Below are positions 1-64,000 of a DNA stretch of 64,000 nucleotides, one piece after another. The position numbers were made by a program, and so were the translations under genes. The stretch comes from Pseudonocardiales bacterium. GTDB taxonomy: Bacteria; Actinomycetota; Actinomycetes; Mycobacteriales; Pseudonocardiaceae. The DNA lies in assembly GCA_023252195.1 (NCBI GenBank), contig JAHEXI010000004.1, positions 186,001-250,000 on the forward strand, read 5' to 3'. Under the pieces are notes generated by a model that was not told where the DNA came from, did no database searches, and saw only the letters and a list, made by a program, of their open reading frames with translations. Position 1 is the first letter of the stretch, and every line of letters begins with the position of its first letter.

Positions 1-2
1 TC

Positions 3-389
3 ACCTACCAGGGCTTTTCGGCGGCATGGCCGCAACGAAAGGGTGAGTTCGCCGACAAGATGAACGCCATGCCCAAGCACGTCGTCACGACTACGCTTGG
101 TGACCTCAGATGGAACGCCACAGCGGTCACCGGTGACATCCCCGCCGCTGTGGCCGGTTTGAAGAAGGGCGACGGCGGACCAATCCTCGTCGCGGGCAGC
201 GCCACGCTCGTGGGCACGCTATTGGCTTGCGGCCTGGTCGACGAGTTGAGGCTGATGGTTTTTCCGGTCATGATCGGTGGCGGTCTGACGATCTTCCCCG
301 ACCAGCGGGACAAGATCGCGCTTGAGCTCAGCGATCTCGTGCGCTACGCCAGCGGCGTGTTGCTGCAGGTCTACCGGCCGGCGTCCTGA
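3..389 (+). CDS. RibD C-terminal/dihydrofolate reductase-like protein (5' truncated)
   Basis: This is the C-terminal part of a RibD/dihydrofolate-reductase-like NADPH-dependent reductase. The frame is open to the window edge and its first complete codon is at base 3, so the N-terminal cofactor-binding half lies outside the window. What can be seen fits the family: a GSATL turn near base 200, and the strand-turn MVFPVMIGGG followed by a short C-terminal strand ending in QVYRP. Such stand-alone proteins are common in actinobacteria and their substrates are usually unknown, so no riboflavin role should be assumed. The 3' end overlaps the convergent alkyltransferase-like gene by 19 bases. Confidence 0.8.
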   Translation, partial: TYQGFSAAWPQRKGEFADKMNAMPKHVVTTTLGDLRWNATAVTGDIPAAVAGLKKGDGGPILVAGSATLVGTLLACGLVDELRLMVFPVMIGGGLTIFPDQRDKIALELSDLVRYASGVLLQVYRPAS

Positions 390-667
390 CGACTGCGGCG
401 CATCGAGACACACCCTCCTTCGACCGGCACCCCCTCGTCGCGCAGCCGGGCCAGTTGCTCGACGGCGAGATGTGGTGCGGGGGTTCCGTCGGCGCGAAGT
501 ACTCGGTGCCAGGGCAGGTCGTGGCCATCCTCGGCGAGGATCCGGCCCACCAGCCGGGCCCGGCCTGGGAGACCGGCGCGGGTGGCGACCTGTCCGTACG
601 CGAGCACCGAGCCCGCTGGGATGGCTGCTACCACGCCGCGTACCCGCTCCACATCGTCGACGTTCAT
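371..667 (-). CDS. Alkyltransferase-like protein (MGMT/ATL family, Trp in place of Cys)
   Basis: A 98-residue protein of the MGMT DNA-binding domain family. Residues from MNVDDVERV onward match the winged-helix core, with the 'GSVLAYGQVA' helix and the 'GRARLVGRIL' recognition helix. The usual active site PCHR is replaced by PWHR (LPWHRVLRADG). This makes it an alkyltransferase-like protein, a family known to bind O6-alkylguanine without transferring the alkyl group and to recruit nucleotide excision repair. The start at 667 gives the usual ATL length of about 100 residues. It is divergent from adnA (start 714), so the two repair genes share an intergenic region of less than 50 bases. Confidence 0.85.
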   Translation of the reverse strand: MNVDDVERVRGVVAAIPAGSVLAYGQVATRAGLPGRARLVGRILAEDGHDLPWHRVLRADGTPAPHLAVEQLARLRDEGVPVEGGCVSMRRSRQDAGR

Positions 668-713
668 CGCCAGCATCATCCCGCACCGCGGACTGTCGGA
701 GGAGCGTGGTTGC

Positions 714-3700
714 ATGCGCTCCGTGCCCGTCTTGGTTCGTTCCGTCACCGCCGCGGCCCAGGCGGCCGTCTGGGGCCCAGACGGCCGCGGCGTGTTGGAA
801 CACGCTGGCGGTCCGTTGCGGGTGCTGGGCGGCCCGGGCACCGGCAAGACCACCCTGGTGGCGCACACCGTGGCGGATCGGGTGCTTCGCGGGGTGGACC
901 CCGAGCGGGTGCTGGTACTGACCTCCAGCCGGCGGGCGGCCGGCGACTTACGGGATCGCATCGTCGAGCGTCTCGTGGCGCACGGGGTGACGCCGACTGT
1001 GCGGGAACTGCTGGTGCGCACCGTGCACTCCTACGCCTTCGCCGTGCTGCGCACGCAGGCGCAGCTGCAGGATCTGCCGCCGCCCCGGTTGCTGTCCGGC
1101 CCCGATCAGGACGTGGTGATCCGGGAGTTGCTGGCGGGTCAGCGTGCGATTGGCGGCCGAGGCTGGCCGGCGCGGCTGCGACCGGCGTTGGGTCTGCCGG
1201 CCTTCGCGACTGAGCTGCGGGATCTGCTGATGCGCGCCGCGGAGCGCGGGTTCGCGCCGGAGGACCTCATCGCGCTGGGCCGCACCAGGGGGCGCGACGA
1301 GTGGGTGGCCGCCGGGCGCTTTTTCCGCACCTACGAGCAGGTGATGCTGTTACGCGGGTCGGTGGGTACCGCCGCCCCGCAAGCGACCGCGCCCGCCTTG
1401 GACGCCGCTGAGCTGGTATCCGCGGCGTTGCTGGTGCTCGACACCGATGCTGAGGTGATGCGCAGGGAAGCCGACCGGGTGCGTCACCTGATCGTCGACG
1501 ATGCCCAACACCTCGATCCGTTGCAGGCCGCGTTGGTGAATCGCCTTGGCGCGGGCGCCCACGAGCTGCTGCTGTTCGGCGATCCTGACCAGACGATCTT
1601 CTCCTTCCGCGGCGCGGACCCCGGCTTGCTCACCACCGGCGATCGCCCAGCCATCCGGCTGTCCATCGATCACCGGATGGCCCCGGCGGTGCGGACCGCC
1701 GTCTCCCGGCTCGCCAGCCGGTTGCCGGGCCCACGTGGCGCCCTGCTCGGTCCGATGGGGCAGCAGGCCGGCGGGGAGGTCGCCGTTCGGGTCTTCGGGT
1801 CCGCCGCGACCGAGGCGTCCTGGGTGGCCAATCAACTCCGCCGCGCCCATCTGCTCGACGGCGTGCCCTGGTCGGACATCGCGGTACTGGTGCGCTCGAC
1901 CGCGCGGGCGCTGCCGGTGCTGCGCCGGGCGTTGCTCGCGGCGGGCGTGCCAGTAGCGGCGCCGCGCGAGGAGCTGCCGGTGGCCCGTCAAGGCGCGGTG
2001 CTACCGATGCTGGCGGTGTTGCGCTGCGCGGTACGACCAGGCGCCCTTGACGAGGAAACCGCGGCTGCGCTGCTGACCTCCCCGCTGGGCGGAGCCGACC
2101 CGCTGGCATTGCGCCGGCTGCGCCGGGAGCTGCGCCGCCGCGAGCTCGTCGCCGGGGATGTTCGGACTAGCGGCGCACTGCTGGTCGACCTGCTGCGCAC
2201 GGACCGCGAGCCAGGCATCCACGGGCTGGACGGGCTCGACGAGCACAGCGCGGCGCCGGCGGCGAGGCTCGCAAGCCTGCTCACCGCCACGGCTGTGGCG
2301 GCCCGGCGAGGGGACAGCGCTGAGGAAGTGCTGTGGCAGCTGTGGCAGGCCGGCGGACTCGCGCAGCGTTGGGCAGCCATCGCGGCGCGCGGCGGCACGG
2401 CTGGTGCGCAGGCCGATCGGGACCTTGACGCGGTGGTCGCGCTGTTCGACGCCGCCGCCCGGTATGCCGATCGGCTACCCGGCGCCGACGGGGGTCCGGC
2501 CGGCCTGCTCGGCTTCTGCGACTACCTCACTAACCAGCAGATACCCGGCGACTCGCTGGCCGCGCGGTCGCCACAGGGCGAGTCAGTCACCGTGGCGACC
2601 GTGCATGCCGCAGCCGGCCGGGAGTGGTCACTCGTCGCGGTTCCCGGGGTGCAGGAGGGCAGTTGGCCAGACCTGCGGCTACGCGGATCCCTGCTCGGCG
2701 TGGAACATCTGGTCGACATCACCGCGGGCGTCGACTCCACCACGGTCTCGCGCACCGCGCCGCTGCTGGCTGAGGAACGGCGGCTGCTGCTGGTGGCCGC
2801 CAGTCGAGCGCGGCACAGGTTGCTGGTCAGCGCGGTGCGCGGACAGGACGAACAGCCGTCTCGGTTTCTCGACGAGCTCGAGGGCACCGACGCATCGACG
2901 CACGAGCGACCGGTCCAACCTCGGGAACGCGGACTGATCCTCCCCGAGCTCGTCGCGGAGCTGCGCCGAGTGTGCTGTGATCCCGCCGAGGACACCGTGC
3001 GGCGGGGCAGCGCCGCGGCCGGTTTGGCGCAGCTCGCGCATGCCGGGGTACTCGGCGCGCACCCCGATGTCTGGTACGGGTTAGGACCGTTGTCAACTGA
3101 CGCCCCGCTGCGGATGCCGGGTGAGCCGGCCCGGGTGTCACCGTCGCTGGTGGAGCTGGTGTCGAGCTGCCCTTTGCGCTGGTTACTCACCCGGCACGGT
3201 GGCGAGGACGTCCGGGCGCTGCCCGCGGTTACCGGGTCGCTGGTGCACAGCCTGGTCCACGCGGTGGCAGCCGGTGCCAGCGACGAACAGTTGCAACTAG
3301 CGCTGGATCAGGCCTGGACCACCGTCGATGCGGGTGCTCCGTGGTATTCCCGGGCAGAGCAGCAGCGGGTTCTCCAGATGGTCGCATCATTTCGCAGCTG
3401 GTGGACAGCCAGCCGTGCTGAGCTCACCGAAGTAGGTTGCGAGCTGGCGTTCGAGGTACAGCTGCTCCCTGCTCAAGGCGCTCCCGACGACACCGCGGTA
3501 CAGCTTCAGGGAAGGGTGGACCGGTTGGAGCGCGACCGCCACGGCCGTCCCGTGATCGTCGACGTGAAGACCAGCAAGGTCCCGGTCAGCAAAGAAGCCG
3601 CGCAGGGCCACCCGCAGCTGGCCATTTACCAGCTAGCCGCGGCTTATGGTGCCTTCGCCGAACACGGTCTGCCGACCGAACCTGGTGGGGCCTGCATCGT

Positions 3701-3911
3701 TTCGGTCTCCGCGCGAAACGCCGCGCCTGTGCAGCGCGATCAACGGCCGTTGGACCCGGCAGCGTTGACGAGCTGGCAGGAGGTCGTGCGCGAGGCGGCT
3801 CGGCGCACCGTGGGGCCGGAGTTCGTCGCCATCGACAGCGGCGACTGCGCGCGGTGCCCCTCGAAGATCGCCTGCCCGCTGCAGGATGCCGGTCGGCAGG
3901 TCACGCAATGA
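714..3911 (+). CDS. adnA: AdnA-like helicase-nuclease subunit
   Basis: A 1065-residue UvrD-like superfamily 1 motor fused to a C-terminal RecB-type nuclease, matching the AdnA subunit of the actinobacterial AdnAB end-resection machine (family length about 1050). Walker A is GGPGTGKTT near residue 40, the Walker B region is VDDAQHLD, and motif III is GDPDQTIFSFRGA. The nuclease centre is seen as GRVDRLERD followed by IVDVKTSK and QLAIYQLA near residues 935-970. Three closely spaced cysteines (CARCPSKIAC) near the C-terminus fit an iron-sulfur or zinc clasp. The frame is open upstream to 582, but the start at 714 follows GGAGGA at 698-703. Its stop overlaps the ATG of adnB (ATGA), so the subunits are translationally coupled. 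Confidence 0.9.
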   Translation: MRSVPVLVRSVTAAAQAAVWGPDGRGVLEHAGGPLRVLGGPGTGKTTLVAHTVADRVLRGVDPERVLVLTSSRRAAGDLRDRIVERLVAHGVTPTVRELLVRTVHSYAFAVLRTQAQLQDLPPPRLLSGPDQDVVIRELLAGQRAIGGRGWPARLRPALGLPAFATELRDLLMRAAERGFAPEDLIALGRTRGRDEWVAAGRFFRTYEQVMLLRGSVGTAAPQATAPALDAAELVSAALLVLDTDAEVMRREADRVRHLIVDDAQHLDPLQAALVNRLGAGAHELLLFGDPDQTIFSFRGADPGLLTTGDRPAIRLSIDHRMAPAVRTAVSRLASRLPGPRGALLGPMGQQAGGEVAVRVFGSAATEASWVANQLRRAHLLDGVPWSDIAVLVRSTARALPVLRRALLAAGVPVAAPREELPVARQGAVLPMLAVLRCAVRPGALDEETAAALLTSPLGGADPLALRRLRRELRRRELVAGDVRTSGALLVDLLRTDREPGIHGLDGLDEHSAAPAARLASLLTATAVAARRGDSAEEVLWQLWQAGGLAQRWAAIAARGGTAGAQADRDLDAVVALFDAAARYADRLPGADGGPAGLLGFCDYLTNQQIPGDSLAARSPQGESVTVATVHAAAGREWSLVAVPGVQEGSWPDLRLRGSLLGVEHLVDITAGVDSTTVSRTAPLLAEERRLLLVAASRARHRLLVSAVRGQDEQPSRFLDELEGTDASTHERPVQPRERGLILPELVAELRRVCCDPAEDTVRRGSAAAGLAQLAHAGVLGAHPDVWYGLGPLSTDAPLRMPGEPARVSPSLVELVSSCPLRWLLTRHGGEDVRALPAVTGSLVHSLVHAVAAGASDEQLQLALDQAWTTVDAGAPWYSRAEQQRVLQMVASFRSWWTASRAELTEVGCELAFEVQLLPAQGAPDDTAVQLQGRVDRLERDRHGRPVIVDVKTSKVPVSKEAAQGHPQLAIYQLAAAYGAFAEHGLPTEPGGACIVSVSARNAAPVQRDQRPLDPAALTSWQEVVREAARRTVGPEFVAIDSGDCARCPSKIACPLQDAGRQVTQ

Positions 3912-6900
3912 CGACGGTGCACGCGAGTTGCATCGAGCCCGCTGAGCTTGCCGCGGAACTCGGTATCGCGCCCCCCACGGCGGAGCAGGCCACCGTCATC
4001 GCCGCCGACCCCGGAGGCCCCACGCTCGTGGTCGCTGGCGCGGGGTCGGGCAAGACCGAGACGATGGCCGCCCGAGTGGTGTGGCTGGTCGCGAACGGCT
4101 ACGTGACTCCCGACGGTGTGCTCGGCCTGACTTTCACCCGGAAAGCGGCTCAGCAGCTTGCCGAGCGGGTCCGGGTCCGGTTGCGCCGGCTCGCCGGTTC
4201 CGCAGTGCTGGATCGACTCGACCCGACCGGCCAGCGCAGGGCTGCGGTGCTGTCCGGTGAGGCCACCGTGCTGACCTACCACGCTTACGCTGGCCGGCTG
4301 GTTGCTGAGCACGCCCTGCGACTCCCTACCGACCCGGGGACTCGGCTGCTCACTGAGACCGGCGCGTGGCAGCTCGCGCATCGGGTCACCGCTGGCTGGG
4401 AACCGGACCTTGACCTGGACGGAAAGGTGCCGCACACGGTCACCGGTTGGGTGCTTGGGCTGGCGGGACAGCTCGCCGAGCACTTGTGCGAGCCGGAGCA
4501 GCTGCGGGAGTCCACCGAGGCAATGATCACGGCGCTGGTCACGGCTTCGCCGACCGCACGCCAGAAGGGCCCGGTGCACGGCGATCTCAAGCCGGTGGTG
4601 CGCGGTCAGCGGTCCCGGCTGGCGATACTGCCGCTGGTGGAGCACTACACCGAGCTCAAGCGCCGCGAGGCTGTACTCGACTTCGGTGATCAGATGGGCA
4701 TCGCAGCCGAGCTGGCGCGCGACCATCCGGAGGTCGGCGAGGCCGAGCGGGGCCGCTTCGGCGCAGTGCTGCTCGACGAATATCAGGACACCGGGCATGC
4801 CCAACGGGTGCTGCTGCGGTCATTGTTCGGCACCGTGGCAACGCCTGGGCGCGCGATCCCCGTCACTGCGGTCGGTGACCCTTGCCAGTCGATCTACGGC
4901 TGGCGCGGCGCCTCAGCGGCCAACCTGCCGCGGTTCACCACCGATTTCCCCCGCGACGACGGGACCCCCGCCCTCACTCGAGGACTGCTCACCAGCTTCC
5001 GCAACCCGCCCGAGGTGCTCGCGGTGGCTAACGCAGTCTCTGGCGAGCTTCGCAGCGGGCAGGTTCGCGTCGGCGAGTTGCGCTGCCGCGATGGTGCCCA
5101 ACCGGGCGAGGTCCGCTGCGCGCTGCTGCCTGACGTCCGTGCCGAGGTGAACTGGGTCGCTGACGCCATCGCCGGCCGCTGGCACTCGGCGGTGGTGGAC
5201 CAGGGCACCCCCCTGACCGCCGCGGTGTTGGTGCGCCGCCGCGCTGACATGGCGGTGCTGGCCGCGGCGTTGCGTACTCGCGATATCCCTGTCGAGGTGG
5301 TAGGCCTCGGCGGGTTGCTGGCTACGCCGGAGGTTTGCGACCTGGTGAGTGTGCTGCGGTTGCTCGTCGATCCGCTGGCGGGCACAGCTGCGGCGCGGCT
5401 GCTGACCGGTGCGCGGTGGCGGCTCGGCGCGGCGGATCTGGTCGCGCTGTGGTGTCGTGCGCGGGAGTTGGCGACGGATCACCGGACCCCATCGGGGCAC
5501 GGCGCTGAAGGTCCGGGCAGCGCGGAGGAAGTGTTGGCTGCCTTACCGGAGGGCCTACCTGGGGAGCTCGTCGACCAGGCGGGACTGGTCGACGCGCTGG
5601 ATTCGCCCGGCGATCCGGCCCGGTACTCCGAGCTGGGCTACCAGCGGCTGCGCACCCTGGCTGGCGAGCTGCGGGCACTGCGACACCGCGTTACCCAACC
5701 GTTGACCGATCTGGTCGCCGACGCCGAACGGACCCTGCTTCTTGATATCGAGTCGCTGGCCAGGCCTGGCCTCGCCGGCCGGGTCCACCTGGACACCTTT
5801 GCCGGCGTGGTAGCGGACTTCTCCGCGGCCAGCCCGATGGCCGGCTTGCCCGCGCTGCTGGACTACCTGGCCACCGCCGAGGACGCCGAAGATGGTCTCG
5901 AGTTGGGCGAGGTCGAGGTCGCCGATGACCGCGTGCAGATCCTCACCGTGCACGCGGCCAAAGGCCTGGAATGGCAGCTGGTAGCCGTCCCGCACCTGGT
6001 GGAGGGGGTGTTCCCGGCAGCCAAGAAGAGTTCGTCGTGGCTACGGACGGTCACCGAGCTGCCCATAACGCTGCGAGGCGACCGGGCCGATCTGCCCGAC
6101 CTGGCACTGCCCGCTGGTGCTGATCAGAAGGAGCTCGCCGTAGCTGTCGCGGACCACGAGGCGGCCTTCGACACCCGCAGGCTCATAGAGGAGCGCAGGC
6201 TGATGTATGTAGCGCTTACTCGCGCAGAGCAGACACTGCTGGTCAGTGGCCACCATTGGGGCGAGGCCGGCAATGCACCCCGGTCGCCCTCGCAGTTCCT
6301 GTTGGAGATTCGCGACGTCGAACACTGTGTGATCGATCAGTGGGCCGCAGCCCCCGCCGACGGCGAGCCAAACCCACTGGACTCCGAACCGCGCTGCGAG
6401 CCGACGCCGGCCGACCCGCTGGGCTCGCGGCGCGATGCTGTCGCTGAGGGCGCCCAACTGGTGCACGACGCGCTGGCGGTCGCGAACTCCGATCAGCACT
6501 CACCAGTGCGCAGCGCCGCGGGTTGGCAGCGCGAGATCGACGTGTTGCTCGCTGAGCGGGCGTCGCATCGCGCTGCGCAACGCGTCGTACTGCCCGCACA
6601 CCTGTCGGTGAGCCAGCTGGTGGAGCTCGCCGAGGACCCGTTGGCGCTGGCCGCCCGACTGCGCAGGCCCCTGCCGTTCGCACCGAACCCGATGGCTCGC
6701 CGCGGTACCGCCTTTCACGCATGGCTGGAACGCCGGTTCGGCTGCACTCGGCTGATCGATCACGACGAGTTGCCCGGCGCTGCTGATGAGGGCGCCGCTC
6801 CGAACGCCGAACTCGGGTTGCTCCAGGCCGCCTTCCTAGCCAGCGAATGGGCGCCACGTGGCCCGCACGACGTCGAGGTGCCTTTCGAGACCGTGTTGGA

Positions 6901-7186
6901 CGGGGTGGGCGTGCGTGGTCGGATGGATGCGGTGTTCGCCGACGCCGATGGCGGCTGGACAGTGGTCGACTGGAAGACCGGGATGGTGCCCGATGAGGCG
7001 ACGCTGCGTGCGGTGAGCGTGCAGCTCGCTGCCTACCGGCTGGCCTGGTCGGCGCTGTCCGGGGCACCGCTGGAGCGGGTACGCGCGGCATTTCACTACG
7101 TCCGCGCCAACCGAACGTTGCGACCCGCGGACCTGCTCGATGCCGACGGATTGCGCGATCTGCTGCGCACGATCCCGATCGGCTGA
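3908..7186 (+). CDS. adnB: AdnB-like helicase-nuclease subunit
   Basis: A 1092-residue partner of the upstream gene: SF1 helicase with Walker A AGAGSGKTE near residue 45, Walker B LLDEYQD near 287, motif III GDPCQSIYGWRGA near 325, and helicase motif VI VALTRAEQTLL. The C-terminal RecB-type nuclease is visible as GRMDAVFAD, then VVDWKTG and QLAAYRLAW around residues 1003-1045. In mycobacteria AdnB is the lead motor and both subunits carry a nuclease; both nuclease centres look intact here. The open frame extends left to 3437, but the ATG at 3908 that overlaps the adnA stop gives the family length of about 1095. In mycobacteria this gene is followed by a potassium channel gene and nudC; here the small-peptide cluster begins instead. 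Confidence 0.92.
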   Translation: MTTVHASCIEPAELAAELGIAPPTAEQATVIAADPGGPTLVVAGAGSGKTETMAARVVWLVANGYVTPDGVLGLTFTRKAAQQLAERVRVRLRRLAGSAVLDRLDPTGQRRAAVLSGEATVLTYHAYAGRLVAEHALRLPTDPGTRLLTETGAWQLAHRVTAGWEPDLDLDGKVPHTVTGWVLGLAGQLAEHLCEPEQLRESTEAMITALVTASPTARQKGPVHGDLKPVVRGQRSRLAILPLVEHYTELKRREAVLDFGDQMGIAAELARDHPEVGEAERGRFGAVLLDEYQDTGHAQRVLLRSLFGTVATPGRAIPVTAVGDPCQSIYGWRGASAANLPRFTTDFPRDDGTPALTRGLLTSFRNPPEVLAVANAVSGELRSGQVRVGELRCRDGAQPGEVRCALLPDVRAEVNWVADAIAGRWHSAVVDQGTPLTAAVLVRRRADMAVLAAALRTRDIPVEVVGLGGLLATPEVCDLVSVLRLLVDPLAGTAAARLLTGARWRLGAADLVALWCRARELATDHRTPSGHGAEGPGSAEEVLAALPEGLPGELVDQAGLVDALDSPGDPARYSELGYQRLRTLAGELRALRHRVTQPLTDLVADAERTLLLDIESLARPGLAGRVHLDTFAGVVADFSAASPMAGLPALLDYLATAEDAEDGLELGEVEVADDRVQILTVHAAKGLEWQLVAVPHLVEGVFPAAKKSSSWLRTVTELPITLRGDRADLPDLALPAGADQKELAVAVADHEAAFDTRRLIEERRLMYVALTRAEQTLLVSGHHWGEAGNAPRSPSQFLLEIRDVEHCVIDQWAAAPADGEPNPLDSEPRCEPTPADPLGSRRDAVAEGAQLVHDALAVANSDQHSPVRSAAGWQREIDVLLAERASHRAAQRVVLPAHLSVSQLVELAEDPLALAARLRRPLPFAPNPMARRGTAFHAWLERRFGCTRLIDHDELPGAADEGAAPNAELGLLQAAFLASEWAPRGPHDVEVPFETVLDGVGVRGRMDAVFADADGGWTVVDWKTGMVPDEATLRAVSVQLAAYRLAWSALSGAPLERVRAAFHYVRANRTLRPADLLDADGLRDLLRTIPIG

Positions 7187-7267
7187 CCGAGAGCGGCCAG
7201 GGGTCGTGGTGTGGCGATGCGTCGTTGGTAACCGATGACAGCAATCTCGGTAAATGGTTGACACTGA

Positions 7268-7443
7268 CTACGTATTCGACAAAGGACTCCGCCGCTAGGT
7301 AGTCAACCTAAGGATTTACGTGCGACTACCGATTGCCGCACGACGTTACTTCTCGGCAGGGTATGTGGTACTGAATCGGTAATTGTCGCCGATGAGGTGG
7401 TTTCCTGTGCCCGGGCCACCGGGACTTACCTTTTCTAGGAGGA
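7268..7443 (+). promoter_or_regulatory. Conserved upstream block 1 (peptide gene 1)
   Basis: Contains the element CTACGTATTCGA at 7268-7279, then a block at about 7315-7400 with GACTACCGATTGCC, GGCAGGGTATGTGG and an ATCGG...CCGAT stem (7375-7393). A strong Shine-Dalgarno AGGAGGA ends just before the start. The same order recurs before all four peptide genes at nearly fixed distance, far beyond chance. TTGCC and TATGT are 22-23 bases apart, too far for an ordinary -35/-10 pair, so I do not assign promoter boxes. Confidence 0.75.
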
Positions 7444-7447
7444 CTTG

Positions 7448-7747
7448 ATGTCTGATGCATTGAGCTTTGCGGAGATCGAGGGGCAGCACGTGGAGCTGCT
7501 GCCGGCCCGCACCGTCCTGTCAATGTTCAGCACCGGCAACGGTTCCCGCGGCGGCGACGCCGGCAACGGCGGCGCGGGCGGCACCAGTGGCACCGGCGGC
7601 GCGGGCAGCGGCAAGGCGGCACTGTTTGACAACTACTTCTACACCGAGGGCGACGTGATCAACACCGTCACCGGCGGCGAAGGCGGCGTCAGCGGCGCTG
7701 CTGACGGTGGTGCCGCTACCGGTGGTGCTGGCGAGTCCGGGCACTGA
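7448..7747 (+). CDS. Glycine-rich leader-type small peptide 1
   Basis: A 99-residue protein with a conserved N-terminal leader of about 27 residues (MSDALSFAEIEGQ, then VELLPARTVLSMF) followed by a glycine-rich tail. The leader is nearly identical in three downstream paralogues, while the tails are low-complexity G/N/A/T. This copy is the most divergent: in place of the NLLNxNLFGDQTN centre of the others it has an aromatic stretch, FDNYFYTEGD, then more glycine repeats and a GESGH end. No cysteines, membrane segment or classical signal peptide are present. The leader/variable-tail pattern resembles precursor peptides handled by a leader-recognising enzyme, and the PqqD-like M50 protease at 10208 is the obvious candidate. 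That link is inference. The ATG at 7448 sits 4 bases after AGGAGGA; a TTG directly before it is the alternative. Confidence 0.8.
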   Translation: MSDALSFAEIEGQHVELLPARTVLSMFSTGNGSRGGDAGNGGAGGTSGTGGAGSGKAALFDNYFYTEGDVINTVTGGEGGVSGAADGGAATGGAGESGH

Positions 7748-7797
7748 GCTGACAACTGTGCTCCAACAGCTCAGGGTCATCGCTCGGCGTGGGAGTT

Positions 7798-7831
7798 CCG
7801 GGTGGGGCGGCCACCTGGCCGCCCCACCCGG
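7798..7831 (+). terminator. Hairpin terminator after peptide gene 1
   Basis: Perfect 15-bp inverted repeat (7798-7812 with 7817-7831, loop ACCT), core GGGGCGGCC/GGCCGCCCC. There is no U-tract, as is usual in high-GC actinobacteria. Related hairpins follow the other three peptide genes. Confidence 0.75.
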
Positions 7832-7891
7832 TCTGCTGTGTCGGCAGTACGTACAGGCGCTGGGGAAATGTACGGCGCAAAACGTTGCTGC

Positions 7892-8079
7892 CTACGTATT
7901 CGAAAAGCGAATTGCACTGCCTGGGTCCGTTGCATAAGTAGTGCACTGGGGCGAGTTACGTGTTACTACTGATTGCCCTGCGACTCTACTGCAGGCAAAG
8001 TATGTGTTGCCGAATCGGTAATGCCGCCGATGAGGCGATTATCGTCCCGGATCACTGGGACCACCTTTCCTAGGAGGAT
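7892..8079 (+). promoter_or_regulatory. Conserved upstream block 2 (peptide gene 2)
   Basis: CTACGTATTCGA at 7892-7903 is identical to the element before gene 1. The block at about 7955-8038 has GTTACGTGTTACTACTGATT, then GTATGTG and the stem ATCGG/CCGAT at 8015-8032. CCTAGGAGGA precedes the start. Confidence 0.75.
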
Positions 8080-8082
8080 TTG

Positions 8083-8352
8083 ATGTCTGATGCATTGAGC
8101 TTTGCGGAGATCGACGGGCAGCGCGTGGAGCTGCTGCCGGCCCGCACCGTGATGTCGATGTTCAGTGCTGGTGGCGCCGGCCGGGGTGGCAACGGCGGGA
8201 CCGGCGGCACTGGCGGCGTCGGCCGGGGCGGACTCGGTATCAACCTCTTGAACCTCAACCTCTTCGGTGACCAGACCAACAGCGCTGGTGACGGGGTCGG
8301 TGGCGCGGGAGGTTCGGCCGAGGGCGGCAAGGGTGGAAGCATCAGCGGGTGA
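8083..8352 (+). CDS. Glycine-rich leader-type small peptide 2
   Basis: 89 residues. The leader MSDALSFAEIDGQRVELLPA continues RTVMSMF, then comes a GRGGNGGTGG-type spacer and a central segment GVGRGGLG, INLLNLNLFGDQTN. A glycine tail ends in GGSISG. The central segment alternates Asn/Leu in a beta-strand-like pattern and is shared with peptides 3 and 4. Glycine is the dominant residue and cysteine is absent. The ATG at 8083 lies after TAGGAGGA. The gene is flanked by its own upstream block and its own hairpin, so it is expected to be monocistronic. No known family is recognised; what is certain is the paralogy and the strict leader conservation. Confidence 0.82.
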   Translation: MSDALSFAEIDGQRVELLPARTVMSMFSAGGAGRGGNGGTGGTGGVGRGGLGINLLNLNLFGDQTNSAGDGVGGAGGSAEGGKGGSISG

Positions 8353-8404
8353 CTTGAGCCGGTGCCACTAGCGATCAGCTGATCGCACGGTGCGCGTTCA
8401 TGGG

Positions 8405-8433
8405 GAGGGGTGGCCAGATTACGGCCACCCCTC
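8405..8433 (+). terminator. Hairpin terminator after peptide gene 2
   Basis: Perfect 11-bp stem, GAGGGGTGGCC (8405-8415) pairing with GGCCACCCCTC (8423-8433), loop 7 bases. The stem sequence closely resembles those after peptide genes 1, 3 and 4. Confidence 0.75.
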
Positions 8434-8807
8434 TCTACTGGCGGGACGCCAAGATCAGCGACGACATAGCCCATCATCGGCATCCAGCAGGGTAGGTCGC
8501 CGTGAATCGCCAATACTGCCGACGAGCTCGGCTTGTTCCGTGCGCCAGGGAGCGCTTCATATTGCCGCGCCGGCCCCGGGTGTGAAGGTGGTGAGTGGCA
8601 AAGCCCTCGGTGGCCGGCCAATAGCGCAGGTGACTGTTTCGCCGGACGCGAGCTGCAGAGCCGACGGCGTACTGAGCGCCCACCATAGCTGAGCCGATTT
8701 GGTTACCATCTGGTCATCTGATCTGCGAGATAGGTGGTGGCGTAGGGGCGGCCGCCCGTTCATGTAGGTACTCCCAGTTGTCGATGTTCCGTAGTCTGTG
8801 CGGTCGA
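8434..8807. other. Intergenic stretch without a supported gene
   Basis: About 370 bases between the terminator of peptide 2 and the upstream block of peptide 3. Short open frames exist on both strands, but none has a ribosome binding site or a protein-like composition. I see no repeat of the cassette here. Confidence 0.5.
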
Positions 8808-8977
8808 CTACGTATTAGCGACGTTTGCCAGTCCTACGTAGCGACCTAAATTGAGTTACGTGTGACTACTGATTGCCACGAAGGTTACTGCGCGGCAGGG
8901 TATGAGTTACCAAATCGGTACTGCCACCGACCAGGTACTTATACCCGGCTCGCCGGGATCACCTTTCCTAGGAGGAT
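8808..8977 (+). promoter_or_regulatory. Conserved upstream block 3 (peptide gene 3)
   Basis: CTACGTATT at 8808-8816, with a second CCTACGTA at 8833-8840. The block at about 8855-8936 carries GAGTTACGTGTGACTACTGA, then GGCAGGGTATGAG and an imperfect ATCGG/CCGAC stem. CCTAGGAGGA lies just before the start. Confidence 0.75.
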
Positions 8978-8981
8978 TTAG

Positions 8982-9257
8982 ATGTCTGACGCATTGAGCT
9001 TTGCTGAGGTCGACGGTCAGCACGTGGAGCTGCTGCCCGCCCGTACCGTGATGTCGATGTTCACCGCTGGCCATGACGGCGGCGGCCGTGGGGGCAACGG
9101 CGGCGAGGGTGGCACCGGCGGCGTCGGCCGCGGCGGCCTCGGTCTCAACCTCCTCAACATCAACTTGTTCGGCGACCAGACGAACGACGCCGGCGGCGGC
9201 TTCGGCGGCGCTGGCGGCAGCGGCAACGGCGGTACTGGTGGAGCCGTAAGCGGCTGA
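8982..9257 (+). CDS. Glycine-rich leader-type small peptide 3
   Basis: 91 residues, the closest paralogue of peptide 2. It has the leader MSDALSFAEVDGQHVELLPA followed by RTVMSMF, a short HDGGGRGGNGG spacer, the shared centre GRGGLGLNLLNINLFGDQTN, and a tail of GG-N/S/T repeats ending GGAVSG. Substitutions between peptides 2 and 3 are conservative in the leader and centre and free in the glycine spacers. This suggests that the leader and the NLLNxN/GDQTN centre are the functional parts. The ATG at 8982 is placed by AGGAGG a few bases upstream and by alignment with its paralogues. Confidence 0.82.
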   Translation: MSDALSFAEVDGQHVELLPARTVMSMFTAGHDGGGRGGNGGEGGTGGVGRGGLGLNLLNINLFGDQTNDAGGGFGGAGGSGNGGTGGAVSG

Positions 9258-9306
9258 GTCGAGCCGGCGCTGCTAGCTGGTCACCTATTCGTGGCGGCGC
9301 CGCAGC

Positions 9307-9342
9307 CTGGGAGGGGTGGTCAATCGCTCCCACCCCTCCCAG
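9307..9342 (+). terminator. Hairpin terminator after peptide gene 3
   Basis: Perfect 13-bp stem (9307-9319 with 9330-9342), CTGGGAGGGGTGG against its complement, loop 10 bases. Confidence 0.75.
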
Positions 9343-9391
9343 CTAGTCATAGAGCAACTACCTGCGGAAACGGTGCTTGTGAGGTCTGCGT

Positions 9392-9619
9392 CGTAAGTAT
9401 TCGGATCTACACCTTCCGTAGAGCCTCGCAGGGACTAGGTATGATTATAGCTCGAATAGCCTAAGTACTACACTCGTAAGAGTTAAGTACTGCTACTGAT
9501 TGCCACATCGATCTTACCGTGGGCAAGGTATGTAGCGCCGGATCGGCACTGCCACCCGATGCGGTGTTCGTAGTCCTGAGGCCGTCTGCAGGTCACGGGA
9601 CCCACCTTTCCTAGGAGGA
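9392..9619 (+). promoter_or_regulatory. Conserved upstream block 4 (peptide gene 4)
   Basis: A degenerate form of the distal element, CGTAAGTATTCGG, lies at 9392-9404. The block at about 9482-9564 has GTTAAGTACTGCTACTGATT, then GGTATGTAG and an ATCGG/CCGAT stem at 9541-9560. CCTAGGAGGA precedes the ATG. Confidence 0.72.
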
Positions 9620-9622
9620 TCT

Positions 9623-9886
9623 ATGTCTGATGCACTGAGCTCGGCCGAACTTGACGCGCAGCGCGTGGAGCTGCTGCCGTCCCGCACCGTATTGTCGCTG
9701 TTCAGCGCCGCTGGACGCGGTGGCAATGGTGGCCTGGGTGCTCCCGGTGGGGTAGGCAGGGGCGGCCTCGGCGCCAACCTCATCAACGCCAACATCCTTG
9801 GCGACCAGACCAACCTCGCCGGTAGCGGTGTCGGCGGCGAGGGTGGCGGCGCAGCCGGCGGTACCGGCGGAGCTGTTTACCACTGA
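9623..9886 (+). CDS. Glycine-rich leader-type small peptide 4
   Basis: 87 residues and the most diverged leader of the set: MSDALSSAELDAQRVELLPS followed by RTVLSLF. The centre reads GRGGLGANLINANILGDQTN, so the Asn and GDQTN positions are kept while Leu/Phe side chains change to Ala/Ile. The glycine tail ends GGAVYH. The invariant residues across the four leaders are MSDALS, the A-E pair, VELLP, RTV and the terminal S-x-F. These would be the first place to look for a recognition or cleavage motif. The ATG at 9623 is supported by AGGAGG and by alignment. It is the last peptide gene before the M50 protease. Confidence 0.82.
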   Translation: MSDALSSAELDAQRVELLPSRTVLSLFSAAGRGGNGGLGAPGGVGRGGLGANLINANILGDQTNLAGSGVGGEGGGAAGGTGGAVYH

Positions 9887-9933
9887 TTTCGCCTGGTGCG
9901 ATCGGTAATCGCCGATGTTGCATGCGGGGGCGT

Positions 9934-9962
9934 GGGGGGTGGCCAGCCTACGGCCGCCCCTC
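9934..9962 (+). terminator. Hairpin terminator after peptide gene 4
   Basis: Stem 9934-9944 with 9952-9962 (GGGGGTGGCC region against GGCCGCCCC), containing two G-T pairs, loop of 7 bases. It is the fourth member of the same hairpin family. Confidence 0.65.
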
Positions 9963-10059
9963 CCGCACACCCGGTGAGCACGTTATTTTGCAGTGGCGCC
10001 GGCGAAACTAGGTAGTGACGAGCCGTGCCTGCGGGGTTAAGTGTCGGTAGGCTGGGTGG

Positions 10060-10085
10060 GCATTAAGTAAATGCTACTCATGGCG
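10060..10085 (+). promoter_or_regulatory. Partial copy of the peptide-gene block before the M50 gene
   Basis: The stretch ATTAAGTAAATGCTACTCAT at 10062-10081 aligns with GTTAAGTACTGCTACTGATT before peptide gene 4, with one or two gaps. It may put the protease gene under the same control as the peptides. The match is short. Confidence 0.45.
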
Positions 10086-10118
10086 TGTTTCGGGGCGGTG
10101 GTCTGTGACTCGAGCAGT

Positions 10119-10166
10119 TTTCGATTCGACGAAGTTTCGATTCGACGAAGTTTCGATTCGGCGGAG
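10119..10166 (+). repeat. Three tandem 16-bp direct repeats upstream of the M50 gene
   Basis: TTTCGATTCGACGAAG occurs at 10119-10134 and again at 10135-10150. A third, partly degenerate copy (TTTCGATTCGGCGGAG) is at 10151-10166. They end about 40 bases before the M50 start, which suits an iterated operator or leader element. I see no other copy in the window. Confidence 0.8.
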
Positions 10167-10207
10167 TGGGACTTTGAGTCGGGGAGGGCGTCATCGATAC
10201 TGAGCGT

Positions 10208-11551
10208 GTGGAGGTTGACTTTGGGTCGGCTGTGGGCACTGTGCCGCGCTTAGCTGACGGGGTCGAGCTGATCGGGGAGTATCAGGGATCGGGGTTTCAA
10301 GAGCCTCGCTACATCGTGCGTCGGTCCGATGGGCAGGTCATCCAGCTGCCCCGGTTGCTGTATCTGCTTGCGGCCAGCATGGATGGCCAACGCAACCAGG
10401 CACAGGTTGCTGGTGTGCTCAGCGCCGAGTTCGGCAAGGTGGTCCAGGCCGAGCAGGTGGCGTTTTTGGTGGACAACCGGTTGCGCCCGGCGGGGATCGT
10501 GGCGGCTGATCCGGGGGCTGGTGACCCACAGACCGGACCGGATGGTGCGGCACCGAAGATGGCGGTGAAGTCGGATCCGTTGTTGGCCTTGAAGTTCCGG
10601 GTCGGGGTCGTCCCGGAGCGGACGGTGTGGCGCATCGCTGGGATGTTCGGCCCGATGTTTTGGCCGCCGGTGATCCTCGCCACGTTGGCCAGCTTCGTCG
10701 GCTTGGACGTGCTGATCATCGCCCAGGGGGGTCTGGGGCGGATCGTGCCCAGCGCGATCGCGTTGATCTACCAGCCGGCGTTGACCCTGCTGGTGCTGGG
10801 TTTGATCTTGGCGTCAGCGGCGTTTCACGAGTGCGGTCATGTCACCGCCTGCCGCTATGGCGGCGCCAAACCAGGGGTGATGGGTTTCGGTCTTTATCTG
10901 GTGTGGCCGGCGCTGTACAGCACGGTCACCGACTCCTACCGGCTGGGACGGGTCGGTCGATTACGCACCGACCTGGGTGGCGTGTACTTCAACGCGGTGT
11001 TCATCGCCGGGATGAGTGTCGCCTACCTGTATACCGGGGCACCGTGGCTACTGGTGGCCATCGTGGCGTTACATGTCGAGACCGCGACGCAGTTCCTGCC
11101 GATGATCCGACTGGATGGCTACTACATCCTTAGTGACCTGATCGGGGTTCCCGATCTGTTCAGCCGGATGGGACCCGTGTTGGCGAGCATCATTCCCGGG
11201 CGGGCGAAGCATCCTCGGGTACAGGAACTCAAGCCGTGGGTCCGTCGAATGATCACCCTGTGGGTGCTCATCGTGGTGCCCTACCTAGGGTACTGGTTGA
11301 TCGGTTTCCTGATCGTGATTCCTCGGGTGCTGCCAGTGGTGTGGCACCGGCTTGTCTTTTTGATCCACGCCGTGGGGCAAGCAGCATCGGCCAGCCACGG
11401 AGCCGAGGCTGCGTTGGGTGTAGTGCAGATCGTTTTGCTATTGCTACCGTGGGTGGGCTCTTCGCTGATGTTGGGAATGATGGCTCGGCGGCCGGTTCGG
11501 TGGCTACGACGGCGGCTGGCGCCAGCGGCGGTCAGCGCAGGGAGGATCTAA
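10208..11551 (+). CDS. Membrane M50-type zinc metalloprotease with PqqD-like N-terminal domain
   Basis: A 447-residue integral membrane protein of the 'putative peptide zinc metalloprotease' type. Residues 20-100 form a PqqD-like/winged-helix domain (YIVRRSDGQVIQLP...LLYLLAASMDG...FLVDNRLRPAGIV), the fold used by many peptide-modifying enzymes to bind leader peptides. The site-2 protease core follows: hydrophobic segments near 150-170 and 180-206, the zinc motif HECGH at 207-211, and the LDGYY motif at 302-306 that supplies the third ligand. Three or four more membrane helices follow to the C-terminus. The GTG at 10208 is chosen because no in-frame start lies just upstream. It is directly abutted by the lipoprotein gene (TAA then GTG). 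The context makes it the probable processing or export factor for the four small peptides; this is inference. Confidence 0.85.
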   Translation: MEVDFGSAVGTVPRLADGVELIGEYQGSGFQEPRYIVRRSDGQVIQLPRLLYLLAASMDGQRNQAQVAGVLSAEFGKVVQAEQVAFLVDNRLRPAGIVAADPGAGDPQTGPDGAAPKMAVKSDPLLALKFRVGVVPERTVWRIAGMFGPMFWPPVILATLASFVGLDVLIIAQGGLGRIVPSAIALIYQPALTLLVLGLILASAAFHECGHVTACRYGGAKPGVMGFGLYLVWPALYSTVTDSYRLGRVGRLRTDLGGVYFNAVFIAGMSVAYLYTGAPWLLVAIVALHVETATQFLPMIRLDGYYILSDLIGVPDLFSRMGPVLASIIPGRAKHPRVQELKPWVRRMITLWVLIVVPYLGYWLIGFLIVIPRVLPVVWHRLVFLIHAVGQAASASHGAEAALGVVQIVLLLLPWVGSSLMLGMMARRPVRWLRRRLAPAAVSAGRI

Positions 11552-12565
11552 GTGTTGGTGTCCCCGAACGGTGGCACGCAACGTGGCGCACTTCGTGGCA
11601 CGGGGCGGTGGACCGGACGGTTTGGTAGCGCGGTGGCGGTCCTCGCCGCGGTGGGCTCGCTGGCCGGCTGCCTCGGCACGTCGGCCGGCGGAACTCCCGG
11701 CATGGCGGGCACCGGCAGTCCCGGTACCAGTAGTAGCGGCGGAAATGGCTACGGTGGAAATGGCGGTGACGCTAATGGCGGCGGTACCGGGGGCAACGGC
11801 GGCAATGGCTATGGCGGTTGGGGCGGCAATGGTTACGGCGGCAACGGCGGCAACGGTGCTGATGGCCGTGATGGTGTAGATGGTACTGGGGGAGGTAGTT
11901 TCTCCGATCCCGGTGCGGTGGCTGGTTCTGGTCGGCTGACCACCCGGACGGTAGATCTGTCCGGGGTCACCTCGGTGGTGGCGGAGGCCAATTTCGTGGT
12001 GCACCTCAGGACGGCCCGCTCTGCACAGGCCGTGGTCACGATGGATGACAACCTGACTGATCGCGTCGCGGCCACCGTCACCGGCGGCCAGCTACGTCTG
12101 GGGATCAAGCCGGGTATGAGTGTCCGAAATGCGACGTTGTCCGCTGATGTCACGGTGGGCCAGCTCGATCGACTGGCCACCGCGGGGGCCAGTCGGGTAA
12201 TTCTGGACCCAACGCTGACTAGCCCCGCGCTGCACCTGAACATCGCTGGGACCAGCGCAATCACCGGCCCTGTCATGGTCGGTCGGGTGCAGGCGACGGT
12301 CTCCGGCGCCGGTACCCTGGCGCTGTCCGGGAATGTTGCGCAGCTGAGTTTCAGTGCGGCGGGAGCCAGCCAGCTGCCGCTAGCAGATCTCACCGTCCGC
12401 TATCTTGACGCGACGCTGTCCGGGGCCAGCCATGCCACCGTGACGGTGACCGACACGCTAGCGGTACAGGCCGCAGGTGCCTCGGTGCTTCGCTATCGGG
12501 GCAACCCGAGCGTCACCCGCTCCCAGACGTCGGGGATGTCGTCGATAGTGCCGGATTCACCGTAA
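11552..12565 (+). CDS. Glycine-rich lipoprotein with GIN (DUF2807) domain
   Basis: A 337-residue predicted lipoprotein. The N-terminus has arginines, then a hydrophobic stretch (FGSAVAVLAAVGS), then the lipobox LAGC with Cys40, so it should be anchored to the outer face of the membrane. Residues 45-115 are glycine-rich (NGYGGNGG, NGGNGYGGWGG), very like the tails of the small peptides. Residues 130-320 are a GIN/DUF2807 beta-solenoid-like adhesin head, with repeating TVSGAGTL, ATLSGASH and VQAAGAS strands. The GTG at 11552 lies 5 bases after GCAGGGAGGA and immediately after the protease stop, so the two are translationally coupled. It may anchor or display the peptides at the surface; this is inference from composition and linkage. 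Confidence 0.85.
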   Translation: MLVSPNGGTQRGALRGTGRWTGRFGSAVAVLAAVGSLAGCLGTSAGGTPGMAGTGSPGTSSSGGNGYGGNGGDANGGGTGGNGGNGYGGWGGNGYGGNGGNGADGRDGVDGTGGGSFSDPGAVAGSGRLTTRTVDLSGVTSVVAEANFVVHLRTARSAQAVVTMDDNLTDRVAATVTGGQLRLGIKPGMSVRNATLSADVTVGQLDRLATAGASRVILDPTLTSPALHLNIAGTSAITGPVMVGRVQATVSGAGTLALSGNVAQLSFSAAGASQLPLADLTVRYLDATLSGASHATVTVTDTLAVQAAGASVLRYRGNPSVTRSQTSGMSSIVPDSP

Positions 12566-12877
12566 GTAATTGACGGTCATTGTTAAGTGATCGAATGCAC
12601 CTGAACGCACTGTCACCGAATGAGCACACACGGTTACCGAGCACGGATCTCGCGATCCATACTCGCGCTAATATCCACATTACTTGACGTGTCGCCCATG
12701 GCGATTTCGTCACCGTTAGCATATGCTGACCCAAGGGGTAGTTGGTCAGCTATTGGCGCGACGCGGGGGGGCGTAGCCAATGTATCAGAGGGGCTGGGGG
12801 CGGTCGGAAGTTCGCACCATGCCATCCACTGTGCCTCCGACCAGCGCGAGGTACCGAGCGCGTTGGTCGGGGCAGCT
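12566..12877. other. Intergenic region upstream of the LuxR-type regulator
   Basis: About 310 bases with lower GC than the flanking genes in the first half. It holds AAGTAATTGACGGTCATTGT at 12564-12583, loosely like the peptide-block element. The regulator frame stays open through most of this region (from 12620), but the encoded residues are not family-like. Confidence 0.5.
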
Positions 12878-15511
12878 ATGAGGACGGATCCGTGGACGCT
12901 CACGGGACGTGACCTAGAGTTGCAGTTTATCGCTGAGCGTTTAACTAGTGGGGAATCACGCAGTGTGGTCATCGCCGGCCCGGCCGGGGTGGGCAAGACC
13001 AGACTCGCGCGGGAAGCGCTGGCGGTCGCCAAACGCGGTGGTCGGGTGACGCAGTGGGCGGCGGGGACCAGTGCGGCGGCCGCGATACCGCTGGGCGCGG
13101 TGGCGCACCTGCTCCCTTCAGTGGGGACGGTGTCTGATCCGCTGACCTTGCTGCAGCGCGCCGGCGCCGCAATCGCCGAGCAGGGCAATGGCCACCGGCT
13201 GGTCATCGGGATCGACGATGCGCATCTGCTGGATGAGCTGTCGGTGACGTTGCTCCATCAGCTGACCTTGACCCGCACCGCGAGTGTGGTGTTGACCGTT
13301 CGGACCGGAGAGCCTGCTCCCGATCCAGTGGTGACGCTGTGGAAGAACGGGTTAGCCGACCGGTTGGAGCTGGCGCAGCTGCCGCGCGCGGAGCTGGAGC
13401 GGCTGGTGACCGGCGTGCTCGGCGGGGTGGTGGACAGCCGCACGATCGAGCGGTTGTGGCGCGCCACTCGCGGCAACGTCCTTTTCCTGCGGGAGCTCGT
13501 GGAGGGCGGGTGCGAGACCGGTGCTCTGCGGATGCGCGGGGACGTCTGGCGCTGGGAGGGCCGGATGGAGCCCACTCCCCGGCTACGCGAGATCGTCCGG
13601 GCCCAGCTGGGTGGACTGGGCGCTGATGAGCGGACCGCGCTGGAGTTACTGGCCACCGACGAGCCGCTGGGTCTTGGGCGGGTAGCGAGCCTGATCAACC
13701 CGGAGGTGGTCGCGGTGCTGGAGCGTCGCGGCTTGGTGACCGTGGTCAACAGTGGCTGGCGGGCCGAAGTGTGGCTGGCCCACCCGATCTACGCCACGGT
13801 GGTTCGCGACCAGCTGCCGGAGGCCAATGCCTGCCGGCTGCGCCGCCGGCTGGCCAACACCCATTTGCCCTGGAAACGCCAGGACGATCTGCTGCGTGCC
13901 GGCCTGCTGCTGCTGGACAGCGACCAACCCGGTGCACACGCCAGCCTGTTGGCGGATGCCGCGGTGCACGCCAACGCACTACTGGATCATGAAAATGCCG
14001 CTCGGATGGCACAGGCGGCGATTGACGGCAGCGACGGCCGGGACGGTATGCGGGCGCATCTGGCGTTGCTCGAGGCGGTGCGCTGGCAGGGCCAGCCCGA
14101 TCGTGCCGAGCAGGTGGCTGCGACGGCAGCGCCATTCGCCACCTCGGCGGAGGACCGATCGCATCTGGCTGTGGTGCGGGCCCTGAATCTGTTCTTTGGC
14201 CTTGGCCAGGTGGCGAAGGCCGAAGCCATCCTGCACAAGGCAGCTGCCGACTCGGCTGACAACCAGACGTGCCGCCACACCAGCGCCGTCCATGGTGTGC
14301 TGGCGTTTTTCGCGGGACGTCCCCAGCAGGCTGCGGAGTCCGGTGCGGAGATTCTGGCATCAGAAGGGGTCAGCGCGGAGGCGACGATGTGGGCGTCGAG
14401 CGCGACCGCGGCGGGGTTGGCCGCCCGCGGTCGCATCACCGAGGCGCTCTCGGCGGTGGAGGGTGGCTGGGCGGCGCTTTCGCGGTGCACGATCGAGCCG
14501 GAGATGGCGTTATGCCGGCAACTGCTGGCTCATGGTGAGCTGTCGGCATTGTTGCTCGCTGGCCGCGTGCATGACGCCGTGGCTCGGGCAACCAAGTTGC
14601 ACGAATGGTGTATGACTCAGCCGCAGTGGGCCGGGGATGCATTGGCGGCTGCCCATGTCGGGTGGTCAGCGCTGGCCGCTGGACGTCCGCGCACCGCCGT
14701 CCGGTGGTTGTCTGAAGCAGTGGCCGGCCTGAGCCAGATTGATCCGGGCGGTTTTGGACAACTGTGTATTGCGCTGCTTGCGCAGACCCACGCTCAGCTC
14801 GGCGACGCCGCGGCCGCGCGGCGGCTGTTGGATAGCGGCGGAGTTGGCCACCACTGCGCGGTGTTCGAGCCGGAGTGGTTGTTGGCGGAGGCTTGGCAAG
14901 CGGCTGCTGAGGACCGGATCTGCCAGGCGACGGATCGGGCGTTGCGCGCAGCGTCGGTGGCGGCCGGCATGGGAGAGCGTGCCGTTGAGGCCCAAGCCCT
15001 GCACACCGTGGTTCGGCTGGGCCGGGCCAGCCAGGTGGTGGGACGGTTGCGGCAGTTGGCCGGCCAGGTCGAAGGTCCGCTGGTAGCCGCCTACAGCGCG
15101 CACGCGCAGGCGGCGGCGGCCAACGCCGGTGGACCGCTGGATGAGGTGGCGGCGGAGTTCGAAGTGATGGGAGCCCGGCTGCTGGCTACCGACGCGGCTG
15201 CGCACGCTGCGGCGGCGCACCTGCGCGCCGGTGACCGGCGTCGAGCGGCCGCATCCACAGCTCGAGCTGCCAGCCTGGCCCGAGCCTGCGAAGAGATCCG
15301 CACTCCTGCCCTGGAGCAGCTCGCACCGCGACCGCTGACCAGCCGGGAGGGCGAGGTCGCCAGTCTGGTGGTGCAGGGCATGAAGAATCAGGCCATCGCG
15401 GAGCGACTGGTGCTCTCAGTGCGGACAGTGGAGGCGCACCTGGCCAACGCTTACGCCAAACTGGGGATCAGCAGCCGCGCCGAACTGGCCCGAGCGTTGC
15501 GGGCGGACTGA
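12878..15511 (+). CDS. Large LuxR-family (LAL) transcriptional regulator
   Basis: About 877 residues. An N-terminal AAA/STAND ATPase has Walker A GPAGVGKT at residues 34-41 and Walker B LVIGIDDAHLLDE near 110-120. A long helical TPR-like middle follows, and the C-terminus is a LuxR-type helix-turn-helix (PLTSREGEVASLVVQGMKN, then IAERLVLSVRTVEAHLANAY). This is the architecture of LAL regulators, which bind ATP and an unknown inducer and then DNA. The frame is open from 12620. I prefer the ATG at 12878, just before TLTGRDLELQ, because the preceding residues look non-family; no strong ribosome site decides it. Its place after the lipoprotein gene makes it the candidate regulator of the peptide cassettes. 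Confidence 0.8.
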   Translation: MRTDPWTLTGRDLELQFIAERLTSGESRSVVIAGPAGVGKTRLAREALAVAKRGGRVTQWAAGTSAAAAIPLGAVAHLLPSVGTVSDPLTLLQRAGAAIAEQGNGHRLVIGIDDAHLLDELSVTLLHQLTLTRTASVVLTVRTGEPAPDPVVTLWKNGLADRLELAQLPRAELERLVTGVLGGVVDSRTIERLWRATRGNVLFLRELVEGGCETGALRMRGDVWRWEGRMEPTPRLREIVRAQLGGLGADERTALELLATDEPLGLGRVASLINPEVVAVLERRGLVTVVNSGWRAEVWLAHPIYATVVRDQLPEANACRLRRRLANTHLPWKRQDDLLRAGLLLLDSDQPGAHASLLADAAVHANALLDHENAARMAQAAIDGSDGRDGMRAHLALLEAVRWQGQPDRAEQVAATAAPFATSAEDRSHLAVVRALNLFFGLGQVAKAEAILHKAAADSADNQTCRHTSAVHGVLAFFAGRPQQAAESGAEILASEGVSAEATMWASSATAAGLAARGRITEALSAVEGGWAALSRCTIEPEMALCRQLLAHGELSALLLAGRVHDAVARATKLHEWCMTQPQWAGDALAAAHVGWSALAAGRPRTAVRWLSEAVAGLSQIDPGGFGQLCIALLAQTHAQLGDAAAARRLLDSGGVGHHCAVFEPEWLLAEAWQAAAEDRICQATDRALRAASVAAGMGERAVEAQALHTVVRLGRASQVVGRLRQLAGQVEGPLVAAYSAHAQAAAANAGGPLDEVAAEFEVMGARLLATDAAAHAAAAHLRAGDRRRAAASTARAASLARACEEIRTPALEQLAPRPLTSREGEVASLVVQGMKNQAIAERLVLSVRTVEAHLANAYAKLGISSRAELARALRAD

Positions 15512-15531
15512 GGCCACAAAAGGGGTGGCTT

Positions 15532-16644
15532 GTGGTCGTGTTGTTCGGCGCGACTGGGTACACCGGTCGTCGGACCGCCGAGGCGATGGTGCGGCGGGGT
15601 CTGCGGCCGGTGCTGGCCGGACGCAGCCCGGGCCGGCTCACGTCGCTCGCGCAGCGGCTCGAGAAGCTGGGGTTCGGCAAGCTGGACGTGGTGACTGCTG
15701 ACATCGGCGATGCCGCGTCGGTGCGGGCGCTGATCGGCCGGGGTGACGTGCTGGTCAGCACCGTCGGCCCGTTCATCCGGCTCGGCGGTCCAGCGCTGAG
15801 CGCGTCGGTCGACGTGGGGGCGATCTACCTCGACTCGACTGGCGAGCCCCCGTTCATCCGTCGGGTGTTCGAGGAGTTCGGCCCCCGGGCTCAGCAGACC
15901 GGGGCTAGCTTGATCACCGCCTTCGGTCACGACTACGTGCCCGGCAACCTCGCCGGCGCCCTCGCGCTGGGAAGCTCGGGTGGCCGGGTGCACCGGGTCG
16001 AGGTCGGTTATCTGATTGGTGGAACTGGCCGGTCTCCGGTCATCAGTCGCGGCACGTTCGCCTCGATTGTGGGGCTGGTCACCGAGCAGAGCTTCACCTG
16101 GCGAGCCGGGATCAAGCCAGAACCCACCGGGTCGCGGATGCGGACCTTTTCGGTGGGCGGCCGGGACTGCCCGGCGCTGACCATCGGTTCCACGGAGCAC
16201 TACTCACTTCCCCGGCTCGCTGGTCGGGTAGGGCTTCCCGAGGTCGACGTCTACCTCGGCTTCTTCGGACCTGCGGCGCGCGCGCTGCAGCTGTCCTCCC
16301 GAGTTATCCCGGCACTGCTGGCGTTGCCCGGGGCGCGCTCGGCGGTCCGCAGAATCGGGCAGTTCGCGGCGCATTGGATCGCCGAAGAGCCTGATCCATC
16401 GGCCCTGGCGCAGGTTACTTCGCACGTCGTGGGCACCGCCTACGACGCCGCCGGCACCGCCTTGGCGCAGGTCCGCCTGGAATCTGGCGATCCTTACCAG
16501 CTCACAGCGAACCTGCTTGCCTGGGGCGCGCAGCGGGCCGCCGAGCACGGCGTGTCCGGACCGGGAGCCCTAGGCCCAGTCGAAGCCTTCGGCCTACCAG
16601 CGCTGGAAGCCGGAGCCCTCCAAGCCGGCCTACGTCGCGTCTGA
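15532..16644 (+). CDS. Saccharopine dehydrogenase-like NAD(P)-binding protein
   Basis: A 370-residue protein with an N-terminal Rossmann fold (VVLFGATGYTGRRTAEAMVR) and the following 'RPVLAGRSPGRL' strand-helix typical of the saccharopine dehydrogenase-like/trans-acting enoyl reductase family. The domain near residues 60-90 contains DVLVSTVGPFIRLG, and near residue 125 there is TAFGHDYVPGNLAG. Family members act on polyketide-derived lipids in mycobacteria, but the substrate cannot be told here, and lysine metabolism is unlikely for this subgroup. The GTG at 15532 lies after AAAAGGGGTGG, 21 bases beyond the LuxR stop, so it may be co-transcribed with the regulator. A palindrome that could end transcription follows the stop. 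Confidence 0.8.
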   Translation: MVVLFGATGYTGRRTAEAMVRRGLRPVLAGRSPGRLTSLAQRLEKLGFGKLDVVTADIGDAASVRALIGRGDVLVSTVGPFIRLGGPALSASVDVGAIYLDSTGEPPFIRRVFEEFGPRAQQTGASLITAFGHDYVPGNLAGALALGSSGGRVHRVEVGYLIGGTGRSPVISRGTFASIVGLVTEQSFTWRAGIKPEPTGSRMRTFSVGGRDCPALTIGSTEHYSLPRLAGRVGLPEVDVYLGFFGPAARALQLSSRVIPALLALPGARSAVRRIGQFAAHWIAEEPDPSALAQVTSHVVGTAYDAAGTALAQVRLESGDPYQLTANLLAWGAQRAAEHGVSGPGALGPVEAFGLPALEAGALQAGLRRV

Positions 16645-16656
16645 CCCCCGGATGCG

Positions 16657-16721
16657 GCGTCATTCGGAGCCGAATGACGCTCTGTGGTCCGGCGTGACAG
16701 CGATTCGGCTCCGAATGGCGC
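16657..16721 (+). repeat. Pair of related palindromes (terminator or repetitive element)
   Basis: A perfect palindrome lies at 16657-16680 with half-site GCGTCATTCGG and a 2-base centre. A second, related one lies at 16700-16721 (core ATTCGG-CT-CCGAAT). They fall between a stop codon and the start of the next gene, so they could end transcription or bind a dimeric regulator. The near-identity suggests a dispersed intergenic repeat. Confidence 0.7.
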
Positions 16722-16729
16722 GGTCTAGG

Positions 16730-17185
16730 ATGCGCCGGGTGAGCGGCAGGGATACGGCGGGTGCGGGTGTTGTGGTTCTGGTTCTAGTGCTGGGACTGGG
16801 GTCGATGGGTATGGGGTGGCTGATGTGGCCATCCGCCGCCGGTGTTGTCCGTGCTGGTCAGGGCACCGTGGTGGAGTCGGTGCTCTGCGGTCCTTCCGAC
16901 GCGCAGGACCTGGTGCGCGTCGAGTTGCTCGACGGTCGCGAGGTAACGGGTCGGCTGGATGGCTGCGGTCATCGGCTGGGTGAGGTGCTGGCCGTCGAAG
17001 TGCCCGACCCGCTGCCCGCGGGTGAGCTGGTAGCCCGTCTCGCTGGGACCGGGGTGCCAACCACTTCGTCGAACGGGCAGCGGCTGGGTGCTGGCGGTGT
17101 CGCGGTCGCCGGGATTGCCGGTGCGCTGCTGGCGTGGCGGCTGCGCAGAGAGTTCAGCGCCGACCGCCGTAGGGTGGTCTCATGA
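16730..17185 (+). CDS. Small two-helix membrane protein of unknown function
   Basis: About 151 residues from the ATG at 16730. A first membrane helix (GAGVVVLVLVLGLGSMGMGW) lies near residues 11-32. An extracytoplasmic domain of about 80 residues follows, with two cysteines (ESVLCGPSD and RLDGCGHRLG) and a GREVTGRLDGC beta hairpin. A second helix (GGVAVAGIAGALLAW) precedes a basic cytoplasmic tail. The frame extends to 16652, but that part runs through the palindromes, so the later ATG is preferred. The stop overlaps the ATG of the M16 protease gene (ATGA), which suggests a role linked to that protease pair. No family is recognised. Confidence 0.7.
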   Translation: MRRVSGRDTAGAGVVVLVLVLGLGSMGMGWLMWPSAAGVVRAGQGTVVESVLCGPSDAQDLVRVELLDGREVTGRLDGCGHRLGEVLAVEVPDPLPAGELVARLAGTGVPTTSSNGQRLGAGGVAVAGIAGALLAWRLRREFSADRRRVVS

Positions 17186-18495
17186 CCCGCATTCCGTCAC
17201 CCACGGTGGAGCTGCACCGCGAGACCTTGTCCAACGGGCTGCGGGTGGTGCTGAGCCCGGACCAATCCGCTCCGGTGGTGGCCGTCGGCCTGCATTATGA
17301 CGTCGGCTTCCGCTCCGAGCCGGAGGGTCGCACTGGCTTCGCGCACCTCTTCGAACACCTGATGTTCCAGGGTAGCGAGAGTCTGGAGAAGCTCGCGCAT
17401 TTCCGCCACGTGCAGTCCTCGGGTGGGTCCTTCAACGGATCCACGCACCCCGACTACACCAACTACTTCGAAGTACTGCCCTCGGCAGCGCTGGAGCGTG
17501 CGCTGTTCATGGAGGCGGACCGGATGCGGGCCCCGCGGATCACCACGGAAAACCTGCGCAACCAGGTCGACGTGGTCAAAGAGGAGATTCGGCTCAACGT
17601 ACTGAACCGGCCCTATGGCGGATTCCCGTGGATCACGCTGCCGCCGGTGCTCTATGACACCTTTCCCAACGCGCACAATGGATACGGTGACTTTTCCGAG
17701 CTGGAAGCGGCCACCGTCGACGACTGCGCGGCATTTTTCGATGAATACTATGCGCCGGGCAATGCAGTAATCACGATATGCGGGGACTTCCAGGTCGATG
17801 CCGCTGTCGAGCTGGTGCACCGACATTTCGACGACGTTCCCAGCCGGCCGGTTCCGGTGCGACCGTCGTTCGCCGAGCCGCCACCGGACCGAGAGCGGCG
17901 CCACGACCATCCGGATCCGCTCGCCCCGCTACCCGCGTTGGCCATCGGCTACCGGCTGCCCGATCCCACCGCCGGTTTCGACGGCTACCTCGCCTACGAG
18001 GTGCTCGCCGCGGTGCTGTCCGACGGAGATTCCTCCCGGTTAGAGCAACGCCTCGTGCACACCGACGCGTTAGCAACCGACATCGGTGCCCGCTGCGGTC
18101 TGTTCGGTGCGCCCTTGGACGCGCGCGATCCGGACACCTTCACCATCACCGCCGTCCATCCAGCCACGGTCGACGTCAACCGGGTGATCGAAGCAGCCGA
18201 CGAGGAGATCGCCCGGCTCGCCGCGGACGGACCGGACGCAGACGAGTTGGCTCGGATCACCGCCCGGTGGGCCGCGACAGTGTTCCGGGAACACGACCGG
18301 CTGGTGTCGCGGACGATGGCCATCGGTGCCTTCGAGCTGCTACATGGGCGTGCCGAGCTGATCGCGGAGCTGCCCGTCATGGTGGCGACCATGGGCGCTG
18401 AGCAGATCGCGAGCGCCGCTGCGGCGCTACGACCGGACTCCCGCGCGGTGTTGATCGTCCAGCCCGCCTCTTCAGCAGCAGGACAGGAGGCGTGA
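17182..18495 (+). CDS. M16-family zinc metallopeptidase, catalytic subunit
   Basis: 437 residues. The inverted zinc motif HLFEH is at residues 55-59 (TGFAHLFEHLMFQG), with the downstream glutamate helix VVKEEIRLN near 130-138 that supplies the third ligand. The C-terminal half is the second M16 fold. It forms a pair with the next gene, as in mitochondrial processing peptidase and bacterial M16 heterodimers, where one subunit is catalytic and the other is not. No signal peptide is seen, so it is probably cytoplasmic. The start overlaps the upstream membrane-protein stop, and the stop overlaps the next ATG, so three genes form one coupled unit. Confidence 0.9.
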   Translation: MTRIPSPTVELHRETLSNGLRVVLSPDQSAPVVAVGLHYDVGFRSEPEGRTGFAHLFEHLMFQGSESLEKLAHFRHVQSSGGSFNGSTHPDYTNYFEVLPSAALERALFMEADRMRAPRITTENLRNQVDVVKEEIRLNVLNRPYGGFPWITLPPVLYDTFPNAHNGYGDFSELEAATVDDCAAFFDEYYAPGNAVITICGDFQVDAAVELVHRHFDDVPSRPVPVRPSFAEPPPDRERRHDHPDPLAPLPALAIGYRLPDPTAGFDGYLAYEVLAAVLSDGDSSRLEQRLVHTDALATDIGARCGLFGAPLDARDPDTFTITAVHPATVDVNRVIEAADEEIARLAADGPDADELARITARWAATVFREHDRLVSRTMAIGAFELLHGRAELIAELPVMVATMGAEQIASAAAALRPDSRAVLIVQPASSAAGQEA

Positions 18496-19856
18496 TGCGG
18501 CACCGCAGCGCCGAGCAGATCGGCAGGACCGAGCTGGGGCCCCGCCCGCTACCGTCGCTGGGTCCGCCGCGCACGCCAATCGCCCCGTTTGCCGTGGACA
18601 CCGTGCTCGACAGCGGGCTGCGGGTAATCGCGGTGCGACGGCCGGCGGTGCCGATGGTGGAGCTGCACCTGGAGATCCCGTTCGGCGGCACGCAGCGCAC
18701 CCATCCGGCCCGCGCCGAAGTGCTGGCGATGACGCTGCTTCGTGGTACGCCGCGGCGGGATCGGTTCGACATCGACAAGATGCTGGGCGCCGTCGGCGGT
18801 GACCTGTCCGCCGGGGTGGATCCAGAGCACCTGTCGGTGTCAGGATCAGCGCTGGCCAGCGGGCTCGACGTGGTGCTCGACGTGCTCGGCGACGCGCTCA
18901 CCTCGGCCTCGTACGCCACCGCCGAAGTGGCCCGGGAGCGGGACCGCCTGGTGGAGCGGCTCACGATGAACCGTTCGCAGCCGCAAGTGATCGCACGCGA
19001 GGCGTTGCAGCGCCGCCGCTACGGCAACCACCCGTTCGCCCGGGAATGGCCGGAGGTCGCTGACGTTGCCGGCGTGACGCAGGCCGCAGTGCGCGCCCTG
19101 CACCGTCGCTCGGTGGCGCCCGGCGGTGCCGTCCTGGTGCTGGTCGGCGACATCGTCCCCGACCGTGCAGTCGAAGCGGTGGAGACGGCCCTGGCGGGCT
19201 GGCGCTCCGATCACCCTGCAGTCGAGTTGGCGGTGTTGCCCGAGCTGACAGGTGGTGACCTGCAACTGGTCCATCGCGAGGGCGCAGTGCAGTCCCAGCT
19301 GCGCATGTCCGCACAGGCAGTATCACGCAATCACGAACGCTATCCGGCGCTGCAGGTGGCGAATCTGGTATTCGGCGGGTATTTCTCCTCGCGCTGGGTG
19401 GAGAACGTCCGGGAAGCCAAGGGCTACACCTACGCCGCGCACTGTGGCTTTGAGTTCACCCGGCATGGGGCCACACTGGTCGCCGAGGCGGACACCGCCA
19501 GCGAGGTCACCGCCGCCGCGTTGCTGGAGACCCGCTACGAATTGGGGCGGCTGGTCGTCGTTCCCCCCGACGATTCCGAGGTGGACAGCGCTCGACAGTA
19601 CGCGATCGGGTCGATGACCATCGCCACCTCGTCGCAACGGGGGTTGGCCGGCCACCTGGCCACGTTGGCGACCCTCGGCCTGGACCTCGACTGGTTACTC
19701 AGCCATACCGGCCGATTGCAGACCGTCACGACCGGGCAGGTTGCTGAGGCCGCCGCTGAGTTCTTCGCGCCGACCCGGTTCACCGGTGTGGTGGTGGGCG
19801 ATGGCAAACGACTGGCCGACCCGCTCGCTGCCCTTGGCGGCGTGGAACTTCCCTGA
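18495..19856 (+). CDS. M16-family metallopeptidase-like protein, non-catalytic partner
   Basis: 453 residues of M16 fold. Where the HxxEH motif should stand the sequence reads THPARAEVLAMTLLRGTP, so the zinc ligands are missing and this should be the non-catalytic partner. The C-terminal domain is well kept: SQLRMSAQAV, LVFGGYFSSRWVENVRE, and the KGYTYAAHCGFE segment that closes over substrate in M16 enzymes (the R/Y pair). The ATG at 18495 overlaps the stop of the catalytic subunit and follows GGACAGGAGG; a GTG three bases earlier is possible. The pair may degrade peptides. Confidence 0.87.
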   Translation: MRHRSAEQIGRTELGPRPLPSLGPPRTPIAPFAVDTVLDSGLRVIAVRRPAVPMVELHLEIPFGGTQRTHPARAEVLAMTLLRGTPRRDRFDIDKMLGAVGGDLSAGVDPEHLSVSGSALASGLDVVLDVLGDALTSASYATAEVARERDRLVERLTMNRSQPQVIAREALQRRRYGNHPFAREWPEVADVAGVTQAAVRALHRRSVAPGGAVLVLVGDIVPDRAVEAVETALAGWRSDHPAVELAVLPELTGGDLQLVHREGAVQSQLRMSAQAVSRNHERYPALQVANLVFGGYFSSRWVENVREAKGYTYAAHCGFEFTRHGATLVAEADTASEVTAAALLETRYELGRLVVVPPDDSEVDSARQYAIGSMTIATSSQRGLAGHLATLATLGLDLDWLLSHTGRLQTVTTGQVAEAAAEFFAPTRFTGVVVGDGKRLADPLAALGGVELP

Positions 19857-19885
19857 TGGCGGCATTTATCGAGGACGTCTGACGG

Positions 19886-20083
19886 TCAGAAGACGTACAG
19901 GCCGATCGCCCATCCTACGCTAGTGATGATCATCACCAGGATCGTCCAGAGATAGGCTTTGCGCGCGGTGACCCAGATCCCGGGCTCGGGTGGCGCCTGC
20001 GGTGGTTTGCGTAGGTCGGCGGCGTGACGGCGCATGTGGTCATTGAGCTCCCGCTCCCACTGCTTCCGGTCGTGGATCTTCAC
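19886..20083 (-). CDS. Small single-helix membrane protein
   Basis: 65 residues. A charged cytoplasmic N-terminal half ([20 protein letters not shown]) and a proline linker are followed by one C-terminal membrane helix ([20 protein letters not shown]). It ends only 30 bases from the M16 partner stop and is convergent to it; it is divergent from uvrD2. It occupies the place where mycobacteria have the mycoredoxin gene but has no CxxC motif, so it is not that protein. No family is recognised. The clean amphipathic-to-hydrophobic layout supports it as a real gene. Confidence 0.65.
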
Positions 20084-20182
20084 TGGCCCACCATCCTCGC
20101 GCGAACCGTCTGCAGACCGAGCACGTCACGCATCATAACGCTTCGTGGCGGTTGCTGGGAGGTGTCGGAGCGCTCTGCAAGG

Positions 20183-21952
20183 ATGCCGACCGTGAGCACC
20201 GGCCAAACTGATCGGGATCCCCTGGACGAGCTCGACGATGAGCAATGCACCGCGGTGTGCGCGCCACGCGGACCGGTCTGTGTGCTCGCGGGTGCGGGCA
20301 CCGGAAAGACACGCGCCATCACCCGGCGGATCGCCCAGCTGATCCGCACCGGCCATGTCGCCCCCGGGCAGGTCCTTGCGGTGACGTTCACCGCTCGCGC
20401 TGCGGGGGAGATGCGCACTCGATTGCGTGATCTGGGGATAGCCGGCGTACAAGCTCGAACGTTTCATGCCGCGGCGCTGCGCCAGCTGCGTTACTTCTGG
20501 CCCCAGGTCGTGGGTGACCAGCCGTGGCCGCTGCTGGAGCACAAGCTGCGGCTGGTCGGCCAGGCCGCGCAGCGGGCCGGCGCCGGCGCCGGCGCTGACG
20601 AGCTGCGTGACTTCGCCGGTGAGATCGAGTGGGCCAAAGCCAGCCTGGTCACGGCTGCGGACTATCCCGCCGCGGTGGCTGCGGCCCGTCGGGCCACCCC
20701 GGTGCCGGCCGCACAGGTCGCGGGTGTCTACGCCGCATACGAGGAGCTCAAGAACCGCAACCGGATGCTCGACTTCGACGATCTGCTGCTACACACCGTC
20801 GCCGCGCTGGAGGAGCATTCAGCGGTGGCGCAGGAGTTCCGGGACCGCTACCGCTGCTTCGTCGTCGATGAGTACCAGGACGTCACGCCACTGCAGCAGC
20901 GGATGCTCGACGCCTGGTTGGGCGCCCGTGACGACCTCACCGTCGTCGGTGACGCGAACCAGACCATCTACTCCTTCGCCGGCGCGACCCCGCGCTTCCT
21001 GCTGGAGTTCACCAGGCGATTCCCGGATGCCGTGACGGTGCGGCTGCACCGCGACTATCGCTCCACACCGCAGGTCGTATCACTGGCGAACCGGATGATC
21101 TCGGCTGCGGCCGGCCGGCCGGCGGGAGCCCGGCTGGAGCTGACAGGCCAGCAGCCGCCCGGTCCGCGGCCGTCGTTCGCTGAGCATGATGACGAGCCCG
21201 CCGAGGCTAACGCTGTGGCCGAGGCCATCACGGAGCTGCTGCGACACGGCACCCCGGCTGCCGAGATCGCCGTTCTGTACCGGGTCAACGCCCAGTCCGA
21301 GGCGTACGAACGGGCATTGGATGCCCAGGAGATTCCGTTCCAGGTCCGCGGGGGCGAGCGGTTCTTTCACCGCCCGGAGGTCCGGGCGGCGATCCGCGGA
21401 CTGCGCGCGGCTGCTACCGGATATTCGCCCCGCCCGCACACCGGGGGTTCGGCGACCGCTCTGAGCGGCACCGTTCGCGCGGTTCTGGCCCGGCAGGGGC
21501 TTACCACGCAGCCGCCGGCTGGCAGTGCCGCGCGATCCAGATGGGAATCGCTGCGCGCGCTGGCCGAGCTGGCTGACGACCTGGCCGACAGCACCCCGGA
21601 CGCCGACCTTCGCCGGCTCGTCGCTGAACTTGACGCCCGCGCCGACGCGGCGCATCCACCCGCTGTGCAGGGAGTGACGTTGGCCTCCCTGCACTCGGCG
21701 AAAGGGCTGGAATGGGACGCGGTTTTCCTGGTCGGGCTCGTCGACGGGACGCTGCCCATCCAGTACGCCGAGGGTGACCAGGCTGCGCTGGAAGAGGAGC
21801 GCCGGCTGCTGTACGTCGGTATCACCCGGGCCCGCCGCCGGCTTGCGCTGTCCTGGGCCCTGTCGCGCAGTGAGAGGGGGCGTCCGCGGCGTCGCAGCCG
21901 TTTTCTCCACGGCCTGGTGCCCCAGGACGACCCGCCGGCGCGGTTGCGCTGA
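20183..21952 (+). CDS. uvrD2: UvrD2-type ATP-dependent DNA helicase (no HRDC domain)
   Basis: 589 residues of SF1A helicase. Walker A is [10 protein letters not shown] near residue 38, motif Ia [11 protein letters not shown], Walker [11 protein letters not shown], motif [19 protein letters not shown], motif [11 protein letters not shown]-like ([14 protein letters not shown]), and motif [15 protein letters not shown]. The position between adnB and whiB7 matches uvrD2 in mycobacteria. There, however, the protein is about 700 residues with a C-terminal HRDC domain and a tetracysteine motif. Here the protein ends about 20 residues after motif VI, so both are absent. The ATG at 20183 gives a normal N-terminus; the open frame extends to 20024. 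Confidence 0.85.
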
Positions 21953-21985
21953 AGGCGAGCGCCGGGATGGGTACGAAAAGCAAGA

Positions 21986-22022
21986 AAATCGGGTTGCCGG
22001 TGTATCACCAGGGCTCTAACCT
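21986..22022 (+). promoter_or_regulatory. whiB7 autoregulated promoter
   Basis: TTGCCG (21994-21999) and TAACCT (22017-22022) are separated by 17 bases. An AAAAT run ends a few bases upstream of the -35 box, as in the known WhiB7-dependent promoters where its AT-hook binds next to SigA. The predicted start near 22029 gives a leader of about 450 bases, similar to the long leader known in mycobacteria. Confidence 0.75.
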
Positions 22023-22311
22023 TGCTCTTACTCCTGGAGGCGGTCGTTGCATGCGACTGACCAGGGCGGATCATCCAGCCACTGAGCGTGGCCCGAGTGG
22101 GAGGGAGGTGCTGGCAATGGAGACGTCTATGACCACCGGCGCCCGCGACCTCCGCCAGTTCGGGGCCCTCAGTGTACCTGGGGGGACCTGGTCCAAGCGT
22201 CTGCGGACCGTGCCGGCTGGCGCGCTTCGGTTGCGCGCTGGAAGTCCCTTCCAGGCCCGCTACCGGGTTCTGGTCCACCCGATTGGCATTGATCAGCCCG
22301 TTACCGATCGC

Positions 22312-22338
22312 ATGCGTATGTCCGCATCGGAGCCTTGA
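22312..22338 (+). CDS. Short upstream open reading frame in the whiB7 leader
   Basis: Encodes MRMSASEP, ending 25 bases before the attenuator stem. The frame is open further upstream, so the true start is uncertain. Leaders of whiB7 genes are known to carry such an ORF: ribosomes stalled by antibiotics on it are thought to prevent terminator formation. The placement fits that model. Confidence 0.5.
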   Translation: MRMSASEP

Positions 22339-22363
22339 TTCGCGAGCCAGCAGCAACCGGCTC

Positions 22364-22404
22364 ATAAAGGCCGCGGACCCCGCAGCGGGATCCGCGGCCT
22401 TTAT
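22364..22404 (+). terminator. Attenuator hairpin in the whiB7 leader
   Basis: Perfect 14-bp stem: ATAAAGGCCGCGGA (22364-22377) with its complement at 22391-22404 and a 13-base loop. It lies inside the leader, about 80 bases before the start of whiB7, so it should stop transcription in the absence of translational stress. This is the known mode of whiB7 control. Confidence 0.85.
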
Positions 22405-22482
22405 GTGTTGCTAGGTCCTCATCCCGCGGCGGGCACGGTATCGGCGAGTTCCACCGGCACCACGACCGAGGAGGAGAGACAA

Positions 22483-22860
22483 GTGCTGACCGCGACCGTC
22501 CCGCTGGATGGGGGGGCGCTGCCCGACCTGCTGAGTGCGGCGGAGCTGGCCCACCTGCTCGATACCGGGCATTCTGGCTCAGTCGCTCTGCCCTGCCGCG
22601 CACACGATCCGGATCTCTGGTTCGCCGAGTCGCCAGCCGACCTGGAGCAGGCTAAGCGGCTTTGCGCAGGTTGCCCGATCAAGGCCGGCTGTCTGGACAG
22701 CGCACTGTCCAGGCAGGAGCCCTGGGGCGTCTGGGGTGGCGAGATCTTCGAGCACGGTGCGGTCGTCCCTCGCAAGCGCCCGCGGGGCCGGCCCAGCAAG
22801 GCCGCCCTGGAACAGGACCGCGCCAACCGCGAGCGCGCCGAACGGGAAACCGCCGCCTAA
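22483..22860 (+). CDS. whiB7: WhiB7 antibiotic-stress transcriptional regulator
   Basis: A 125-residue WhiB protein. The [4Fe-4S] cysteines are seen as ALPC, then CAGCPIKAGC (C-x2-C-x5-C). The G(V/I)WGG turn that contacts SigA is EPWGVWGGEIF, and a C-terminal AT-hook RPRGRPSKA is diagnostic for WhiB7 among WhiB proteins. WhiB7 partners with the housekeeping sigma factor to switch on ribosome-protection, efflux and drug-inactivation genes. The GTG at 22483 lies after GAGGAGAGA, and the long attenuated leader precedes it. A hairpin follows the stop. The divergent ABC transporter and ABC1-kinase genes downstream are plausible regulon members, but I did not see the AT-rich -35 signature in front of them. 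Confidence 0.95.
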   Translation: MLTATVPLDGGALPDLLSAAELAHLLDTGHSGSVALPCRAHDPDLWFAESPADLEQAKRLCAGCPIKAGCLDSALSRQEPWGVWGGEIFEHGAVVPRKRPRGRPSKAALEQDRANRERAERETAA

Positions 22861-22863
22861 CCC

Positions 22864-22890
22864 GTTGGGGGCTCTTCACGAGCCCCCAAC
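22864..22890 (+). terminator. Terminator of whiB7
   Basis: Perfect 10-bp stem GTTGGGGGCT (22864-22873) with AGCCCCCAAC (22881-22890), loop 7, starting three bases after the whiB7 stop. Confidence 0.8.
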
Positions 22891-22981
22891 CCGGGTCTGC
22901 GTGCCCACCACGACGTCCAACCCTGCGCTGTCGCAGCGACCGCGCTGCCATCGATCATTGACCTGGCTGGAGCACACCGAC

Positions 22982-23140
22982 ATGTTGCTGCACGAAATAC
23001 TCGCCCGGGACCGAATGCGTGATGACCAACTCCGGGCCCGCCGCGAGCGGTTAGCCCGGCGGCTGGCCACCGCTCGCCGGTGGCAACGGCTGGCCCGCTA
23101 CGCCGATCGGCGGGCCGGCCGCGCCGCGGAACGCCTTTAG
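22982..23140 (+). CDS. Small arginine-rich protein
   Basis: A 52-residue frame starting at ATG 22982 behind CTGGAG. Almost the whole protein is a predicted charged helix (RMRDDQLRARRERLARRL followed by further Arg/Ala repeats). No known family is recognised. Similar short basic proteins occur near whiB7 in related organisms to my memory, but I cannot verify this. An in-frame GTG at 22901 would give 79 residues. High-GC sequence readily yields such Arg-rich frames, so it could be spurious. Confidence 0.45.
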   Translation: MLLHEILARDRMRDDQLRARRERLARRLATARRWQRLARYADRRAGRAAERL

Positions 23141-23164
23141 TCAACTGGCACGCACGCTGCCGCT

Positions 23165-24403
23165 CTACTGGTATCTGAGGGCTTCGATGGGCAGTAGCCG
23201 GGCGGCGCGGTAGGCTGGGTAGCCCCCGGCGACGAGCCCGATTGCGAGGCTGATCGCGAATGACACGACCACGGGAAAGATCGACAAGACGGGGGTGAAC
23301 CCGGCCAGGGCGCCGGAGGCTGGGTCGAAGGCCGGTGCGATGCGGCCGATAAGCAAGGACAGCCCGATCCCGAGGCCGACGCCGATGAGGCCACCGAGGC
23401 CGGCCAGGACGACGGACTCGATGAGGAACTGTTCGAGGATGGCGCGGCTGGTGGCGCCGACCGCTTTGCGAATCCCGATCTCGCGGGTCCGTTCGGTAAC
23501 CGAGACCAGCATGATGTTCAGGACTCCGATACCGCCGACCACCAGCGAGAGCGCCGCGACGGCCGGGGTGAACAAGACGAGGATGCGCACGATCTGGTTG
23601 AAGGTGTCCAGCCGGCGCCCCAACGATTGCACTTGGAAATCCTGCCGGCGGGGGTCTGTGATGTGGTGGCGGGTGTCGAGAATGCTGGTTATCTGCGCGA
23701 TGGCGGCGGGCACGTCGGCTTGTCCAGGGGCTTGCACGGTGATCTGGTTCACAGTGTTGCCAACCCCGATACCGGGACCGAAGATGTAGCGCCGGCCGGT
23801 AGTCAGGGGCATGACCGCAGTCTTGTCAAGCTGCTGGCCGTAGGACTGCATGACACCGATGACCCGGAAAGGCACATGATTGATCTGCACTGTCCGCTCC
23901 AGCGCCGCTGCGGGCCCACCGAACAGGGTGGTCGCGACGGTAGGACCCAGGACCACCACCCTGGCGCTGGAGTGGTACTGGGCGGCGTCGAAAAACGACC
24001 CAGCCCGAAAGTCTCGATTGTTCGTCTGGGCCCAGATATCGGTGGTGCCGATCGTGGTCGCCGACAGGAGCGTGACGCTGTTGCTCACGATCGGGGCTGT
24101 GCCGGTGGAGGCTGGGGTGACAGTGGCGACCGCAGGTGCGTTCGCCAGCGCGTCGGCGTCGGCGTCGGTCAGGTTCTGCGCGGGCGGCCCATCAGGCAGG
24201 TTGGCGGCCTGCGGCACGATGGTGATGTTGTTGGCGATCGGTTCGATGCGCGCGTCGACCGAGTTCTGCACCCCTTGACCGCAGGCGACCAGCAAGACCA
24301 CCGCTGAGACTCCGATGATGAGGCCAAGCATGGTCAGCGCGGAGCGCAGCCGGTGAGCACGTAACCCGCGCAGCGCAATGAGTAACGCCTCTCGCAGGCT
24401 CAT
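23165..24403 (-). CDS. MacB/FtsX-type ABC transporter permease
   Basis: 412 residues. An N-terminal membrane helix (RSALTMLGLIIGVSAVVLLV) is followed by a periplasmic MacB-like domain of about 220 residues. Three C-terminal helices around FTPAVAALSLVVGGIGVLNIMLVSVTERTREIGIRKA carry the family signature. The ERTREIGIRKAVGA coupling segment contacts the ATPase. Such permeases pair with LolD/MacB-type ATPases in exporting or mechanotransmission complexes. Its likely ATPase lies just upstream but on the opposite strand (24706), separated by about 300 bases. The start at 24403 (MSLREALLIALRGLRAHRLR) is the standard N-terminus. Confidence 0.9.
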   Translation of the reverse strand: MSLREALLIALRGLRAHRLRSALTMLGLIIGVSAVVLLVACGQGVQNSVDARIEPIANNITIVPQAANLPDGPPAQNLTDADADALANAPAVATVTPASTGTAPIVSNSVTLLSATTIGTTDIWAQTNNRDFRAGSFFDAAQYHSSARVVVLGPTVATTLFGGPAAALERTVQINHVPFRVIGVMQSYGQQLDKTAVMPLTTGRRYIFGPGIGVGNTVNQITVQAPGQADVPAAIAQITSILDTRHHITDPRRQDFQVQSLGRRLDTFNQIVRILVLFTPAVAALSLVVGGIGVLNIMLVSVTERTREIGIRKAVGATSRAILEQFLIESVVLAGLGGLIGVGLGIGLSLLIGRIAPAFDPASGALAGFTPVLSIFPVVVSFAISLAIGLVAGGYPAYRAARLLPIEALRYQ

Positions 24404-24705
24404 CTGCTGACCTTCATCCGATTCCGCGACACCCCGCTGCCCGTCCAGGACACTCCTCAGGCATAACCGGTCAGCGGCGCCGCAGGCAAGGAGTCAAGCG
24501 AATTCCCAGCGAATTCTCGACTTTCATCACCATGTGTGAGTCGTCGCTGCCGCACTGTGTGCGCAGTGCAGTCGATAGCGTGTCCAGGCTCACACCTCTC
24601 GCTCGAGTTAACGCGCGCTTGAGGTCTCTACCGCAGAATTGGGCCTGGGCCTCGTTGACACATCGGTCCTGCGCAGGCGGTGAAAAAATCCAGTGAAGGA
24701 GCGGA
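24404..24705. other. Divergent promoter region between permease and ATPase genes
   Basis: About 300 bases. TTGACA at 24655-24660 could be a -35 box for the ATPase gene, though I see no convincing -10 at standard spacing. No coding frame is supported. Confidence 0.5.
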
Positions 24706-25398
24706 ATGATCCAGCTTGAGGACATCACCAAGGCGTACCAGATGGGTAAAGTCGAGGTGCCGGTACTCCACGGTCTGGACCTGTTCATAAACGACGGTGA
24801 AATGGTCGCCATCATGGGCCCGTCCGGATCGGGCAAGAGTACGCTCATGAACATCCTGGGCTGTCTGGATGTCCCCACCAGCGGACGTTACCTGCTTGAC
24901 GGCACCGACGTCAGCCGGCTATCCAACAACCAGCTGGCCAAGGTGCGCAGTCGCAAGATCGGGTTCGTATTCCAGTCATTCAATCTGATTCCGCGCACGA
25001 CCGCAGCGCGAAACGTCGAACTACCGTTGATCTACGCTGGCATTCGGGATCGGCGCAGGTCGGCCCGGCTGGCGTTAGAACAGGTCGGGCTGGGTGAACG
25101 CCAGAAGCACCTGCCCAATGAGTTATCCGGCGGCCAACAGCAACGGGTGGCGATCGCCCGAGCGCTGATAAATGACCCCGCAATCCTGCTCGCCGATGAG
25201 CCCACGGGCAACCTCGACACCACTTCCAGCCGCGAGATAATGAAATTGCTCGGTGAACTGAACGATGCAGGCTGCACGGTTGTGATTATTACCCACGAAG
25301 AGGAGGTCGCCGGCTTCGCCAACCGGGTCGTGCGGCTGCGCGATGGGCGCATCGTCGATGACGAGGTGCAGCGGGAACAGACGCAAGCAAGCGGGTAG
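24706..25398 (+). CDS. MacB/LolD-type ABC transporter ATP-binding protein
   Basis: 230 residues with all ABC motifs: Walker A GPSGSGKST near residue 40, Q-loop FVFQSFNLIP, signature LSGGQQQRVAIARAL, Walker B ILLADEPTGNLD, and H-loop VIITHEEE. The LNxIG-type 'LMNILGCLDVPTSG' and 'DGTDVSRLS' segments place it in the MacB/LolD/FtsE group, the natural partner of the permease encoded divergently at 24403. The ATG at 24706 follows GAAGGAGCGGA. No periplasmic adaptor gene lies nearby, so the substrate is unknown. Location beside whiB7 suggests, but does not show, a drug-export role. Confidence 0.93.
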   Translation: MIQLEDITKAYQMGKVEVPVLHGLDLFINDGEMVAIMGPSGSGKSTLMNILGCLDVPTSGRYLLDGTDVSRLSNNQLAKVRSRKIGFVFQSFNLIPRTTAARNVELPLIYAGIRDRRRSARLALEQVGLGERQKHLPNELSGGQQQRVAIARALINDPAILLADEPTGNLDTTSSREIMKLLGELNDAGCTVVIITHEEEVAGFANRVVRLRDGRIVDDEVQREQTQASG

Positions 25399-25412
25399 TC
25401 AGCGTGGCATGC

Positions 25413-26723
25413 TCAGCCGGCGAAACCTGGTTGCCAGCGCTGAGCGATCCCGCGCAGCGGCACCGTGGCGTCGAGCTGGCACAGCACGCCGAATGTCCCG
25501 GTGCTCACCCGATGGATCAGCAGGTAGCTGGGCGGCAGGTTCAGCGCTCGCCCGGTCCGGAAATCCGGGCCCGAGAAGTCGCCTACGCGCTCGGCTTGGG
25601 CCTGCATCCAGGCCCGGGTGAAGTGGAAGGTGCCGGTGCGTACCGGATCGGCGAAGGGGCTGAGGTAAGCCAGCACATCCCCGGCACGTAGCTGCATGCC
25701 CGGCCGGATGAACCCCTCCGAGCGCAGTAACTCGAGCAGCTCCGCCGACCGCTCCTCGACAGCCAGCCGGGTCGCGACCCCCAAGGTGCGCGGGGGCCCG
25801 CCGGGCAGCTTCGCCGCGGCGCCGAAGTCGAGTACCCCGAGCCGGCCGTCGTCGCACCGCAGAAAGTTACCCGGGTGGGGGTCCGCGTGCAGCAACCCGG
25901 TGATGGTGGGGGCCGAGGAGTGGAACAGTGACAGCTTGGTACCGATGTCGTCTCGCTCGGCCCGCGAGCCACCGCGGATGATCTCTGCCAACGGGGTTCC
26001 GGTGACCCACTGCGACACCATCACCTTCGGCGAGCTGGCGACGATGGAGGGCACGGCGATCTCGGGATGGCCACGGAACGCGGCGGCGAATATTCGCTGG
26101 TTATCGGCCTCGTCACGGTAGTCGAGCTCCTCGACCATCCGGTCGCGCAACTCGGTGAGCAGCGGTTTGACCTCCATGCCGGGAACGATCGCCTGGAACA
26201 GCCGGCTGAACCTCTGCAGCTGCCGCAGGTCCGAGCGCAGCGCCTCGCCGGCGCCCGGGTACTGCACTTTGACCGCGACGTCACGGCCGTCATGCCACAC
26301 CGCCCGGTGTACCTGCCCGATGCTGGCGGCCGCCGTAGGTTCGTCGGAGAACTCGGCGAAGCGGCGACGCCACCCCGAGCCGAGTTGCTCGTCGAGTACC
26401 CGCTGCACGGACTGTGGCGACATCGGCGGCGCGGCGGACTGCAGTTTCGTCAGGGCTTCCCGGTACGGCGCCGCCAACTGTTCGGGGATCGCCGCCTCGA
26501 ACACGCTCAGCGCCTGACCGAACTTCATCGCGCCGCCCTTGAGCTCACCAAGCACCGCAAAGAGTTGCTCGGCGGTGCGCGCGCTGAGCTCGGCGTTGAC
26601 GACCTGCGCATCGTGCCCGGCCAGCCGCCGGCCCCAACCCGCGGCGACGCGCCCAGCCACCCCGAGCGGAAGGCTCGCGAGCCGAGCGGTTCGCTGCGTG
26701 GCGCTGCGCGGGATGTCGGTCAC
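25413..26723 (-). CDS. ABC1/AarF-type atypical kinase-like protein
   Basis: 436 residues of the ABC1 (AarF/UbiB) kinase-like family, orthologous by position to Rv3197 of mycobacteria. Visible are the KxGQ signature region MKFGQALSV, the nucleotide-binding lysine strand VAVKVQYPG, the catalytic loop LLHADPHPGNFL, and the metal-binding LDFGAAAKL. Family members influence isoprenoid or lipid metabolism and some bind ATP without phosphorylating protein. The long open frame continues to 26903, but the GTG at 26723 (VTDIPRSATQRTARL) matches the family N-terminus and follows GGGAGA. It lies 49 bases downstream of the ThiF-like gene on the same strand and is probably co-transcribed with it. Confidence 0.88.
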   Translation of the reverse strand: MTDIPRSATQRTARLASLPLGVAGRVAAGWGRRLAGHDAQVVNAELSARTAEQLFAVLGELKGGAMKFGQALSVFEAAIPEQLAAPYREALTKLQSAAPPMSPQSVQRVLDEQLGSGWRRRFAEFSDEPTAAASIGQVHRAVWHDGRDVAVKVQYPGAGEALRSDLRQLQRFSRLFQAIVPGMEVKPLLTELRDRMVEELDYRDEADNQRIFAAAFRGHPEIAVPSIVASSPKVMVSQWVTGTPLAEIIRGGSRAERDDIGTKLSLFHSSAPTITGLLHADPHPGNFLRCDDGRLGVLDFGAAAKLPGGPPRTLGVATRLAVEERSAELLELLRSEGFIRPGMQLRAGDVLAYLSPFADPVRTGTFHFTRAWMQAQAERVGDFSGPDFRTGRALNLPPSYLLIHRVSTGTFGVLCQLDATVPLRGIAQRWQPGFAG

Positions 26724-26772
26724 GGGGTGATTGTCTCCCGGCAGCGCTGCGCGCAGTAGTGGCAGCGAGGCG

Positions 26773-27864
26773 TCATCTGGCGCCGCAGCCGCAGCGTGGA
26801 TGGGTTGGTCGCGGATGGCGACGCAAGATGCCGCGAACGGGATCCACTTCCAACGCGGCACCCCACGTCGGTGGGACGGGCATACCGGCAGTTGGCCCGG
26901 CAAGCGCAGCTAGCACCTGCTCGACGGTGAACGCGGCAGCCAGCTGGGTGCAGGCCAACCCGGCAGTCGCTACCAGCCCGACGAGCTGAGCCGCCAGTTT
27001 CGGCCAGGCTAGGTCCACCTCCGCCCGGTGCAACTCAGCGCAACGCAGGCAGCTACTGCGCCCCGGCCACACCAGCGGACCCACCATCGCCGTCCCTTCG
27101 TGCGCGTAGCCGATCAGGTGCGGAACCCGCGTCTCAAGGAGTTCGGCGACCATCGCTGGCTCGGGGACAACCACGTCGCACAGCACGACCAGGTCTGGCT
27201 GGCGGCGAGCGGCGACGCTCACATCCGGCGCAGCTCGGCGAACGGCATCCGCCGACGCCGCTGCGCGTGTCTTGCCGAGATCGCCCGGAAGGTAGCCGGT
27301 GCCCAGGTCAGCAGCGGTGACCGCGCCGGAGGTATGCAACCCCAGGTGACCGACCCCGGCCGCGGCCAGCGCGGTGGCCACGGCCACCGCCACCCGCCCG
27401 GATCCGATCACCCGAACAGTAGCTTGCTGACGCGCGCACAGCACGTGTCGTGTCGCGCAGGTCGCGTGTATCGACCAGCTGGCCGCCTCGGTGTCCAGCG
27501 CGACGCGGTGCCAGCCTGGGGGGCCATTGTCGGCGGCCGAGGCCTCCTGCACCAGGCCGCAACGGTGCAGGTCAGCAAGCATCATCAGGGCGTCGCGGCG
27601 GGAGCATCCGGCTGCCTGAGCCTCCGTGACCAGCTCGGCGGTGCTGCGGATGCCGTCCATTCGCTTGAGTAAGGTGGCCAGTGGCGCCGGCACATCGTCT
27701 AGGACCATCGCGCGCTGCTGATCCAGCCCGAGCTGTAGGCAACTGGGAGAACGCCAGAGGGCGACCCGGCCCGGCGCGAGTCTGAGCCGGTCCGGAACGT
27801 CACACGGACGAGCGTCCTCCAGGATCGAGGTGGACGTGGTGGCGGGTGAGCGCGGCGAACTCAT
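26773..27864 (-). CDS. ThiF/E1-like protein with C-terminal zinc cysteines
   Basis: 363 residues. The middle (ATVRVIGSGRVAVAVATALA, AAGVGHLGLH) is the nucleotide-binding Rossmann core of ThiF/MoeB-like E1 enzymes. The second half has SSCLRCAELHR and the C-terminal HPRCGCGAR, giving CxxC and CxC pairs for one zinc. The N-terminal 100 residues resemble a winged helix (LLKRMDGIRSTAELVTEAQA). The position between the ABC1 kinase and the zincin hydrolase is conserved in mycobacteria (Rv3196). The usual adenylation arginine/aspartate set is not obvious, so activity is uncertain. Confidence 0.75.
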   Translation of the reverse strand: MSSPRSPATTSTSILEDARPCDVPDRLRLAPGRVALWRSPSCLQLGLDQQRAMVLDDVPAPLATLLKRMDGIRSTAELVTEAQAAGCSRRDALMMLADLHRCGLVQEASAADNGPPGWHRVALDTEAASWSIHATCATRHVLCARQQATVRVIGSGRVAVAVATALAAAGVGHLGLHTSGAVTAADLGTGYLPGDLGKTRAAASADAVRRAAPDVSVAARRQPDLVVLCDVVVPEPAMVAELLETRVPHLIGYAHEGTAMVGPLVWPGRSSCLRCAELHRAEVDLAWPKLAAQLVGLVATAGLACTQLAAAFTVEQVLAALAGPTAGMPVPPTWGAALEVDPVRGILRRHPRPTHPRCGCGAR

Positions 27865-27901
27865 GTCGCAATCCTGGATGGTGCCACTGGATGGATCAAA
27901 C

Positions 27902-27936
27902 GACTGTCCACAGGTTATCCACAGCTGTGGACAGTC
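27902..27936. promoter_or_regulatory. DnaA-box-containing hairpin
   Basis: GACTGTCCACAG (27902-27913) and its exact complement (27925-27936) flank an 11-base loop that contains TTATCCACA (27915-27923), the consensus DnaA box. The arms carry further TCCACA-like sites. It lies between two minus-strand genes and may also serve as the terminator of the zincin gene. Confidence 0.7.
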
Positions 27937-27963
27937 TGTGCATAGCTCGGGTACTTGTCGACG

Positions 27964-29352
27964 TCACTCCGTGGGGCGCGTGGGTGGATCGTCGCTGGAG
28001 TCCTCGGGGTCGGGTGGGAGCTGCTCGCGGGGCGCCTGCCCCGCGGTGCGCTCCAGCGCCGCGATCGGATCGTCCAGGTCAGTGGCATTTCTGGCCGCCC
28101 GGTCGACGAACGCAGCGGAATCATCGAGGTCCGCGGTTGTGGGCAGCAGATCCGGATGGTTCCACAGCGCGTCACGGCCCTCGATGCCCTGCTGCTCGGT
28201 GAGCTGTCGCCACAGCTGCGCAGCGACCCGTAGCTTGCGGGGTCGCAGCTCCAAGCCGACCAGCGTGGCGAAGGTGTGCTCGGCCGGCCCTCCGGAGGCG
28301 CGCCGCCGGCGAAGCGTCTCCCGCAGCGCATCCGAACCTGGGAGTCGCTCGCCCAATGCGTCTGCGACGACGACGTCGACCCAACCTTCCACCAGCGCAA
28401 GCAGTGTTTCCAACCGGTTCAGGGCGGCCTTTTGCTCGGGACTGTGTTGCTGGTCAAGCACGCCAGAAGAGACCAGTTGGTCCATACTCTGCGGATCGGT
28501 CGGATCGATGTGGCGGGCGAGCTCCTGCAGTGCGTCAGGGTCCACCCGGATGCCGCGGGCGAACTCCTCGACGGTGCCCAGCAGCCGCTGGCGCAACCAC
28601 GGCACGTGCCCGAACAGGCGGTGGTGCGCGGCCTCGCGGGCGGCGAGGAAAACGGTCACCTCGGAGCCCTTGCGGCCCAACCCGGCGGCGAACTGCTCGA
28701 CGGCCGCCGGCAGCAACGCCGCCACGCCCAGCGGACCCAGCGGCAGCCCGATCTCGGTGGAGGTGAGCACCTCGCCACCGAGCTGGGCCAGCGCCGAGCC
28801 CAGCTGCGAGCCGAACGCCATCCCGCCCATCTGCTCGACCATCGCCACCAGGGGACCGGCGGTCTGGCGAACCTCGTCGGGTAGCGCTTCGATCCACGAG
28901 CCGGCCATCCGGCGGGCCACTGGGTCGCACAACCGCTGCCAGGTGGGCAGGGTTTTCTCTACCCAGTCCCGCGGCGCCCAGGCGGCACTGCTGTGGGTCC
29001 CGGCGGGCAGTGTCGTCACGGGGTCCAACCAGACCTCGGCCAGCCGCACCGCGTCGGTGATCGCGGTGGCCTGCTGGGCCGAGGGCAGCCCGGTCGTGGA
29101 CAGCTTCTGCACCGCCATCTGCTTAGCCAGGTCGTAGTTAACCGGGCCACCGCCACCAGCGGCGCCTTGGCTGAGCATCTGGCCTAGCTGGGTGAACATC
29201 TGGCCCAGCGCGCCGACGTCGAAGCCACCGGCGCCGAAGGCCGCGAACGGGTTGGCCGGATCGGCGCCGGAGCCGCCGCCGTCTTCGGGATTGTTCCTCC
29301 GGTCGGGGTCCCGAGGGTCCTGGGAGCCGAAGCCGAAGGGCATGTCGCTCAT
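27964..29352 (-). CDS. Zinc-dependent metalloprotease-like hydrolase (DUF2342/zincin family)
   Basis: 462 residues, matching the actinobacterial 'zinc-dependent metalloprotease/putative hydrolase' family (position of Rv3195). The N-terminal glycine-rich leader (MSDMPFGFG...) is followed by the conserved PVNYDLAKQMA segment. The presumed zinc helix is EAAHHRLFGHVPWLRQRL near residue 250. The C-terminal part has LVEGWVDVVV and the RRRASGGPAEHTFATLVGLE motif seen throughout the family. The ATG at 29352 was chosen over the longer frame to 29442 because the upstream residues are not conserved-like. It is divergent from the PDZ-Lon gene with about 40 bases between the starts. Confidence 0.85.
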   Translation of the reverse strand: MSDMPFGFGSQDPRDPDRRNNPEDGGGSGADPANPFAAFGAGGFDVGALGQMFTQLGQMLSQGAAGGGGPVNYDLAKQMAVQKLSTTGLPSAQQATAITDAVRLAEVWLDPVTTLPAGTHSSAAWAPRDWVEKTLPTWQRLCDPVARRMAGSWIEALPDEVRQTAGPLVAMVEQMGGMAFGSQLGSALAQLGGEVLTSTEIGLPLGPLGVAALLPAAVEQFAAGLGRKGSEVTVFLAAREAAHHRLFGHVPWLRQRLLGTVEEFARGIRVDPDALQELARHIDPTDPQSMDQLVSSGVLDQQHSPEQKAALNRLETLLALVEGWVDVVVADALGERLPGSDALRETLRRRRASGGPAEHTFATLVGLELRPRKLRVAAQLWRQLTEQQGIEGRDALWNHPDLLPTTADLDDSAAFVDRAARNATDLDDPIAALERTAGQAPREQLPPDPEDSSDDPPTRPTE

Positions 29353-29395
29353 GTCTCCACGGTACGCGGAACCTCGGCACGTACGCTGTTCGGCC

Positions 29396-30418
29396 GTGAC
29401 CCGGCGAACCTGGACCCTGATGGTCAGCCTCGGACTCGCCATGGCGCTGGGGTTACTGGGTGCGTTTGCGACGGTGCCCTACGTCGCTCTTCGCCCCGGA
29501 CCCACGTTCAACACCCTGGGTGTCGTGGCAGGCAAGACAGTGGTGGACATCAAAGGAACTCAGACCTACCCCACCAGCGGTCACCTCAACATGACGACAG
29601 TGTCGGTGGTCGACAACGTGACTCTTTACGGGGCGCTCGCGCTGTGGATATCGGCGAGCAGCGAGCTGCTTCCCCGCGATGAGATCTTCCCGCCGACACT
29701 GTCCGAGCAGCAGGTGCAGATGCAGAACAAGGAGATGTTCCAAGGCTCGGAGGCCAATGCGAAAACGGCTGCACTGCGCTATCTGGGTTATCCGACCAAG
29801 GTCGTGGTCGGTCAGGTGGTTCCCAACGGCGCAGTGAAGGGCAAGCTCGCCGCCGGCGACCGGTTGCTGGCCGTCGACGGACACCTGCTGCGCAGCGCGC
29901 AACAGGTGGTCGACCTGCTCGCCGGTAGCCACCCCGGCCAGCTCGTAGAGGTCCGCTTCCAACGCGGCGACAGCCCGCCGCAGGAGGTCGCGATCGCCCT
30001 CGGCGCGGGTACCCAACCAGGCCGCGGCTACCTGGGCATCGGGGTGACCGAAGCTCCCGACGTGAATTTCGCCATCGACATCACCCTGGCCGACGTGGGC
30101 GGTCCCTCAGCAGGCTTGATGTTCGCGCTGGCGATTGTGGACAAATTGACACCGGGTGCGCTGACGAATAACACCTTCGTGGCGGGCACCGGCGAGATTG
30201 CACCGGCAGGTCAAGTAGGTCCGATCGGTGGCATCCCACTGAAGATGATTCGCGCTCGGGAAGCTGGCGCGTCGGTGTTCCTGGTGCCCGCCGAGAACTG
30301 CACCGAGGCCATCCAACGGGCACCCGCGGGGCTGAGATTGGTGCGGGTGGGCACCCTGGCGGACGCGGTGCACGCGCTGGACGCGATTCGAGCGGGCCAA
30401 CAGCCAGCTGGCTGTTAA
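29396..30418 (+). CDS. Membrane-anchored PDZ and Lon-type serine protease
   Basis: About 340 residues. An N-terminal membrane anchor (LMVSLGLAMALGLLGAFATV) is followed by an extracytoplasmic PDZ domain (VVPNGAVKGKLAAGDRLLAV, then DGHLL). A Lon-type protease domain follows, with catalytic serine in GGPSAGLMFALA and lysine in IPLKMIRAREAGA. The position matches Rv3194c and the YlbL family. Substrates are not known for the actinobacterial proteins. The GTG at 29396 puts a short basic stretch (TRRTW) before the helix; the ATG at 29420 is the alternative. The stop overlaps the stop of the convergent PPA1309-family gene by four bases. Confidence 0.9.
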   Translation: MTRRTWTLMVSLGLAMALGLLGAFATVPYVALRPGPTFNTLGVVAGKTVVDIKGTQTYPTSGHLNMTTVSVVDNVTLYGALALWISASSELLPRDEIFPPTLSEQQVQMQNKEMFQGSEANAKTAALRYLGYPTKVVVGQVVPNGAVKGKLAAGDRLLAVDGHLLRSAQQVVDLLAGSHPGQLVEVRFQRGDSPPQEVAIALGAGTQPGRGYLGIGVTEAPDVNFAIDITLADVGGPSAGLMFALAIVDKLTPGALTNNTFVAGTGEIAPAGQVGPIGGIPLKMIRAREAGASVFLVPAENCTEAIQRAPAGLRLVRVGTLADAVHALDAIRAGQQPAGC

Positions 30419-30963
30419 CCCAAGGTTGCCAGCAGTGCATGGAGCAGATTCGGGGCTAGCTGGGGATCTTCCACGACCTCGTCCCGGCTGAGATCGTCTT
30501 TCGGATCGGCACGTAGCCGCAACACACAGGCTCCGACTCCGTCCCGCAGCACCGCAGCGACCAGCCTGCCTTCCCGCCGCTGCGGATGCGCGGCAGCGGC
30601 GTGACGGGCCTGCTCTGGGTCATCGGGCAGCTCGCCGAGAGCAGCCTGCGCCTTCGGTGGCAGTACCACGATTTCTTGCGCTAACGCGCAGCCGGCGACC
30701 GAGTCAGGCCATTCGATGCCGGCCAGCGCAACATCGAGCTCACCCTCGGGCAGGGTGTCCTGAGCTACTGGCGTGAGCGGGGCCTGCGCGTCCAGCTGCT
30801 CGGCGAGTTCTGGTTGGTTGGCCAGCAGAGTCACCGTCGTCACCAAGGCGAACAGTTGCGGCGGTTGATCCCACCCGGCGGCTGCCACGAACTCCTCGAC
30901 CTCGCGCGCCGTGGCAGGCAAGGCATGAGACAGCGTGGATGGGTACGGCGGTGGCTCGCTCAC
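30415..30963 (-). CDS. PPA1309-family protein
   Basis: 182 residues, recognised as the PPA1309 family of small actinobacterial proteins. It has VEEFVAAAGWDQPPQLFALV, the middle ALAGIEWPDSVAGCALAQEI with the VVLPP turn, and the C-terminal LRLRADPKDDLSRDEVVEDP followed by LAPNLLHALLATL. The function is unknown; it is typically found next to the PDZ-Lon and UPF0182 genes as here. The GTG at 30963 is chosen because the longer open frame to 32688 is an antisense shadow of the UPF0182 gene. Confidence 0.85.
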   Translation of the reverse strand: MSEPPPYPSTLSHALPATAREVEEFVAAAGWDQPPQLFALVTTVTLLANQPELAEQLDAQAPLTPVAQDTLPEGELDVALAGIEWPDSVAGCALAQEIVVLPPKAQAALGELPDDPEQARHAAAAHPQRREGRLVAAVLRDGVGACVLRLRADPKDDLSRDEVVEDPQLAPNLLHALLATLG

Positions 30964-31134
30964 TGCACCATCGTCGCATCGGTGCTGGGAACCGTCGGTA
31001 GCGGTGCGGGCACCAGGATCGGAACCCTGAGGGCCTCCGTAGAGTTGGACAGACAGGACTGACCCGACGTGGCACCGGCTACGCCAACGGGTCCGGTCCG
31101 CACTGCACCACTGTCGTCGCCAGGAGAGTGTTCT

Positions 31135-34062
31135 GTGGCCAACCGGCAATCTGTCGGAGTTCCCGCGCTTTCTCGGCGCGCTCGGATTCTGATCACCGTT
31201 GGTACAGCTGCGCTGGCCACGCTCATCATCGGATCGCGGCTGATCGACACCTACGTGGACTGGTTGTGGTTCGGTGAGGTGGGTTACCGGTCGGTGTTCT
31301 CCACCGTCCTGGTCACCAGTCTCGTTCAGTTCCTCATTGTGGGACTGGTTGTCGGCGGGCTGCTGGCGCTGAACATCGTTGTCGCTTACCGCACCCGGCC
31401 GGTGTTCGTGCCGGTGGCGGGGCCGGAAGATCCGGTGGCGCGGTATCGCACAGCCATCGTCGGTCGCCTGCGCCTGGTGGGCATCGGCGTGCCCGTACTG
31501 GTTGGCCTGATCGCCGGGCTGTCCGCGCTGGGTGACTGGCAGACCGTGCAGATGTTCATACATGGCACGAGTTTCGGCGTGTCCGATCCGCAGTTCCACA
31601 AGGATGTCGGCTTCTATGCCTTCGAGCTGCCGTTCTATCGGAAGCTGCTGGGCTGGGCCTTTCTCGCCGTGGTGATCTCCTTCCTCGGTGCGCTGCTCAC
31701 CCACTACCTGTTCGGTGGTCTGCGGCTGGCCGGCCGAGGCGGGCAACTCTCCGGCCCGGCCCGGGTCCAGCTCGGGATACTGGCGGGCACGTTCGTGCTG
31801 TTCAAAGCTCTGGGTTATTTTCTGGATCGCTACGAGCTGCTGTTCTCCCGACGTAACCCGCTGTTCACCGGGGCCAGTTACACCGACCTCAACGCGGTAC
31901 TTCCCGCCAAGATCATCCTGATGTGCATCGCGGTGATCTGCGCGATCGCCTTCTTCGTTGGCGCGGTGCTGCGCAACCTTCAACTGCCGGCCATCGCTAT
32001 CGCACTGCTGTTGCTGTCCAGCATCCTGGTGGGCGCGGCGTGGCCAGCGGTCCTGGAGCAGTTCGTGGTCCGGCCCAACGCCAACGTCCGCGAGGCGCCG
32101 TCGATCCAGCGCAACATCGCCGCCACTCGGGCGGCCTACGGCATCACCGACCGGCAGGTCGTGTATTCCCAATACTCCGGGCGTAGCGACGCGTCGCCGG
32201 CTGACGTGCAGGCCGACACCGCTACGATCGGCAACGTGCGGCTGCTGGATCCCAGCGTGCTGTCTCCTACCTTCACGCAGCTGCAGCAAAGGGAGAACTT
32301 CTACGGTTTCCCGGACAAACTCGACGTCGACCGCTACACAGTCAACGGTAAGACGCAGGATTACATTGTTGCGGTCCGTGAGCTGGAGTCGAAGTCGTTG
32401 GCCGAGAATCAGAAAACCTGGATCAACCAGCACCTCACCTTCACCCACGGCAACGGCTTCGTTGCCGCCCCGGCCAACACCGTGAACTCCGCGCTGAAAG
32501 ACGCCGGCTCCGGGGAGGGCGGCTACCCGGTGTTCACCGTGTCGGACACCTCGCGGCAAGGCGATATCCCTGTCCAACAGCCGCGGATCTACTTCGGCGA
32601 GTTGATCGACGACTACGCGATCGTTGGGGGGGACCCTGGGGCCGCTGCTCGGGAGTTCGACGGCCGCCCCGAGAACTACACCTATCAAGGCAAGGGTGGG
32701 GTTCCGCTCGGGAGCTGGGCGAGTCGACTGATGTTCGCCGCGTACTACGGCGAGCGCAACATCCTTTTCAATCAGGCGATCGGGCCCGATTCAAAGATCA
32801 TTTACAATCAGCATCCGAGGGATCGGGTGGAGAAGGTCGCGCCCTGGCTCACCGTCGACGGCGACCCTTATCCAGCGGTGATCAACGGCCGTATCGAGTG
32901 GATTCTCGACGGCTACACGACGCTGGACAGCTACCCCTACGCGCAGCGGACCGTGTTGGGTCAGGCGACCACCGACTCGCTGACCGGGGTGGTCCGTCTG
33001 CCGGATGATGAGATCAGCTATATCCGGAACTCGGTGAAGGCTACGGTCGACGCCTATGACGGCACCGTAACGCTGTACGCGATGGATGAAAGCGATCCGG
33101 TACTGCGGACGTGGATGAATGTCTTCCCCGGCACCGTGCAGCCGGCTAGTGCGATCAGCCCCGAGCTGCGGGCGCACTTCCGCTATCCGGAAGACTTGTT
33201 CAAGGTGCAGCGGGAGATGCTCGCGCGTTATCATGTGAACAATCCGTCGGTGTTTTTTACCAACGACGACTTCTGGAATGTTCCCACCGATCCGACGCAG
33301 AATCAGCAGGGAGTGGACCAGCCGCCGTATTACGTGCTGGCCGGTCCGCCGATCGGGCGGGGGCCAGCTGAGTTCCAGCTGACCAGCGCGCTGGTCAGCC
33401 TCCGCCGACCGTTCCTTGCGGCCTACATCTCAGCAGGGTCCGACCCGCAAGATTACGGGAAGATCCGGGTGCTCGAGCTGCCCGGTGACTCTCAGACGCT
33501 GGGTCCAGAGCAAGTCCAAAACAGATTCGTGTCCTCTGCGCAAGTGAGCGCGGAGCTGAACTTGCTGCGGCAGTCTGAGACCGATGTGCGTTATGGGAAC
33601 TTGCTTACACTCCCAGTGGGCGGCGGGCTGTTGTACGTGGAACCGGTCTATATCGAGCGAGCGAACCAGCAAGCGGCGTTCCCGCAACTGAATCGGGTAC
33701 TGGTGGCCTACGGCGACCGGATCGGTTACGCCCCGACCCTGCGTGAGGCGCTCAACCAGGTCTTCGGTGCCGGCGCCGGGGATGCCACCACTTCGCCGGA
33801 CCAGATGGGCCCAGCGCCGAATCAGAGCGCGGCACAACTTCCCGCGTCGGCCGGCGCTGGAGTGGCCAGTCAGAGCATGCGTCAAGCCGTTGCTGACATA
33901 GCCGATGCGATCAAGCGCCTGCGGGCAGCGCAGGCTGCGGGCGACTTCAACTCTCAGGGCAAGGCGCTGGCCGACCTCGACGCGGCTACCAAGCGGTTTG
34001 ACACAGCCGCCGCGGCAGCCGGGGGTGGGGCTACTCCCGCACCAGCCGGCGGCGGTGGCTGA
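31135..34062 (+). CDS. UPF0182-family large membrane protein
   Basis: 975 residues. Seven predicted membrane helices lie in the first 300 residues (for example LITVGTAALATLIIGSRL, LVQFLIVGLVVGGLLALNIV, IILMCIAVICAIAFFVGAVL). A large extracytoplasmic domain of about 600 residues follows, with the conserved NIAATRAAYGI and YGERNILFNQ segments, and a proline/glycine-rich C-terminus. This is the UPF0182 family (Rv3193c position), widespread in actinobacteria and of unknown function. The GTG at 31135 follows CAGGAGAG; the upstream residues from 31069 are not hydrophobic or family-like. It has its own promoter region of about 170 bases, shared with the divergent PPA1309 gene. Confidence 0.9.
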   Translation: MANRQSVGVPALSRRARILITVGTAALATLIIGSRLIDTYVDWLWFGEVGYRSVFSTVLVTSLVQFLIVGLVVGGLLALNIVVAYRTRPVFVPVAGPEDPVARYRTAIVGRLRLVGIGVPVLVGLIAGLSALGDWQTVQMFIHGTSFGVSDPQFHKDVGFYAFELPFYRKLLGWAFLAVVISFLGALLTHYLFGGLRLAGRGGQLSGPARVQLGILAGTFVLFKALGYFLDRYELLFSRRNPLFTGASYTDLNAVLPAKIILMCIAVICAIAFFVGAVLRNLQLPAIAIALLLLSSILVGAAWPAVLEQFVVRPNANVREAPSIQRNIAATRAAYGITDRQVVYSQYSGRSDASPADVQADTATIGNVRLLDPSVLSPTFTQLQQRENFYGFPDKLDVDRYTVNGKTQDYIVAVRELESKSLAENQKTWINQHLTFTHGNGFVAAPANTVNSALKDAGSGEGGYPVFTVSDTSRQGDIPVQQPRIYFGELIDDYAIVGGDPGAAAREFDGRPENYTYQGKGGVPLGSWASRLMFAAYYGERNILFNQAIGPDSKIIYNQHPRDRVEKVAPWLTVDGDPYPAVINGRIEWILDGYTTLDSYPYAQRTVLGQATTDSLTGVVRLPDDEISYIRNSVKATVDAYDGTVTLYAMDESDPVLRTWMNVFPGTVQPASAISPELRAHFRYPEDLFKVQREMLARYHVNNPSVFFTNDDFWNVPTDPTQNQQGVDQPPYYVLAGPPIGRGPAEFQLTSALVSLRRPFLAAYISAGSDPQDYGKIRVLELPGDSQTLGPEQVQNRFVSSAQVSAELNLLRQSETDVRYGNLLTLPVGGGLLYVEPVYIERANQQAAFPQLNRVLVAYGDRIGYAPTLREALNQVFGAGAGDATTSPDQMGPAPNQSAAQLPASAGAGVASQSMRQAVADIADAIKRLRAAQAAGDFNSQGKALADLDAATKRFDTAAAAAGGGATPAPAGGGG

Positions 34063-34173
34063 CCGGTGACCCGGTCCGCTGGCCGAGGTTGGGTTCGAGT
34101 CGGCGCACTCACTGGAGTGGTTCGCTAAGGTATCTGGCGCGGGTCAGGGCTGGCAAACATGGAGGCACAAACA

Positions 34174-34671
34174 ATGACTCAAGCACAAGAAACAGACTTC
34201 GCATCGTACGCTCAGCTGTCGGAGCCTGAGCTGGAAGTGCTCGATCGAGCACTCGCGTCAATTCCCGAAGATATTCTATCCACGGGCGATCGCCCATCGA
34301 TAGAGTCCCGCATCCGGCGGCGCTTGCAGGAGGAGGGCTTTCTAAAAATGGGGGCGGCGGGCGGACCATTAGGTGTTGCCGAAATCCCCGCGATAGCCTT
34401 CGTCGGTCGAGCAGTCGGCTGCCTCGCGTCGAACTACGTGTACTTGCGCGGAATCAGTCAGAATAAGCCTCCCGACGAGGTGGCCGAGTCGATCGCACGA
34501 GCAGTTGTGGAGTGTGTCCCGAGTGATATCAATGCAATCAAATCTGATATTCTAAAATACCGGAGCCAGGTTGCGCGCGCTTTCAAGGCGCTCGGCCTGC
34601 CCGCGCTCGGCGACGCACTCTGCGCGGCCGACTCCGGTGGACTGTATGAGATGGGCTATCGGGATATGTGA
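34174..34671 (+). CDS. Hypothetical protein beside the tRNA insertion site
   Basis: 165 residues, not recognised. It begins MTQAQETDFASYAQLSEPEL, is acidic in the N-terminal third, and has a more hydrophobic middle (GAAGGPLGVAEIPAIAFVGR, then AVGCLASNYVYLRG). The C-terminus has short amphipathic helices. Base composition is clearly lower in GC than the neighbouring genes (runs such as TTCTAAAAATGGG), which suggests acquisition. The ATG at 34174 lies 8 bases after GGAGG; an in-frame ATG at 34159 lacks a site. The gene sits between UPF0182 and the initiator tRNA. Confidence 0.65.
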   Translation: MTQAQETDFASYAQLSEPELEVLDRALASIPEDILSTGDRPSIESRIRRRLQEEGFLKMGAAGGPLGVAEIPAIAFVGRAVGCLASNYVYLRGISQNKPPDEVAESIARAVVECVPSDINAIKSDILKYRSQVARAFKALGLPALGDALCAADSGGLYEMGYRDM

Positions 34672-35015
34672 GTGTGTCCTCCAGCTTTTCTGCGGGTGAA
34701 GCGCGGGTGAGGCCGACCGACGGCTGTTCGCATCGACGGGTGTCTCGCGTCTCGAAACCACGCAGGTCGATGGACCGTACGCGCGTTGCCGGACCTGGCG
34801 GCGCAGCTCGACGTAATGGAGTCACGATGATGATCAGGCCTATACACGTCCTCGCTGGACGTCACGACACGAGGCTGCGCAGCTGCCGCGTCGCGATGGT
34901 CCCCGCCAAACGCCGCCTTGCCGCTGGTCTACTTCGGCGTTCGCGGGCCTTGGTCGGGCGGGGGACCCCCGATTTGCTCCCCCGGTGACTGCCCGCGTAT
35001 GGTGACGCTTACCAA
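34672..35015. other. Gap between the hypothetical gene and the initiator tRNA
   Basis: About 340 bases with no supported coding frame and no obvious hairpin. It should contain the tRNA promoter. Confidence 0.5.
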
Positions 35016-35092
35016 CGCGGGGTGGAGCAGCTCGGTAGCTCGCTGGGCTCATAACCCAGAGGTCGTAGGTTCGAATCCTACCCCCGCTACCA
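35016..35092 (+). tRNA. Initiator tRNA-Met (CAT)
   Basis: A complete cloverleaf beginning CGCGGGGTGGAGCAGCTCGG, with anticodon loop CTCATAA and the T-arm GGTTCGAATCC, ending with an encoded CCA at 35090-35092. Two features mark it as the initiator species: an unpaired position 1-72 (C against T) and three consecutive G-C pairs (GGG/CCC) in the anticodon stem. Its 3' half is the attachment site of the integrative element that follows. Confidence 0.95.
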
Positions 35093-35099
35093 GTGGAAA
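35048..35099 (+). repeat. attL: 52-bp direct repeat in the tRNA 3' end
   Basis: From CTCATAACCC in the anticodon loop to GTGGAAA just beyond the CCA end, identical over 52 bases to 50709-50760. It is the crossover region of a tyrosine-recombinase element and restores the tRNA gene after insertion. Confidence 0.92.
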
Positions 35100-35134
35100 C
35101 GGCCCCCAGAGACTTCATTCTGGGGGCCGTTTCC
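35095..35134. terminator. Strong hairpin at the element left end
   Basis: Perfect 16-bp stem GGAAACGGCCCCCAGA (35095-35110) with its complement at 35119-35134, loop 8 bases. It can end both tRNA transcription and the opposing integrase message. A weaker relative follows the second att copy at about 50757-50795. Confidence 0.85.
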
Positions 35135-35171
35135 ATGCCCTCGTAGTAAGAACGGTAGTAAAAAAATCCGG

Positions 35172-36545
35172 TCAACATGCCTCGGGGGCGGTGCCCTCCG
35201 AACCGCTGACGGCCTCCTCGATCAAGCGGCCGATGATTTCCGCCGCAGTGCGGTCCCGCCCGGTCGAGCGATGGGCGTAGATCTGGAACGTGACGGTCGG
35301 GTTGGAGTGGCCGACCCGATCACTAAGGATCTTGGGTTCGATGCCGGAGTCGAGCGAAAGCGTCGAGTACGTATGCCTCACATCGTGAAGCCCGATCCGC
35401 CGGGAGTCGGCTGCGTCGACGAGGCGGTTGAACATGCCCGTCACGGTGTCGGGGTGCGGCCGCTGCCCGTTCTCCCAGACGAACAGCCAGCCGCCCGCCG
35501 CGTAGGCGGGACCGAAGGCTTGCCGCTCGACGTCGAGCATGGCCAGATGCCGCCGGAGGGCCGCGATAGTGAAGGCATCCAGGGACACGGTCCGCACTCC
35601 CGCTTCTGTCTTACCATCGGACTCCTCGGCACGGCCAGCCACCGAGATGAGGGTCTCGTCGATCGTGAGTGTTCCGGCGCCGAGGTCCAGCGAGTCACGG
35701 CGAACTCCGAGCAGCTCTGAGCGTCGCATGCCGGTTGTGGCAGCCAGGACCCACATACCCGCGAACCGGTCCTCCTGGGCGCGCCGTAGCCACTGTGCGA
35801 GTTCTTCGACCGACCAGGGTTGAGGAATGCTCCGGCCACGGCGACGCTCCCGGGGCAGGCTCGCGTGTTCGGCCGGATTGAAGACCAGGTAGTCCCATGC
35901 AACGGCGTCGCTGAGCGCTCGATGCAACAGCCGGTGGACATTGCGCACCGACTTCGGCGACAGGCCAGTGAGATACTCCGCGGGTACCCGGCCTCTCCGG
36001 TAGCGACAGACGGCCTCCTTTGCCGCCTGATACGAGGTGCCGCATGCTTTGCTGAGTTCGGTTGGGGTTGGGCCAAGGCCGTTGCGGAGCGTGCGATGGT
36101 CGCGCCAGTACTCGTACATCCTGCCGTTGCCGTCGGTCTTGACCCGGCCGGCTTCGAGCAAATGAACGTAGAACGCGTTCAGGACCGGTACCGAGATGTC
36201 TTGCAGCTTGCGGTGGCCGATCTTCGGAATGATGTAAGCCGCCACATTCGTCGAGTAATTCTCATATGCGGACGGCTTGAGCGAGTGCTTGACGCTGCCG
36301 AGCCACTCTGTGAGGAACTGCTCGACAGTGCGTGTGGATGGCTTGACTTTTCGGCCGCGATCTATCTCCGCGTGCTTCCTCAAAGCGGACGCCCACGCGC
36401 TATCTTCGGAGTCGAACCCGCCAGCATTGATCCGATCCCGCTTCCCGGTGAGAATATCGGGCTCACCATAGATTGTGTAAGACCACTTCTTCCCGCGTCG
36501 GTAAACGGTGACTCCCGGGACGCGCCGACGGTTGCTGTTGGCCAT
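35172..36545 (-). CDS. int: Tyrosine site-specific integrase of the AICE
   Basis: 457 residues. The SAM-like core-binding domain lies around residues 60-180. The catalytic domain shows arginine in TTGMRRSELLGVR, then HDVRHTYSTLSLD (His-x-x-Arg), and the nucleophile tyrosine in GHSNPTVTFQIYAH. All catalytic residues are in one frame, so this copy should be active. It acts on the tRNA att site 80 bases away. The ATG at 36545 overlaps the stop of the xis gene, the usual int-xis coupling of pSAM2-like elements. A second, damaged relative is at 50835-52122. Confidence 0.93.
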   Translation of the reverse strand: MANSNRRRVPGVTVYRRGKKWSYTIYGEPDILTGKRDRINAGGFDSEDSAWASALRKHAEIDRGRKVKPSTRTVEQFLTEWLGSVKHSLKPSAYENYSTNVAAYIIPKIGHRKLQDISVPVLNAFYVHLLEAGRVKTDGNGRMYEYWRDHRTLRNGLGPTPTELSKACGTSYQAAKEAVCRYRRGRVPAEYLTGLSPKSVRNVHRLLHRALSDAVAWDYLVFNPAEHASLPRERRRGRSIPQPWSVEELAQWLRRAQEDRFAGMWVLAATTGMRRSELLGVRRDSLDLGAGTLTIDETLISVAGRAEESDGKTEAGVRTVSLDAFTIAALRRHLAMLDVERQAFGPAYAAGGWLFVWENGQRPHPDTVTGMFNRLVDAADSRRIGLHDVRHTYSTLSLDSGIEPKILSDRVGHSNPTVTFQIYAHRSTGRDRTAAEIIGRLIEEAVSGSEGTAPEAC

Positions 36546-36754
36546 CAGGCCGCCTCACTTCCATTATCTGCGTTCGAGATGAGGTCATAGAGCAGAGATG
36601 TCACGATGTAGACCCGGCCGCCGAGATGCCTAGTGGGCAGGTCGCCCATCGCCGCGTATCGGTACGCGGCCGACCTGCTGATGCCGAGCAGCTTGGCGGC
36701 TGTGGGAATGGCGATCAACGGTGGAAGTGACTTGAGCGCCGCGATTGCATCCAT
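36545..36754 (-). CDS. xis: Excisionase-like helix-turn-helix protein
   Basis: 69 residues with the MerR/AlpA-type winged helix (IPTAAKLLGISRSAAYRYAA, then MGDLPTRHLGGRVYIV). This is the form of Xis found next to AICE integrases, where it directs excision. The ATG at 36754 is chosen because upstream residues in the longer frame to 36913 are not conserved-like. The stop overlaps the integrase start by one base. Confidence 0.85.
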   Translation of the reverse strand: MDAIAALKSLPPLIAIPTAAKLLGISRSAAYRYAAMGDLPTRHLGGRVYIVTSLLYDLISNADNGSEAA

Positions 36755-36925
36755 ATCATGTCCCTCGTCGACCCCACACGGATTTGTGGTCAGTTGATGG
36801 GTACTCACGTGGGCGCCCCCAACGGCGCGGAGCGGCGGGGTATCCGTGTCAGCCTTACCAGGCTCGTTTCTGCTGATCAGAGCGGTATGGACTGGTTGTC
36901 CGTTGCAGCACATCGCCGTCTCCTC

Positions 36926-38539
36926 TCAGGCGGCCTGATCGTGACTTGCCGAACCGTTGTCGGGTGGTGGGCCGCTTGTGGCGAGTTGTGCTGCGGTGTA
37001 TTCGGCTTTCCATCGCTGTCGTTCGGCGACGGCCTGGAGGAGTAGAAGGGCCCGGGGTGGGATGTCGGGGTCGGTAGGTGCGGGGCGTTCCCATTGGTAG
37101 GGGCCGTCGTGGGGGCCGTGGGCAGGTTGAATACCGGCGGTGTGGAGGAGTTGCCGAACAAACGCGCCGCGCTCAGCGCGGTGGTCGTCCAGCGTCTTGT
37201 TGGACCATTTGCGGGAGACCAGGACCCGGCGCCCGGCGATCCCCAGGTGTTCGGGCTGGTGGGCCTTGCCCTTGCACCGCCCCGGGGTCATCGAGTGCCG
37301 GGCGCCTTTGGGTGGACGCCGTAGAGCAGCCACACGGGACACCGCGGCGAGCACGGAGTGACCCGGAGTTCGGCGTGCAGCCGTCGGGCGTGGTCGCGTT
37401 GGGCGTCGGTGGCGTGGTCACCGAGGCCGGCGGCCTGTCCGACGCTCTTGGCTAGGTATTTCGTGAGGTAGCCGACGTGGCGACCGGCTTCCTCGGTGCC
37501 GCCCAGGATGCCCTTGACGTGTATTTGGGTCCCGAATCGGACGACGTGGGCGGGTTCGGTCAGGTCCTCACACGCTTGGTCCCAGGTGGGCAGCGGTGTC
37601 CCGGTGTCGGGGTCGGTGAAGGCTTTGGCGCGGGTGTCCCACACCGGCAGTCGCTGTCCGCTGTAGAGGAGCTGGTCGTGGGCTGGCCACCACACTTGGT
37701 GGTAGGTCGCGGTGGTGATGGCCCGTAGCTCGGTGCGGGGGATGGCTCCTCGGATGGCGGCGTGGAAGTGCGGAGCACCGCGTTTTTGGGGTTCGACGGT
37801 GCCGAAGTACTGCACCTCCCAGCCGACGCAGCGGCGGGTGTTTTGCCAGAACCGATCCACCAGCGCCGGGAAATGAATCGCATCGCGCGCGGCTCGCCGG
37901 TAGTCATACCGGTCGGGATCGACCGCCGCTCCCTCGGCATCGACCCGGCCGTAGGAATCGAGGGTCAGGGTCAGGAAGGTCGAGGGCCGGTAGCGCCCGG
38001 CGAACACCCGCCCTACTGTCCGTTTCTCGACCGGTCGGCGGGGCAGATCTGGGGCGTCTTGGCGGCGTCGGGTGGACCGTTTGACCGGTTTGGGTGGTGG
38101 GTCGAGGGGGGTGAGTCGGCCGCGTACCCCGGCCGCGCGGAGTTCGGTGTCGAGTTCGGTGACTGACTCGGCGATCTGTTCACAGGTGTTCTCGTCGCCG
38201 ATGGTTTTGCATTCGGTGTAGACGGCGCAGAGGTCGGCCCGGGTGGCCATCAGCGCCTTGTGGTCGTCACTGGGTGTGGCCCGCTGGGTGACCGGTTCGG
38301 TGTCGAGGTGCCAGCCCTGGCGGCACTGGACCATCCGTAGCCGGCGGGCTTTGGGTGGACCCGCAGGGGACGGGGACGATGTCGATGCGGCCGGTGGTGG
38401 TGTTGATGCGGCGCATGGCCAGTGGCCGGATGCAGACACCGTGCTGTTCGGCCAGGGCCTGGGCCACGTCAGCGCTGAGTGGAAGGGCGGCCCGCTGCGC
38501 CCGGGTCATTCGCCCGAGCAGGTCGATGGGGGTTGTCAT
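36926..38539 (-). pseudogene. RepSA-like replication initiator, split by two frame changes
   Basis: Reassembled, this is a replication initiator of the AICE/RepSA type. The N-terminus MTTPIDLLGRMTRAQRAALP starts at 38539, overlapping the tra stop. The middle frame has the rolling-circle core TFLTLTLDSYGRV and APHFHAAIRGAIP (HUH-like histidines), and a C-terminal segment carries MTPGRCKGKAHQ. The frame changes twice. Near 38352, after VPCGSTQ, the expected CPxCA segment is missing and reading shifts. Near 37309, YGVHPK runs into a stop, while the second element's copy reads on through one extra A. Both breaks fall at a CCCAAAG heptamer. The simplest reading is a decayed gene; frameshift translation is discussed separately. 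The gene supports intracellular replication of the excised element. Confidence 0.8.
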
Positions 38540-40116
38540 GCTGCGCCTCCGCAGGTGGAGCCGTTGGGGTCGGTGGGTTTGGTGGGGAAGGGCAGCACCG
38601 CCGTGTCGTGAGTAATGGGGTGGGTGACGAATGTTTCGAGTTGTTTGATCGTGGCGTCGGGGACCCACCCGGCGCGGACTCGTAGGGGTTCGCGGAGGCC
38701 TTCGCCGAAGACGTAGCCGACGCCGGCTTCGGCTTCAGTGATCCGATTGGCCCACGCGCCTCGCTCGTAAGCTTGATCTCCGAGAACCATGGCCACGTGG
38801 GATTTGGCCGAGACGCGTAGGCAGATCCGGCGGGGGAACAGTTCCCGGACCGGGACGGTGTCTTTGGTGGGTTCTTGGACGTAGCCGCGGACGGTGAATC
38901 CCAAGGCGCGGCCCTGGGTGGTTAGCAAGGCCACTCGTTCGGTGATCGCCTTGCGGTCGATGTATTTGGTCAGGGCTCCAATCTCGTCGAAATCCAGCAG
39001 CTCCAGCGGGTGTTCGGGGCTGATCGGCACCGAGCGCACTTGGCCGGCGAATTCGGCTTTGCGGGCGTGCATGGCTTCTATGAGGTCGTCGAGCACGGCC
39101 AGGGCGTCGGTGCCGGTGACGGCATAGCGGTGAAAGATCCGTCGCCCGTAGGCCAGCTCCATCCCCTTTGGGTCGATCCCCGACACCCGGACCAGGCCGT
39201 CGCGGATCGCGGGAGCGATGGACACCAGCGGGCACCACATCGCCGAGTTCTTGCCCGCCCCAGTCGACCCGGCCACCAGGGTGTGACCCCCGGCCAACGG
39301 AACGTGCCAGTCCTGGCCGTATTCGGTGCGCCCGGAAAACACCCGCCGCACATCCACCGCGTCGCCCGCGACATCGGCGAGGGTGGCGAGGTCGCGGCAG
39401 GCTACCGGGACGGCGAGCAAGTTGCGGCGTTGGAAGTCGATCGAGACCACGTTGGGGGACAGTTCGCGGACCTGGCAGCGAGTCACTCCCCGTGCCGAGG
39501 CTAACGCCCGGGCGGCCTCGTCGAAATCCTCGGGTTTCTGGCCAGGCACCAGCCGCACTCGCAGTTCGTCCCACGACGCGCCCGCGCGCACCCGGAGCAC
39601 CTGGGGTAGCCGCGCCTGCGTCTGGCGCTGGCCGCGACGGATGTTGCGCCCGAGGGGATTGACCGTCACTACCATGGGTATGGCGTCGGGTTTGACGCTC
39701 AGGCCGCAGGCGTGCAGCCACTGGGGCAGCTTGGTGGAGTAGACCGTCCAGCGCAGCCACCACGAGCGCAGGTGCCGACCCGCCCACGCATCAAAGGATG
39801 CGAGGTAGACCAGCCGCCACCCGGTGATTACCCCGGCGACCACACCCGTGGTCAGGGCCCGCGACGCCCATCCCCACCACTGCCACCACGCCAGCGCGGC
39901 GACGAAGGCCAGGCTGGTCCGCCAGTGGTGGAACACCTGGCGCAGTGCCCACACCACGGCCTTGATCACCAGCCATACGGTGAAGATCACTACCGCCGCT
40001 GCGGCCAGTGCTTCAGCGATCTTGATCAGCGCCTTGCCGAGTTTGGCCAGCATCCACACCACGACACCCAGTGCGGCGCCACCGGCCATCACCAGGGCGA
40101 TCAGGTACTCGTCCAT
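38536..40116 (-). CDS. FtsK/SpoIIIE-like conjugal transfer protein (TraSA/TraB type)
   Basis: About 526 residues. Two or three N-terminal membrane helices (LIALVMAGGAALGVVVWML, AAAVVIFTVWLVIKAVVWAL, WQWWGWASRALTTGVV) are followed by a DNA-translocase domain. Walker A is AGSTGAGKNSAM near residue 278 and Walker B is LELLDFDEIGALTK. A single protein of this type moves double-stranded DNA between hyphae in actinobacterial elements. Asn follows the Walker A lysine where Ser or Thr is usual, a variation also known in this family. The ATG at 40116 follows GGAGGTGATC; a GTG three bases upstream is possible. It overlaps the rep gene by four bases. Confidence 0.88.
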   Translation of the reverse strand: MDEYLIALVMAGGAALGVVVWMLAKLGKALIKIAEALAAAAVVIFTVWLVIKAVVWALRQVFHHWRTSLAFVAALAWWQWWGWASRALTTGVVAGVITGWRLVYLASFDAWAGRHLRSWWLRWTVYSTKLPQWLHACGLSVKPDAIPMVVTVNPLGRNIRRGQRQTQARLPQVLRVRAGASWDELRVRLVPGQKPEDFDEAARALASARGVTRCQVRELSPNVVSIDFQRRNLLAVPVACRDLATLADVAGDAVDVRRVFSGRTEYGQDWHVPLAGGHTLVAGSTGAGKNSAMWCPLVSIAPAIRDGLVRVSGIDPKGMELAYGRRIFHRYAVTGTDALAVLDDLIEAMHARKAEFAGQVRSVPISPEHPLELLDFDEIGALTKYIDRKAITERVALLTTQGRALGFTVRGYVQEPTKDTVPVRELFPRRICLRVSAKSHVAMVLGDQAYERGAWANRITEAEAGVGYVFGEGLREPLRVRAGWVPDATIKQLETFVTHPITHDTAVLPFPTKPTDPNGSTCGGAA

Positions 40117-40260
40117 CACCGATCACCTCCGACCTTCACCGAGGGGATCGCGGTGTGCGTTCCTTCGCTGTTGTTTTCATTCGGACCGGGGAGGGGGCTT
40201 GCGCCGCGCCCAGTCGTTGTGCGTATCCTCACTACTGTTCACTCCTGACTCGGGTGGACA

Positions 40261-40306
40261 GCGCAGAAGCGGATCAGGTTGGTAGCCAGAGATTCCGCTT
40301 CTGCGC
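40261..40306. repeat. 13-bp inverted repeat upstream of the transfer gene
   Basis: GCGCAGAAGCGGA (40261-40273) pairs perfectly with TCCGCTTCTGCGC (40294-40306) across a 20-base loop. It could be a terminator for the upstream small genes or a recognition site of the transfer or replication proteins. Confidence 0.6.
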
Positions 40307-40396
40307 GTACGTCGGTCTTGTGATTGATGGGGGCGTGCGGTATTACCGCACCACCCCCGGCGCGTTAAATTTCCTTTCGTATTTCCTCGTGGGTGT

Positions 40397-40588
40397 TTAT
40401 TGCAGGCTGCGGCAGCCACTGCACAGCCGATCACCACCGATCCGCAGATACGACCTACTCCGGCACCGTCGGCAGATCTGCCACGTCGAGCGACCTGGCT
40501 GCACGCGGCTGCCTCGTCGCAAGCCTGGCCATAGCCGCTGTGCTCGCGCGACTAGCGCACGCCAACGCCCACCTTCCTGCCTGACCAT
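40397..40588 (-). CDS. Small zinc-ribbon-like protein
   Basis: 63 residues. The N-terminal half is basic (GGRWRALVARAQRLWPGLRR). The C-terminal half has WQICRRCRSRSYLRIGGDRL followed by CSGCRSLQ, giving C-x2-C-x14-C-x2-C for one zinc ion. The ATG at 40588 is preceded by GGGAGGTGG. Small zinc-ribbon genes are common between the transfer gene and the regulator of AICEs. The function is not known. Confidence 0.6.
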   Translation of the reverse strand: MVRQEGGRWRALVARAQRLWPGLRRGSRVQPGRSTWQICRRCRSRSYLRIGGDRLCSGCRSLQ

Positions 40589-40622
40589 CCACCTCCCTTC
40601 CTCTTCCGTGGCCGGATCGTTG

Positions 40623-40886
40623 TTACTCGCTTGGCGCCGGTGCCCTGATCCGCGCCGCGATGTTGCCTGCGCGGGTTCTTTCTCGCTGCGCCCAATACCG
40701 GGCTTCACCCTCGTGACCCGGATCGATCTTGACGATCTGCTCGTACAGCGCCACTGACCGTTGGTAATACGCCAGCCACGCCCCTGATGACGCGTCTAGG
40801 CCTGGTCGACTACGCACCAACTCTGCGTGAGCCTGCATCAACGTCGTCGGCGGTCCTGCTGCAATGACTTTCTCCACGGCTCTCAT
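40623..40886 (-). CDS. AMED_5909-family protein, copy 1
   Basis: 87 residues of the small AMED_5909 family found in AICEs of Amycolatopsis and relatives. The hallmark is AWLAYYQRSVALYEQIVKID followed by PGHEGEARYWAQRER. It is a tandem paralogue of the next gene upstream, with about half of the residues in common, mainly in this helix. The function is unknown. Its ribosome site is weak. Confidence 0.75.
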   Translation of the reverse strand: MRAVEKVIAAGPPTTLMQAHAELVRSRPGLDASSGAWLAYYQRSVALYEQIVKIDPGHEGEARYWAQRERTRAGNIAARIRAPAPSE

Positions 40887-40929
40887 TTCCCGCGCTCACC
40901 ACCGCTCACTACTTGCCTCTCTCGCATCA

Positions 40930-41196
40930 TCATGTACCTCGTTGCTCCTCAGATGTGGCGATTTGAGCCTGGATCTCTTTCAGGCGTTCACGTTGCTGGT
41001 CTGCCCAATAGAGGCTTTCGTGATGGCGTCCCCGGTCGATCTCGGCGATTTCGGCATACAAGGCCGCGGATCGCTGGTAATAGGCAAGCCACGCCGCAAG
41101 CGGCGCTAGCCGACCCGGCCGAACACCCGCCAGCACCTCGTGGGCCTCCACTAACGTCCGTGGCATCACCGGCTCGATGGGCTTGTCCATGGTCAT
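40930..41196 (-). CDS. AMED_5909-family protein, copy 2
   Basis: 88 residues. It shares AWLAYYQRSAALYAEIAEID and the YWADQQRERLKEIQAQI helix with copy 1, and the TLVEAHEVLAGVRPG segment corresponds to TLMQAHAELVRSRPG. The two-helix, charged layout suggests a small DNA- or protein-binding module. The ATG at 41196 overlaps the stop of the upstream gene (ATGA), so the two are coupled. Duplication of this gene within one element is unusual and may reflect specialisation. Confidence 0.78.
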   Translation of the reverse strand: MTMDKPIEPVMPRTLVEAHEVLAGVRPGRLAPLAAWLAYYQRSAALYAEIAEIDRGRHHESLYWADQQRERLKEIQAQIATSEEQRGT

Positions 41197-41462
41197 GACC
41201 CCTCGCTGGTGTCTCCCGTCTCGTAATCGCGGGCTTGGGACTCGAAGGCGCCCGCGGCAGACTCCATCGCGGCCAAGACGCACCAGGGCAACGTGGTGGC
41301 AGCGGCGATCTGCCGCCACGCCGCCGCCACCGCCCAGGACGACGCAGCCATCTCCCGCGCCGCCACCGGATCGTCCTTGCCGGACCGAGCGGTTGTTTCC
41401 CGGGCGCGGCCGTACTGCCGGTAGGCCGCCTCCCACACACGGGTGGATTTCGCTGACGCCAT
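41193..41462 (-). CDS. Small AICE protein, alanine-rich, unknown function
   Basis: 89 residues from ATG 41462 (MASAKSTRVWEAAYRQYGRA). It is helical and alanine-rich, with PVAAREMAASSWAVAAAWRQ in the middle and an acidic end (RDYETGDTSEGS). The longer open frame to 41594 is rejected because the start at 41462 matches the usual length in such elements. It overlaps the AMED_5909 copy 2 gene by four bases and lies in the same minus-strand run as Pra, so it belongs to the same transcription unit. Confidence 0.7.
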   Translation of the reverse strand: MASAKSTRVWEAAYRQYGRARETTARSGKDDPVAAREMAASSWAVAAAWRQIAAATTLPWCVLAAMESAAGAFESQARDYETGDTSEGS

Positions 41463-41590
41463 CACGTCACCCGCACAGCCCGACCCGAGATCCGCATCAT
41501 GGTGTGGTGGACCGGAGACTGGCCGGGTGGCCCGAAGACCCTCCCGCCTACCTCGGCCCCGCGCGACCTCGCTGCGACCCATCGCGGCAC

Positions 41591-42070
41591 TCACGCGGCC
41601 TTGCCGGGCTGCTCACCGCTGCTAGCGGCGCTGCTCGGCTTGATCGACTGCGACGGCCGAGTTCCGGCAGCACTGGCCGTCGCGGTGAAACCCGTTGCCC
41701 GGTAGACATAGGACTGATACTTAAACTCGCCGTTGCCGGCGACTCGGGGTTCGGCGCTGAGCCCATCAAGCTGAATAGGCCGCATCCCCGGCAGGACTTC
41801 CGTGGTCGTGGGAACCGGTTGCACGTCAGCGATCAACGTGATTTCAAACGAGGCCCGCTTGGCTGCGGGCTCGCCCGGGTCGGTGACCGTGGCCTTCCAC
41901 TGCCGCTGACCCGTCACCTCATCGATTTTCTGCCGCACCGGTCGGCCGGAGGCTTTGTCCTCGCGCGTCTGGTATTCGTTGTCTGGCGCGACGTCGCCAA
42001 TCAAAACCAAGCCCTGCGGAAACGCGTTATCGAACGCGATACTGAATCGGTATCCCCTGGGGATCGCCAT
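41591..42070 (-). CDS. pra: Pra-like replication, integration and excision activator
   Basis: 159 residues. It begins MAIPRGYRFSIAFDNAFPQG, has a GDVAPDNEYQTREDKASGRP linker, and a beta-rich middle with KATVTDPGEPAAKRASFEIT. It continues VLPGMRPIQLDGLSAEPRV and KYQSYVYRATGF. This pattern is typical of the proteins annotated as plasmid replication, integration and excision activators in AICEs, after Pra of pSAM2. It would switch on rep, xis and int downstream. It is the first gene of the minus-strand run and is divergent from the HTH regulator at 42270. Confidence 0.8.
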   Translation of the reverse strand: MAIPRGYRFSIAFDNAFPQGLVLIGDVAPDNEYQTREDKASGRPVRQKIDEVTGQRQWKATVTDPGEPAAKRASFEITLIADVQPVPTTTEVLPGMRPIQLDGLSAEPRVAGNGEFKYQSYVYRATGFTATASAAGTRPSQSIKPSSAASSGEQPGKAA

Positions 42071-42204
42071 GAACAGTTGCCCTTCTGACTCGACTGTCGG
42101 TGTGGTTGCCGCCGCGGTCTGCGGGCGACACCACAAGTTTCGGCCAGGTCAGGTCCGTTCTGGCCCTCGTGATCGTCTCCTCTGCACCTTCTGTACCTCC
42201 TCTG

Positions 42205-42242
42205 GTCTCGCGCAGTCTCGCCAATGTGATAGTCTCGTCTCG
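42205..42242. promoter_or_regulatory. Four GTCTCG repeats between pra and the divergent regulator gene
   Basis: GTCTCG starts at 42205, 42215, 42232 and 42237, three of them inside GTCTCGC. The cluster lies in the 200-base divergent region, just upstream of the regulator's ribosome site (GAAGGAGGA at 42252-42260). It is a natural operator candidate for the regulator's own control and for repression of pra. Confidence 0.55.
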
Positions 42243-42269
42243 CCCAACGCCGAAGGAGGATCACCACCG

Positions 42270-43229
42270 TTGGACGCCAAGCCCCTCGTGCTCAAGGTGC
42301 TACTCCAGCACCGCCACCTGCAAACACACCGCGCCTTTTGCCGCGAGTACGACAGAGTCGCCGCGAAAGCTGACCCGACTCTGCGGGGAGGTTGGCCGAG
42401 CAAGGCACAGTTCTACCGCTGGCTTTCCGGTGAACTGGTCGGACTACCCTACCCCGACCACTGCCGAATCCTGGAGACCATGTTCCCCGACTGGAAAGTC
42501 GACCAACTATTCCAGATCCACGATGGTGGAATTGACTTCATACCCGAACCGGCTAAGCCGGGGGCAGCAACGACACCTACGCGACCGATCGCGTCAACCG
42601 AGCTGGCCGATCAGCACAAAGAAGCCGAAATCTCTAATCTGTGGCCCCGCACCAATGAAGCTGTCCTCAACGATTTAGTGGAACGCGTCGACAACGCCCG
42701 TGAAGAGATTACAGTCTTCGGACTAACACGCAACTTCTACGCCAAAGATGATATGCTCCCATTATTCGAAGCGAAAGCACGGGAGATTCCGGTAACGTTC
42801 TACGTCATGGATCCGTACTGCGATTCCCGGAAAGATAGGTACCGTATCGAGCCCGTCGAAGCCGCAATGGAAGATCCCGTACGTTATACCCGAGAAATTC
42901 TTCGCCCGCTCTTTGATGCTTCGCAAAGAATAGTTCCCGCAACTCCATCGGCCGGGATGCGCATCTTTACATTCAACTTCCCCTGCTCGTTTGCAATGGA
43001 GAAGATTGATCGAAGCTGCCGCGTGATGCTTTACGGTCATGGCAAGCGAGGCACTGAGGGACCGATCCTCGTCTTTAATGAGGGTACACCATATTGGACG
43101 TATTTTATAGACCAAATTAAATGGCTTGAGAGACTCGCCACGAACCCGCGGGAGCCTTGGGTGAGCAAGGGGCTAGTCGTCCGCGCATTGGACGAGACTG
43201 ACCTTCTCTGTAATAGAGAGAGTCAGTGA
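42270..43229 (+). CDS. AICE regulator with DUF5919-type C-terminal domain
   Basis: 319 residues. The N-terminal 80 residues look DNA-binding (FCREYDRVAAKADPTLRGGW, then SKAQFYRWLSGELVGLPYPD). The rest (residues 120-310) is a phospholipase-D-like or DUF5919-type sensor fold: VDNAREEITVFGLTRNFYAK, EIPVTFYVMDPYCD, and IFTFNFPCSFAMEKID. Such proteins are found at the divergent promoter of AICEs and are thought to repress Pra-type activators. The TTG at 42270 lies 9 bases after CGAAGGAGGA and is the only start with a good site. The gene overlaps the IMPase gene by four bases (GTGA). Base composition falls toward the 3' end. Confidence 0.75.
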   Translation: MDAKPLVLKVLLQHRHLQTHRAFCREYDRVAAKADPTLRGGWPSKAQFYRWLSGELVGLPYPDHCRILETMFPDWKVDQLFQIHDGGIDFIPEPAKPGAATTPTRPIASTELADQHKEAEISNLWPRTNEAVLNDLVERVDNAREEITVFGLTRNFYAKDDMLPLFEAKAREIPVTFYVMDPYCDSRKDRYRIEPVEAAMEDPVRYTREILRPLFDASQRIVPATPSAGMRIFTFNFPCSFAMEKIDRSCRVMLYGHGKRGTEGPILVFNEGTPYWTYFIDQIKWLERLATNPREPWVSKGLVVRALDETDLLCNRESQ

Positions 43230-44044
43230 TCGACGATCCTGATCGACGACACCTACTAGCCATCGCACAGCAGGCAACGGCCCAGGCCAGCGAACTGGTA
43301 CGTTCCAAGTCGCCGCACGTGCTGACATCAAAAGGGGACCGGGATCTTACTTCGGATGTTGATATTGCCGTGGAACAATTCGTTCGCAACTTTCTCCACC
43401 GACACACACCAGGGGTCGGATTTCTCGGCGAAGAGAGCGGTGGTACCGATCGAACTGAGGGTTTGCGCTGGGTACTCGACCCAGTCGATGGCACAATAAA
43501 TTTAATCCATGGATTACCTCTCTGTGCCGTCTCGCTAAGCCTACTGAAGGATGACTCAGCTATTGTTGGCGTCATTGATATGCCATTCCTTGGAACTCAG
43601 TACCATGCGTTAATTAACCACGGCTCATACGTCAAAAACCAACGACTCCACGTGAGTACCACTCATGCACTCAATACCGCGCTAGTCTCCATAGACCAAT
43701 ACACCTTCAGCACCGGTTCAGAATACAAAAATGTGATACGCCGACGACTCGTAGAACACCTAGCGTCTCACGTTCAACGCGTCCGCATGCTCGGCGCTTC
43801 CTCTATCGATCTTGCGTGGACTGCTCACGGTCGGCTAGATGCATGCATCATGCTCGGAAACAAACCCTGGGACACTAGCGCCGGTGTTCTCATTGCTCGG
43901 GAGGCCGGTGCCCGAGTCCTCGACCTTCACGGCGCGAACCACACTATGGACTCTTCTTCAACCATAGCAGTGACTCCCACTCTCGAACACGAACTTATGG
44001 CCGCAGTTGGCGGCGCTATCGCGGACAGCGCAATAACCGAATGA
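43226..44044 (+). CDS. Inositol monophosphatase-family phosphatase, coupled to the regulator
   Basis: 272 residues with the three IMPase motifs: FLGEESGG (metal ligand), DPVDGTINLIHG (DPxDGTxN, catalytic), and KPWDTSAGVLIAREAGARV. It should be a Mg-dependent phosphatase of inositol phosphate or another small phosphorylated metabolite. The GTG at 43226 overlaps the stop of the regulator, so the two are translated together. The pair suggests that the element senses or changes a phosphorylated signal. Base composition is lower in GC than the host genes, as for the regulator. It ends about 70 bases before the convergent serine hydrolase stop. Confidence 0.85.
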   Translation: MIDDPDRRHLLAIAQQATAQASELVRSKSPHVLTSKGDRDLTSDVDIAVEQFVRNFLHRHTPGVGFLGEESGGTDRTEGLRWVLDPVDGTINLIHGLPLCAVSLSLLKDDSAIVGVIDMPFLGTQYHALINHGSYVKNQRLHVSTTHALNTALVSIDQYTFSTGSEYKNVIRRRLVEHLASHVQRVRMLGASSIDLAWTAHGRLDACIMLGNKPWDTSAGVLIAREAGARVLDLHGANHTMDSSSTIAVTPTLEHELMAAVGGAIADSAITE

Positions 44045-44116
44045 CTCGGACACCGCAGTAACCGAATGACGTCAAGTCACCTGCCCTCTCCCTCGATTCA
44101 CAACGACCGCTGTCGA

Positions 44117-45271
44117 CTACATCGAGGCGTACAGCGCCTGCTCAAAATCTACGTACATGCCCAGCGCTTCCAGTGATGCAAACGGTAGGAATTGGGAGTA
44201 GATGGAGCCGGTGATGCCGGTGGTGCGGTCCACCCAGAAGTACGTGTTGCACAGCCCCGCCCAGGCACCCGACCAAGCCCTGCGCATACCGGGGACATCC
44301 TGGGTGTTGAGCAGCAGCCCGTAACCCCACTTGTAACCGGGACCGAGATTGACGGCATGCGACGCGGCGGGGTCGGCAGTGGGAATCTCCGCCGGGAAAT
44401 CCAGATCCCCGATCTGGTTGGTGAACGCGGCGTCCACCGTGTCCGACTCCAGAATCTTGGTGCCCTCCAGCGCGCCGTTGCCGAGGAGCATGCGCTGGAA
44501 CCTGACGTAGTCGCGGGGGGTGGAGTACAAGCCGTGCCCGCCGGCCCACCAGTCCGGCTGCTGGTTAAGGATTTCCCCGATGACGGCCCACTGCCCGTCG
44601 TCACCGGGCACGTGCACCGGTACCGAGTTGGCCTTCTGCTCGTCGTTCATCAAAAACGCGGTCTCGTTCATGCCGAGCGGACCGGTGATGTTGTCCTTAA
44701 CGCAGACATCCAGCGACAGCCCGCTGACCGCCTCGACGACCTTGCCCAGCCAGTCGGTGTTGATGCCGTAGTTAAACCTTGTGCCGGGATCGGCCAGCAA
44801 GGGAGCCTTGAAGGCCTCCGCCGAGCCTGAGAGGACGTGAGGCGTGCCGGTGACCGCCTCCCAACGCACCAGTTCCTCGTTCCAGAAAAAGTAGCCCAAC
44901 CCGGCGGTGTGCGTGACCAGTTGCTTGACGGTGGCGCGGCTGCCGGCTGGCCGCGTCTTCGGGGTGTCGCCGTCGAAGCCCTCAAGCACCGGCAAGTCGG
45001 CGAACTCCGGGCAGTAAGTGTCGACGGGCGCCGCCAGCTCAAGGTTGCCGCGTTCCACCTGCTGCAACGCGGCCACCGTGCACACCATCTTGGTCATCGA
45101 CATGATCCGGAAACACGAGTCCAGGGTGATCGGGTCCTCGCCGCCAACGGCCAGGGGGCCAGCGGCACCCTCATAGATCACGCCGTTCCGGTCAGCCGCG
45201 ACGGCGACCGCGTTGGGCACGTGACCGGCGGCCACCGCGTCCTGCAATACCTTGTCGATTTGTGAGCTCAT
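44117..45271 (-). CDS. Class C beta-lactamase-like serine hydrolase
   Basis: 384 residues of the class C beta-lactamase/esterase fold. The nucleophile motif SMTK (S-x-x-K) is near residue 55 in FRIMSMTKMVCTVAALQQV, the tyrosine motif YGINTDWLGKVVEAVSG is near 170, and the third box is HGLYSTPRDYVRFQRMLL. There is no signal peptide, so it is likely an intracellular esterase or peptidase-like enzyme rather than a secreted antibiotic-degrading enzyme. The ATG at 45271 gives the common N-terminus (VLQDAVAAGHVPNAVAVAAD). It is the first gene of the element's cargo segment. Confidence 0.88.
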   Translation of the reverse strand: MSSQIDKVLQDAVAAGHVPNAVAVAADRNGVIYEGAAGPLAVGGEDPITLDSCFRIMSMTKMVCTVAALQQVERGNLELAAPVDTYCPEFADLPVLEGFDGDTPKTRPAGSRATVKQLVTHTAGLGYFFWNEELVRWEAVTGTPHVLSGSAEAFKAPLLADPGTRFNYGINTDWLGKVVEAVSGLSLDVCVKDNITGPLGMNETAFLMNDEQKANSVPVHVPGDDGQWAVIGEILNQQPDWWAGGHGLYSTPRDYVRFQRMLLGNGALEGTKILESDTVDAAFTNQIGDLDFPAEIPTADPAASHAVNLGPGYKWGYGLLLNTQDVPGMRRAWSGAWAGLCNTYFWVDRTTGITGSIYSQFLPFASLEALGMYVDFEQALYASM

Positions 45272-45608
45272 GAATGGCCCCCTAATCCGGTCCCTGCGGA
45301 GTGGTCCACGTCACACCGTTCCCCACCGGAGGACACAGGGTCAACGCTTGACGTCGGTGATCGTCCGACGGGCGGACCGTGTCGGACCGTGTCGTGTGTT
45401 GCCGAACAAGCCTCTATGGGATCAAGAGCGCCGCCTGCGGCGGCGCGCGATGTGGTCCGGTCGGGTAGCTCTCACCTGCCGCCGGCCGGATCACGACACT
45501 GCGCGCGGCCCTTCGGGCCGTGCTCGGTCGCGCCCGGCCGGCGGCGGCTGTAGCCCGCCAACGGGCAGGCGTGCCGGGCGGCTGACATCGTCGAGGATAA
45601 GGAGCGCC
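45272..45608. other. Gap in the cargo region
   Basis: About 340 bases without a supported gene. GC-rich inverted repeats (GCCGCCGGCCGG around 45480 with CCGGCCGGCGGC near 45535) could form a hairpin upstream of the possible small gene at 45609. Confidence 0.45.
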
Positions 45609-45767
45609 ATGCCCAGCATGCGTGACGTGGCCGTGTCAGTGGCCTGCCGGGGTATCGGTCCCTTCGTCGCCATCAGTTGTGAGTACTTCACCACGGCTGT
45701 GGGACGTGTTGACCGCCGACGGGGCGGGTATGACGGTGATATGTGGGTTAAGAGGGCCACAGTTTAG
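45609..45767 (+). CDS. Possible small protein
   Basis: A 52-residue frame, MPSMRDVAVSVACRGIGPFV onward, with AAGGAGC 5 bases before its ATG. It has two cysteines, a hydrophobic centre and an arginine-rich end. No family is recognised. It overlaps the convergent STAS gene by four bases. The ribosome site is its only support beyond openness. Confidence 0.3.
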   Translation: MPSMRDVAVSVACRGIGPFVAISCEYFTTAVGRVDRRRGGYDGDMWVKRATV

Positions 45768-46192
45768 GGCTCGTGGTGAGGCCGCTGAGCTGCTGAGGCG
45801 TGCACTGCTTTGAGCGCTTGGTCCAGGTCGTCGTGGACGGATAGGGTCGTATCGAGCCCGGTCACTTGCAGCGGTCGTCGTACGACTCGCGTTGCGGCAA
45901 CCACGGCGAATGCCCGGCCTTCGGCGCTGGCCCGTTCGTGGACATCAAATAAGACGGCGATCGCGTTTGATCCAAGGAACTCGAGCTGCGATAGATCGAC
46001 AATGATCGGCGTTCGGTCTGCGCCGAAGTGCTCATCGAGACGTTGGCGCAGCACCGGTGCGGTGAGCATGTCCGCTTCGCCCGCCACGCTGAGTATCGTG
46101 GCGCCGGTACCCGTGTCGGTGGTAGCCACCACCGACAGCAGCTCGTCACCAGCGACGTTGTGCTCTTCGGCGGGATCCCAAGTCTGTGGCAC
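45764..46192 (-). CDS. STAS-domain anti-sigma factor antagonist
   Basis: 142 residues. The core (ATILSVAGEADMLTAPVLRQ, then VDLSQLEFLGSNAIAVLFDV) is the STAS fold with the serine in FLGSNA at the usual phosphorylation position. Such proteins bind anti-sigma kinases when unphosphorylated. The GTG at 46192 follows AAGGGGAG. A degenerate anti-sigma-like ATPase gene is divergent from it (start 46351), and a sigma factor gene lies 2.3 kb away, so all three parts of a partner-switching set are present in the element. Confidence 0.85.
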   Translation of the reverse strand: MPQTWDPAEEHNVAGDELLSVVATTDTGTGATILSVAGEADMLTAPVLRQRLDEHFGADRTPIIVDLSQLEFLGSNAIAVLFDVHERASAEGRAFAVVAATRVVRRPLQVTGLDTTLSVHDDLDQALKAVHASAAQRPHHEP

Positions 46193-46350
46193 AACCGCTC
46201 CCCTTCGTGAGGCATTGCTCGATACCCATTTCGCATACCGGTTGAGGGCCCGGGGTCTGGAGCTGACCCGCCACCCTACGGGCTCTGGTCGCTGCCACAC
46301 CAACAGCACAGACCGTGGACTAGGTCGATCAGGGCCGGGTACCCCCCAGA

Positions 46351-46806
46351 ATGGCCCGCACAGACACCACCCAGAACGGCCACCGTTCCCATCGGCCAGA
46401 CCACTGGAGCGCTCTACCGTGGCGTCCGTACGCCAGCCGCGCGCCCCTTGACACCACCACTGATGCATCGGTATTTCATGCCAGCATGCTGCGCCGCGAA
46501 CTGCGGCGTTGGCTCGACGCCGACGTGACCGAACACGTGGCCGGGGACATCATCCTCACCGCCTACGAGGCGATCGCCGAGATCGTCGCCTTAGCTGACC
46601 CCCTCGACATCGGCCTCATACGCATGCAAGCCCACCTCGACGACGACCGGGTGCGCGTCGTGATCTCCTATACCGGCAGCTGGGAGCTTTCCCCCGACCC
46701 CGACCAGTCTCAGCGTCGTCTTACCCTTATCCGCGCGCTGACTGACCACGCCAACTTTCACCGCGACGAACACACCATCACCATGCACCTCACCACCTAC
46801 CGATAA
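46351..46806 (+). CDS. Degenerate anti-sigma-like (HATPase_c-type) protein
   Basis: 151 residues. The segment VAGDIILTAYEAIAEIVALA aligns with the N-box helix of SpoIIAB/RsbW-like kinases, where E-A-x-x-N is expected; here the Asn is replaced by Glu. The G-boxes are also unclear (VISYTGSWELSPDPDQSQRR, LTLIRAL). It therefore probably keeps the fold but not ATP binding in the standard way. The start is uncertain: ATG 46351 has no clear ribosome site, and ATG 46486 is possible. It is divergent from the STAS gene, which supports a partner role. Confidence 0.6.
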   Translation: MARTDTTQNGHRSHRPDHWSALPWRPYASRAPLDTTTDASVFHASMLRRELRRWLDADVTEHVAGDIILTAYEAIAEIVALADPLDIGLIRMQAHLDDDRVRVVISYTGSWELSPDPDQSQRRLTLIRALTDHANFHRDEHTITMHLTTYR

Positions 46807-48453
46807 CCACCACCCCAAAGCGATGCGTACCGTCGCGATAGACCATCGCGGTGAGCCGTCAGCAGGGGCTGACGCGACGCAGCAGCCCCGAGCCCACCGG
46901 CTGGCGTCGGTGCGCCGGGTTGCCTGGCGCACTAACCGCAGGATGCTGTCGGGGGCGTCGGACTGGGGTGCGTGACCCGCCCCGAACAGGGGACGGAAGG
47001 TTGCACTAGCAGCAACGGTTCGCCGGATCCAACGCAGTTCCAGGACAGTCGAGGAGTCACCTCTCATTGTTTACTCGCTCGCGGGTCGAGGAACGCGGCG
47101 ATTCTCGACACAAAGTGTCTACCGTCACGCCAAAGCGGACAGCCACGGTAGACCGCTCGTCGAGGGACTAACCCGGACCGGCGGAAGATCTCCCGCGCGC
47201 AGGCCGGACGATGTCTGGCACCGGAGACAAGCTGACAAAGAGATCACGTCAGCCCGACGATTCCGTGTAAACCGGGCGCAGGCGCGTCACCCCACTCCAC
47301 CCCACACCACCTGGCATCGGCTGACGTCACCCAACGTTCCCCAGACATCAGCCGTCCCGACCGCTAGGGCTCCGACCGGCTACTCCCAGCCGCGTTACAT
47401 CAGCAAGTGCAGAGCACGACCAGCGCAAGCAAATATGCCCTCGCCGGGCGGGCAGATCTCCGGGATGCCAGCTACGAGAATTGCTGCGGTTTGGTCGGAT
47501 GGGGCGACGTGTGGCATCCCATCGACCTCCCTTGAGGGCTACCACCTGCCAGCCCGGGGGCAGAGCCGGATCACGCATGTGCCGGTTTCGTCGAGGGCTG
47601 CCCCCGGGCTGCCAGGTGGTCGGGCTGTGCCAGATCGACGGGATACCACACAAGCCTCAGCGTGCAAGATCATCGGTGATCCCGCCGTCGCGGTAAGGAG
47701 CCTGTGAGGTAACCGACTCCTGGCGCGTCAGGCCCAGTGACCAGGCCGGAGGTTCAGACGATCATGGCCAGGTGTCGCCAGGCGGCAGCTGCCGCCGCCA
47801 ACAGCGATCGGCTAATCCACCGCTACATCAACGGCCACGGACGGCCGGACGCTTCCTCGGTCCCGGACCGGAGGATCAGACCAGATCCTGTTGTCGCAGC
47901 TTATCGCTCTCCGGGGCCGAACGGGCGACCCCGGAGAGCGACTTGCTGGCAGCCCCCGACAATCACGAACGCCAGTCAGACGACGAGCAGTGTGAGGCTA
48001 GGACTGATGATCTGGCCCCGACCTTGCTCAGTCCGATCCTCCGACGCCGGCTTCGGCTTCGGTGTCGGGTGCCCCTTCCTCGTCCCGCTTTTTGTCTCCT
48101 GCCTCGAGGTCGGCTGGGGGGTCTCAGCCGTGGCCGGATCCGGCTCTTGGTTACCCGCGCCTGAATCCGTTCCTTGCTAGATGACGGGAGCCAAAGATGT
48201 CCGAATCCCCGGTTGGACAACGAAACATCTGTGCACTACCGTGACGACGTTGACCATAGCCGGGCGGCCCCGTACCGGGCCAGTGTTCGCAGGTTCCCAA
48301 GCTTTCACGATGAATCACAGCCCTGCTGTAGTCACAGATCGATCTCGCGCGAAGGCGCACACTTAAGCCCCCCATTCCGTGCCGCATTGATCATCGGCCC
48401 TCGCGGCGCCGGAGCCCGGGTTCTCCACGTGGACCTCGGACGGCGTCTCTTTG
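46807..48453. other. Long stretch without a convincing gene
   Basis: About 1.65 kb. Open frames here have no family features or ribosome sites. It contains the inverted repeat at 47541-47620 and a perfect 12-bp hairpin CGCTCTCCGGGG at 47905-47916 with 47929-47940. I suspect decayed or structural sequence, but a small untranslated RNA cannot be excluded. Confidence 0.5.
47541..47620. repeat. Long imperfect inverted repeat
   Basis: Arms 47541-47563 and 47598-47620 match over 23 bases with one mismatch (core GCCCGGGGGCAG). Weaker matching extends outwards to about 47512 and 47652 (GTGTGGCATCCCATCGA against ATCGACGGGATACCACAC). A palindrome-like unit of about 140 bases results. Confidence 0.7.
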
Positions 48454-49608
48454 CTAGTCGAGATAGTCGCGGAGCGCCTGGGAGCGGGAGGGGTGGCGCA
48501 GCTTGGCCATCGTCTTGGTTTCGATCTGCCGGATGCGCTCTCGGGTGACCCCGTGGAGTTGGCCGATCTCATCGAGCGTGCGTGGTGGGCCGTCGGTAAG
48601 TCCGAATCGCAGCTGGACAATGCTGGCCTCCCGCTCGGATAGGGTGGCCAGCACGGACCGTAGGTGGTCTTGTAACAGCGTGAATGTGACCGCGTCCACG
48701 GCGACCACGGCCTGGGTGTCTTCGATGAAGTCACCCAGCTGGGAGTCGCCCTCGTCGCCGATGGTCTGGTCCAGCGAGATGGGTTCTCGGGCGTAGTGCT
48801 GGATCTCCAGCACCTTCTCCGGGGTGATATCCATTTCCTTGGCGAGCTCCTCGGGGGTGGCCTCGCGGCCTAGGCCCAAGATTAGTTTGCGCTGGATACC
48901 GCCGAGTGTGTTGATCACCTCCATCATGTGCACCGGGATCCGGATGGTACGGGCCTGATCAGCCATCGCGCGGGTGATGGCTTGCCGGATCCACCAGGTG
49001 GCGTAGGTGGAAAACTTAAATCCCTTGGTGTAGTCGAACTTCTCCACCGCGCGGATCAAACCCAGGTTGCCCTCCTGGATCAGGTCCAGGAATGGCATAC
49101 CGCGGCCGGTGTAGCGCTTGGCCAGCGAGACAACCAATCGCAGGTTGGCCTCCAGCAGGTGCTTCTTGGCTCGCTCGCCGTCGCGGACGATCCACCGCAG
49201 ATCCCGACGCAGCTGCGGGGAGAGCTTGTCGGTCGCCTCCTCGGCTCGATGCACCCGCTCGGCGGCGTAGAGCCCAGCTTCGATGCGCTTGGCGAGGTCC
49301 ACCTCTTGCTCGGCGTTGAGCAGAGCCACCTTGCCGATCTGCTTGAGATACGCCCGCACCGAGTCGACGGAGAGTGCGAGTTCGGCGTCCTTACGGGCTT
49401 GACGCAACGCCCCAGACTCCTCCTCATCCCACACGAAATCCCCGGACTGCTCAACTACGTGCAACGGCTCCGCAAGATCCTCGGCGCCCTCGCCGGCTAA
49501 CGAGATGTCGTCATTTGTCAGGTCGAGGGACGCTGGACTATGAGCGCTGCGCTCAAGCCCCACATCCTTGGCCAGCGCCTGCTGCCTCTTTCTGGATGCC
49601 GTGCTCAC
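48454..49608 (-). CDS. RNA polymerase sigma factor, SigA/HrdB-like, carried by the element
   Basis: 384 residues of a group 1/2 sigma-70 factor. Region 1.2 reads [20 protein letters not shown], region 2 contains [20 protein letters not shown], region 2.4 [20 protein letters not shown], region 3 [20 protein letters not shown], and region 4.2 [20 protein letters not shown]. The promoter-contact regions 2.4 and 4.2 look fully intact, so it should read ordinary -10/-35 promoters. Housekeeping SigA/HrdB of actinobacteria is longer because of an acidic and lysine-rich N-terminal extension; here only about 80 residues precede region 1.2, including the [20 protein letters not shown] stretch. The ATG at 49608 is used. 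It stands between the two att copies, hence is carried by the element. Confidence 0.93.
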
Positions 49609-49904
49609 TCAGTGGTCTTCGCGGATGCGGCGACGACGCTCACCCTTTTCCCCTCAACCCGGTTCCCGACGATACGAGCAACCTCAAGCAAGCCCGCGAA
49701 AAAATTAAAGACACCCTCCAAATAGTCATCCACGACACCGGCAACTGCCGGCCGGTGTGGGTTTTCTGGGTGGGCGAGGGGCACGGAGTGATCGTGCCGC
49801 AGTCGAAGCCAGCTGGACACTACACTCCCACCGCTGCTGCTCAGCAAGCACCCGACCGCCCGGTCACCCCAACTTCGACCACGCGACCCACATCGCGCGG
49901 AGCG
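49609..49904. other. Upstream region of the sigma factor gene
   Basis: About 300 bases containing no supported gene; it should hold the sigma gene's promoter. An AT-rich run AAAAAATTAAAG lies at 49699-49710. Confidence 0.5.
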
Positions 49905-50060
49905 TCAGTAATAGTGCCGCCGGCCACCAATGGCATGCCCGGCAGTACCGAGCAGCACCAGGATCACGCCGACTACCACAAGAATGATCCCGAGAGTCCA
50001 CAGAATGGGGATCGCGAGCAAGTACCCAACCACCAGCAGGATAATCCCAAGAATGATCAC
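49905..50060 (-). CDS. DUF6131-like small membrane protein
   Basis: 51 residues: two membrane helices (VIILGIILLVVGYLLAIPIL and TLGIILVVVGVILVLLGTAG) and the C-terminal AIGGRRHYY seen in the DUF6131 family of small actinobacterial membrane proteins. The GTG at 50060 lies four bases after GGGAGG. The function is unknown. It is the last supported gene before the right att copy. Confidence 0.8.
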   Translation of the reverse strand: MIILGIILLVVGYLLAIPILWTLGIILVVVGVILVLLGTAGHAIGGRRHYY

Positions 50061-50708
50061 GCTGCCTCCCGCGAGCTCTGCCTGGGCGCCTTCCCTCATC
50101 ATACGGGACACCCGCCCGGTTCGCCCCCGCTCGTGTGGACTGTCCCGAAATTCTCCAGCCCTGGTGCATTCCTCACGGCTTGGCCCCGGATGTGGCGTCG
50201 GTACGCCGCCTCCCCCGCTCCGTGGCGACCCTCGACGGGCCCAGCAGGCCGACATCCGGCGTGCTGGAGTGGACCGGAGGGGACCCCCGACGGAAAGACC
50301 AAGATCAGGCCGTGTGCAGGCCGTCAGACGTCAAGTCGCATCAGGACTTAACAGGACAAGACGAGAACAAACCAACAGGTCAAGGCTGGTCCGCCGCACG
50401 ATCACCGCAGGCCCGCTTGCCAGGTCACGATAAGTCCGGCATCTCACGACCTCGTCCGCGGCGATCATCTCCACACTGCGAACTTCAGGGTGTGGCCACC
50501 TACAACGCCAGTTGGTCTGGATTCAGCAGATAGGAAGGTGAGCGCTGCTGTCCGCGACGATCCTCCGCAGGCGTAGTAGAAACGGTAGTAAGGACGCTGT
50601 GGGCAGGAGTGGGGCAGGCTGGACGAGGCGGGACGCCATGGACGGTCGATCCTGGCCAGCCGGGACGCGGCAGCACCCGATAGAAGGCGTGGGACGGGTG
50701 CCATTCGC
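50061..50708. other. Right end of the first element
   Basis: About 650 bases without a supported gene, leading to the second att copy. In similar elements this end is non-coding. Confidence 0.5.
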
Positions 50709-50760
50709 CTCATAACCCAGAGGTCGTAGGTTCGAATCCTACCCCCGCTACCAGTGGAAA
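50709..50760 (+). repeat. att copy 2: 52-bp tRNA 3' end repeat
   Basis: Identical to 35048-35099. Upstream of it no tRNA 5' half is present, so it is not a functional tRNA. It forms attR of the first element and the attachment site of the second. A hairpin with a 12-bp stem (GAAATAGGCCCG with its near complement) follows at 50757-50795. Confidence 0.92.
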
Positions 50761-50834
50761 TAGGCCCGGTTTCTATGGAGATCGGGCCTGTTTCATGCCC
50801 AGAGGTAACGGATTTGGTAACGAACCCTCCGTGC

Positions 50835-52122
50835 TCACCCCTGCTCACCAGCACCGACGCCGGGTAGACCGGCGAGGATGACCGACGCGAGGGCGAGAGC
50901 GACTTCACGGTCGGCTTCCAGGTCGCCGTGCATGTAGGTCTCCATCGTGAAGCCCACCGAGGAGTGCCCGACCCGCTGACTCAGTGTCGACCCGCGCGAG
51001 CCGACCGGCGGTCGCGTAGCTGTGGCGAACGTCGTGCAGCCGGATACGGGGCAGGCCGGCGGCGTCAGCTAGCCGGTTGAAGCGGACGGTGATGGTGTCC
51101 GGGTGCGGCGGCCGGCCGTCCTCCCAGCAGAACAGCAGCCCGTGGTCCTGGTAGTGCTCACCGGCGAGCGCACGCTCGGCGTCGAGCATGCTCACGTGGG
51201 AGCGCAGCACGCCGAGCGTGTAGGGGTCCAGCGCGATGGTGCGCCGACTGTTATCGGATTTGCCGTCCTCTTCGATCACCGTGCCGTCGATGACGACGCG
51301 GGTTGAGCTGATGGTCAGGGTGCCGGCGTCGAAGTCGAGCCCGTCGCGGTGCACCCCGGCCAGCTCGCTGCGGCGCATCCCGGTCGTCGCTTCCAGGACC
51401 CACAGCGCAAAGAACCGATCGCCGCGAGCCTCCAGCAGGAACGTCGTGAGCTGGGCAACCGTCCAGGTTCGGCGGGTCTTGCGGGGCACCCGGGGTGGGC
51501 TGGCGTCGGCGACGACGTTGCGCTTGACGTAACCCCACCGGGTGGCGTCTTCCCAGACGCGGTGCAGCATGCGATGAACGTTGACCACGGTCTTGGGCGC
51601 CAATCCACGCTCCGGCTCAGGCGCGACTGGCCGTGGTTTCGGCGCGGGTCCGTGGCGTCGCTTTCCCGCTGCCCGTTCTGCGATCGCCTGCTCCCGAGCC
51701 GCCGTGCGTGCTTCCCGCTGGCGGTGGTGCTCAGCGTTGGCCTTGACCCGGCCCGAGGCGAGCAACTGGGCGTACAGCGCGTCGAACACGGCCGAGTCGA
51801 GGTCTTGAGCGCGGCGGTGCCCGATGTAGGGGTAGACGTAGTAGCGGAAGTAGTTCTGGTAGTTCGCGTGCATGCTTCGCTTCACCGAGTGCTGGCGGCG
51901 GGACAGCCACTCCTCGACGAGCTGCTCGACCGTTCGCCGGGTTTGGCGCACGAGCCGGCCTTGGTCTTGGTCGGCCATCGCCTCCCGGCACGCTGCCCAC
52001 GCCTCCCGTTCGGTGGTGAAGCCGCCCTTGGTGACCTGCCGACGCTTGTCGGTCAGCGGGTCGGGGTCACCGTCGAAGAAGTAGCGCCAGGTCTTGCCCC
52101 GCCGCTGAACGTGGCCTTTCAC
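50835..52122 (-). pseudogene. Integrase of the second AICE, frameshifted
   Basis: A tyrosine recombinase of the same type as the first element's, about 430 residues if intact. The arginine box TTGMRRSELAGVH and HDVRHSYATAG are in the upstream frame. After ARVDT the frame breaks, near base 50983, and RVGHSSVGFTMETYMHGDLE, carrying the catalytic tyrosine, continues in another frame to a stop at 50835. A small deletion explains this, since the usual segment between D-T and L-S-Q-R is short by a few codons. As read, the protein would end in unrelated residues and lack the nucleophile. The gene starts at 52122 and overlaps the xis stop. Confidence 0.85.
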
Positions 52123-52298
52123 GCCGCCTCCAGAAGGTCACGGAGCCGGTCGCGGACGACGAAGATGCGGCCACCGAGCCGCTTGACGGGCAGCTCGCCG
52201 GCTTCGGCGTACCGATAGGCCGCGGCCCGGCTAATGCCCAGCAGCTCCGCGGCTCCGGGTACGGCAATAAGCACAGGTAATCCGTCGAAATCAGTCAT
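52119..52298 (-). CDS. Excisionase-like protein of the second AICE
   Basis: 59 residues, MTDFDGLPVLIAVPGAAELL onward, with the winged-helix segment GISRAAAYRYAEAGELPVKR. It is a paralogue of the first element's Xis (about half of residues shared) and intact in frame. With its integrase frameshifted, it is probably without a partner unless it acts on the first element. The ATG at 52298 gives the same length as the relative. Confidence 0.85.
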   Translation of the reverse strand: MTDFDGLPVLIAVPGAAELLGISRAAAYRYAEAGELPVKRLGGRIFVVRDRLRDLLEAA

Positions 52299-52320
52299 GC
52301 CGCTCTTTCCTGCCTGCGGA

Positions 52321-52818
52321 TCAGGGCGCGATAGGCCCTCGTCGGGTGGCGATAACGGGGTCACGTTGTCCATGGCGTTGCTCCTGTCCCCGCTCACGCG
52401 GCTTGATCGCTGATTGTTGAACGGTTGCCGGGTGGGGGCGTTCCCACCAGTACGGCCCGTCAGCCACACCGTGCGCGGGTTGGATGCCGGCCTGTTCGAG
52501 GAGTTGCCGAACAAATTCGCCGCGTTCGGCGCGGTGATCATCCAGCGTCTTGTTGGACCATTTGCGCGACACGAGGACGCGCCGTCCGGCGATGCCCAGG
52601 TGTTCGGCCTGGTGGGCCTTGCCCTTGCACCGCCCGGGGGTCATGGAGTGCCGGGCACCTTTGGGTTGGACGCCATAGAGCAGCCACACCGGACACCGCG
52701 GCGAGCAGGGCGTGACTTGCAGTTCGGCGTGCAGTCGTCGGGCGTGGTCGCGTTGGGCGTCGGTGGCGTGCTCACCGAGACCGGCGGCCTGCCCGACGCT
52801 CTTGGCCAAATAAACCAT
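52321..52818 (-). pseudogene. C-terminal fragment of RepSA-like initiator, second AICE
   Basis: The last 160 residues of a replication initiator. From YLAKSVGQAAGLGEHATDAQ to CPVWLLYGVQPKGARHSMTP it matches the first element's copy almost residue for residue, and here the reading frame is continuous across the site where the first copy breaks. Similarity stops at about 52818, where unrelated AT-rich sequence begins. This marks the junction of the inserted segment. The rest of the gene is gone. Confidence 0.85.
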
Positions 52819-52821
52819 CAA

Positions 52822-53176
52822 TCTCTTAATGATGCTTGTATATGTGCTTTGAGCTGGCTAGATTGGCAGCTCACTCGTCAGTAGTGGTGCCAGCTTCCTG
52901 TCGAACGTCGGGAACCACTCCATCTGAGAGGGTGGTCCGCTCCGCTGATCAGGCACAGGTGGTCCCGCGAGGCCGTCCCCACGTGTCCCGCCGGACCTTG
53001 TGCAGGACAGGCGCGCTGGGACAGCTTCCGCACGGCTGCTGACCTGCCGAATAGCTCTCGGAACGAGGATGGGACGGGGTGCCGCGGGGTGTCCCAGCTG
53101 TCTCAAACCCCCAGGCGCAAGCCACGCCAACGACACCTGACGCCGGGACGGGACACCGACACTCGCCGTACCAGCG
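52822..53176. other. Junction region after the Rep fragment
   Basis: About 350 bases without a supported gene. The first 40 bases are AT-rich (AATCTCTTAATGATGCTTG). Confidence 0.5.
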
Positions 53177-53220
53177 GTCGGGGTGGCGGGATTTGAACCC
53201 ACGGCCTCTTCGTCCCGAAC
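53177..53220 (-). repeat. tRNA-Pro 3' half, copy A
   Basis: On the minus strand, 44 bases run from the anticodon loop TTCGGGA (CGG, proline) through the T-arm to the acceptor end CACCCCGA. The 5' half of a tRNA is absent, so this is an att-type remnant, not a gene. Identical to copy B at 54411-54454 except for one base. Confidence 0.8.
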
Positions 53221-53365
53221 TGCGGGCAGAGCGGTCGATAGGGGTTATTTCCGCACGTCGTGGGCCGTTGGTGGGCACATTGAGACGGTGCCGATCGACG
53301 CGGTTGCTGTACTTCGCTGCTGTACAGCGGACGTCGTGCGCTGGTCCAAACTAGCTAGCTCGACG

Positions 53366-53929
53366 TCAGGCGCCGAGTGGCAGTGCTTCGTCCAGTTTTG
53401 GCCGCCATGGGGCGTTGGGAGAGTGCCGAAGGCGTTCCCGAAGGTCCAGCCGGTCATTGACCTCGGCGAGGAAGTCCGGTGACAGCCTCGGCCCGGGTAC
53501 GGGCACGGCTTCAGGGTCGTAGCGCTGAAACCATGCTTCGACCTCAGCCCAACTCCAGAGTGGGTTCGATGAACGCTGCCGGGCGACGGGGGCTGGGAAG
53601 TCCCCGGGACCACGCTCGCCACGTGCCAGCAGAGCGATGCTCTGACGACTGCGGCCGACTCGCGCTGCGATCTCGCTGGCAGTCAGCCAGTCGTCATCGG
53701 CCTGGACCCGGAGCACCCGAGCGCCGATGCCAGCCTGCTCGACGTCGACGATGGCGGAGATCACGGCATCTTGCTCTGTTGGTGCTTCACGGTCGAAGAA
53801 GGCCACGACCGTGCCGTCTGGTTCCACGGAGAAGGAGCCGTCGTCGCAGCCGGCCTCATAGAGAGTGTCGAGCTGTTCGTCGGTCAGCTCGATGCCTCGG
53901 AGGGTCAGTCGAAATGTCCACTCAGTCAT
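53366..53929 (-). CDS. HTH-containing partner of the HicA-like gene
   Basis: 187 residues. The first 90 form an alpha/beta domain (MTEWTFRLTLRGIELTDEQL, GCDDGSFSVEPDGTVVAFFD). A helix-turn-helix follows (LTASEIAARVGRSRQSIALL) with a NPLWSWAEVEAWF segment typical of DNA-binding partners. The ATG at 53929 overlaps the stop of the HicA-like gene by one base, so it is the second gene of a pair. The combination of HicB-like placement and an HTH suggests an antitoxin and autoregulator; this is inference. An anticipated degradation tail is not evident. Confidence 0.65.
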   Translation of the reverse strand: MTEWTFRLTLRGIELTDEQLDTLYEAGCDDGSFSVEPDGTVVAFFDREAPTEQDAVISAIVDVEQAGIGARVLRVQADDDWLTASEIAARVGRSRQSIALLARGERGPGDFPAPVARQRSSNPLWSWAEVEAWFQRYDPEAVPVPGPRLSPDFLAEVNDRLDLRERLRHSPNAPWRPKLDEALPLGA

Positions 53930-54156
53930 TACCCCTCCTCAGTGTCACCATGGTTGTGCTGGTCAACCCATCTACGGATCCGCCGGCCATGGTTGAACGG
54001 GCTCCTTGGTGTCGACCAGACCGAGAACATGGCTCTGCATGTGCATGTGATCCGACCCCACTTGTGACCGGCTGCTGTTTGTTCGACCACAAAGCCGAGT
54101 CGGGCTGCGTAGTCAAGAGCGTCGTTGATTTCCTTCTTCGGGTGTTTGGGGTGCAC
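53929..54156 (-). CDS. HicA-like small protein, possible toxin
   Basis: 75 residues: MHPKHPKKEINDALDYAARL, then HKWGRITCTCRAMFSVWSTP and FNHGRRIRRWVDQHNH. This is a widespread small family with the dsRBD-like HicA layout (Gly-His-Lys and His near the ends). I know similar proteins from genomes of actinobacteria, but no function is established. The GTG at 54156 follows GGGAGT. It precedes its partner, which is the order usual in hicAB pairs. Confidence 0.6.
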   Translation of the reverse strand: MHPKHPKKEINDALDYAARLGFVVEQTAAGHKWGRITCTCRAMFSVWSTPRSPFNHGRRIRRWVDQHNHGDTEEG

Positions 54157-54410
54157 ACAACTCCCACGTTAGGTAGGGAGTGTTACAGTTGTCAACACTT
54201 GGGTTGGAGAACGCTAGCACGGAGTTTTGGCGCGACAGGCACCCGGTGCGTGTTCGATGGAGTTGTGGGCCATGTGGTGGCGTTCCGGATGCGACTAGAT
54301 CGACTTCAGGACGTTCGACGCTGCTCTACTTCGCAGCCGTACGGGCCGACCCGGGCGCAGAACCGATCACGAAGCCATCGGCGCAAGCCGCTGACCTGGC
54401 ATTTCAAGCT

Positions 54411-54454
54411 GTCGGGGTGGCGGGATTCGAACCCACGGCCTCTTCGTCCCGAAC
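54411..54454 (-). repeat. tRNA-Pro 3' half, copy B
   Basis: Second copy of the 44-base tRNA-Pro half. The TTCGGGA loop is not preceded by the matching anticodon stem, so it is not a tRNA gene. With copy A it flanks the HicA-like pair. Confidence 0.8.
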
Positions 54455-54804
54455 GCGCGTAGACCGTGACGACCAGTATCAACGGGTGCCGTCACGTGCT
54501 CGTGGGTCGCCGCGTCGTGTGCTCTGGTGGCATCGCATGTCAGTGGGTTGCTGACTTTTTGCTGACTCCGTTCGGCTTGGCACCTGGCCGAGCCGACTAA
54601 CGGGAATTGCTGTGTCCTGCTCGAAGGCAGTACCGAGACTAGCCGTGGAGGGGCAGTGCGGACCAGGCGGGGGACCTGGTCTTGTGATGGATGAGCAAGT
54701 GAGATAGGGGGCGCACCCGCCCCCTGATCAGGCGGCCGAGGGCTGGTGCTGCAACACCGACCCCCGGCCTTGATCGCCAACCCTGTCGAGAGGGCGGAGA
54801 CCCA
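54455..54804. other. Gap after the tRNA-Pro repeat
   Basis: About 350 bases with no supported gene. Confidence 0.5.
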
Positions 54805-55374
54805 ATGCCAGACCCTAGGCAACTCGATCCCGACCGGATCCGGGTGGTGCTCGATCACGGCGAGGTGGTGGAGCTAGACGGCGGCACGCTTATTCTGGAC
54901 GGCGAGGAGTCGCCGAGCGTGGTGCTGCGGCTAGCACCCTGGCGTGCCCGATCGGTCGCCCGGGTGCTGCAGGAGTGGACGTCGGTATCACGCATCTTCC
55001 ACCACCCGACCCGGCCGCCTCTCGACGAGCTAGACTTGTCACGGACACTGGAGTTGGCCGCTGCGGTCGTCGGTGACGACGATCCGCCGATCGTGCGATC
55101 CCCTCGCGGATCCCGCGTCATCCCCAATCGGCGGCGCCTGGCTGCCGTGGCAACCCTGGGGGAGCGTGAGGCGCACCTCTCCGCGGTGCAGCGCCTTGCC
55201 CTGATCGATGCCACCGCGTGGTGGCTCTCGGAACCTAACGGCGGTGAGGAATTTGCCTACGCCCTGCTTGCTGCAAGCTGTGCGACGGAGATCACCACGG
55301 AACACGTGTACCTCACCCTGATCACCCCATCCGACGAACTAAATGATGATGACGGTGAGGCTCCTTCCCCGTAG
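54805..55374 (+). CDS. Hypothetical protein, acidic, with a second partial copy nearby
   Basis: 189 residues, not recognised. It begins MPDPRQLDPDRIRVVLDHGE, has a beta-rich first half (VELDGGTLILDGEESPSVVL), a helical second half (SAVQRLALIDATAWWLSEPN) and an acidic end (SDELNDDDGEAP). The upstream GAGAGGGCGGAGACCC fits a ribosome site. A piece of a related gene (TATGCTTGGCGAACG onward) lies at 62575-62665, indicating duplication across the inserted segment. Confidence 0.65.
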   Translation: MPDPRQLDPDRIRVVLDHGEVVELDGGTLILDGEESPSVVLRLAPWRARSVARVLQEWTSVSRIFHHPTRPPLDELDLSRTLELAAAVVGDDDPPIVRSPRGSRVIPNRRRLAAVATLGEREAHLSAVQRLALIDATAWWLSEPNGGEEFAYALLAASCATEITTEHVYLTLITPSDELNDDDGEAPSP

Positions 55375-55850
55375 CAGCCGATCCGCATGTCCAGGGTGTA
55401 CGTGGCCCGGGGCCGGAGCCGAACTGTCGACCTTCCGTTTTTCAGTTCAAAGTCCCCATGATACTGTAGGAGGAGCACTACCAGGCATTTCGCTTGCCGT
55501 GGTTGCGTCATCGAGCTCCAAATGCGCCTAGAGGACTGGAGTTATTTGACAGTTCGTTGGACAGCCGTGTCCGCGAGCAGTTCCAAGGACGTCTCGATGG
55601 ACGCAAATCTTCAGCGGCGAGCAGCACAACGTATCCACGGCCGTTACCGGTGATGTCGAGCGCTTGCGCGTGCGTTCCACCTCGTCGGCGATTTCGGAGG
55701 CTCGCCTCGCATCCGACAACGGGATCGTGCTCATAGACAAAGATTCATAGTCCGCTCTGTCCACGAGCGTAATGAAGCTCGGTCAAAGGCGCTGAACCAA
55801 CGCCAACACGGGTAGCGGCCCACTTCATCCCCCCGAACATCAGCGCCGCG
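55375..55850. other. Stretch without a supported gene
   Basis: About 475 bases of mixed composition; small frames have no support. It leads into transposase debris. Confidence 0.45.
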
Positions 55851-56170
55851 GCGGGTACCTGGCACACCGAGACCGTCTACACGGTCACCAACCTCGGTTT
55901 CGGCGACGTCTGCGCCGACCATCTGGTCGAGATCATCCGCGAGCATTGGTCGATCGAGAACAAGCTGCACTGGATCTCGCCGACAGGTTGCGCCCATACG
56001 GCTCACCACGCCGAGCAGATCGATGTCGGCGTGCCCGATCTCGGCGCTCAGGTGGCGCTGGTGGCGGCGGGCTAGGCGGCGCGACGTCACCTTCAATGCC
56101 TGCTCCGGATCCGACGGACCGTTGTTCCACAGCCGTGCACACGTCGCGAGCAAGAACGGCCTCTTGAAGC
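55851..56170 (+). pseudogene. ISAs1-like transposase remnant
   Basis: In one frame, the C-terminal part of a transposase reads GTWHTETVYTVTNLGFGDVC and then HLVEIIREHWSIENKLHWIS, the region with the last catalytic glutamate of ISAs1/IS4-like enzymes. About 90 bases later, RRDVTFN in another frame continues the family's 'RDVTF' motif. So a short insertion or rearrangement splits the remnant. No IS ends are seen. Confidence 0.65.
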
Positions 56171-56231
56171 CCTGCACCCGTTCGCGCGCTTGTGCCGGCG
56201 CGCTGACCAGCAGCGACTCGAATAAAGGAGG

Positions 56232-57281
56232 TTAGCTCTCTTTACGGGCCAGCACACGATAGACGTTGCCACTATAGGTGCGGCGCACGACCCGGTAAAG
56301 CAGCGTATCGAGGAAGTACGCGCAAACCAGCAATGGCATGCCACCGGCCCACGTTGTGGTGTGGCGAAACCGCCGCCAGCGGGTCGGTACAGCGTCCAGC
56401 CACGGCTGCCTGGTCATAGGCGCGCAGACGTTTAACAACAATGCCAAGCTCGCGGATAGGTCACCGCCCTTATGGTGTGCTGCGCCACGTTCAACGGCCA
56501 CCAGCGAAAGTCCGCGATCCGTGAGTGCTCGCACTACGTTTTCCAGCGGAAACATGTGCTGGTGTTGCGGCTGATTCCAATGAATCCACATGCGACCGAG
56601 TGCACGGCTGAACTGGTAGTCAGGGTCGGGAACCTCGATGAGCAAATAGCCCCGCGGCATGAGAACCTTAGCGGCGGTATCCAACTCGTCGAACGGTTCG
56701 CGGGTGTGTTCCAGATAGTGGTGCATGCTGACAACGTCGTACTGGCCAACCAGCGCGTCGCTCAGCGCAACGAACTTTCCCCGATAGCCGTGATCGATCC
56801 AGCCGCGGCGCTGCGCCTCCTCGACGCTAACGCTTTGGTCCAGCCCATCGAAGACGGTATCCGGCCAAATTTTCCGCGCGATCTGACAGAAGTGGCCGTA
56901 CCCAGTACCAACGTCCAGCCACGCCTTGGGCATGGTAAACGGCCTGAGCATCTCGGCCCGACCGCGGTAAGTCGGCTCCTGCCCCGCAAAGAACCACTCC
57001 CACAGTTGTTGACCTAGACCGTCGTAGAAGTCTCGGTAATAGAAGTCCAGCCCGGCTGGGCTGAGACGAGGGTTCTGGAAAATGTGCCGGCAAGCACCGC
57101 ACCGCTCCAGAGTGAAGCGCCCCGGTTTTCTCTGGTAAAGATCGGTTGTATGCAGTCGTACCGATAGATTGGTGGACCCACACCACGGACAGCTGGTGCG
57201 GCGTGACTCGAAGAAGCGCTCGACACCGGCGGCCAGCTCCGTCTGGTAATAATGCCGGGAAACCTCATACAAATCGGTCAT
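56232..57281 (-). CDS. SAM-dependent methyltransferase with N-terminal zinc ribbon
   Basis: 349 residues. The N-terminus has a zinc ribbon (CPWCGSTNLSVRL, CGACRHIFQNPR, two CxxC pairs). The methyltransferase core is near residues 110-190: AWLDVGTGYGHFCQIARK (SAM-binding motif I), FDGLDQSVSVEEAQRR, then YDVVSMHHYLEHTREPFDEL. The C-terminal part is basic and partly hydrophobic (PLLVCAYFLDTLLYRVV), so it may associate with the membrane. This layout is found among polysaccharide- and lipid-modifying methyltransferases. It is the last gene of the MFS-HlyD-Rieske set on the minus strand, about 210 bases after the Rieske stop. The substrate is unknown. Confidence 0.85.
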   Translation of the reverse strand: MTDLYEVSRHYYQTELAAGVERFFESRRTSCPWCGSTNLSVRLHTTDLYQRKPGRFTLERCGACRHIFQNPRLSPAGLDFYYRDFYDGLGQQLWEWFFAGQEPTYRGRAEMLRPFTMPKAWLDVGTGYGHFCQIARKIWPDTVFDGLDQSVSVEEAQRRGWIDHGYRGKFVALSDALVGQYDVVSMHHYLEHTREPFDELDTAAKVLMPRGYLLIEVPDPDYQFSRALGRMWIHWNQPQHQHMFPLENVVRALTDRGLSLVAVERGAAHHKGGDLSASLALLLNVCAPMTRQPWLDAVPTRWRRFRHTTTWAGGMPLLVCAYFLDTLLYRVVRRTYSGNVYRVLARKES

Positions 57282-57490
57282 GTCATTCCCTCAGGTCGTC
57301 GATCGCGGCGGTGGCAAAGAGGTCTATACGCGCCGAACAGGTTGGCACCCTGCGGCGAGTAGACCAGGTAACAGGGCGAGTTTTAGTAGAGTCCGAAAGG
57401 AGATGGCGTGGTCGTCGCCCCAGGTGACCAGGCGTGGTGGCCGCAGTGGGGGCTCCCGCACTTAATCGGCTTGCTTGAGCGACTGATCGA

Positions 57491-58675
57491 CTACGGTGGC
57501 GTGTTAGCGCTCCGGATTTGCGCATGCAGTTCCGATTCATGACGGGTGGCCTTCACCCAGCCGATATACCAACGCCGGTAGGCCATAATGGGCGCATCGC
57601 TCTTTACCAGAACCCCATCGTAGGAACTGCCCAGCGTCCGCCACACCCCGAGATCCTGTAATAAAAACCATCGATTCGTGATCGTCAGTATAAGATGACT
57701 GATTAGATCACGCATCCATCCACGATATCTCGGCGTGATACTGATCCCGTATAGTGTGCCGGATCTCTGACTACTGCCGTAGGGACTCTCGGCATAGACA
57801 AGCGTGTGGCGATGCCGGCCGTCGGAGTGCGTACGGATGATAGAACCACTTGGCCACTTATCAATGATCACTCGGGTCGCTCCTAGCGGCACTCCCAGAA
57901 TGTTAGCGATCCGGGGCACGCCATGCTGTTGCTGTAGCTCAAACTCAAGAATGTTCCCGAACCAGGCGCCAACATCCGCGTAAGCCGGCCGGCGCGGATC
58001 GCCGACATCCCAGCACGGCCGCTCCAGAACGGTGCAGTTCACGGCTTCCAGCGACACATGGTGTAGCTCGGACACGTGCACGGTGTCCACTGCATTCTCG
58101 TGCATCCTGCTGAAGGGTGCGCTGCCGATGTCGTGATGATACTGGTGTACGTAGTAGTGACTGGCCGCATTTGTAGGAGTGCCGTCCAGCTCAGGAATGG
58201 TGGGCATCGGAAACAGTGGCGAGCCGGTTCCAGACCAGATCCACACCAAACCGTACCGTTCCTCGATGTGCCGGAGCCGCCGATGCGCCGAGCTGGGGAT
58301 CTTCATTTCCCCCGGTATCGCGACGCACGCACCTGATTCGTCGAAACGCCATCCATGAAACCTGCATCGTAATTCACCGTCCTGGATGCAACCCAGCGCT
58401 AGATCAGCACCATGATGCGGGCAGTATCGCTGCATCGCAATGGCACGACCACTGCGCCCGCGCCAAACAACCAAATTTTCACCCCGGCCGGACAATCCAA
58501 TCGGCTGCCGCCCCAGATCTTTAGAGCGCAGCAATACGTACCAGCTCGGGGCGGCACTGGAAGCGAGCCGCCGTGCATCAAGATCCTGGTCCCTGTGGTC
58601 GCAACCATTGCCATAACATTGGCGCCGACCGTTGCCGGCAAATTCGAAAATCTTTGCGATCCTCATCTTGTTCAT
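57491..58675 (-). CDS. Rieske non-heme iron oxygenase
   Basis: About 394 residues. The Rieske [2Fe-2S] site is RYCPHHGADL (Cys-x-His) and LRCRFHGWRF (Cys-x2-His) near residues 90-115. The mononuclear iron centre is HENAVDTVHVSELHH (Asp/His/His) near residue 195. This is the organisation of Rieske oxygenases that hydroxylate or demethylate small molecules and steroids using an external reductase, which is not encoded here. The ATG at 58675 follows AAAGGTGG; the GTG at 58681 and ATG at 58666 are possible. It lies 54 bases after the HlyD stop. Confidence 0.88.
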   Translation of the reverse strand: MNKMRIAKIFEFAGNGRRQCYGNGCDHRDQDLDARRLASSAAPSWYVLLRSKDLGRQPIGLSGRGENLVVWRGRSGRAIAMQRYCPHHGADLALGCIQDGELRCRFHGWRFDESGACVAIPGEMKIPSSAHRRLRHIEERYGLVWIWSGTGSPLFPMPTIPELDGTPTNAASHYYVHQYHHDIGSAPFSRMHENAVDTVHVSELHHVSLEAVNCTVLERPCWDVGDPRRPAYADVGAWFGNILEFELQQQHGVPRIANILGVPLGATRVIIDKWPSGSIIRTHSDGRHRHTLVYAESPYGSSQRSGTLYGISITPRYRGWMRDLISHLILTITNRWFLLQDLGVWRTLGSSYDGVLVKSDAPIMAYRRWYIGWVKATRHESELHAQIRSANTPP

Positions 58676-58729
58676 ACCCACCTTTCTAGGATTGTCCTCG
58701 AATAGCTCTATGAGAGGTCGGTAGTGACG

Positions 58730-59470
58730 TCAGTATCTGTGGATGTGGACGGTGACGTTCATGCCGGGGACCAGGTCGACGGTCGAGGGTGCGTCTAGGC
58801 CGATCTTGACAGGGATGACTTGCGTCACTTTTTGGAAGTTGCCGCCGGTGTTGCTCTGTGGGAACAGGGAGAACACCGCGGCCGTGCCGCCTCGGATCTC
58901 CCGGACCCGCCCGGTGATGTGGGCATTGGGGTAGGCGTCGACATCGACGTCGACCACCTGGCCGGGGCGCACCGCTTTGACGTCGGTTTCGTCGACGCGG
59001 GCGGTGACGAAGATCTTGTCAAGGTTGTAGGCGACGGCGAGCTGGGTGCCGGTGGTGACGTAGGTACCGACCACGCCGTTGTCCACGGCTACCGTGCCGT
59101 CGCCGGGTGCCTTGATCGTCATTTGGGGTTTGGAGAACCCGTTCTGGATCTCGATGCGACCGATCACCTGGTCTTTGTGCACGTCAACGCCCTGGGCGGC
59201 GCTCCAGTCGAGCAGGGTGCCGGTGGCGGGCGCGTTGATAGCGATCTTGTCGCCGTCGATCTGGGCGTTGTCGGTGGTGACGTAGTTGCGGGCGTTGAGG
59301 AAGTAACTGACGCCGAAGGCGGCTCCGGCCGCCAGCGCCAGGAGCAGGATCACGATCAGGGCGATGCGGGTGGACCGCCTGAGCTTGCGCCGTTGCGGCG
59401 TAGCTGCCACTCTGCCGTCGGGGGGCGACTGATCGGCTAGCGTGGGCACTGCCGGTGCAGGGGCCTTCAT
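58730..59470 (-). CDS. HlyD/EmrA-type membrane fusion protein
   Basis: 246 residues: a basic N-terminus (RRKLRRSTR), one membrane helix (IALIVILLLALAAGAAFGVS), and a beta-barrel/lipoyl-like domain with VTTDNAQIDGDKIAINAPAT, MTIKAPGDGTVAVDN and GQVVDVDVDAYPNAHITGRV. The length and lack of a long coiled coil fit the short EmrA-like adaptors of Gram-positive bacteria. Its ATG at 59470 is 2 bases from the stop of the MFS pump, so the two act together as an efflux or export system. Confidence 0.9.
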   Translation of the reverse strand: MKAPAPAVPTLADQSPPDGRVAATPQRRKLRRSTRIALIVILLLALAAGAAFGVSYFLNARNYVTTDNAQIDGDKIAINAPATGTLLDWSAAQGVDVHKDQVIGRIEIQNGFSKPQMTIKAPGDGTVAVDNGVVGTYVTTGTQLAVAYNLDKIFVTARVDETDVKAVRPGQVVDVDVDAYPNAHITGRVREIRGGTAAVFSLFPQSNTGGNFQKVTQVIPVKIGLDAPSTVDLVPGMNVTVHIHRY

Positions 59471-59472
59471 AT

Positions 59473-61203
59473 TTAGACTCTCGGGTCGTTCTCGGCTGTG
59501 ATGATGTGAGCCGACGAGGGCACGGGGTGGCGCTCGTCAGCAACGTCGCCATCGGCGGATATTGTGGGTGTCGCTGCCTGCGCGGACGGCCCAAAGCCGG
59601 CCGGAGTGGTAGGGGCTCCGGACAGCAGCAGCAGTGCCGCCAGCGCGCCAAGAGCGCTAATGCCGGCGACAATCAGAAACAGGTCGTCCATCGTCCCGAC
59701 GAATACCTGCAGCTCGGTTAGCCGGTAAGCGGCATACATCCCCGCCCAGTCCGGGACGCCCGGACCGCCGAGATCCGGGGTGGCAGTGGTGTTGGTGGGC
59801 AGCAGTGCGGCCCGCCCGGCCATTTGCTGGGCCTGCTGGGAAACCAGGATTGTGGTGAGCATGGCTAACCCGAGCGCACCTGAGACTCGCTGCACCACAT
59901 TGTTGAACGCGCTACCAGCGTTGATGTGCCGCACCGGCAGGACGGCCAGACCCGAGGTATAAATTGGCATCATGGCTATTCCCAGCCCGACGCCGTGCAG
60001 CACCAGCAACCACATGACGTGCTCGCGGGAAACATCCAAGGTGATCATGTGCAGTAGATACTGCGCAAACGCCACGACCGCCATCCCGATGGCCGCTGGC
60101 CATCGCGGCCCGATGCGGTCATAAACCAACCCAGAAATGGGCATAAACAGCCCCATCACTAGCGCTTCGGGCAGCATGGTAAGCCCGGCATCAAGCGCCC
60201 CCCATCCCTGGACTTGCTGTAGAAACAGCGGCACATAAAACACCACAGTGAACAGCGCGACCGAGGACACTGAAATCAGCAACAGCGAATGGGTGAAGGT
60301 CCAGTACCGAAATGTTCGGATATCCAGCAACGGGTCAGTGACCTCAAGCTCAATCACCACGAACAACGCCAGGCTCAGGGCGCTGAAAGTGATCAGGCCC
60401 AGGATCCGGTAGGAATACCACCCCCAGGATTGGCCCTCCGATAGGGCCAGCAGCAGCGCAAACAAGCCGGCCGCCACGGTCAGGAAGCCCAGCACGTCGA
60501 ACCGGCGCCCGACCAACCTGGGGAATCGTGGCAACACCAACGCGGTGGCCAGCGTCCCCAGCACACCGATCGGCACGTTGATAAAGAAGATCAACCGCCA
60601 GTTCACATACTCGACCAGATACCCACCCAACGTCGGTCCCACCGCCGGCGCGACTACGACACCTAAGCCATACAGACCCATCGCGGCACCTAGTCGCTCT
60701 CGCGGCACGATCCGGTACAGGATCGACAGGGTAATGACGGGCAGAATGCCGCCCGGGATGGCCTGGATGATTCGGAAAATGATCAAGCTATCCAAATTAA
60801 ACGCTACACCGCACAGCGCCGACCCTGCGGCGAAGCCCAGCAGCGACAGGCTATACACCCGGCTTAACCCGAAGCGGTCACCCAACAATGCGGTGGTGGG
60901 TACCACCACTCCCAGCGCCAATGTGTAAGCAGTAACCACCCACTGCACCTCGTCGGTGGTCACACCGAAGTCGTTCTGAATGGCGGGTATGGCAACGTTA
61001 ACAATGCTGATATCTAGGATGGACAGAAACATCCCAACGATTACTACCGTCAGCGGCAGCCCCCAAGCTCTTTTGGAGTGCTCCTTCCACGCCTTCGTGG
61101 AACCGAGGTCACCACCCGACATCTGGACGCCATTAACCGGTGCGTTGGTCGGTGATACAGCTACTCGGGACGGCTCGGGATTCCGGCCAAGCTGATCAGA
61201 CAT
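59473..61203 (-). CDS. DHA2 (EmrB/QacA-type) MFS drug transporter
   Basis: 576 residues with 14 membrane helices. The first is LTVVIVGMFLSILDISIVNV (motif D1, SILDISIVNVAIP), motif A is LLGDRFGLSRVYSL, and motif C reads GLGVVVAPAVGPTLGGYL. The family exports toxic organic cations and natural products using proton motive force. The ATG at 61203 gives a 50-residue cytoplasmic N-terminus; in-frame starts further out (to 61314) are unsupported. It heads a four-gene minus-strand unit: pump, adaptor, Rieske oxygenase, methyltransferase. Confidence 0.92.
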   Translation of the reverse strand: MSDQLGRNPEPSRVAVSPTNAPVNGVQMSGGDLGSTKAWKEHSKRAWGLPLTVVIVGMFLSILDISIVNVAIPAIQNDFGVTTDEVQWVVTAYTLALGVVVPTTALLGDRFGLSRVYSLSLLGFAAGSALCGVAFNLDSLIIFRIIQAIPGGILPVITLSILYRIVPRERLGAAMGLYGLGVVVAPAVGPTLGGYLVEYVNWRLIFFINVPIGVLGTLATALVLPRFPRLVGRRFDVLGFLTVAAGLFALLLALSEGQSWGWYSYRILGLITFSALSLALFVVIELEVTDPLLDIRTFRYWTFTHSLLLISVSSVALFTVVFYVPLFLQQVQGWGALDAGLTMLPEALVMGLFMPISGLVYDRIGPRWPAAIGMAVVAFAQYLLHMITLDVSREHVMWLLVLHGVGLGIAMMPIYTSGLAVLPVRHINAGSAFNNVVQRVSGALGLAMLTTILVSQQAQQMAGRAALLPTNTTATPDLGGPGVPDWAGMYAAYRLTELQVFVGTMDDLFLIVAGISALGALAALLLLSGAPTTPAGFGPSAQAATPTISADGDVADERHPVPSSAHIITAENDPRV

Positions 61204-61556
61204 GCTTACGGCCACAGCCCACTGGATGGTGTACCGGCCAAGGACTGACCCTTCATGGCTAGACGGCCGCTCGCGCTTGCGCAGAGCGTTCCGGTCGAAA
61301 GTAGTGAGGAGCACCCAGCGGGTGAAGAATTCATGCTACATAGGCTGCATAGCATCATTGGCCCTCAAAACAGTTGGTCTGTGGTTTTAATTCGTTGCGT
61401 CGCGGGTGGCGGAGACATGACCCTTGCAGCCCTTGTTTCAGGAGGGCGGTGCAGTGCGAGCAAAGAATCCGCCGGTTTCCATGCTCGTTGCCGCCCAACC
61501 GACACCAGGAACTGGCAACGGTGTAGAGAAGTCGTCGTTTCGAACCGTCGAGGCCA
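61204..61556. other. Upstream region of the efflux unit
   Basis: About 350 bases with no supported gene. It should contain the promoter for the minus-strand MFS unit. No TetR or MarR regulator gene, often divergent at this place, is present. Confidence 0.5.
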
Positions 61557-61745
61557 TTAGGCATCGAAAATGAGCGAATCCTCCATACAGTGCGCCAGGG
61601 CATCGGAATTCCATTCAACGCTTCCGGGTTTGGATACCATGAGGGTCATGCAAAACTCCCTGATGTGATCTTGGTCCAGTCCGCTGAGCTGCTGACCCCA
61701 AGATCGTTGATCTTGTACGTGGAGGGTTTTGGCATAAGCCTCCAT
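61557..61745 (-). CDS. Possible small protein upstream of the MFS unit
   Basis: A 62-residue frame, MEAYAKTLHVQDQRSWGQQL onward, with two cysteines, a helical middle (SGLDQDHIREFCMTLMVSKP) and an acidic end. Codon use is mixed and there is no clear ribosome site, so support is weak. Given its place upstream of the modification/export unit it could be a precursor peptide; this is a guess. Confidence 0.3.
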   Translation of the reverse strand: MEAYAKTLHVQDQRSWGQQLSGLDQDHIREFCMTLMVSKPGSVEWNSDALAHCMEDSLIFDA

Positions 61746-61979
61746 AGCGGTCGTCTACAAGTATTGCCGGACCCGCGAGTAAGCATTCCTTTAGATAGGC
61801 GCACTGAAACTCCACAACCCAATCAAACGCCCAATAGGGTGGCACTGTTCGCCTGATAGCGTGATCACCCGCCACTCATCCGGGTTGTTTTTAACTTACC
61901 GTGATTCCCGAAACCTTCTTTTTAAGGTTTACGTTCCCTACGTGAGGACCGCCTACATTGTACGATTGTCCAGTCGTTT

Positions 61980-62460
61980 GGCACTGTTGCGTCGTCGGAT
62001 CACTGGGGCGGGCAGGCTGGGCTGCTGCGTCGTCGTGCTTGCCGAGTGCCCGCGTCGAGATCCGGCTTTGCCGGCTTCCGTGCCCTCCGGACGTGATCAC
62101 GATTGCGGTGCGCTGGTACCTCCGTTACGGATTGTCCTACCGAGACGTGGAAGAACTGCTGGCGGAACGGAACAAGCGCGGTTCATATCCGACCGAGGTC
62201 AACACGGACCGGGCGCCGGCCTACGTCCGCGTCCTTGACGAGGTGCTGCCGGGCGCGTGCCACATCGTGGAGCAGTAGGCCAATAACCCCGTCGAGTCCG
62301 ATCATGGACGGCTCAAGGCTCGATTGCGGGCAAATGCGTGGCCTCAAACGGCTCCGCTCGGCACGGGTGATCAGTACCGGACACGCGTTTGTGCAGAACC
62401 TACGCCGCGGTCATCACGAACTCGGCATGGATCTTGACCCCCGGCATCCCGGCATCGACT
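61980..62460 (+). mobile_element. IS6-family remnant, internally deleted
   Basis: Begins with the terminal repeat GGCACTGTTGC at 61980. The transposase N-terminus ITIAVRWYLRYGLSYRDVEE is present, but the sequence jumps from LAERN to TEVNTDRAPAYVRVLDEVLP, losing the first catalytic Asp region. After a stop it continues out of frame (ESDHGRLKARLRANAW). No right end is clear. It is a decayed relative of the copy at 63014. Confidence 0.8.
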
Positions 62461-62574
62461 CCCGACGGTCTTCACGGAACTCGCATCTCCATCTGATCAC
62501 AGCATCATCGAGGCTGAACCTGCACGCAAACACTCGACGCAACACTGCCATCAGAACCGCTTGGTTGCCGTGTC

Positions 62575-62665
62575 GATGCTTGGCGAACGCAAGGCGCAGC
62601 TGTCCGCGGTGCAGCGCCTTGCCCTAATTGATGCCGCTGCGTGGTGGCTTTCGGCAACGACAATA
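62575..62665 (+). pseudogene. Fragment of a paralogue of the hypothetical gene at 54805
   Basis: Encodes MLGERKAQLSAVQRLALIDA and then AAWWLSAT, matching LGEREAHLSAVQRLALIDAT and AWWLSEP of the 54805 gene. DNA identity is high over about 80 bases. It is bordered by IS6 debris and a group II intron piece. Confidence 0.75.
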
Positions 62666-62820
62666 CCGTGTTCGGTGCGGCATTCAACGTCGGCGCCCTT
62701 CGTTTTGATAGGGGATCGAATCGTGAACCCTTGAGGGTTATTCAGCGGGTCGTGTAAAAATGGAGGCCGACTACCGCTGAAATGGTTGACGCGAACGTTG
62801 CAAGGGGTCGACGATAGTCC

Positions 62821-63013
62821 GTGTGCAGTGTGTCCTGGCAAGCTGCGATGGACTTGCCGGTGAGAGTCCGGCCGGGGTAGCGGCCAAGCGGCCCCGTAGC
62901 TGATGCCCGGCGGAAGGAGAGATCCGACTGTCGAAGCGCCATGACAAAGTCGCCATGGGCGGCGAGCAAGTGATCGGTCCGTACGCAAGGAATCCTGTAT
63001 CCGCGTCGTTAGA
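62821..63013 (+). mobile_element. 5' fragment of a group II intron
   Basis: Begins GTGTG (62821), the consensus 5' end of group II introns. It shows the domain I pattern CGGTGAGAGTCCGGCC, then GGTAGCGGCCAAGCGGCCCC followed by GTAGCTGATGCCCGG. No reverse transcriptase frame is present, and the sequence ends at the IS6 left end at 63014, which truncated it. Assignment is from the recognised domain I motifs; folding was not computed. Confidence 0.6.
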
Positions 63014-63831
63014 CGGCACTGTTGCGTTGGTGGATGACCGGTTGGGGGGCAGGCTGTGCTGATGTGTCGTCGCTACCGTCGAGTACCTCCGCCGGAGTCG
63101 GGTTTCGCTGGGTTCCGCTTCCCCCGTGAGGTCATCGTGCTGGCGGTGCGCTGGTACCTGCGCTACGGGCTGTCCTACCGAGACGTGGAAGAACTGCTCG
63201 CCGAGCGCGGCATCACCGTCGACCACGTCAGCATCTTTCGCTGGGTGCAACGCTTCACGCCGCTGCTCGCCGAGGCGGCACGCCTGTGCCGGCACCGGGT
63301 CGGGGACCGCTGGTGGGTGGACGAGACTTACGTCAAAGTGGCCGGTCGGTGGCACTACGTCTACCGGGCGATCGACTAGTTCGGGCAGGTCATCGACGTG
63401 TATGTGTCCCCGCAGCGAGATGGTATCGCGGCTCGGTGTTTCTTCACCCGGGCACTGGCCACCACGAAAGTCACCCCGGTGGAGGTCACCACCGACAAGG
63501 CAGCGGTCTACCCGCCTGTGCTCGACGAGCTAGCCCCCGGCACCTGGCACTGTACGCAGGCCTACGCCAACAACCGGATGGAAGCCGACCATGGCCAGTT
63601 GAAGCGTCGCCTACGACCGATGCGCGGCCTGAAAACGAATCAGTCAGCCAGAATCATCATCGCCGGGCACGCCTTCATCCAGAACATCCGCCGCGGCCAC
63701 TACGAACTCGGCGTCGACGAACCGATGACCTTGCGGGTGATGGCCGCCATCGACGAGCTGGCCCTGGCGATCTAACCAACCCCGGATCAACCGACCTCGC
63801 CTGCCTCGGCTTCGCCAAATGCAACAACGCC
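63014..63831 (+). mobile_element. IS6-family insertion sequence (IS26-like ends)
   Basis: Left end GGCACTGTTGCG (63014) and right end GCAACAACGCC (63821-63831), an imperfect inverted repeat; total about 818 bp, the usual IS6 length. It carries the single transposase gene with a nonsense codon. It lies inside the transfer-gene fragment of the second AICE. Confidence 0.85.
63056..63775 (+). pseudogene. IS6-family transposase interrupted by an amber codon
   Basis: About 239 residues if read through. It has REVIVLAVRWYLRYGLSYRD, the DDE residues in WWVDETYVKV and VTTDKAAVYPPVLDEL, and the last Glu in NNRMEADHGQLKRRLRPMRG. An in-frame TAG at 63377-63379 (GCGATCGACTAG) follows VYRAID; the same frame continues FGQVIDVYVSP with no other lesion. 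The nonsense change looks recent, since the rest of the protein is fully conserved. It could also be a sequencing error or suppressed. Confidence 0.85.
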
Positions 63832-63907
63832 CCCCGGTGACCACACCGGCGGTGAGGCCCAGCGAAGCCCACCCCCACCACTGCCACCACGCCAGCATGG
63901 CGAGCAC
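63832..63907 (-). pseudogene. Fragment of an AICE transfer gene (second element)
   Basis: On the minus strand MLAMLAWWQWWGWASLGLTA aligns with ALAWWQWWGWASRALTTGVV of the first element's FtsK-like protein. Only about 25 codons are recognisable, next to the IS6 right end. It is on the same strand and in the same relative position as the second AICE's missing transfer gene. Confidence 0.75.
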
Positions 63908-64000
63908 CGCGTAGCGGGACGGTCGTGCTCGACCTGGCCGATGTCGTGTAACGACCCTCGGCCGAGGAGAACAGCGTCGTCGTTTCCCACCATCTCAGCT
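63908..64000. other. Window end
   Basis: No supported feature in the last 93 bases; probably further sequence of the second element. Confidence 0.4.

What the first reader, a model, noticed from the sequence alone, without database searches (positions are those of the whole stretch)
7268..15511. Candidate undescribed system: four glycine-rich leader peptides, a PqqD-M50 protease, a glycine-rich GIN lipoprotein and a LAL regulator
Seen: four paralogous small proteins with near-identical N-terminal leaders (MSDALS...VELLPxRTVxSxF) and glycine-rich variable tails, then a membrane protease whose N-terminus looks like a PqqD/RRE leader-binding domain with HECGH at 207-211, then a coupled lipoprotein, then a LuxR regulator. 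No ABC exporter, radical SAM or other maturase is present. Known: PqqD-like domains bind leader peptides and M50 proteases cut within membranes. Inferred: one enzyme recognises the leader, cuts it and releases the glycine-rich part, perhaps to assemble at the surface with the lipoprotein. I know of no described pathway with this exact set.
Basis: partly seen in the sequence, partly recalled or inferred. Interest (0 to 1): 0.92.

Follow-up and report, generated by a model that had tools for sequence, protein, structure and literature searches.

The report
Peptide-secretion system with one leader-reading protease
A soil-type actinobacterium carries about twenty scattered small glycine-rich proteins that share one address tag, and a membrane protease that appears to read and cut that tag; the pair recurs across actinobacteria and we found no description of it.

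Summary
The four peptides (7448-9886), an RRE (PqqD-fold) fused to an M50 site-2 protease (10208-11551), a glycine-rich GIN lipoprotein and a LAL regulator are present. The genome carries 21 leader peptides on 13 contigs; 15 lie away from any protease. In 200 family genomes, leader hits at E<1e-5 occur in exactly the 23 genomes with this protease clade. In a wider protease family, 70 of 90 loci pass a leader test, against 33 of 970 control windows; a looser post hoc pass brings this to 87. Leader type mostly follows protease clade, in 9 of 9 genomes holding both clades. The predicted structure resembles leader-binding RREs and site-2 proteases. No known maturase was seen among recurrent neighbours. 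Saccharopolyspora-type loci add another glycine-rich protein (14 of 16). Best reading: an RRE-guided intramembrane protease matures and releases many small beta- or glycine-rich peptides, probably into an extracellular structure. It resembles daptide MpaP but fails daptide membership. Binding, cleavage, export and assembly are inferred, not shown.

The parts
7360..7450 (+). conserved upstream/5'UTR element of peptide gene 1
   Evidence: covariance model R1 hit E 9.3e-18; this gene was in the training set
7448..7747 (+). leader peptide 1, 99 aa, Gly/Ala-rich core
7999..8085 (+). upstream/5'UTR element of peptide gene 2
   Evidence: R1 hit E 7.1e-21; training member
8083..8352 (+). leader peptide 2, 89 aa
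8899..8984 (+). upstream/5'UTR element of peptide gene 3
   Evidence: R1 hit E 1.6e-17; training member
8982..9257 (+). leader peptide 3, 91 aa
9527..9625 (+). upstream/5'UTR element of peptide gene 4
   Evidence: R1 hit E 1.0e-13; training member
9623..9886 (+). leader peptide 4, 87 aa
10208..11551 (+). RRE-site-2 protease, 447 aa; relative of daptide_HExxH below its cut-off (99.7 of 300 bits)
10238..10513 (+). RRE/PqqD-fold domain, about residues 11-102
10826..10840 (+). HECGH zinc motif, residues 207-211
   Evidence: H207, E208, G210, H211 invariant in 58 sequences
11114..11119 (+). second S2P motif, D303-G304
   Evidence: invariant in 58 sequences
11552..12565 (+). glycine-rich lipoprotein with DUF2807 (head GIN) domain; LAGC lipobox read by eye
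   Evidence: PF10988 102.6 bits, cut-off 24.2; at genus loci
12878..15511 (+). LAL-type LuxR regulator (AAA_16 plus GerE); the called ORF starts at 12620
   Evidence: homology starts; at 10 of 14 Pseudonocardia/Geodermatophilaceae loci

Best explanation
This is a leader-dependent peptide maturation and release system. Each small protein begins with a tag of about 28 residues ending in VELLPARTVLSMF and goes on into a variable, mostly glycine-rich, beta-prone tail. The RRE domain at the N-terminus of the membrane protease binds the tag; the M50 site-2 protease cuts at or near the membrane and releases the tail outside. No tailoring enzyme is needed. One or two proteases serve about twenty dispersed precursors in trans. 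The released tails most likely assemble with a separately exported glycine-rich partner (the GIN lipoprotein here, another glycine-rich protein in Saccharopolyspora) into an extracellular layer, and the LAL protein controls expression. Shown by computation: gene content, folds, conservation, co-occurrence, leader-protease tracking, a shared upstream element. Inferred: binding, cleavage site, export route, assembly, regulation.
Against: Nothing was tested in cells. Leaders are not transmembrane-like (maximum 19-residue hydropathy 0.14-0.78 within the leader), unusual for an S2P substrate. 15 of 21 leader genes lie away from any protease. L213 and L167 showed no convincing leader, and L110 has none upstream on its own strand. 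L114, in clade A, has R-A. Two family genomes (G106, G192) have weak leader hits (E 0.005, 0.007) and no protease. The best structural match to the RRE part by Z (9.8) is a domain of the methyltransferase Rv2067c, not an RRE. The GIN lipoprotein is lineage-restricted and the LAL regulator was not found at Saccharopolyspora-type clade-A loci or in 26 further loci, 24 of them clade B, so neither is core. Leader-protease tracking may partly be plain common descent.
Confidence: 0.6

Rival explanations
1. A true RiPP pathway: the leaders also recruit unlinked modifying enzymes, and the protease is only the last step, as MpaP is for daptides.
For: Closest named family is the daptide protease (99.7 bits); RRE domains commonly serve modifying enzymes (paper passages); five of 21 precursors have two Cys in the core, not counting the gapped one.
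Against: No known maturase among 20 recurrent neighbour genes scanned; the only PF05402 hit in the genome is the PQQ-type PqqD, though that model does not detect the protease's own RRE either, so divergent RREs could be missed; 20 of 21 precursors do not end in Thr. Daptide enzymes were not searched genome-wide.
Confidence: 0.2
2. The peptides are antimicrobials or toxins in an arms race: dispersed, changing cassettes matured by one protease, with no structural role.
For: 5-26 copies per genus genome, variable tails, a relic cassette whose gene is gone, weaker constraint on core than leader.
Against: Dispersed own-genome leaders share no neighbour gene in 3 or more of 13 loci, so no common immunity or export gene; cores are constrained (pN/pS 0.40) and most have few basic residues; glycine-rich neighbours point to assembly.
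Confidence: 0.12
3. The peptides are signals sensed by the LAL regulator: a peptide pheromone circuit.
For: LAL regulator near the protease in 10 of 14 Pseudonocardia/Geodermatophilaceae loci and at main genus loci.
Against: No LAL at Saccharopolyspora-type clade-A loci or in 26 further loci; long repetitive tails are unlikely pheromones (inference).
Confidence: 0.06

Closest known systems
Daptide leader protease MpaP (NCBIfam NF041824)
   Same: RRE fused N-terminally to an intramembrane site-2 protease, several short precursors in the cluster (PMC10036551, passages)
   Different: leader motif, no C-terminal Thr, no daptide-type tailoring gene seen at the loci, 99.7 bits against a 300-bit cut-off, precursors dispersed over the genome
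Epipeptide protease EpeP/YydH/LiaK (NF058609)
   Same: M50 protease thought to cut and export a small peptide (PMC10885120, passages)
   Different: 39.7 bits against 225; no radical SAM gene among the 20 recurrent neighbours scanned
PEP-CTERM/exosortase and LPXTG/sortase sorting (recalled, no call)
   Same: one membrane enzyme, many dispersed substrates with a shared tag
   Different: here the tag is N-terminal and the enzyme is an RRE-site-2 protease
PE_PGRS and other glycine-rich surface proteins (recalled, no call)
   Same: GGxGG composition
   Different: small, with an N-terminal leader of this new type and no Pfam domain

Membership tests
Daptide pathway | RRE-site-2 protease fusion | tested here: met
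Daptide pathway | protease over NCBIfam equivalog cut-off | tested here: not met
   99.7 of 300 bits
Daptide pathway | precursor ends in Thr | tested here: not met
   1 of 21, and that one is read across an assembly gap
Daptide pathway | ELExMEAP leader motif | tested here: not met
   leader consensus MSDALSFAExDGQHVELLPARTVLSMFS, compared by eye; motif from PMC10036551 passage
Daptide pathway | decarboxylase, aminotransferase and methyltransferase in the cluster | tested here: not met
   none seen by eye between 7268 and 18500 nor among 20 recurrent neighbour genes scanned; genome-wide search not done
Epipeptide (YydH/LiaK) proteases | NCBIfam cut-off | tested here: not met
   39.7 of 225 bits
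RiPPs | post-translational modification of the core | not testable with these tools
   no mass data
Site-2 proteases (M50) | HExxH and DG motifs | tested here: met
   invariant in 58 of 58
Site-2 proteases (M50) | S2P fold | tested here: met
Site-2 proteases (M50) | Pfam PF02163 gathering score | tested here: not met
   9.1 of 27.2 bits; divergent branch
RRE/PqqD fold | three strands then three helices matching leader-bound RREs | tested here: met
   PF05402 itself does not hit
DUF2807 (GIN) proteins | PF10988 cut-off | tested here: met
   102.6 of 24.2 bits

The most novel reading that the evidence does not exclude
An actinobacteria-wide, leader-dependent secretion route in which an RRE-site-2 protease acts as a general sorter. 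It reads an N-terminal LPx[R/K] tag on many, often unlinked, unmodified precursors, cuts in the membrane and releases beta- or glycine-rich tails that polymerise outside the cell with a separately exported glycine-rich partner.
Probability: 0.35. Interest if true: 0.93.

Novelty: new variant of a known kind. Interest (0 to 1): 0.8.

Why it matters
RRE domains and site-2 proteases are known together from daptide clusters, where they finish a modified peptide (PMC10036551 passages). Here the pair appears with its substrates and no recognised tailoring enzyme, in 46 of 296 genomes sampled across the class, and in one genus beside 5-26 mostly dispersed precursors per genome (11 genomes). If right, it is a way for actinobacteria to release small structural peptides without an exporter in the cluster, and it gives a tag by which many unannotated small proteins can be found and tested. 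Six leader strings gave no relevant paper, and no Pfam or NCBIfam model matched the peptides above its cut-off.

Tried and rejected
Pfam and NCBIfam gave no family for the peptides; the weak hits were PF14404 Strep_pep (E 0.84), TIGR00693 (E 0.023) and TIGR04270 (E 0.075), not pursued. A first AlphaFold model from 18 sequences was poor (pLDDT 64.8) and was replaced by a 58-sequence model. The idea that the upstream element marks a wider regulon found no support: in the own genome the 16 hits at E<1e-9 are the 16 own-genome genes that were in the model's training set, so they match by construction; beyond them came one relic, one further leader gene and two weak sites on C26, and only 150 of 4312 first-look candidates were scored, so absence elsewhere is not proved. 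In the folded alignment 4 of 8 pairs show double changes, only one of them in the TCGG repeat, and the covariation term is small (-0.49 of -4.14 kcal/mol); a DNA operator would look the same. Three Chryseobacterium proteins at 24-28% identity were not followed. Passages of two RRE papers held no M50 mention. Not searched: daptide MpaB/C/D/M genome-wide, metagenome and viral collections, proteome data. Neighbour clustering used a simple gene caller, printed only the larger groups, and masked low-complexity sequence; of the recurrent genes 20 representatives were later scanned with Pfam: transporters, histidine kinases, TetR and BTAD regulators, PEP-utilising enzyme, GGDEF, GT87, glutaredoxin, ABC ATPase, FHA, DinB, a protein kinase, OTCase and two without a family. 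Rows dropped before counts: 13 near-identical of 105 proteases and 2 with too little upstream sequence; the motif there was written after seeing leaders. In one search, L213 and L167 had no label and 19 labels were set by hand; L110 was labelled A from the peptide on the other strand, although a same-strand downstream peptide reads R-T.

Full report
What is in the window. The peptides share a leader, MSDALSFAEIDGQxVELLPARTVxSMF, and differ after residue 28. Four orthologous genes compared with three related genomes show purifying selection, stronger in the leader (pN/pS 0.21) than in the core (0.40), so these are real genes. The regulator's called start at 12620 is probably too early: ten homologues outside the genus align from residue 44-91 and seven inside it from 12-83; an in-frame ATG lies at 12878.

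The leader is genome-wide. A model of the leader finds 21 hits at E 3e-7 or better on 13 contigs of the own genome, then nothing before E 0.47. Six lie beside a protease or protease fragment: four in the window, one beside a 77% identical second protease on C44, one beside a broken protease on C13. Fifteen do not. Their tails vary widely. Thirteen loci of such genes, including C44 and C13, share no neighbour gene in three or more loci.

Co-occurrence. In the same 200 family genomes the protease is found in 38: clade A (56% identity or more) in 23, and only more distant or partial members in the rest. Leader hits at E<1e-5 occur in exactly the 23 clade-A genomes and in none of the other 177. 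Three weak hits (E 0.001-0.007) occur in G017, which has distant proteases, and in G106 and G192, which have none. The eleven genomes of the own genus hold 5-26 leaders each. Inside g4, g25 and g46 some genomes have both and others lack both. These genomes are not independent, so no P value is given.

The wider family. Named relatives lie in Pseudonocardia, Saccharopolyspora, Geodermatophilus, Blastococcus, a Sporichthyaceae MAG and an Acidimicrobiia MAG; the closest relatives of the window are MAGs, most titled Pseudonocardiales or Pseudonocardiaceae. The family is in 46 of 296 genomes sampled from the class at E<1e-30. Of 92 distinct proteases, 90 had enough upstream sequence; 70 have a leader-like motif within 1.5 kb upstream on the same strand, against 33 of 970 control windows. 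One of the 70 (L167) looks false, and the motif was written after seeing leaders. A looser search made after seeing the 20 misses, without a control, adds 17, mostly proteins of roughly 200-300 residues with ALPDKEVxSLLDLN near the N-terminus and NANVAAPI repeats after it; L174 was already known. That makes 87 of 90. Left: L213, L167, and L110, whose peptides lie on the other strand or downstream.

Leader type follows protease clade. On a tree of 88 proteases the residue after LPx[R/K] is T or S in 44 of 45 clade-A rows (L114 has A) and E in 39 of the other 43; the T group needs three changes against a shuffled mean of 29.6, 0 of 500 as low. Nineteen labels were set by hand and near copies inflate such a test.

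Partners. Of the recurrent neighbour genes, 20 representatives were scanned and none is a known RiPP maturase; many are the shared surroundings of one genus. Three accessory partners recur by lineage. The GIN lipoprotein was found in the own genus and P. acidicola, at two loci in one reading frame with the protease (L121, L127). The LAL regulator is at 10 of 14 Pseudonocardia/Geodermatophilaceae loci and main genus loci, but not at Saccharopolyspora-type clade-A loci or in 26 further loci, 24 of them clade B. At 14 of 16 Saccharopolyspora-type loci (not L093, L174) lies a protein of usually about 430 residues, rich in GGxGG, with a signal-peptide-like N-terminus read by eye and no Pfam family. 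Two glycine-rich proteins without a shared family model, beside the same kind of peptide, are the main reason to favour extracellular assembly.

Expression. Sixteen of the 21 own-genome leader genes carry a shared element of 88 positions just upstream. All sixteen were used to build the model, and only 150 of 4312 candidates were scored, so its absence elsewhere is not proved. A relic at C10:15048 precedes no peptide gene. The peptide gene seems to move as a cassette with its upstream region (inference).

Mechanism. The best-supported reading is that the RRE binds the leader and the site-2 protease cuts and releases the tail. Against it: the leader is not hydrophobic enough to span a membrane, and no binding, cleavage or export was measured. 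MpaP and EpeP are precedents for an M50 protease removing a peptide leader (PMC10036551 and PMC10885120, passages seen).

Known or new. It works like the last step of daptide biosynthesis but fails daptide membership on leader motif, C-terminal Thr, nearby genes and model score. Six leader strings returned one irrelevant paper; one search returned none, and topic searches listed nothing that names this system by title or abstract start. These searches cover open-licence papers only, and the daptide paper's supplementary families were not seen. I rate it a new variant of a known kind, with a real chance that it is a general secretion route.

Noticed in passing
window 7360-7450, 7999-8085, 8899-8984, 9527-9625 and 12 further sites in the genome: Shared upstream element before leader genes, with an inverted repeat TCGGC..GCCGA that also appears as TCGAC..GTCGA; could be an RNA hairpin or an operator.
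   Followed up: partly
L057 7049-7136 (G000 C10:15048-15135): Relic cassette: the element is present (E 0.002) but no peptide gene follows.
   Followed up: yes
window 7800-7829 and, by eye, after the other peptide genes: GC-rich inverted repeats that look like terminators; read by eye only.
   Followed up: no
L004 (C44) leader peptide at 13471 (-): Tail is a GGDK tandem repeat interrupted by an assembly gap, so its true C-terminus is unknown.
   Followed up: no
L002 4014-4262, L003 1067-1824, L119 7469-8449, L121 11362-12828, L127 1625-3094: Copies and apparent fragments of one ATPase-like gene (GERGQGKTRLLR...LVGLLDEWTPV) recur near secondary protease loci; grouped at three loci, the others by eye.
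   Followed up: no
L102 (G017 C1) 5074-14158: Three family proteases in one 10-kb stretch, each with leader-like peptides upstream.
   Followed up: no
L104, L105, L107-L109, L192-L194: Distant family members, with a long C-terminal extension in those checked (L104, L105, L107-L109), preceded by proteins with NANVAAPIDAAV repeats.
   Followed up: partly
L112 3526-4269 and 5491-6204 (-): Two further glycine-rich ORFs with signal-peptide-like starts near a leader peptide.
   Followed up: no
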